From: Limnoraphis robusta CS-951
GTDB taxonomy: Bacteria; Cyanobacteriota; Cyanobacteriia; Cyanobacteriales; Microcoleaceae
Direction: 5' to 3'
DNA length: 23,470 nucleotides
Assembly (NCBI RefSeq): GCF_000972705.2
Contig: NZ_LATL02000224.1
Location: 1 to 23,470, forward strand
A program made the position numbers and the translations under genes. Positions within the stretch are counted from its first letter, which is position 1; every line of letters begins with the position of its first letter. Below the pieces are notes generated by a model. The model was not told the DNA's origin. It was given only the letters and a program-made list of their open reading frames with translations, and did not search any database. Of the stretch, positions 1-23,470 are shown one piece after another.

Positions 1-226
1 CATCCTCTCTCCCCTCTAACGGCATCACCCCCTCAGCAGAACTGACATTACCCAGTAACTCAGCTTCCAAGTAAACCCGTTGATATTGGCTGTGACCTCT
101 GTAGTCGTTGTAATTGTCAGAGACCTGTAACAATTGGATGACATTGGCACGGGCTAGGAGGTCAAAGAAGGCCTTCCAGTTCTCAATCTCTTGTTCCGTT
201 GCAGTTAGTCGGATTTTGGCGGTCAT
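1..226 (-). CDS. Small protein resembling DUF3970, C-terminus cut by window edge
   Basis: Reading the minus strand from the ATG at 226 gives MTAKIRLTATEQEIENWKAF and about 75 codons open to the window edge. The layout, a short beta strand, an 'EEIENWKAFFDLL' type helix, a 'VIQLLQVS' strand and then a polar loop leading to a 'QRVYLEAEL' strand, resembles the small uncharacterised DUF3970 proteins of cyanobacteria. That match is from memory and moderate. An AGGA ribosome site lies about 10 bases upstream. The start lies 44 bases inside the 3' end of the preceding gene, so translation is probably coupled. The sequence GTACATCCT at 228-236, over the ribosome site, also occurs twice in front of the helix-turn-helix gene at 3104 and 3148. 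No function can be given. Confidence 0.6.
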   Translation of the reverse strand, partial: MTAKIRLTATEQEIENWKAFFDLLARANVIQLLQVSDNYNDYRGHSQYQRVYLEAELLGNVSSAEGVMPLEGRED

Positions 227-515
227 AGTACATCCTAGAGCGGGGTAGATTGTTTGCGATCGGGTTGAGCTTGAGCAGTTCTTCGTGTGAGTAACAGTTT
301 CCCCAAATTTTCCCGTCAAAACAGAGCCAATATTGGAGAGAGGTTTCACCGCCCTCTTCAACGCCAATCACATAGGACTCAATTTCACCTACAACAATTT
401 GACCAAAGCGTTCAAACAAAACTTCTTGACCAATAGAAAAGACTGGGTAGCCTAAAGCATCTGCAATATTGTTTTCTACCCAGTCCCAGAATTGTTGTTG
501 AGGGTTAGAATTCAT
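183..515 (-). CDS. Hypothetical soluble protein, 110 aa
   Basis: The reading frame stays open from 545, but the ATG at 515 is the better start. It overlaps the TGA of the upstream gene as ATGA (512-515), a typical coupled stop/start. The product begins MNSNPQQQFWDWVENNIADA. The middle, 'PVFSIGQEVLFERFGQIVVGEIESYVIG', followed by 'YWLCFDGKIWGNCYSHEELL', looks like a small beta-rich barrel, possibly SH3/Tudor-like, with an aromatic-rich second half. No signal peptide or membrane segment is seen. The 3' end overlaps the next gene by 44 bases. I do not recognise the family. It belongs to the small minus-strand operon whose other members are also orphans. Confidence 0.6.
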   Translation of the reverse strand: MNSNPQQQFWDWVENNIADALGYPVFSIGQEVLFERFGQIVVGEIESYVIGVEEGGETSLQYWLCFDGKIWGNCYSHEELLKLNPIANNLPRSRMYYDRQNPTNCNGTRD

Positions 516-847
516 AGCTTGTACTGAGAAGTAGATTGAAGCCATTGATAGATTCTCTCAGCATCTTTCCCTTCAAGGTCAAGACTATCAGCCCCAAAGC
601 TGATGTATAACTCACTAGGTTTTTCTTCAGAAGATGGAGAATATTTATAGAAAGAGATGCGATGCTCATTGAATCCAATGTTTTTAAAGGTTGTTAACTT
701 GTCGAATTTTTCAACAACGTTTTCAAGCTCATCTCGAATCAGTCTAAACTCTTTGTTGTAGTTGTCAAATATTCTAGCTAAGTCAACTATCTTGCAATGA
801 ATTTGACCAATTGAGTTAGCTATTGATGCTAGGTGTTTATCTTCCAT
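512..847 (-). CDS. Hypothetical soluble protein, 111 aa, helical N-terminal half
   Basis: This starts at the ATG at 847, with a GAGG ribosome site about 10 bases upstream. The first 55 residues are helical and charged ('IHCKIVDLARIFDNYNKEF', then 'DELENVVEKFDKL'), which suggests a coiled coil. The second half is strand-rich ('HRISFYKYSP', 'ELYISFGADSL') and ends in a helix. No membrane segment, cysteine motif or catalytic signature is visible. Its stop overlaps the start of the next gene as ATGA. It lies after a 120-base gap behind the first six genes of the minus-strand cluster, so it may be the first gene of a second transcript. The family is not recognised. Confidence 0.6.
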   Translation of the reverse strand: MEDKHLASIANSIGQIHCKIVDLARIFDNYNKEFRLIRDELENVVEKFDKLTTFKNIGFNEHRISFYKYSPSSEEKPSELYISFGADSLDLEGKDAERIYQWLQSTSQYKL

Positions 848-940
848 TATTCAACCTCAGATTAAGTTGTCAAGAATGATGTTTGGATGATAGCCAATTT
901 TTAGTAGTCTCATCGTTCATACTGTTCTGCAATAAATCAG

Positions 941-957
941 GGGGTGATTTACACCCC
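941..957 (-). terminator. Short hairpin after the 968-1396 gene, weak terminator candidate
   Basis: GGGGTG (941-946) and CACCCC (952-957) form a perfect 6-bp stem with a 5-base loop. It sits 10 bases past the stop of the minus-strand gene. There is no clear U-tract on the minus strand, so termination is only a possibility; it could also be an mRNA-end stabiliser. Confidence 0.35.
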
Positions 958-967
958 TATGAACTAC

Positions 968-1396
968 TTAGTTGTTGTCGTGTTCGTCTACTAACTTAGG
1001 TTCAATAACCTCTGAGAGAACAGGCGACGCTTCAACTACGGATGACTGCTCAACAGTAGGCTCTGACTGTCGATTACCTCTGTTGAAAAATTGCTCAATC
1101 TGGGTTAACAAATCATACTGGATTTCTTCAGTCTGGCTTGTCTCCTGAGCTGTGATAAAATCGGTCAACACGTTTAATTCACTGTCTACCCGTTGCCGTT
1201 CACTGATGGCGATGGGTTTGTTTTTGTGGTTGGTGTCGTAGGCTAGGATACTACAACCAAGAGCGGTTGAGGATGCGACTGTTTTCAACAAAATGTCAAG
1301 CTTTGGTGACAATGAGAGAACTGATAACAGTCCAGTACAACCCAACCAGAAACTAACTCGTCTATCAATCCTTTCAGGTATAGAGATTAGAGCCAC
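968..1396 (-). CDS. Hypothetical membrane-associated protein, 142 aa
   Basis: The start is GTG at 1396, supported by AGGAG about 10 bases upstream, and overlaps the end of the preceding gene by 10 bases. Residues about 15-31 ('SFWLGCTGLLSVLSL') and 33-55 ('LDILLKTVASSTALGCSILAY') form one or two hydrophobic segments. The rest is a polar tail rich in Glu, Gln, Ser and Val, with a helical part around 70-105 and an acidic, probably disordered end. The order, a membrane hairpin followed by a cytosolic tail, fits a small membrane scaffold. The protein next to it is also a membrane protein, so they may work together, but this is inference. The family is not recognised. Confidence 0.6.
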   Translation of the reverse strand: MALISIPERIDRRVSFWLGCTGLLSVLSLSPKLDILLKTVASSTALGCSILAYDTNHKNKPIAISERQRVDSELNVLTDFITAQETSQTEEIQYDLLTQIEQFFNRGNRQSEPTVEQSSVVEASPVLSEVIEPKLVDEHDNN

Positions 1397-1644
1397 GCTA
1401 GATTCACTCCTGTGATTGCAGAAATCACTACAAAAGCGGTTTTGACTTGATGAAATCTGCTCTTGTTTGACTCAGCATAGTAGACAAGCAGTCCCCCAAG
1501 AATGATGGTTTTTGCGAGTAGTAAAACTACTAATACCCACTGCCACCAAACTAGATTAGGCTGAATCAATCGGGCTACCAGTAAGGCAATATTAAATGAT
1601 GCCAAACTGAGGGCTATTAAGTCAGCGTACCGGGTACTAAGCAT
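1387..1644 (-). CDS. Small integral membrane protein, 85 aa, about three helices
   Basis: It starts at ATG 1644 with AAGGAAA just upstream, 8 bases inside the preceding gene. The product is nearly all hydrophobic: 'LIALSLASFNIALLVARLI' (about 9-27), 'WWQWVLVVLLLAKTIILGG' (about 33-51), then a short polar loop with Lys and Arg, and 'TAFVVISAITGVNLAWL' at the end. This gives three predicted helices. Its size and position in a run of overlapping genes recall the small membrane subunits of phage-like or conjugative operons, but no specific family is seen. Confidence 0.6.
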   Translation of the reverse strand: MLSTRYADLIALSLASFNIALLVARLIQPNLVWWQWVLVVLLLAKTIILGGLLVYYAESNKSRFHQVKTAFVVISAITGVNLAWL

Positions 1645-2152
1645 AGAGCGTTTCCTTCAGTTGATTGACCTTTTCTCGCCGCAGTTGGAACCGTTCATCA
1701 ATGCGTCCAATTAACGCCTCTCCTTTGACCAGAGAAAGTGATAGCCGTTGGTTCTGTTCATGCAGTCCGGGTTTGAGTTTTCCGTTGAGATATTCTCCTG
1801 TTTTAATCTCGCCATCCCGTGCGTCTAAAATCTTTCCCAGTCGTTGACGTTTGTGACTTTCCTCTGATTTGTAGATGCGTTTAACGGACTCCAAACTGTC
1901 GGTATCAGCACTGAACTTTCCCCGTTGTAAGGTGACTTGTTCTTTCAGCTCTTTGGCTTGCAGTTTAGCGGCTTCAACCTCCTCTGGTGTGAGGCGTTCA
2001 ATCCCGGTGAAATTCCCTCGGTAGTGTTCAGCAAAGTTGTACTGATTGTTGCTGATTGGGGGCGCTGTATTAGCACTTTCAAGAATGCTTTGAGCCTCAC
2101 TCATGGACTGTGAACCGATGGAACTGTTTTGCTTCTTGCGTAGTCCAAACAT
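1637..2152 (-). CDS. Hypothetical charged coiled-coil protein, 171 aa
   Basis: The start at ATG 2152 abuts the TAA of the preceding gene (TAAATG) and follows a strong AAGGAG. The N-terminus is polar and probably unstructured; residues about 50-165 are very rich in Glu, Lys, Arg and Leu ('LTPEEVEAAKLQAKELKEQV', 'RIDERFQLRREKVNQLKETL') and should form long helices or coiled coils. No membrane segment or enzyme motif is present. It sits between two membrane-protein genes and overlaps one of them. It is likely cytosolic and perhaps a partner of the membrane proteins. Unknown family. Confidence 0.6.
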   Translation of the reverse strand: MFGLRKKQNSSIGSQSMSEAQSILESANTAPPISNNQYNFAEHYRGNFTGIERLTPEEVEAAKLQAKELKEQVTLQRGKFSADTDSLESVKRIYKSEESHKRQRLGKILDARDGEIKTGEYLNGKLKPGLHEQNQRLSLSLVKGEALIGRIDERFQLRREKVNQLKETLYA

Positions 2153-2350
2153 TTAATCAATCTCCTTAACGATTGCCGAAACTTTTGCAAAACTGACGGC
2201 TAGATTCTCATCCCAGATTTCCGTCTTGGCGTACATTTGAGCCACTTTATCAATGTGTTGGGATGCTAACTGATTAACCGGGATTGAGGCGGCTTTTGCC
2301 CACAGCCAGAGGATGAGCATAAAGCTATTTCCGAGTAGAAAGTGAATCAT
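2153..2350 (-). CDS. Small protein with one N-terminal membrane helix, 65 aa
   Basis: The frame is open from 2503, but the upstream part overlaps another gene. The ATG at 2350 is preceded by GGAAG, so I take it as the start; it lies 22 bases after the previous stop. The product begins MIHFLLGNSFMLILWLWAKA, a single hydrophobic helix, followed by a mostly helical amphipathic tail ('NQLASQHIDKVAQMYAKTEI') ending in KEID. This is a single-pass anchored peptide. The TAA overlaps nothing but abuts the next ATG. Function unknown. Confidence 0.5.
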   Translation of the reverse strand: MIHFLLGNSFMLILWLWAKAASIPVNQLASQHIDKVAQMYAKTEIWDENLAVSFAKVSAIVKEID

Positions 2351-2372
2351 TACTTCCAAAGAACTGAAAAAG

Positions 2373-2606
2373 TTAACTTCCTTTGTTGTCGTAAGAACAA
2401 ATCTTACGAAGTTGACCGTCTGAGTCTTTATAGTATTCGTTGCGCGTAATCCTCCAGCGACGATTAAGAACTGAATTGTCTGCATAAACGTTAGAGATTT
2501 CACCAGTCTCTTTATCTTTTATCTGCAAATGATCTTGACTGATGATTTTCGCTTCATAGGGTTCATTACTGGGAGTTGCTTCTCCACCAAAAAGCCAATT
2601 AAGCAC
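2373..2606 (-). CDS. Hypothetical small soluble protein, 77 aa
   Basis: The start is GTG at 2606, chosen because a strong GGAGGG sits 8-10 bases upstream and the start overlaps the end of the helix-turn-helix gene by 8 bases. The product begins MLNWLFGGEATPSNEPYEAK and continues with short beta strands ('AKIISQDHLQIKD', 'RRWRITRNEYYKD', 'GQLRKICSYD'). It is basic towards the end. No known domain is recognised. As the second gene of the operon it may act with the regulator before it. Confidence 0.55.
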   Translation of the reverse strand: MLNWLFGGEATPSNEPYEAKIISQDHLQIKDKETGEISNVYADNSVLNRRWRITRNEYYKDSDGQLRKICSYDNKGS

Positions 2607-3099
2607 TTTGGTTCCCTCCGAATGAGCGCTTGAGAATTTCCTCAGAGGTTACGGTGAAACTTTCAGCCAGAGGGGTGAACATTCGGTGAGCCAGTTCAGC
2701 GCCAAACTGTTTGTTTTGAACTCCGACTTCATCGGCCATGATTAGCAGTTGGGATTTCAGATTGTTGATGGCTTGATGAGCATCTGGGACGGGTGAAAGT
2801 TCAGGCTGGTAGGGTTCAACTGGGACTAAAGCAACGGGTTGATCATTTTCTAAGGAGATTGACCGTTGCCATTCCTCATAGGTCATAGTGCCATCTTTCC
2901 CACAACAACTTAAATAGTCCAACAGATAACCGTAGCCTTCCTCAGTCAACATTTCCTCTCCCGTGTCCTCATTGACATTAAAAATCTCTGTCCATGTAAC
3001 CGTTTCTTTAACGCGGGACAAAGGTGACTTTCCACCTCGTCGGGACAGATGCCCCTCAGATAAACCTGTTAACTGAGAAATTTCTGAGATACTGTACAT
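2599..3099 (-). CDS. Helix-turn-helix DNA-binding protein, first gene of the small-gene operon
   Basis: The N-terminus 'MYSISEISQLTGLSEGHLSR' reads as a MerR/excisionase-like helix-turn-helix ('SISEISQLTGLSEGHLSRRG'). A middle acidic region and a helical C-terminal part follow ('AINNLKSQLLIMADEV', 'FGAELAHRMFTPLAES', 'SEEILKRSF'), perhaps for oligomerisation. The start ATG at 3099 follows AAGGA, and the ribosome site and start codon themselves overlap two TGTACA palindromes. This suggests the protein represses its own operon and that the 3093-3196 cluster is its operator, which is inference. It leads six or more overlapping genes. Cys residues 'SCCGKDGTMT' in the middle could be redox- or metal-sensitive, but this is weak. 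Confidence 0.65.
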   Translation of the reverse strand: MYSISEISQLTGLSEGHLSRRGGKSPLSRVKETVTWTEIFNVNEDTGEEMLTEEGYGYLLDYLSCCGKDGTMTYEEWQRSISLENDQPVALVPVEPYQPELSPVPDAHQAINNLKSQLLIMADEVGVQNKQFGAELAHRMFTPLAESFTVTSEEILKRSFGGNQSA

Positions 3100-3196
3100 A
3101 CCTGTACATCCTTAATTTTCAAGGTACTGACGCTTTACGTGTACGTTGTACATCCTTTGATGTACACGTGTACAAATGTTAGATCATGAGTACAGG
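3093..3196. promoter_or_regulatory. Cluster of TGTACA / GTAC palindromes between divergent genes
   Basis: Eight GTAC tetramers occur in about 100 bases (3094, 3104, 3124, 3141, 3148, 3162, 3170, 3190), five of them inside TGTACA. The sequence TGTACACGTGTACA (3161-3174) is a perfect 14-bp palindrome. Two copies of GTACATCCT (3104, 3148) cover the ribosome site and the promoter area of the minus-strand gene; a third copy lies at 228 before another gene of the cluster. This looks like an operator region controlling the minus-strand operon and the plus-strand gene at 3231. The binding protein is not known; the helix-turn-helix protein is the obvious candidate. Confidence 0.6.
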
Positions 3197-3230
3197 TATT
3201 GTCAACCTACAAGTAAATTATTCTTAAGTG

Positions 3231-3428
3231 ATGCCTCAATTATCGGTAACTGTTACGGATGAAGTTTACGCAATCGTCAAGGCTGTGCTTTTGGCTACAG
3301 GCAAGACTCAGAGTTCAGCTTGCGGTGAATGGATTTATAAAGGAGCATTAGCAGAAATGCTTGAATTACAGAAAGCAGGGATTATTAAGCCATCCGATCA
3401 ACCAAAGACTGAACAGCCAGATGAATAA
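3231..3428 (+). CDS. Small ribbon-helix-helix-like protein, 65 aa
   Basis: A GTG at 3228 directly precedes the ATG at 3231; I choose the ATG. The product begins MPQLSVTVTDEVYAIVKAVL. A short beta strand ('LSVTVTD'), helix ('EVYAIVKAVLLATG'), turn and second helix ('SSACGEWIYKGALAEMLELQ') match the strand-helix-helix order of CopG/Arc-type DNA-binding proteins. A polar tail follows. The ribosome site is weak. It is transcribed away from the helix-turn-helix gene across the TGTACA cluster, so both could share that operator. The family call is by shape only; an antitoxin or copy-control role is possible but not shown. Confidence 0.5.
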   Translation: MPQLSVTVTDEVYAIVKAVLLATGKTQSSACGEWIYKGALAEMLELQKAGIIKPSDQPKTEQPDE

Positions 3429-3437
3429 TGCGATCGC

Positions 3438-3750
3438 ATTTCCAGTTCAATGGCCCCCTTGTTTAGCGATCGCACCCTTTACCACCCCAAAAAATTCAGA
3501 AAGTTAGGGGATTAGCTGAGATTGGAATGCGATCGGCCACCTGTTAACCTAAGAACAGTTCTTTCCAATTGCTTTCTCCAGTAAGGAAGGGTGTGATGCT
3601 TGCCCCTAGCCGTCATGGTTAGGGGTTTTACTTTGGGCTATTTGCGATCGCAACTGCTCAATAGACCTGATCAACTTCCCTGCCGAGTTGGATGTGTACC
3701 CCCTCTCCCTTTTTAGTTTTGGGACTGTGTTGGCCAACCAATTCTCTAAC
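3438..3750. other. Gene-free stretch with HIP1 sites and one hairpin
   Basis: No convincing gene is seen. Three GCGATCGC octamers fall within 222 bases (3430, 3466, 3644). A terminator-like hairpin sits at 3603-3629. The right part leads into the TGTNNACA repeat array. Confidence 0.5.
3603..3629 (+). terminator. Rho-independent terminator candidate
   Basis: CCCCTAGCC (3603-3611) pairs with GGTTAGGGG (3617-3625), a 9-bp stem with one G-U pair and a 5-base loop, followed by TTTT. It lies 175 bases after the 3231-3428 gene and is oriented to end its transcript. Confidence 0.6.
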
Positions 3751-3870
3751 TGTATACACCTGTCTACACCACTGTCTACACTGTCTACACCTACCTGTAT
3801 ACACCTGTCTACACCACTGTCTACACTGTCTACACCTACCTGTCTACACCTGTCTACACTACTGTTAACA
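3751..3870. repeat. TGTNNACA iteron array with a 45-bp tandem duplication
   Basis: Eleven TGTNNACA octamers (TGTATACA, TGTCTACA, TGTTAACA) start at 3751, 3761, 3773, 3782, 3796, 3806, 3818, 3827, 3841, 3851 and 3863. The blocks 3751-3795 and 3796-3840 are identical 45-bp copies, and 3841-3870 is a partly diverged third copy. The octamers are 8-bp palindromes or near palindromes. The array lies just past the 3' end of the minus-strand RHH-like gene. There are no spacers of CRISPR type. Most likely a protein-binding array such as plasmid iterons or a partition site. Confidence 0.75.
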
Positions 3871-3898
3871 GATTGCCTGAGCGTTTCCAGTTCTTCAC

Positions 3899-4180
3899 TC
3901 AGGCGTTCAGCTTTCCCAGGCGTTCCTCTAACTCCTCAAAACGTTCATCCAGTCTTGTTTGTAGCTGTTCTAATTCCTCTCTTATATCAGGGGTGTCTAC
4001 ACTGTTAACGGGGGTGTATACAGTGTCTACAGGACTGTTAACAGGGGTGTCTACACCTTGACTGATGGACAGTAACAATCTCTTAGCTGCAAGATTGAGA
4101 CTTTCACCCGGTTCACACTGCCCTCTAAGCCAGTCCAGTTCACTATTTGAGAGTCTAAAGCTAATCAGTTCACTTGCCAT
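3899..4180 (-). CDS. RHH-like DNA-binding protein with iteron-encoded linker and coiled-coil tail, 93 aa
   Basis: The start is ATG 4178-4180; the first TGTCTACA upstream site overlaps it by one base. Residues 1-39 ('MASELISFRLSNSELDWLRG', then 'ESLNLAAKRLLLSI') have the strand-helix-helix order of ribbon-helix-helix proteins. Residues 43-64 are a linker made of V-D-T, V-N-S and V-Y-T triplets separated by Pro, encoded by six TGTNNACA-type sites (3994, 4003, 4015, 4024, 4036, 4048). Residues 65-91 form a heptad-like Leu/Glu/Arg coiled coil ('IREELEQLQTRLDERFEELE'). The same sites lie upstream and downstream of the gene, so it probably binds them and represses itself. A role in plasmid copy control or partition is inferred from this layout. 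Gene is real with good confidence, function moderate. Confidence 0.65.
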   Translation of the reverse strand: MASELISFRLSNSELDWLRGQCEPGESLNLAAKRLLLSISQGVDTPVNSPVDTVYTPVNSVDTPDIREELEQLQTRLDERFEELEERLGKLNA

Positions 4181-4219
4181 GTCTACAGTGTCTACACTAT
4201 CCGTTTACTGGTGTCTACA
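4180..4219. promoter_or_regulatory. Operator-like TGTCTACA sites in the divergent promoter region
   Basis: TGTCTACA occurs at 4180, 4189 and 4212, between the start of the RHH-like gene (4180, minus) and the winged-helix gene (4259, plus). Their position over the start codon and promoter region of the minus gene suggests autoregulation and possibly joint control of both genes. Confidence 0.55.
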
Positions 4220-4258
4220 CCCTACTAGCAGATAGACTAGACTAAAATATCATTGGCC

Positions 4259-4558
4259 ATGTTGAAAGATTTAAGTTACGCCGCCTTCGGATTGTTGGTG
4301 ATGATTCAGAAAAAGTTTAGCGATCGCCCATTCCTTCTCAAAGACGTTCTCAATCGGGGTGAGTCAGCCAGCTCAACCAAGAAACTGTTAAGGGAGTTGG
4401 TAGATGCAAGTTTTATCTCATCCGGTCAACTCAAGCAATCAGCAACAGGTTATTTTTCAGTCCCACATTACCGACTGATTCAACCCCTACCTATCTCCTT
4501 TCTGAATGATGAGGCAACAGACCAGTTAGTTAGAGAGACAGTAGAACTGAGACAGTAG
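4259..4558 (+). CDS. Winged-helix protein resembling plasmid/phage replication wHTH domains, 99 aa
   Basis: A TTG at 4253 is in frame, but the ATG at 4259 is the likely start; no clear ribosome site is seen. The product begins MLKDLSYAAFGLLVMIQKKF. The first helix 'LSYAAFGLLVMIQK', a second helix 'FLLKDVLNRG', a recognition helix 'ASSTKKLLRELVDASFI' and a beta wing ending 'GYFSVPHYRLIQ' match the winged-helix pattern found at the front of many plasmid and phage replication or DnaD-like proteins ('L..KAKGLLAYLL', then 'A..ALKELE..GYL'). No catalytic replication domain follows. It is divergent from the RHH-like gene and ends at a strong terminator. Role as regulator or replication accessory factor is inferred. 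Confidence 0.6.
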   Translation: MLKDLSYAAFGLLVMIQKKFSDRPFLLKDVLNRGESASSTKKLLRELVDASFISSGQLKQSATGYFSVPHYRLIQPLPISFLNDEATDQLVRETVELRQ

Positions 4559-4588
4559 AAAAATTGAGAGTTAAGCATAGAGGTTAAG

Positions 4589-4613
4589 CACCCTTCTCTT
4601 GAGGGGTGTTTTT
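4589..4613 (+). terminator. Strong rho-independent terminator
   Basis: CACCCTTC (4589-4596) pairs with GAGGGGTG (4601-4608), an 8-bp stem with a TCTT loop, followed by TTTTT (4609-4613). It lies 30 bases past the stop of the winged-helix gene. Confidence 0.85.
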
Positions 4614-4616
4614 GTT

Positions 4617-4702
4617 GTGTGCGGGATGATTAACAGAGAGTTGTGCGGATTGTGTGCGGGTTTAAAACTCCTTCTGTATAAAGCTTGTGCGGGGTGTGCG
4701 GG
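4617..4702 (+). repeat. GTGTGCGGG iteron-like direct repeats
   Basis: TGTGCGG occurs five times in the same orientation (4618, 4642, 4653, 4686, 4695); three are full GTGTGCGGG (4617, 4652, 4694). AT-rich DNA follows at 4703-4760. Direct repeats next to an AT-rich stretch resemble an iteron origin, but no Rep gene or clear DnaA boxes are seen, so the role is open. Confidence 0.55.
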
Positions 4703-5096
4703 TTTTACCTTATTTAAATGGGAAAATAAAAAACAAATAATTAAAGAGAGTTACTAGAGAGTATATTTACTTACCTCTTTTAATGTTGATGGTGAAATCA
4801 AGGGTTAACTCTCTGGGCCTGGACACCACAAAATGAAGCACTCACAGAGACGGTTAAAACTGTGTTTTGGTTAACCCGTTGGTGAAGCGTTCAAAACAAT
4901 CAATAACAGAGAGCTGTCAAAACCGTCTCCGTACAGTTGTTATAGAGTAAAGTAAGGAGCAAAGGAGAAGTTGACTAGAGTTCAAGGTTTTTATTTTTTG
5001 AAGTCAGCCCCCTAGCTGGGTGTTTTTGAGTTTAGCTAAATGTGATAAAGTTAGAGATTGGGACTTTTTTTTGTGGAAACCTGGGAGTAAAAAACA
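4703..5096. other. Long non-coding leader in front of rpmH
   Basis: No gene is seen. The part to about 4760 is AT-rich. Inverted repeats GAGACGGTT (4847-4855) and AACCGTCTC (4921-4929) could pair over about 65 bases, and GGTTAA (4852-4857) could instead pair with TTAACC (4871-4876). A TTGACT at 4971 followed by TATTTT at 4992 is a poor promoter match (15-base spacing). The rpmH promoter is expected in this stretch, but I cannot place it. Confidence 0.45.
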
Positions 5097-5234
5097 ATGG
5101 CTCAACAAACGTTGAAAGGAACGAACCGAAAGAAAAAGAGAGTATCAGGTTTTCGGGTGCGGATGCGAACCAAAAATGGTCAAGCGGTGATTAAAGCGCG
5201 TCGGAAAAAAGGACGCGCTCGTTTGTCGGTCTAG
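5097..5234 (+). CDS. rpmH: 50S ribosomal protein bL34
   Basis: Forty-five codons from ATG 5097, with GGGAG about 10 bases upstream, encode a very basic protein beginning [20 protein letters not shown] and ending with the typical 'KKGRARLSV'. The motif '[20 protein letters not shown]' fits bL34, a small protein of the large ribosomal subunit that binds 23S rRNA. Length is normal for the family. It precedes rnpA by 58 bases, the usual bacterial pairing. The long leader in front could hold a control element. Identification is secure. Confidence 0.97.
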
Positions 5235-5292
5235 TGGGTTGAATGATCCAAAAGCCGCCGAGCGCAAATTCTACTGTTGAGATTCTGGTGAG

Positions 5293-5700
5293 ATGTTACC
5301 CAAAGTTAACCGACTCTGGCATCCCCAAGACTTTAAATCCGTTTACACTCGTGGAGTGCATCGCAAGACTTCTCATCTAACCCTGAGAGCATTACGATGT
5401 TCTCCTCAAGCTGTCAAAACTCAAAAAACAGCTAATCAGACGACAGTGCGACCGACTCGCATCGGGATTTCGATTAGCCAAAAAGTCAGTAAACAAGCGG
5501 TGATTCGCAACCGAATTAAACGACAAATTCGGGCAGCATTCCGTCAACTGTTGCCGAAGCTGTCGAGCGGTTGGGATATTGTTATCGTGGTCAAACCAAC
5601 AGCATTAGAGTGCAATTCTGACAAATTTCTGCAAGAATTAGAACTGTTGTTGGTACAAGCAGAGGTAATCAATGGCTACTCGGGAGGAAACATTTTATGA
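5293..5700 (+). CDS. rnpA: Ribonuclease P protein component
   Basis: The ATG at 5293 gives a 135-residue basic protein. 'LPKVNRLWHPQDFKSVYTRG' at the front and the RNR-type motif 'KQAVIRNRIKRQIRAAFR' near residue 70-90 are diagnostic of RnpA, which helps the RNase P RNA bind and cleave the 5' leader of tRNA precursors. The C-terminal 'WDIVIVVKPTAL' strand is also typical. There is a polar insertion around residues 38-52. It follows rpmH closely, and its last 29 bases overlap the next gene, so the two are probably co-translated. Identification is secure. Confidence 0.95.
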   Translation: MLPKVNRLWHPQDFKSVYTRGVHRKTSHLTLRALRCSPQAVKTQKTANQTTVRPTRIGISISQKVSKQAVIRNRIKRQIRAAFRQLLPKLSSGWDIVIVVKPTALECNSDKFLQELELLLVQAEVINGYSGGNIL

Positions 5701-6055
5701 GGGAGGCCCCCATGTGGGAGACCTGATCCTCAATCTATTGATCGGACTGACTATTATCGGGTTGCCCCTGGCTGTTGGTGCAGTGGTGAGGGCTTTATGG
5801 TTGCGCTACCGCATTACCACCCGTCGGGTTTCAGTGGTCGGCGGCTGGATGGGAGGCGAGCGCACCGATATCGTTTACTCAGAAATTGTCAAAGTTGCGA
5901 AAGTGCCAAGGGGATTTGGACTGTGGGGAGATATGGTGCTGACCCTCAGAAATGGTAGTCGCCTAGAACTACGCGCCCTTCCCCGATTTCGAGAAATCAA
6001 CGATTTTATTGAAGAAAAAATTGCTTTGAAGGCGAAGCAATCTAGTGGCAACTAA
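5672..6055 (+). CDS. PH-domain (bPH2/DUF304-like) membrane protein
   Basis: The ATG at 5672 lies 29 bases inside rnpA. After a short polar start ('MATREETFYEGGPHVGDLIL') comes one strong hydrophobic stretch ('LILNLLIGLTIIGLPLAVGAVVRALWL', about 18-44), then a conserved 'RYRITTRRVSVVGGWMGGER' strand pair, and 'DIVYSEIVKVAKVPRGFGLW' with 'GDMVLTLRNGSRLELRALPR'. This fits the bacterial PH-like domain of the YdbT/YdbS type attached to a membrane anchor. Length is 127 residues. The gene sits between rnpA and yidC, a placement I recall as common in cyanobacteria, so a link to membrane protein biogenesis is possible but not shown. Confidence 0.85.
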   Translation: MATREETFYEGGPHVGDLILNLLIGLTIIGLPLAVGAVVRALWLRYRITTRRVSVVGGWMGGERTDIVYSEIVKVAKVPRGFGLWGDMVLTLRNGSRLELRALPRFREINDFIEEKIALKAKQSSGN

Positions 6056-6241
6056 GGCTCAAAAAGATTTTTGTCAAAATTTTGTCAAAATAAACTCAGT
6101 TAAATCGCCAAGTTCCTCCCCGATTTTCACGGCATTTTCAGAGCCAGAAAATCAGACAATCAATCATCCCCACAAGGGCAGAGAGATTGTGTAAATTAGT
6201 GATAAAAGACTCGCAAGCAGATAGATTATCTCATAAGACGA

Positions 6242-7414
6242 ATGGACTTTGGTATAGGTTTTCTCTCAAACAACATTATGTTGCCGATCCTGGATTTTTT
6301 CTACGGGATCGTGCCGAGCTACGGTTTAGCAATCGTCGCTTTAACGTTAGTCATCCGCTTTGCTCTTTATCCTCTCAATGCTGGCTCTATCCGTAATATG
6401 CGCCGCATGAAAGTGACTCAGCCCTTAATGAAAGATCGAGTCGAGAAGATTCAGCAACAATACAAGGATGACCCCGTAAAACAACGGGAGGAAATGAGCC
6501 GAGTCTACAAAGAACTTGGTAATCCGTTGGCCGGATGCTTCCCCTTGTTACTTCAGATGCCGATTTTATTTGCGCTGTTTGCCACGTTGCGAGGATCACC
6601 GTTTTCCGATGTCAACTACACGGTAGAGCTAGAAATCTTTCCGAAGGAACAGATCGAACGCATTCAACCGCAAGCCTATACCACCAAACCGCAAAACGTC
6701 TACATCGCCGATGGTGTTCACTTCTCGACTGTGGCTTTGCTACCGGGAGGAAATCGCCTGGTTGAAGGAGAAACGGCAAAGGTAGAATTAGAAACGGCTC
6801 AGGGTGAATCCCTAAAAGCTAAACTGGGAAACTATCCAGATACTCAATTCAAACAGAAATGGACTGTACTCAAAGGATCAGAAAAAGTTCAGATCGATGA
6901 TCAAGGTAATATCGTTGCCTTAGAACCCGGACAAGCGACCCTACAAGGCACCTTAAAAGGAATTGCTGCGGATAAAGGCTTTCTGTTTATCGATGCTCTG
7001 GGTCGAGTCGGTGCCTTTGATGAAGATGGCGTGATTCACTGGGACATTGTAGGCATGATTTTAACCTTTGGGATCAGCCTGTATCTAAACCAAGTTCTCT
7101 CTGGGCAAGGAGCCAGTGCGAGTAGCGGAAATCCTCAGCAGGATACGATCAATAAAATTACTCCAGTTCTGTTTACGGGAATGTTTTTCTTCTTCCCCCT
7201 TCCGGCGGGAGTATTGTTGTATATGCTGATTGCCAACATTTTCCAAACAGCGCAGTCGTTTATCCTCTCACGAGAACCCTTACCGGAGAACCTTCAGAAA
7301 ATTGTTGAAGAAGCCAATTCCAAAACGGTCAAAGCAGTCCCTTCATCGGGAGGAGGAACCGGAAAACGAACTTCACTTCCTTTTGAACCCGGAAGTTCTA
7401 AAAAGAAAACATGA
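6242..7414 (+). CDS. yidC: Membrane protein insertase YidC/Oxa1/Alb3 family
   Basis: The product has 390 residues from ATG 6242. It inserts and folds proteins in the cytoplasmic and thylakoid membranes, alone or with SecYEG. Hydrophobic segments lie at about 20-47 ('[20 protein letters not shown]'), 98-117 ('[20 protein letters not shown]'), 267-288 and 303-342 ('[20 protein letters not shown]'). The conserved Arg in 'VIRFALYPL', the positively charged loop '[19 protein letters not shown]' type region and '[15 protein letters not shown]' are typical. A large insertion of about 150 residues (115-265) lies between helices; its end ('[17 protein letters not shown]') looks like a Big2-type Ig fold. 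It is 186 bases after the PH gene and overlaps khpB as ATGA. Confidence 0.95.
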
Positions 7415-7899
7415 TGCAAGCAATGGATGAAGATCAAATGCAACAGGGCAAAGAATGGCTAGAAGAACTCCTCAAAGTCGGGGCGCTCTCCTCAGCCGTT
7501 CAAGTTGCTCAAGAAGAAGACAGTTGCTGGTTAACCATTAACGAAATAAACCTCTCTGCCAAACAAATTACAGCCTTAACAGGTTTCAATGGTGAAGTGT
7601 TGGATGCTCTTCAATACTTGATTAACACCGTCGTCAATTTGGGCAAAGAAGAAGAGGAAAAAGCGGCTTACACTGTAGAATTAAACGGATATCGATTCCG
7701 TCGTTATCAAGAACTCAGCGCCTTAGCTGAAAATGCCGCCAAACAAGTTCAACAAACCGGAGTAGAACTAGAGATTAAATCTCTCTCCTCGGTAGAACGC
7801 CGCTTAATTCATAACATATTGAAAGACAGCGAAGATATCGAAACCTACAGTCGAGGACAAGAACCTGACCGTCGGTTAGTCATCAAGGTCAAAAGTTAG
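7411..7899 (+). CDS. khpB: KhpB/Jag RNA-binding protein (KH and R3H domains)
   Basis: The ATG at 7411 overlaps the yidC stop. A second ATG follows at 7414, but 7411 gives the coupled start. Residues about 20-95 form a KH-like domain with '[20 protein letters not shown]', where the GFNGE loop replaces the usual GKNG type. The C-terminal '[20 protein letters not shown]' followed by '[12 protein letters not shown]' is the R3H signature. KhpB binds RNA, often as a heterodimer with KhpA, and affects translation and cell envelope growth in other bacteria. The gene after yidC is the standard location. At 162 residues it lacks the N-terminal Jag_N domain of Firmicutes. Confidence 0.92.
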
Positions 7900-7953
7900 T
7901 ATAAACTCAGCATTTTCATCGTGTCCATTTCCAGTCCTGGGAGTAGCAGCCTT

Positions 7954-8469
7954 ATGGATGCCATCTACATCCCTCACCTGCTAAAAGTACCTCAGCGCAG
8001 TCTAGAGTTTCAGTTTGAGGAATTTCTCCCCGAACTCGAAACCCTCACACCCGTTAGAGGTCGTTTGAGGGTAACTCATCAAACAACTTACATCGAAGTC
8101 ACGGCTCAAGCCGAAACGATCGTTACACTCACCTGTCATCGGTGTCTCAAACAGTATAACCATCGCCTGAAAGTCGATACATCCGAAATGATTTGGTTGG
8201 ATGTCTCCGCTCATCAAGCTTCTGTCAATGCCCTAGAGGTGGAAATGAATGTCGAAGACCTGGTGGAAACCCTATCTCCCCAAGGTCACTTTGAGCCGAC
8301 AGACTGGTTATATCAGCAATTGTGTTTGCAAACCCCTTTGCGACAACTGTGTGATGGGCCGTGCGAACCGCCTCAACCCACAGCAAAACCCACAACAACA
8401 ACTTCAGAAACTTCAGTCGATAGCCGATGGGCGGCTTTAGAATCTCTCAAACAACAACTATCTGGGTAA
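7954..8469 (+). CDS. YceD family protein (DUF177)
   Basis: A GTG at 7921 opens the frame, but the ATG at 7954 (MDAIYIPHLLKVPQRSLEFQ) matches the usual cyanobacterial start, and GGGAG lies upstream. The middle carries 'TLCHRCLKQY' type CxxC at about residue 70 and a second Cys group 'LRQLCDGPC' near residue 137-142, the metal-binding pattern of DUF177, a family linked to 23S rRNA accumulation in other bacteria and plants. The C-terminal 'DSRWAALESLKQQL' is also typical. The Pro/Thr-rich link before it ('PPQPTAKPTTTTSETS') is long. It lies 20-50 bases after khpB, so probably in the same operon. Confidence 0.88.
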   Translation: MDAIYIPHLLKVPQRSLEFQFEEFLPELETLTPVRGRLRVTHQTTYIEVTAQAETIVTLTCHRCLKQYNHRLKVDTSEMIWLDVSAHQASVNALEVEMNVEDLVETLSPQGHFEPTDWLYQQLCLQTPLRQLCDGPCEPPQPTAKPTTTTSETSVDSRWAALESLKQQLSG

Positions 8470-8550
8470 AATCCCCATCTGCAAGCAAAAACCCTAAATC
8501 AATTCCCCCTTAAAGTTGCTGAAGTTGAACTAGCCACCATCAAAAGCCGG

Positions 8551-10068
8551 ATGACCAAATTTAGTGAGGAGTTGGAGTTACTCCTGCGATCGCGCTACTC
8601 CTTAATCTACATTCCCACCTTAGAAGAAGAGCGGATTGAAATGGCGATCAAACAATCCGCCAAACAGCAAGGAAATCGAGCCGTCTATATTTGGGATTTT
8701 GTGGAAGGCTATCAAGAAGGCAATCCGAATGACCAGGGATTTGGCTGCCGAAATCCTCTTCAGGCGCTAGAATTTGTCGAAAAACTGGCAGATTCTAGCC
8801 CCGCGATTTTCATTTTACGGGACTTTCATCGCTTCCTCGATGACCTCTCAGTTTCTCGTAAACTTCGCAATCTCGCCAGACGCTTAAAGTCTCAACCGAA
8901 AAATATTATTCTCATCTCGCCGCAGGTGGCAATTCCCCAAGACTTGAGTGAAGTGCTAACGGTTCTCGAATTTCCTTTACCCGATCGCCCGGAAATTCAA
9001 GCTGAGGTTGAACGGTTATTAGCCGCCACAGGACATCGGCCCGATGTTCGTCAACTTGATGAGATGGTGCGCTCTTTTCAAGGACTTTCTATTGAACGCA
9101 TCCGCAGGATTTTAGCGAAAGCGATCGCCACTCACGGAGAACTGCGTCTCGATGATCTCGATCTGATTTTAGAAGAAAAACGGCAAACGATTCGTCAAAC
9201 TCAAATTCTAGATTTCTATCCCGCCCAAGAAAATATTTCCGATATCGGAGGCTTAGATAACCTCAAAGATTGGCTACTACGGCGGGGAAGTGCCTTTTCC
9301 CAACAGGCTCGACAGTATGGCCTGCCCTATCCGCGAGGATTGCTGCTCGTCGGAATTCAAGGTACCGGAAAATCCCTCACAGCCAAAGCGATCGCTCACC
9401 ATTGGCACCTACCCCTATTACGCTTGGATGTGGGGCGGTTATTTGGGGGTTTAGTGGGAGAATCGGAATCAAGAACCCGACAAATGATTCAACTCTCAGA
9501 AGCCCTCGCGCCCTGTGTGTTGTGGATAGATGAAATTGATAAAGCGTTTTCGGGAATGGATGGCCGAGGGGATTCTGGAACCGCTAATCGCGTGTTTGGG
9601 ACGTTCATCACCTGGTTGGCTGAAAAAACCTCACCTGTGTTTGTGGTGGCGACGGCTAATAATATTCAGTCCTTACCGCCGGAAATCTTGCGGAAGGGGC
9701 GATTTGATGAAATCTTCTTTGTCGGTTTACCTTCCCAGGAAGAACGACTAGCTATTTTTGAGGTGCATTTATCCAAACTACGGCCTCATGGCATCAAAAA
9801 TTATGATATAAACCGTTTAGCTTATGAAACTCCCGATTTTTCTGGGGCTGAAATTGAACAAATTCTGATTGAAGCGATGCACATTGGTTTTAGCCAAAAT
9901 CGTGACTTTACCACTGAAGATATTTTAGAAGCCGCCAGTCAAATCGTTCCCTTGGCTCGTACCGCCCAAGAACAAATTCAATTTCTGCAACAGTGGGCGG
10001 CGGCGGGGAAAGCACGGCTGGCGTCTCGCAATAGCAATCTGAGTCCTCGCTTTCCCGCAGAGGATTAA
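8551..10068 (+). CDS. ycf46: Ycf46-type AAA ATPase
   Basis: The product has 505 residues from ATG 8551. The N-terminal third (to about residue 230) is the Ycf46 region, a degenerate AAA-like fold ('YSLIYIPTLEEERIEMAIKQ'). The AAA module follows: Walker A GIQGTGKS at 268-275, 'GGLVGESESRTRQMI' pore-loop region, Walker B 'CVLWIDEIDKAF' at 322-333, sensor 'VATANN', and the arginine-finger stretch 'LRKGRFDEIF'. All catalytic residues are present. Ycf46 is conserved in cyanobacteria and red-algal plastids and has been linked to carbon use and photosynthesis. There is a HIP1 site in the coding region at 8588. It lies 81 bases after yceD. Confidence 0.95.
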   Translation: MTKFSEELELLLRSRYSLIYIPTLEEERIEMAIKQSAKQQGNRAVYIWDFVEGYQEGNPNDQGFGCRNPLQALEFVEKLADSSPAIFILRDFHRFLDDLSVSRKLRNLARRLKSQPKNIILISPQVAIPQDLSEVLTVLEFPLPDRPEIQAEVERLLAATGHRPDVRQLDEMVRSFQGLSIERIRRILAKAIATHGELRLDDLDLILEEKRQTIRQTQILDFYPAQENISDIGGLDNLKDWLLRRGSAFSQQARQYGLPYPRGLLLVGIQGTGKSLTAKAIAHHWHLPLLRLDVGRLFGGLVGESESRTRQMIQLSEALAPCVLWIDEIDKAFSGMDGRGDSGTANRVFGTFITWLAEKTSPVFVVATANNIQSLPPEILRKGRFDEIFFVGLPSQEERLAIFEVHLSKLRPHGIKNYDINRLAYETPDFSGAEIEQILIEAMHIGFSQNRDFTTEDILEAASQIVPLARTAQEQIQFLQQWAAAGKARLASRNSNLSPRFPAED

Positions 10069-10161
10069 GCTATAGTTAAATTCTCTTTGACTCAGGTATC
10101 GTTAAATTCTCTTTTAATATTGATGTCTTATCGCTCACCCCTGACAACTTCCCGTTCACCT

Positions 10162-10614
10162 ATGAGCTTTTACAACCTCTTCAAGTTTTTAGTTGGGTTT
10201 GTGTTAGCATTTGTGATTCTGGCAGGTGCTAGCGTTGCGGCTGCTCTCTATTTTGCGGCTCGGCTCACCGAACTTCCCGAACGACCGACTTTTGCTAACG
10301 ACGCTCCACCGACGGCTCAAGCGGCTAGCAACGCACCAAAACCGACTCCGACAGCAAATCCGACTCCTAGCCCCACTCCTGCCGCTCCGAAGTTACCAGA
10401 GGGCGCGTACAGAGCGGTTGTTGTTCAACCGATTGGCTTGATTTTACGGGACAATCCGAGTTTTGATGCGAATCGTATTGGCGGGGTCGGTTATCAAGAG
10501 GCGGTTATTGTTTTAGAGGAAAGTCAAGATAAAAACTGGCAGCGTGTACAGGCGGAAGAGGATAGTAACCGTGTGGGATGGGTTAAAGGTGGTAATACCG
10601 AACGACGACAATAG
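10162..10614 (+). CDS. Membrane-anchored protein with bacterial SH3-like domain
   Basis: The frame is open from 10087 (TTG) and has ATGs at 10123 and 10162. I prefer 10162, because the product then starts with the anchor: MSFYNLFKFLVGFVLAFVIL. A Pro/Thr/Ala-rich linker follows (about 40-75) and then a roughly 60-residue SH3b-like domain ('GLILRDNPSFDANRIGGVGY', 'AVIVLEESQDKNWQRVQAEE', 'NRVGWVKGG'). Such domains usually bind cell-wall peptides outside the membrane. The start choice is uncertain, since no ribosome site is clear at any of the three. A strong terminator follows at 10667. Confidence 0.8.
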   Translation: MSFYNLFKFLVGFVLAFVILAGASVAAALYFAARLTELPERPTFANDAPPTAQAASNAPKPTPTANPTPSPTPAAPKLPEGAYRAVVVQPIGLILRDNPSFDANRIGGVGYQEAVIVLEESQDKNWQRVQAEEDSNRVGWVKGGNTERRQ

Positions 10615-10666
10615 TGCAGAATTTTTTCAATTTTTGAGCCGCTCAACCCGTTGGAATTTCAGTTGA

Positions 10667-10689
10667 GGCACGATTAAATCGTGTCTTTT
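10667..10689 (+). terminator. Rho-independent terminator after the SH3 gene
   Basis: GGCACGAT (10667-10674) pairs with ATCGTGTC (10678-10685), an 8-bp stem with one G-T wobble and a 3-base loop, then TTTT. It ends the plus-strand block that begins at rpmH. Confidence 0.8.
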
Positions 10690-10907
10690 ATCATAGAAAA
10701 ATACAGATACTCAATATTTTTTATTAAGTTTTAATAATTGTCGGATTGATTTCAGGAAAAACAGCGAACTATGTTAAGAAAGTTGGACAAAAATCAATCT
10801 TAGTTGCAATACCCAATGGATCGCTTCACCACAGAGAGTCCAAGTGTTAGTGTGATTAGACACATGACAAATGACTGATTAAAAAAACTTCATTCGGGAA
10901 AAAACAA

Positions 10908-11084
10908 ATGTACAAAAAAGATTCAAAAGGTGATCCCGTCGTTGCTGTTGTAACGGCTTCCTTGGGTGCTGGGGTCGCAACTTCTTTTGCAGTTGCTCAA
11001 GGTCAAAGTCCCTTCGTTGCTTTAGGAATAACAATATTCGCTGGTCTTGCCGCTTTTCTTCTGGATCGAGCAGGTTTGGTGTAA
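10908..11084 (+). CDS. Small hydrophobic protein, 58 aa
   Basis: This short frame runs from ATG 10908 to TAA 11084. It begins MYKKDSKGDPVVAVVTASLG. Two hydrophobic helices follow a charged start: 'VVAVVTASLGAGVATSFAVA' (about 11-30) and 'FVALGITIFAGLAAFLLDRA' (about 37-56), separated by 'QGQSP'. This is a helical-hairpin membrane protein. No strong ribosome site is seen. Two minus-strand frames overlap this stretch but read as less plausible proteins. No family recognised; a small holin-like or envelope peptide is possible but speculative. Confidence 0.6.
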   Translation: MYKKDSKGDPVVAVVTASLGAGVATSFAVAQGQSPFVALGITIFAGLAAFLLDRAGLV

Positions 11085-11195
11085 ATCAAAACTGCCTGAG
11101 AATAGAGGGCTAATATAGAATAGAACAAACGATAAGTCAAAGGCGGATTGTCTTTGACTTGTTGTTTCCATAAATTTTTTAGCACCTGAATTATC

Positions 11196-13061
11196 ATGGA
11201 CTCTTATGCTTATCTTCATCTGGCAGTCGTCTACGAAGACCCTTCTCAATACCCATTAAAACCGCCTGCAAGTATTAATTGGAACAAATTTTCATCTCTG
11301 ACTTACCGCTATTTTTTATCTCTGGCTTTACTCGTCGCTGTCTTATCCGTTTCTCAATCTGCTTCGGCTCAGGTGATTCGTGAAGGCGATCGCGGAAGCG
11401 AAGTGAGTGCGATCCAAAGCTCCTTACAATCTTTAGGTTTCTTCAATTCTAATGTTACAGGTTTTTTCGGGCCAATTACTCGTGAGGCCGTCATTCGCTT
11501 CCAACAATCTCGGGGACTGTCGGCCGATGGGGTTGTTGGCCCGAATACTTTAGCTGCTTTGGGACTCAGCCAACCTCAAAATCCACCGTTTCCTCCAATT
11601 AGTCGAGCCGTCATTGGTTTAGGTCAAGGGGATAGCGGCCCTGGAGTCAGGGATTTACAAACCCGTTTACGTCAGTTGGGTTATTTTAACACTGAACCGA
11701 CAGGCAATTTTGGGTCAATTACTCGTGATGCAGTGATTCGGTTTCAGCAAGTCAACCGCATTCCTGTAACCGGGTTAGTCAGCGAAGAAACCCTGGTTTT
11801 TCTCAATAACAGAATTCCGACTCTTCCGGGAAACCCAAATCCCACTCCTCTGCCTTCAGGAACACTCAAACGAGGAGATACCGGGCCTGCTGTGGGGGTC
11901 TTACAACAACGGCTATTCCGCTTAGGCTTTTATAACGGACAAATTAACAACTTTTTTGATGTTGCCACAGAACAAGCGGTGATTCGTTTTCAACAAGCTT
12001 ACGGAATTCAACCCACAGGTCAAGTCGGGCCAACAACCGTAAGTTATTTGATCAGCGCCACAGGAGAGGGAATTCCGTCAGTTCCCAGTGTTCCGATTGT
12101 TAATCCTCCAGTCAACCTGCAATTAGGCGATCGCGGAGGTTCTGTCAGTGTATTACAGCAAAGATTGCGAGTATTAGGCTACTATAGCGGCCCGATGAAT
12201 GGGATTTTTGATTTAACGACTCGACGAGCTGTACTGGCTTTTCAGCGAGATTATGGTATCGCTCAGACGGGAGTTGTTGGGCCGACAACTCAATCTTTTC
12301 TGGTCAGAGCAGTTCCTGAGTTTCAACCTGTAGCTGTTTCTCAAGTGCCGAATTGGTTCGCTCCCCAAGGTCGGCCGTTTAATATTGCCCCACAACCCAA
12401 CCTACTGCCCCCTCAAGGTCGTCCGACGGTGATTTCTGAGGTTTATGACGGAATTGTACCTCAAGGTCGTCCGACGCTGATTCCCGAGGTGTCTGACGGG
12501 GTTGTTTCTCAAGGTCGTCCGTTGAACCCTTCTCCATTAACTCCAATTTCACCTGTAGCGACTTATCGCAGCGTTGTGAGTGTTGGAGATACAGGCTTTG
12601 AAGTCAGAAAAGTTCAACAACGACTGCGAGAGTTGAACTACTACCGAGGGCCGATTAATGGGTTTTTTGATCGCACGACTGAAGATGCAGTGCTTCGCTT
12701 TCAAAGGGCGAATGGGATTACTCAAACGGGTGTAATCGGCCCGACAACACGCATTTATATGTTTAATAGCGCTCAAGCTTCTGGGTCTACTTCGAGGGCG
12801 GATGCTTCTCCTTCTGTCGCTTCTCCCTCAACTCAAACGGCTCAAACTCTCCCGTCAACCCCGACGCTCAAAACTGAAAATCCTCCTATTCGTACCGCTA
12901 GCGTACAAGAGTTACAGAAACGCTTGCAAGTTCAAGGACTTTATCAAGGGCCGATTGACGGCGTTTACAATTCTCAAATGGAAGTTGCTCTTAGCAAAGC
13001 ACAAGAACTCTATGGTACCAGTGCCAATGATGTGCTGTTCGGCGGGTTACAATCTAAATAA
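11196..13061 (+). CDS. Secreted protein with six peptidoglycan-binding repeats
   Basis: The 621-residue product begins MDSYAYLHLAVVYEDPSQYP, a cytoplasmic leader familiar from cyanobacterial homologues. The membrane segment 'YFLSLALLVAVLSVSQSASA' ends near residue 58, where a signal peptidase cut is likely. Five clear PG_binding_1 domains follow, each with 'GD.G..V..LQ..L..LG.Y' and 'T..AV..FQ...G', starting near residues 59, 138, 222, 310 and 462; a sixth, shorter one is near 565. These three-helix domains bind peptidoglycan. No enzyme domain is attached, so it is probably a wall-anchoring or structural protein. Residues about 386-440 carry four QGRP repeats at a 48-base period. It ends at a bidirectional terminator shared with fur. 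Confidence 0.9.
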   Translation: MDSYAYLHLAVVYEDPSQYPLKPPASINWNKFSSLTYRYFLSLALLVAVLSVSQSASAQVIREGDRGSEVSAIQSSLQSLGFFNSNVTGFFGPITREAVIRFQQSRGLSADGVVGPNTLAALGLSQPQNPPFPPISRAVIGLGQGDSGPGVRDLQTRLRQLGYFNTEPTGNFGSITRDAVIRFQQVNRIPVTGLVSEETLVFLNNRIPTLPGNPNPTPLPSGTLKRGDTGPAVGVLQQRLFRLGFYNGQINNFFDVATEQAVIRFQQAYGIQPTGQVGPTTVSYLISATGEGIPSVPSVPIVNPPVNLQLGDRGGSVSVLQQRLRVLGYYSGPMNGIFDLTTRRAVLAFQRDYGIAQTGVVGPTTQSFLVRAVPEFQPVAVSQVPNWFAPQGRPFNIAPQPNLLPPQGRPTVISEVYDGIVPQGRPTLIPEVSDGVVSQGRPLNPSPLTPISPVATYRSVVSVGDTGFEVRKVQQRLRELNYYRGPINGFFDRTTEDAVLRFQRANGITQTGVIGPTTRIYMFNSAQASGSTSRADASPSVASPSTQTAQTLPSTPTLKTENPPIRTASVQELQKRLQVQGLYQGPIDGVYNSQMEVALSKAQELYGTSANDVLFGGLQSK

Positions 13062-13089
13062 AATTGCAGGGCCGACTGTTTACATTTTG

Positions 13090-13116
13090 GCGGGGAAAAA
13101 AACTTAAATTCCCCGC
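13090..13116. terminator. Bidirectional terminator between convergent genes
   Basis: GCGGGGAA (13090-13097) and TTCCCCGC (13109-13116) form a perfect 8-bp stem. It lies between the stop of the peptidoglycan-binding gene (13061) and that of fur (13125). On the minus strand the loop and flank are T-rich, so it can serve both genes. Confidence 0.75.
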
Positions 13117-13124
13117 TCTTGTCC

Positions 13125-13673
13125 CTACTCCATGTCATCTAATTCTGAGTCTGATTCTGATAAGCTGTATTCAGTTTGTTCTGCGATCGCCTGTGAGCAA
13201 GACCATTCACTGGAAATTAGAGAAGGCCAACCCATTCTTAATGCTTCGTAGCAAACGGTATGAATTGTCAATTGACAGTCTAATAAGTGCAGTCCCGATT
13301 TCTCGGCTTGCTTCATCCCGATTTTAGAAATAGAATCATTTTTGAACTCTATTGTCTTGTTACACTGAACGCAAACTAAGTGATGGTGATGATGGGGATA
13401 AGGTTGATTAATTTCGTAGTGTTTATGGCCTTCGGCAAGTTCGAGTTCTCGCAAAATCCCCAATCGTGCCATTAGTTTGAGGCTGCGGTATATTGTTGAT
13501 AAGCTGATCGGTTCTCCTCGGCTTTTGAGAAGGTTATACAAATCTTCTGCACTCAGGTGATTTCCTTTGGGAAGATTTTGAAAGACGTGCAGAATAGTTT
13601 CCCGTTGAGGAGTTAGACGCCAGCCCTTATTATTTAGTTCAGATTTGAACGAGGAAGAAGTGTATAAAGGCAT
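13125..13673 (-). CDS. fur: Ferric uptake regulator, FurA-like
   Basis: The frame is open from 13736, but ATG 13673 gives the typical start MPLYTSSSFKSELNNKGWRL followed by 'TPQRETILHVFQNLP'. The winged-helix DNA-binding part (to about 85) has 'SAEDLYNLLKSRGEPISLST' and 'IYRSLKLMARLGILRELEL'. The dimer and metal part has HKHYEINQPYPHHHHH and one CVQC pair (residues 101 and 104), plus Cys133 and Cys141. The second CxxC of typical FurA is missing: after 'LTIHTVC' the protein continues 'YEALRMGWPSLISSEWSCS' and has a roughly 20-residue acidic tail. Fur with iron represses iron uptake genes. A TTATT-GAG-AATAA palindrome lies upstream and may allow autoregulation. Confidence 0.9.
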   Translation of the reverse strand: MPLYTSSSFKSELNNKGWRLTPQRETILHVFQNLPKGNHLSAEDLYNLLKSRGEPISLSTIYRSLKLMARLGILRELELAEGHKHYEINQPYPHHHHHLVCVQCNKTIEFKNDSISKIGMKQAEKSGLHLLDCQLTIHTVCYEALRMGWPSLISSEWSCSQAIAEQTEYSLSESDSELDDME

Positions 13674-13745
13674 AATTTTGTTTTCAATAAAGCTTTCATA
13701 CTGAAAATGATACACAACAAGCTCAGTGATTGTCAAAAAAGCTGC

Positions 13746-13758
13746 TTATTGAGAATAA
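13746..13758. promoter_or_regulatory. Fur-box-like palindrome upstream of fur
   Basis: TTATT (13746-13750), GAG, AATAA (13754-13758) is a short AT-rich inverted repeat about 75 bases upstream of the fur start. It resembles the AT-rich core of Fur boxes but covers only part of the 19-bp consensus. Confidence 0.35.
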
Positions 13759-13975
13759 CTAGCTATAACAAGAATTAGAGACTCCCTCGGCATCCTTATC
13801 ATTAGCCTTTAGGACTCATTCTAGGTTGATTTTTTGTTTTTTAGTATTGTTAGGTACAGCTTTTTTACAAGATATCGTTCCGCCTAGCAATATTCTACCA
13901 TTTTTCGGGGTTCACTTTACCAGAAGCTGATAAAAATTCTATCTTCTGACTGAGTTTTCCCCCCTGAAAAACATC

Positions 13976-16507
13976 TTAATCGGGTTGAAGTTGCAATGTA
14001 ATCCGAATCGTATCATTAATATCGGCGGGAGGTTGCCACAGTTGTAGCGATCGCCGTATTCGATCAAGTACAATCACCTCATTTGTACGATCACGCAGGG
14101 AGAATGTCGAGTTGATGTCATCCCAGATAATCCGTTCTACATTTCCTTGACTGACGACCACCTCAAAAATTACTTCACCTCGAATCCCTTCGGGTAAGTT
14201 AACCCCTTGTAAATATCGGTTTAATTCAGTTATTATATCTTGATCTAACCCCTCAACGGCAAGAACTTTTAAGCGAGAACCTGAACGGATAGGAACATTA
14301 CTCGGTTGACGAGAAAAAGTAGGAGTTGGCGGTGCAATTTCGACAGAACGAACTCCTCCACTACTTGGTCTTGGCTGTTGCAGGGGAGTCGGAGCATAAC
14401 TAGGAACTGCATTTGACATCCCATTAGGTTGGGGTTGAGAACCAAAAATCCCCTCATAGCTTACTCCTTCTGGTAATTCTACCGGAATTTGTACCGTGCG
14501 GCGCGTTCCATCTGGATCAACTCTCACCTCTTCACTGACGGCGACAAATGCGGTATACTGCGACAGTAAGCGGTAATCTAGGGCGGTTTGTGTCACAGCC
14601 TCAACACCGGATTTTGTTTCACCGCCAAACATTTGATTCATTAAGTGTTTAATTTTTGCTCTTCCCCACAACTGAGCAATGGCAATATTACCAAAATCTT
14701 GCTCACTTCTTGCAGATGAATTAGAGCCTGAACCCTTAACATTGTTTGGGGGTGCAAAGTTTATGGGGATGATTTGTTCATAGCGATCGCCACTGGCTGT
14801 TATTCCCCTAATTTTCAGTTTACCACTGCGATGATCAGTTTTTCGTCCAAAAATAACTAAAGGCTGACTATCAAATAAATCAGGTAATCTCACCGGATAA
14901 ACTTCGACAGGTTCTCCAACGCCATCCCAACTGACTTGAATATTCGTAAGAACAGGATTATTGATTTGACTCAAGAATGATTCTACCACATCTTCTGTCG
15001 GTTCATCAGGGCGAGTAATTTGGGAACTTCCTCGTCCAATTTCGGCTAAACGGTTTAATAAAAAGCGATTAACTGAACTTCCCACGCCAAAACTATAGAG
15101 TCTATTTCCTGATTTTAGCTGTTTTTTTACCTCAGCGATTACTTCATTTTCATTGCCAATATAACCATCTGTAATTAACACAATACTGCGTAACCGTTCC
15201 GTAGGAGGAGAGGGAAAATTCATCACCGTTTGAATTCCGTTTAACAACTCGGTTCCGCCATTAGCTTCGAGTTGATCAATATATGCCATTGCTTTTTGTT
15301 GGTTGGCGACTGTATTGGCTAAAGGAGTCGCTGAAAGTGCGGTTGTTGTGTCAGAAAAATCGATAATAGTAAACGTATCATTGGGATTTAAAGCTTGGAT
15401 AAATCGTCGCATTAGTTGTTTAGACTTTGCCAGGGGTTCACCCCGTTGAGAACCCGATGTATCCATCAGAAAGATGACATCTTTAGCGACAATTTCGTTT
15501 TGATTATATTCTAAAGCCGGAATCAAATAAGTCGCAAAATGTCCGCCTCGAGAATCAGCTTGGGTGAGAGTGGTTATTTTTGTATTCTCGCCGGAAACCT
15601 GATAACGGATGATTAAATCTTTATTGGGAATGGTATCCGCTTCAGCCAGACTTACCTCAATTTTATCTCCTCGATTTTGAGTTAAAATCTGATGATAAGG
15701 AGAGGTAATCTGTTGACCTAAAACCCCTGCATCAATTTCTATCTTTACATTGATATCATGTCCAGATCTAGTCGCTGGAGGAAGGACAGGCGGGGTAATT
15801 CGAGACGCATCAGGGACTCTTTCTGTATCCCGTATCAGTCCATTATTCGGAGTTCCTGGAATATAACGAGGACCTACGACCATCGGAAAGACAAATTCAT
15901 AGTTTCCCCCTTGAAACTTCAGACTTTCGGTATAGCGAATTTTGACTTCAATTTGTTCACCCGGTTTAATATTTGCGAGAGACTGAGTAAAAATATTATC
16001 TCGTTCTTGTTCAAGTAAAGCAGTGGTATTTCCTGCTGCTTTTGCTTGTTCATAAATGGCTTTTGCTTCCTCTCGTTTTTTGAGAGTTGATTTAATAATG
16101 CGATCGCCAATTTTAATTTCCAGATGATCAACGGCGGCTTCATCGGGTAAGGGAAAAACATAAATCGCTTCTAAAGCTTCATCAAAGGGATTTTCAAAAA
16201 TCTGAGTCACTTCGACTCGAGAAATATTTCCAGAAATTTTCGCAGAAACATCAGTTTTTTTAAGAGGAAATATCGATGAAATATCCGTTTCCGATAAAAC
16301 ATACAATCCTCCAACCGTACATTTTGAGGTACAATGAGGAGTAGGGAAACGAGAAGGATTAGCTTGAGCCAGTGTTTTAATATTAGAGGCGGAGAGAATG
16401 GGTTCAGAAACAGCCAAAGCCAAAGCATAATTTAAGGGAATCTGAGTAAAGAGAAAAGCCCCTAGCAAAACTCTCGATAAAACTTTAAAATTATAATAAA
16501 ATAGCAT
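13976..16507 (-). CDS. Secreted VIT and von Willebrand factor A domain protein
   Basis: The frame opens with TTG at 16537, but ATG 16507 is the likely start: MLFYYNFKVLSRVLLGAFLF, an N-terminal signal segment with cleavage expected near residue 30. The product has 843 residues. A VIT domain (about 75-195) includes 'VEVTQIFENPFDEALEAIYV' and 'DHLEIKIGDRIIKSTLKKRE'. The vWA domain (about 340-520) has an intact MIDAS: DTSGS at 349-353, the Thr of GGTE near 419 and Asp of TDG near 447. A beta-rich part follows, then a Pro/Ser-rich linker, and a C-terminal TonB-like fold ('IRGEVIFEVVVSQGNVERII') about 90 residues long. The vWA part binds a metal ion and protein ligands; the substrate is unknown. 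The gene stands alone, next to fur. Confidence 0.88.
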   Translation of the reverse strand: MLFYYNFKVLSRVLLGAFLFTQIPLNYALALAVSEPILSASNIKTLAQANPSRFPTPHCTSKCTVGGLYVLSETDISSIFPLKKTDVSAKISGNISRVEVTQIFENPFDEALEAIYVFPLPDEAAVDHLEIKIGDRIIKSTLKKREEAKAIYEQAKAAGNTTALLEQERDNIFTQSLANIKPGEQIEVKIRYTESLKFQGGNYEFVFPMVVGPRYIPGTPNNGLIRDTERVPDASRITPPVLPPATRSGHDINVKIEIDAGVLGQQITSPYHQILTQNRGDKIEVSLAEADTIPNKDLIIRYQVSGENTKITTLTQADSRGGHFATYLIPALEYNQNEIVAKDVIFLMDTSGSQRGEPLAKSKQLMRRFIQALNPNDTFTIIDFSDTTTALSATPLANTVANQQKAMAYIDQLEANGGTELLNGIQTVMNFPSPPTERLRSIVLITDGYIGNENEVIAEVKKQLKSGNRLYSFGVGSSVNRFLLNRLAEIGRGSSQITRPDEPTEDVVESFLSQINNPVLTNIQVSWDGVGEPVEVYPVRLPDLFDSQPLVIFGRKTDHRSGKLKIRGITASGDRYEQIIPINFAPPNNVKGSGSNSSARSEQDFGNIAIAQLWGRAKIKHLMNQMFGGETKSGVEAVTQTALDYRLLSQYTAFVAVSEEVRVDPDGTRRTVQIPVELPEGVSYEGIFGSQPQPNGMSNAVPSYAPTPLQQPRPSSGGVRSVEIAPPTPTFSRQPSNVPIRSGSRLKVLAVEGLDQDIITELNRYLQGVNLPEGIRGEVIFEVVVSQGNVERIIWDDINSTFSLRDRTNEVIVLDRIRRSLQLWQPPADINDTIRITLQLQPD

Positions 16508-18558
<2,051 letters not shown>

Positions 18559-18660
18559 CCTAGCATCATTAGGTTGCTACAGATTGGATTGAGAAACCAT
18601 TTGTCGGGTAACTTGTTTTTGATCCCCCTACGCATCGATTCCGAGGTTTGAGGTACTCCT

Positions 18661-19080
18661 GTGGCTTACTGGATTAAAATTTCAGAGGACAGAAAAGAAT
18701 ATATTGTCAATCTAGATAGGATTGGTGCTTTTTGTGTGGAACTCAACCAGAGGATCAAATTTTGGTTACCCGATAGTGGTCAGCCGATAGTTGTTAATGG
18801 ACAAAGCAATCCTGAAGTCTATCAGATGTTTTGCAACTACATTGACAAGACTCTCAGCCAAGTCACTCATGCTTACTGGATTCGGATTGAGTACGAACGC
18901 AAAGAATACTTAATTAATTTAGCTCGGATTCATACCTTTACTTGCGATACCGGAAAGCGAATCACCTTTTGGCTACCCGATGGCGTTGAACCGATTATTC
19001 TCAATCCCCAGACTTACCCAGAAGTTTATCATCAAGTTCAAGACTATATTCGCACAACAACAGGTTACTCCCTTCCTTAG
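18661..19080 (+). CDS. Protein of two tandem copies of an unknown 63-residue domain
   Basis: The start is GTG 18661, supported by GAGG about 10 bases upstream. The 139-residue protein consists of residues 2-64 and 71-133, which align without gaps with 32 of 63 positions identical. Each copy begins 'AYWI.I...RKEY..NL.RI', continues 'RI.FWLPD...PI..N' and ends 'PEVY....YI'. The pattern of strands, a Trp-Leu-Pro-Asp turn and a final helix suggests a small beta-sheet domain packed against a helix. No catalytic residues or membrane segments are seen. The family is not known to me. It stands alone after pyrG. Confidence 0.7.
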   Translation: MAYWIKISEDRKEYIVNLDRIGAFCVELNQRIKFWLPDSGQPIVVNGQSNPEVYQMFCNYIDKTLSQVTHAYWIRIEYERKEYLINLARIHTFTCDTGKRITFWLPDGVEPIILNPQTYPEVYHQVQDYIRTTTGYSLP

Positions 19081-19230
19081 CTTCAAACCCTAAAAAAAAT
19101 ATTAACAAATTTTAACTTTTCGTTGCATTATCGTAACGTAGAAAGAATGAATAAGTAAACCTACCTAATGTAGCATCCTAGCTCTGGGAAAGGATGAATT
19201 CGAGAACAAAAAGATTGTTAAGATTTGAAG

Positions 19231-19752
19231 ATGCACAAAATTAGTGTGATAGAATTGCTGTCTCAGTACGCACAGGGAAGGCGAAACTTTAGTGGCATTA
19301 GCATAGAAAAAGTAGATTTATTCGAGGCAGATATAGAAGGAATCAATTTAGCAGACAGCACACTCAACGAAGCATATATGCCCTATGCAAACCTGAGTTA
19401 TGCCAACCTACAAAACAGCGAAATTGTAGCAGCAGAACTTGGAGATATTCGACTCTATCAAGCGAACCTATCAAATGCGAATCTAAAAGGCACTAACTTG
19501 TCAAGAGCTAACTTGCGCTACGCTAATTTACAGGGTGCAAACCTATCCAATGTAAACCTACAAGGAGCTGACTTGTACAATGCGAATTTGAGTAATACTA
19601 ACTTGCGATCTGCTGATTTAAGTGGGGCTAATTTAGAACAAGCAAAACTCAGTAATGCTGAACTGTCAGGCTGCAATTTGTTCCGAGCAAAAATGGCTGA
19701 TCTGTCTGAGGCTAAATGCGATCGCACAACCATTGGGCCAGAGGGATATTAA
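19231..19752 (+). CDS. Pentapeptide-repeat protein
   Basis: The frame starts at TTG 19225, but ATG 19231 is the likely start: MHKISVIELLSQYAQGRRNF. After a short helical front, from about residue 28 to 160 the protein is almost wholly A(N/D)LXX pentapeptides such as 'NLSNANLKGTNLSRANLRYA' and 'ANLSNVNLQGADLYNANLSN', which fold as a right-handed square beta-helix. The C-terminal cap is 'CDRTTIGPEGY'. Such proteins are common in cyanobacteria and mostly of unknown role; a gyrase-inhibitor role is known for a few but not indicated here. A HIP1 site lies in the coding region at 19720. Confidence 0.93.
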   Translation: MHKISVIELLSQYAQGRRNFSGISIEKVDLFEADIEGINLADSTLNEAYMPYANLSYANLQNSEIVAAELGDIRLYQANLSNANLKGTNLSRANLRYANLQGANLSNVNLQGADLYNANLSNTNLRSADLSGANLEQAKLSNAELSGCNLFRAKMADLSEAKCDRTTIGPEGY

Positions 19753-19753
19753 A

Positions 19754-19845
19754 CAGTCAACAGTTTTGTAGGGGCGGGTTCCATACTTATGTATGTTTTC
19801 CCTGAAGGAACCTACATAAACCCGCCCCCCACAGTGAACAGTTTA
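19754..19845. repeat. Palindromic intergenic element with flanking near-direct repeats
   Basis: GGGGCGGGTT (19771-19780) and AACCCGCCCC (19819-19828) form a 10-bp inverted repeat. Inside it, CATAC/GTATG (19782-19795) and TTCC/GGAA can form two further small hairpins. The element is flanked by CAGTCAACAGTTTT (19754) and CAGTGAACAGTTTA (19832), 12 of 14 identical. It looks like a dispersed palindromic or MITE-type repeat; no other copy lies in the window. Confidence 0.55.
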
Positions 19846-19961
19846 TAGCGGACAGGGGACATGACTAAATTCAGTCAACTCATGGGAAAATAGGGAGATA
19901 AAGCGATCGCAAGAAATATTTAATGTGTAGGCATCATACCCGATAACTACCTCAAAATCCG

Positions 19962-20636
19962 ATGAGAATTTTAGTTGTTGAGGACGATCAACGCATCGCC
20001 AAAGCCCTATCGAGAGCCTTGCAAGCCCAAAACTATGTTATCGATATGGCTTTTGATGGCGAAGCGGGTTGGGATTTTGTCCAGGCTTTCGAGTACGATT
20101 TGATTGTACTGGATGTTATGTTACCCAAACTCAATGGTATCAGCCTGTGTCAACGTTTGCGTCAGGCAGGCTATACAATGCCTGTACTCATGCTCACCGC
20201 CAAAGATACCAGTAACGACAAAGTAATAGGCTTAGATGTAGGTGCCGATGACTACGTGGTTAAACCCTTTGATTTACCGGAATTAGCGGCAAGAATTCGA
20301 GCGTTACTCCGTCGGGGCAACTCCATCTTACCACCTGTTTTAGAATGGGAAAAACTTAGGCTAAATCCCAATACCTGCGAAGTCAGTTACAACCAAATCC
20401 CCCTACATTTTACCCCTAAAGAATACAGTTTGTTAGAACTATTTCTACACAATCCTCAACGGGTTTTTAGTCGCAGCAATATTTTAGAACATCTCTGGTC
20501 TTTTGAAGATCCGCCCAGCGAAGAAGCCGTTAAAGTTCATATCAAAGATATTCGCCGCAAACTCAAAAACTTAGGCGCCCCTCCCGATCTGATTGAAACT
20601 GTTTACGGAATAGGATATCGCCTCAAACGCAGTTGA
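19962..20636 (+). CDS. OmpR/PhoB-type response regulator
   Basis: The 224-residue product begins MRILVVEDDQRIAKALSRAL. The receiver domain (1-120) has the acidic pair Asp8/Asp9, the phosphate acceptor Asp51 in 'DLIVLDVMLP', Thr79 and Lys101 in 'DYVVKPFD', so it should be active. The C-terminal winged helix ('LHFTPKEYSLLELFLHNPQR', 'VFSRSNILEHLW', 'VKVHIKDIRRKL', 'ETVYGIGYRL') binds DNA. The partner histidine kinase is not next to it; the expected downstream gene position is filled by a decayed frame and a group II intron. The ribosome site is weak. Which two-component system this belongs to cannot be said. Confidence 0.95.
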   Translation: MRILVVEDDQRIAKALSRALQAQNYVIDMAFDGEAGWDFVQAFEYDLIVLDVMLPKLNGISLCQRLRQAGYTMPVLMLTAKDTSNDKVIGLDVGADDYVVKPFDLPELAARIRALLRRGNSILPPVLEWEKLRLNPNTCEVSYNQIPLHFTPKEYSLLELFLHNPQRVFSRSNILEHLWSFEDPPSEEAVKVHIKDIRRKLKNLGAPPDLIETVYGIGYRLKRS

Positions 20637-20660
20637 AACAAGGCAACAGGGAAAATATAT

Positions 20661-20688
20661 AATTCATAATTCATAATTCATAATTCAT
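20661..20688. repeat. Heptanucleotide tandem repeat (AATTCAT)4
   Basis: Four perfect copies of AATTCAT run from 20661 to 20688. Such short tandemly repeated repetitive sequences are typical of cyanobacterial intergenic DNA. It sits directly after the response regulator stop. Confidence 0.9.
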
Positions 20689-20927
20689 ATGATGATTTTG
20701 AATCTGACCCCGAAACCGAAGCAATACTCTACAAAGACTTTCTTGGAGTGGGTGAACCCGTTGAGGTTGGTAGAACGATTAATAATCCCTGGCATTGTGA
20801 CCCCGAAGAAAATTGGGCGCCGCCAGGGACAAAATATAACGAGGTCAGTCTATTCTGTAGAAAGAGTAAACCCCGATTTCTTACAAACCTCATACATCTC
20901 TTAGTAAAAAGGTCGAAAACTAAGTAG
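20670..20927 (+). pseudogene. Remnant reading frame between response regulator and intron
   Basis: One frame is open from 20670 to TAG 20925-20927 without an ATG near the front. From about 20691 it has coding-like composition: 'DDFESDPETEAILYKDFLGV' then 'INNPWHCDPEENWAPPGTKY'. After about 20840 the composition changes and looks unlike protein. It may be the 5' exon of the gene hit by the intron, or a fragment left by a deletion. The overlapping frame starting at the ATG 20689 looks less protein-like. Family not recognised, confidence low. Confidence 0.35.
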
Positions 20928-21042
20928 TATCCAGCGCAAGATGTACGAGAGTAGGATTCTGTAAAAAGCAAATGACTAGGTGTAATGCTTAGTATACGCG
21001 CTACGTACAGACTGTAGTTATCAAAGATAGTGAGAATTAGCA

Positions 21043-22830
21043 ATGATTATGTCTAAGAATTCAACTGAATTGGAATGGAGAGATATTGATTGGAAGAATA
21101 CTCAATCATATGTCGAAAAGTTGCAAACCAAAATCTATCAAGCTAACAAGTCAGGCGATGTCAAACGTATGCGTCAATTGCAACACACATTAGCCAGAAG
21201 CTTTCGAGCAAGATTGTTAGCAGTCCGAAAAGTTAGTCAAGACAATCAGGGTAAGAAAACGGCAGGTGTTGATAGAGTTGCATCTATTACTCCTAAACAA
21301 AGATTGGCTCTGGCGGAAACGCTGAGATTCGATGGAAAAGCCAAACCTGTTAGACGTGTTCAAATTCCTAAAGCCAATGGTAAAATCAGAAATCTAGGAA
21401 TCCCTACGATTGAAGATAGAGCCAAACAAGCCTTAGCAAAATTAGTGCTTGAACCTCAATGGGAAGCCAAATTTAGTGGTGCATCATATGGTTTTCGTCC
21501 GGGACGTTCGTGTCACGATGCTATTGGAGATATCTTTTCAGGTATCAACAAAAGTGGACATGACAAAATCATCTTAGATGCAGACATTTCAAAGTGTTTC
21601 GATGAAATTAACCACAAATATCTCTTGAGTAAACTGGAGACTTACTCAGGATTAAGAAAACAAGTAAAATCGTGGTTAAAAGCTGGTGTACAAGTAGGAT
21701 TTGGTCAAAAGAATTACGAAGAAACTGATAAAGGAACCCCGCAAGGGGGAGTTATCAGTCCATTACTTGCCAATATAGCTCTACATGAACTAGACGAGTA
21801 TTGGTCAAGTATTGATTGGGCAAAAATCATTAGATATGCCGATGACTTCGTACTACTAATAGACCTTAAGAAATATTCTGGAAACAGAATAGAAATAATG
21901 AGAGATAAAAGACTTGAAACTTGTAAAAGAAAAGTTCTTGAGCGAGTCAGCAATAATTTATCAACCATAGGTCTAAAGATTAGTGAGGAAAAGACCAACT
22001 GGACTGACACATTTACAGGTTTTGATTTCCTAGGTTTTAATGTCCGACAATACAAAGTGGGTGCATACAGAAGTGCTAAGAAAAATATGGGAAACCAACA
22101 TTGTAAGAAACAACCAATAGCACTAGGATATAAAACTCTAATCAAACCTAGTAAGAAATCAGTCCTAAAACACTATCACAAGCTAGCCGAAATCATCAAA
22201 ACACATGAAAATGCTCCCAAAGAAGCACTAACTGCTAGACTCAACCCGATTATTCGAGGTTGGTGCAACTACTACCAATACGTTGTGAGTAAAGAAACAT
22301 TCTCAAAAGTAGATTGTTTAGTCTACAGAAGATTAAAGAGAATGCTACATCGTAAATATCCCAAACGGGGAGAAAAATGGATTTTCAAAAATTGCTTTGA
22401 AAGGATTGGAAAGAGAAAATGGGCTTACGGAAATCTACTTGAACACAATAAAACACCAATAGTCAGACACGTCAAAATCAAAGGAGATAAATCGCCTTTT
22501 GATGGAGATAAAATCTATTGGGCTAAGAGATGTCACAAACATTCAGGACTAACCCAAAGACAACAATACTTGTTCAAAAAGCAAAATGGTAAATGTAACT
22601 GGTGCAATGGACAATTTACGATTGATGACTTAAACCGGATGGAGATAGACCACATCAAGCCAAAGTCATCGGGTGGAACTAATGACTGGAGTAATCTCCA
22701 AATCCTACACAGACATTGCCATGATTCCAAAACTGCTCAGGATGGAAGTCTGAAAAGAAAGAAATCAGAGGATGTAGTGACTACATCATCAACTGAACAG
22801 AATGTTAGTACAGATGAATTTCTGTGGTAA
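21043..22830 (+). CDS. ltrA: Group II intron-encoded reverse transcriptase/maturase with HNH endonuclease
   Basis: Starts at ATG 21043 or 21049 (MSKNSTELEWRDIDWKNTQS). The product has 595 residues. The N-terminal part and RT domains (about 20-330) carry 'GKKTAGVDRV', 'RVQIPKANGKIRNLGIPTIE', 'ASYGFRPGRSCHDAI' and the catalytic YADD at 265-268 ('IIRYADDFVLL'). 'KGTPQGGVISPLLANI' is the RT-4 motif. The maturase X domain follows ('LNPIIRGWCNYYQYVVSKET'). The C-terminal HNH nuclease has 'CNWCNGQF', 'MEIDHIKPKSSGG' and 'LQILHRHCHDSK'. All key residues are present. It would help the intron RNA fold and copy itself into DNA. No frameshift is seen. Confidence 0.95.
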   Translation: MIMSKNSTELEWRDIDWKNTQSYVEKLQTKIYQANKSGDVKRMRQLQHTLARSFRARLLAVRKVSQDNQGKKTAGVDRVASITPKQRLALAETLRFDGKAKPVRRVQIPKANGKIRNLGIPTIEDRAKQALAKLVLEPQWEAKFSGASYGFRPGRSCHDAIGDIFSGINKSGHDKIILDADISKCFDEINHKYLLSKLETYSGLRKQVKSWLKAGVQVGFGQKNYEETDKGTPQGGVISPLLANIALHELDEYWSSIDWAKIIRYADDFVLLIDLKKYSGNRIEIMRDKRLETCKRKVLERVSNNLSTIGLKISEEKTNWTDTFTGFDFLGFNVRQYKVGAYRSAKKNMGNQHCKKQPIALGYKTLIKPSKKSVLKHYHKLAEIIKTHENAPKEALTARLNPIIRGWCNYYQYVVSKETFSKVDCLVYRRLKRMLHRKYPKRGEKWIFKNCFERIGKRKWAYGNLLEHNKTPIVRHVKIKGDKSPFDGDKIYWAKRCHKHSGLTQRQQYLFKKQNGKCNWCNGQFTIDDLNRMEIDHIKPKSSGGTNDWSNLQILHRHCHDSKTAQDGSLKRKKSEDVVTTSSTEQNVSTDEFLW

Positions 22831-22838
22831 CTAGAGAG

Positions 22839-22914
22839 GAGCCGAGTGAGGTGAAAGTCTCACGCTCGGTTCTGAAGGAGAGGTAGGAGATGAAAGTCTC
22901 CTATCGACTCTAAC
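22839..22914 (+). ncRNA. Group II intron domains V and VI
   Basis: Domain V is the 34-base hairpin from 22839 to 22872, beginning GAGCCGAGTGAGGTGAAAGT with a GAAA tetraloop and the AGC catalytic bases. Domain VI (22873-22914) has arms GTAGGAGA and TCTCCTAT, an unpaired GA giving a branch A at 22907, 7 bases before the 3' splice site after CTAAC. Confidence 0.9.
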
Positions 22915-22915
22915 G

Positions 22916-23086
22916 ATGTTGGTTGCCGTTGCCGTTTTGGGAATTGCAGCCGCAGCAGCTTTCTTTCGTCCCCAGTCCCAATATCAAACGGTCATGGTTA
23001 GCCGTGACTCCGATGTTCCTCTGAGTGAAAACTGGGAGGTTAAGGAAGTCGTTAATGGCACAACCTTAAAAGCATCGAAGAGTTAG
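22916..23086 (+). CDS. Short orphan frame directly after the intron, possible 3' exon
   Basis: The frame starts with ATG two bases past the predicted 3' splice site and ends at TAG 23086, 56 residues. It begins MLVAVAVLGIAAAAAFFRPQ, one membrane helix, then 'SQYQTVMVSRDSDVPLSENW' and a short end. It has no ribosome site of its own (upstream is intron domain VI). It is more likely the 3' exon of a membrane protein gene split by the intron than an independent gene. The 5' part is not recognised in front of the intron. Family unknown. Confidence 0.4.
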   Translation: MLVAVAVLGIAAAAAFFRPQSQYQTVMVSRDSDVPLSENWEVKEVVNGTTLKASKS

Positions 23087-23228
23087 AATTAGAGACTGTT
23101 CCTAAAGAAAAAATAAAGAAAAGTGCCAACTCAAATTTAAAATTGTAGAAATATAGAGTAAACTTTAATTAAAGTAGATAGCAAGACAACCCTATTCCTC
23201 AGATTGAAAAAATAAGCGAGGTTTACTT

Positions 23229-23470
23229 ATGTTTAAAAAAGAGCTATTTAAATGTCTAGTGTTTTTATTTTTGTTATTGGGAATATTTGGGGTAACAAGT
23301 CTCCCGACTTTAGCGGCAGAATGTGGAGAGTCTTTGTTTAAAGAAGAACTGATTACCCCACAACTTCAACAAGTCAAACAGCGTTTTTTAAATTTAGCTA
23401 ACTCCTTTCAAGCTGATAGTAATGTCGATAGTATTTTTGAAGTAACTATCGAAGGAAAATCTATAGAAGA
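23229..23470 (+). CDS. Secreted protein, C-terminus cut by window edge
   Basis: ATG 23229 is preceded by GCGAGG 8-10 bases upstream. The frame is open for 80 codons to the edge. The start MFKKELFKCLVFLFLLLGIF continues 'GVTSLPTLAAECGESL', a classic signal peptide with cleavage expected after 'TLAA' or near it. The visible mature part ('LFKEELITPQLQQVKQRFLN', 'VDSIFEVTIEGKS') is mixed helical and polar. The Cys after Ala-Ala-Glu does not fit a lipobox. Family not recognised. The 140 bases in front are AT-rich and should hold its promoter. Confidence 0.75.
   Translation, partial: MFKKELFKCLVFLFLLLGIFGVTSLPTLAAECGESLFKEELITPQLQQVKQRFLNLANSFQADSNVDSIFEVTIEGKSIE

What the first reader, a model, noticed from the sequence alone, without database searches (positions are those of the whole stretch)
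3751..4219. Twenty TGTNNACA-type sites arrayed after, inside and before one RHH-like gene
Nineteen perfect TGTNNACA octamers and one TGTTAACG fall within 470 bases: eleven in an array with a 45-bp exact duplication, six inside the gene 3899-4180, three over its start and promoter. TGTATACA and TGTTAACA are perfect palindromes and TGTCTACA is close. A small RHH-like protein with a coiled-coil tail coded by the same DNA is the likely binder. This resembles plasmid partition or copy-control systems but with the sites spread through the gene, which I do not recognise from a described system.
Basis: partly seen in the sequence, partly recalled or inferred. Interest (0 to 1): 0.78.

Follow-up and report, generated by a model that had tools for sequence, protein, structure and literature searches.

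The report
Frameshifted regulator with built-in binding sites
A small DNA-binding regulator of cyanobacterial mobile elements appears to be made in a short and a long form by a programmed slip of the ribosome, and the DNA that codes for its linkers seems to double as an array of its own binding sites.

Summary
Observation confirmed: 19 TGTNNACA plus TGTTAACG lie in 3751-4219. One thing changes: the 11-site array "after" the gene is coding. It lies in a -1-frame extension of the same gene, entered at a frameshift signal (SD-like GAGG, G_GGA_AAG, 6-nt spacer, hairpin). The signal recurs in divergent homologues with compensatory hairpin changes; one Lyngbya relative carries the long form as one ORF. 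Of 47 homologues, 27 have at least 3 sites upstream plus in the gene. Intragenic sites exceed synonymous-codon expectation (94 versus 29 or 18) and are read in different frames, so selection acts on DNA. Upstream sites repeat every 10.75 bp. A paralogue has the same anatomy with TGTNNNNACA. 17 of 47 neighbourhoods hold a replication-type protein cluster. Most likely: an RHH-like coiled-coil autoregulator, made in two forms, coats these arrays, represses its promoter and builds a nucleoprotein complex on its element. Partition or copy control is plausible, unproven; a ParA-type motif was found in 1 of 47 loci. Binding, frameshifting and function are inferred from sequence.

The parts
4180..4219 (.). 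Promoter/start sites: TGTCTACA at 4180-4187 (touching the ATG), 4189-4196 and 4212-4219
   Evidence: Upstream arrays recur: 26 of 47 homologues have at least 2 sites within 300 bp upstream.
3899..4180 (-). Short product, 93 aa: RHH-like N-terminus, V[DNY][TS]P linker, coiled coil; stop TGA at 3899-3901
   Evidence: AF2 helices 12-20, 28-40 and 64-92, low confidence.
3994..4055 (.). Linker-1 sites: 3994, 4015, 4024, 4036, 4048, plus TGTTAACG at 4003
   Evidence: 5 perfect sites against 0.61 (max 4) from codon draws.
3925..3928 (-). SD-like GAGG, starting 11 nt upstream of the slippery heptamer
3911..3917 (-). Slippery heptamer G_GGA_AAG, in frame, 19 nt before the end of the stop codon
3875..3904 (-). 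Hairpin (9 bp, -13.7 kcal/mol) starting 6 nt after the heptamer
   Evidence: covariation across 14 cassettes
3609..3917 (-). -1-frame extension, 103 codons from the slip site (stop TAG 3606-3608): rest of the coiled coil, linker 2, C-terminal domain
   Evidence: C-terminal part aligns with the in-frame C-terminus of the Lyngbya protein P0020/L002.
3751..3870 (.). 11-site array inside linker 2 of the -1 extension
   Evidence: 11 sites against 1.04 (max 5, codon draw) or 4.74 (max 9, codon permutation).
3746..3865 (.). 45-bp (15-codon) repeat, 2.7 copies, within linker 2
3609..3758 (-). C-terminal domain LENWLANTVPKLKRERGYTSNSAGKLIRSIEQL and tail
4253..4558 (+). Divergent 101-aa ORF facing the promoter sites; possible second target
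   Evidence: phrog_11718 E=3e-4, unknown function

Best explanation
This is the regulator gene of a cyanobacterial integrative/plasmid-like element. It encodes an RHH-like DNA-binding domain, a linker and a coiled coil. At G_GGA_AAG, 19 nt before the end of the stop codon, part of the ribosomes shift to -1 (SD-like stimulator upstream, hairpin downstream) and add more coiled coil, a second linker and a C-terminal domain, so a short and a long form are made. Dimers bind TGTNNACA octamers about one helical turn apart on one DNA face, in the promoter and in the DNA coding for both linkers; the linkers are written largely by the sites. Binding shuts off the promoter. The intragenic arrays nucleate a larger complex on the element, which probably helps its upkeep (silencing, copy number or segregation). 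Strongly supported by sequence: the arrays, DNA-level selection on them, the conserved frameshift signal, coding of the -1 frame. Inferred: binding by this protein, repression, two forms in cells, the upkeep role, and that the window copy lies in such an element.
For: Sites. Intragenic sites in 47 homologues: 94 against 28.7 (sd 4.2, max 43, permutation) and 17.9 (sd 3.8, max 31, draw); 49 in the V[DNY]x frame, 42 in the [LVM][SF]T frame, 3 in the third. Palindrome scan without a preset motif: TGTNNACA ranks first in 26 of 47, its extension TTGTNNACAA in one more; L085 has 12 TGTNNNNACA before, in and after its ORF. Upstream spacing period 10.75 bp, 312 pairs. Frameshift: in-frame heptamer near the stop in 16 of 22 genes with a -1 extension of at least 40 codons against 2 of 25 without, Fisher p=5e-6, relatives not independent; hairpin 5-6 nt downstream in all 16 of those; 6 of 12 hairpin pairs with double changes, 21 cells, 0 of 500 shuffles for cells and covariation score. 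In the window the first ATG/GTG/TTG of the -1 frame is its 61st codon, past the array, and a -1-frame stop lies 18 nt before the slip. -1-frame substitutions by codon position 423/350/931 in 8 relatives. In-frame long relative P0020/L002. Cassette scan: 26 of 2961 ORFs, 24 of them RHH-type. Site pairs lie mainly at the elements in G282 (28 of 33) and G265 (9 of 10).
Against: 20 of 47 homologues have fewer than 3 sites; sites versus strand motif is not significant per cluster (p=0.10). L002 has no site within 300 bp upstream. In G283 only 1 of 4 site pairs is by the gene, against 2 control pairs. Intragenic spacing is less regular (best 10.0 bp, coherence 0.31, 142 pairs). No RHH Pfam model passes its cut-off for these proteins; the AF2 model lacks the strand and has no convincing PDB match. 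3 of 18 heptamer genes lack an SD-like sequence (L100, L106, L114), and GAGG also codes for the conserved EE. Most cassettes have GGGAAAA, which PMC4066793 calls inefficient in earlier E. coli work but lists in its efficient V_VVA_AAR class (passages). L156 has the heptamer but a 15-codon extension; L114 a weak hairpin (z 0.03). The number of doubly changed hairpin pairs alone is reached by 116 of 500 shuffles. Window hairpin region z -1.86 on dinucleotide shuffles against -4.0 on mononucleotide ones. Before the first start codon the third-position bias is weaker (40/44/77). 13 of 47 homologues, and 9 of the 16 cassettes, are one close cluster. The window's other genes were not matched to the relatives' element genes. 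No experiment was found.
Confidence: 0.73

Rival explanations
1. The main job is segregation or copy control: the array is a centromere or iteron set, and the long and short forms are parts of a segregation complex without a ParA motor.
For: Arrays sit away from promoters as well, in linker 2 and in a second element gene; a replication-type protein cluster is in 17 of 47 loci (two members carry DUF5906/D5_N, one of them DUF3854), and DUF3854 proteins include plasmid Reps (PMC10079941, passages); tandem element copies in L116 and L117; a plasmid relative of the arm-like head has a ParA-like gene beside it, though no slip signal was seen there (L171).
Against: 1 of 47 loci has the ParA-type motif KGG[VTAS]G[KR][ST] (L122; variants with I at that place were not sought). 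The window copy lies about 1 kb from rpmH, in a chromosome (by eye). Promoter arrays alone are explained by autoregulation.
Confidence: 0.35
2. The repeats are selected as peptide (a flexible VDTP/VNSP linker); the octamers follow from codon use and bind nothing.
For: In the window gene all 5 perfect linker-1 sites are in the same frame; codon permutation alone gives 4.74 of the 11 sites of linker 2.
Against: Upstream regions carry the same octamers at helical spacing; homologues use another frame ([LVM]ST); synonymous controls fall short.
Confidence: 0.05
3. No programmed frameshift: the downstream ORF is a separate gene, a decayed fusion or a sequencing error.
For: One-frame fusions exist (L002; L110 and L158 by eye); records annotate two overlapping or adjacent ORFs for relatives (L166, L170, L173).
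Against: Heptamer, spacing and hairpin are conserved with covariation; no usual start codon before the 61st codon in the window; -1-frame coding constraint.
Confidence: 0.05
4. Another protein of the host or the element, not this one, binds the octamers.
For: L002 lacks sites within 300 bp upstream but has six before a neighbouring gene.
Against: Site pairs follow this gene in G282 and G265; a paralogue with a different strand has a different site spacing.
Confidence: 0.1

Closest known systems
Omega (RHH ParB) of pSM19035 with its parS/operator arrays (PMC9499535, abstract and passages seen)
   Same: RHH protein, arrays of 7-10 short repeats, one dimer per repeat, sites overlap promoters including its own
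   Different: Omega sites are 7-bp contiguous non-palindromic heptads at promoters with a partner ParA; here 8-bp sites with inverted TGT/ACA ends about 11 bp apart, also inside coding linkers, a ParA-type motif in 1 of 47 loci, and two products by frameshift
TrcR of Anabaena (PMC10272220, abstract and passages seen)
   Same: Cyanobacterial RHH autorepressor with sites at its own promoter
   Different: Site ATACTACACTTGTATTAC; no array, intragenic sites or frameshift mentioned in the passages seen
-1 frameshift signals of dnaX and IS3-family genes (PMC4066793, abstract and passages seen; dnaX details recalled)
   Same: X_XXA_AAR heptamer, SD-like stimulator upstream, structure downstream; GGGAAAG and AAAAAAG are among the most efficient motifs in E. 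coli
   Different: Here the product is a DNA-binding regulator; most relatives have GGGAAAA, four have GGGGGAG
msi172/msi171 of a symbiosis ICE (PMC5009743, passages seen; that it is Mesorhizobium is recalled)
   Same: A frameshift product controls an integrative element
   Different: +1 shift, needed for excision, other protein family (recalled)
CyRepA-type plasmids (PMC10079941, passages seen)
   Same: DUF3854 replication protein, as found beside the regulator in L117
   Different: The passages seen mention no RHH regulator or arrays

Membership tests
Ribbon-helix-helix superfamily | Family profile match above cut-off | tested here: not met
   No RHH model passes: RHH_1 E=0.061 (L126) and NikA-like E=0.0064 (L131), none for the window protein at E<=1. 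PDB profile search of 12 N-terminal cores: best 1x93 (HP0222) E=0.027; that HP0222 is RHH is recalled.
Ribbon-helix-helix superfamily | Strand-helix-helix with intertwined dimer | tested here: inconclusive
   AF2 gives two helices of suitable position but no strand, pLDDT 68, monomer only
Programmed -1 frameshift gene | In-frame slippery heptamer before the stop with open -1 frame | tested here: met
Programmed -1 frameshift gene | Stimulators: SD-like sequence and downstream hairpin, conserved | tested here: met
   SD-like in 15 of 18 heptamer genes; hairpin
Programmed -1 frameshift gene | Fusion product detected | not testable with these tools
   Needs expression or mass spectrometry
ParABS partition system | ParA-type ATPase gene beside the DNA-binding protein | tested here: not met
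   KGG[VTAS]G[KR][ST] in 1 of 47 loci (L122), none in the window. A motif scan only; ParM was not sought.
ParABS partition system | Array of binding sites near the gene | tested here: met
   Array present; that it is bound is not tested
Autoregulated repressor | Sites over its own promoter | tested here: met
   Window 4180-4219; 26 of 47 homologues have at least 2 upstream sites. The promoter itself was not mapped.
Autoregulated repressor | Repression by its own product | not testable with these tools
   Needs a reporter assay
TrcR family | TrcR operator ATACTACACTTGTATTAC | not tested
   The motif was not searched for; the arrays seen are a different sequence

The most novel reading that the evidence does not exclude
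A self-contained maintenance module in one gene: the coding sequence is at once the gene for a DNA-binding protein, its operator and its centromere-like array, and a programmed ribosomal frameshift sets the ratio of a short form to a long form. The frameshift module (slip, hairpin, coiled coil, C-terminal domain) has been joined to different DNA-binding heads (this RHH-like head, an Arc-like RHH, an arm-like domain) across cyanobacterial plasmids and integrative elements.
Probability: 0.4. Interest if true: 0.9.

Novelty: new variant of a known kind. Interest (0 to 1): 0.78.

Why it matters
If right, a family of regulators on cyanobacterial mobile DNA uses programmed frameshifting, which annotation splits into two 'hypothetical' ORFs (seen in L166, L170, L173), and low-complexity linkers are shaped by the DNA sites they carry. 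That gives a clear case of coding sequence doing double duty, a way to recognise unannotated plasmid regulators, and a possible route to stable vectors in cyanobacteria. The searches made showed no such report among the papers listed from the open-access library held; several of these lists were capped, and most subscription papers are not in it.

Tried and rejected
Array as noncoding DNA after the gene: rejected, it is in the -1 extension. ParA partner: motif scan, 1 of 47 loci. Homology of the window's leftward genes to the relatives' element genes: best E 0.019, not accepted, so the window element is not shown to carry the same replication protein. AF2 plus PDB fold search: uninformative. 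PDB profile search with A1: only weak, unrelated hits. Plasmid search with the window protein: one distant Calothrix record; none in phages; window 1-5000 no DNA match in plasmids; a typed relative's protein gave no plasmid match. Viral collection: the pattern search filled its 80-stretch list and was not used; two relatives without octamers within the stretch tested (L136, L137). Class-wide genome search: 5 of 388, one of them new (G652). Paper searches for the octamers listed unrelated papers. Pfam on ten long forms and neighbours: no credible C-terminal domain. Not every place was fetched, so the 47 genes are a part of the family.

Full report
OBSERVATION. One search finds 20 TGTNNACA in 23470 bases where dinucleotide shuffles give 5.99 (largest of 100: 14); 19 of them are in 3751-4219, plus TGTTAACG at 4003. 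The 45-bp repeat is real.

WHERE IT LIES. The window is cyanobacterial: the 93-aa protein matches Limnoraphis robusta proteins, and four entries named Tam1 are 87-97% identical, so it is multi-copy there. The array is about 1 kb from what look like rpmH and rnpA (by eye), so this copy seems chromosomal. No whole genome is held for the window. The ten leftward and nearby proteins scanned have no credible Pfam family.

HOMOLOGUES. Profile A1 hit 48 of 388 genomes of the order at E<=0.001 and 5 of 388 of the class at E<=1e-4, one of them new. From the loci fetched (not all places) I took 47 distinct homologous ORFs at E<=0.01; counts below use all 47 unless stated. They are related: single linkage at 60% of the RHH-like core gives 18 clusters, one with 13 members; 7 clusters have a member with at least 3 sites, 11 a member with a shift signal, and all 7 are among the 11 (lists of signals entered by hand).

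SITES. 27 of 47 have at least 3 sites in 300 bp upstream plus the gene; 26 have at least 2 upstream, 21 at least 2 inside, 19 both; 20 have fewer than 3. A scan of palindromic triplets and quartets with spacers, without a preset motif, ranks TGTNNACA first in 26 of 47 and its extension TTGTNNACAA in one more. Upstream pair distances have a period of 10.75 bp (coherence 0.51, 312 pairs), as expected for dimers on one DNA face; inside genes the best period is 10.0 (0.31, 142 pairs). Inside genes the 94 sites exceed synonymous permutation (28.7, sd 4.2, max 43 of 2000) and codon draws (17.9, sd 3.8, max 31); 49 are in the V[DNY]x frame, 42 in the [LVM][SF]T frame and 3 in the third. The peptide changes, the DNA word stays. 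A Lyngbya aestuarii paralogue (L085) has 12 TGTNNNNACA before, inside and after its ORF: similar half-sites two bases further apart, with a different N-terminal strand. In four genomes chosen for long contigs, pairs of adjacent sites at the elements are 28 of 33 (G282), 9 of 10 (G265), 1 of 4 (G283) and 1 of 1 (G379); reversed-pattern controls give 1, 0, 2 and 0. A second element gene (RRIDKL...) carries sites in its linker: 6 copies tested (two are identical tandem copies) have 2-5 sites against codon-draw means of 0.41-0.65; in L120 (2), L116 (4) and L134 (3) the control maximum reaches the observed number.

FRAMESHIFT. Downstream of the window stop the -1 frame is open, 103 codons from the slip to a TAG. 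It holds the whole 11-site array and a C-terminal domain that aligns with the in-frame C-terminus of the Lyngbya protein P0020/L002. The first ATG/GTG/TTG of that frame is its 61st codon, past the array, and a -1-frame stop lies 18 nt before the slip, so ordinary initiation cannot make the array-coding part. The signal is G_GGA_AAG at -19, GAGG 11 nt before it, and a 9-bp hairpin 6 nt downstream. Over 47 genes an in-frame heptamer within 30 nt of the stop occurs in 16 of 22 with a -1 extension of at least 40 codons and 2 of 25 without (Fisher p=5e-6, relatives not independent); ORFs of at least 150 aa in the same loci have one in 16 of 320. All 16 have a hairpin 5-6 nt downstream; 15 of the 18 heptamer genes have an SD-like sequence within 16 nt, though it also codes for the conserved EE. 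On 14 cassettes (4 of the 18 left out: L105 and L107 repeat others, L149 and L156 lack the extension) the hairpin pairs in 90.8% of cells, with 6 of 12 pairs and 21 cells doubly changed; 0 of 500 shuffles reach the cell count or the covariation score, while the number of doubly changed pairs is reached by 116 and the number of pair types by 179; slid controls pair in 23-35%. RNAalifold finds the same stem. The -1 frame of 8 relatives shows codon-position substitutions 423/350/931; before the first start codon the bias is weaker, 40/44/77. Against: the window region has z=-1.86 on dinucleotide shuffles, L114 has a weak hairpin, L156 a short extension. Four further genes (L094, L099, L102, L154) have GGGGGAG with a hairpin near 6 nt on, and L109 GGAAAAG with one 4 nt on. 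A scan of 2961 ORFs from 56 loci for motif, extension and hairpin gave 26: 24 RHH-type genes (tandem copies included; three entries are an Arc-like RHH with the same tail), a plasmid gene in L166, and one (L138) probably chance. Plasmids of Aulosira (L170), Tolypothrix (L173) and Scytonema (L172, weak hairpin, 41 codons) have GGGAAAG at -19 and a -1 extension in a gene with a different head; Nostoc L171 has none; Oscillatoria pOSC7112.05 (L169) has head and tail in one frame. In E. coli CCCAAAG, GGGAAAG and AAAAAAG are the most efficient heptamers; GGGAAAA, found in most relatives, is called inefficient in earlier work there and is in the efficient V_VVA_AAR class of that study (PMC4066793, passages).

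ELEMENTS. A replication-type protein cluster is in 17 of 47 neighbourhood loci; of two members scanned both have DUF5906 and D5_N (one D5_N match just under cut-off) and one has DUF3854. DUF3854 proteins include plasmid Reps (PMC10079941, passages); partial relatives occur in 82 plasmid records, none covering 80%. One tyrosine recombinase is shown by Pfam (L117). L116 and L117 hold tandem copies 9055 and 7112 bp apart (positions). A ParA-type motif is in 1 of 47 loci. The window element itself is not shown to have these genes.

MECHANISM. The simplest account is an autoregulator: promoter arrays, one-face spacing, site change with strand change. The intragenic arrays and the two forms go beyond a plain operator and suggest a larger complex on the element; whether for silencing, copy number or segregation is open. 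Omega of pSM19035 works like this at promoters and parS (PMC9499535, passages), but with ParA and contiguous heptads, so this is not filed as an Omega or ParABS member. RHH membership is likely but no curated cut-off is passed.

VERDICT. Observation confirmed; interpretation partly supported and extended by the frameshift. New variant of known kinds; interest 0.78.

Noticed in passing
window 3093-3174: Five TGTACA palindromes (9 in the window) between the divergent ORFs 2599-3099(-) and 3228-3428(+), the latter itself RHH-like by eye: a possible second autoregulator with a tighter site.
   Followed up: partly
L166, L170, L172, L173 (plasmids): A like -1 frameshift signal and coiled-coil tail joined to an unrelated, arm-like (by eye) N-terminal domain in named cyanobacterial plasmids; L169 has the fusion in one frame, and L171 has a ParA-like gene beside a relative without the signal.
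   Followed up: partly
L116 1478-1527, L130 1601-1674, L134 1245-1300, L155 1276-1358, L138 14861-14967: A second array in or beside a linker of a putative membrane protein gene (RRIDKL...), about 5-7.5 kb from the regulator in the same elements.
   Followed up: partly
L116, L117: Tandem duplication of the element, offsets 9055 and 7112 bp.
   Followed up: no
L002 about 4001-4550 and 7050-7500: Long inverted repeats (by eye) flank the Lyngbya copy, with six octamers before a neighbouring gene at 6920-6982.
   Followed up: no
L117 13097-13390, L120 420-713: An Arc-like RHH gene (PF03869 E=0.0017, below cut-off) has the slip and tail, while the A1-type gene beside it lacks them.
   Followed up: partly
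L094, L099, L102, L154: GGGGGAG instead of a standard heptamer, with a hairpin near 6 nt downstream and an open -1 frame: a non-standard shift motif or a coupled restart.
   Followed up: partly
L118 about 8240-9232: Repeated SINIPSEWG/HSLGILIEW-type ORF pieces next to the regulator look like a CRISPR array (by eye).
   Followed up: no
window 12411-12521: 48-bp tandem repeat, 2.3 copies, inside the ORF 11196-13061.
   Followed up: no
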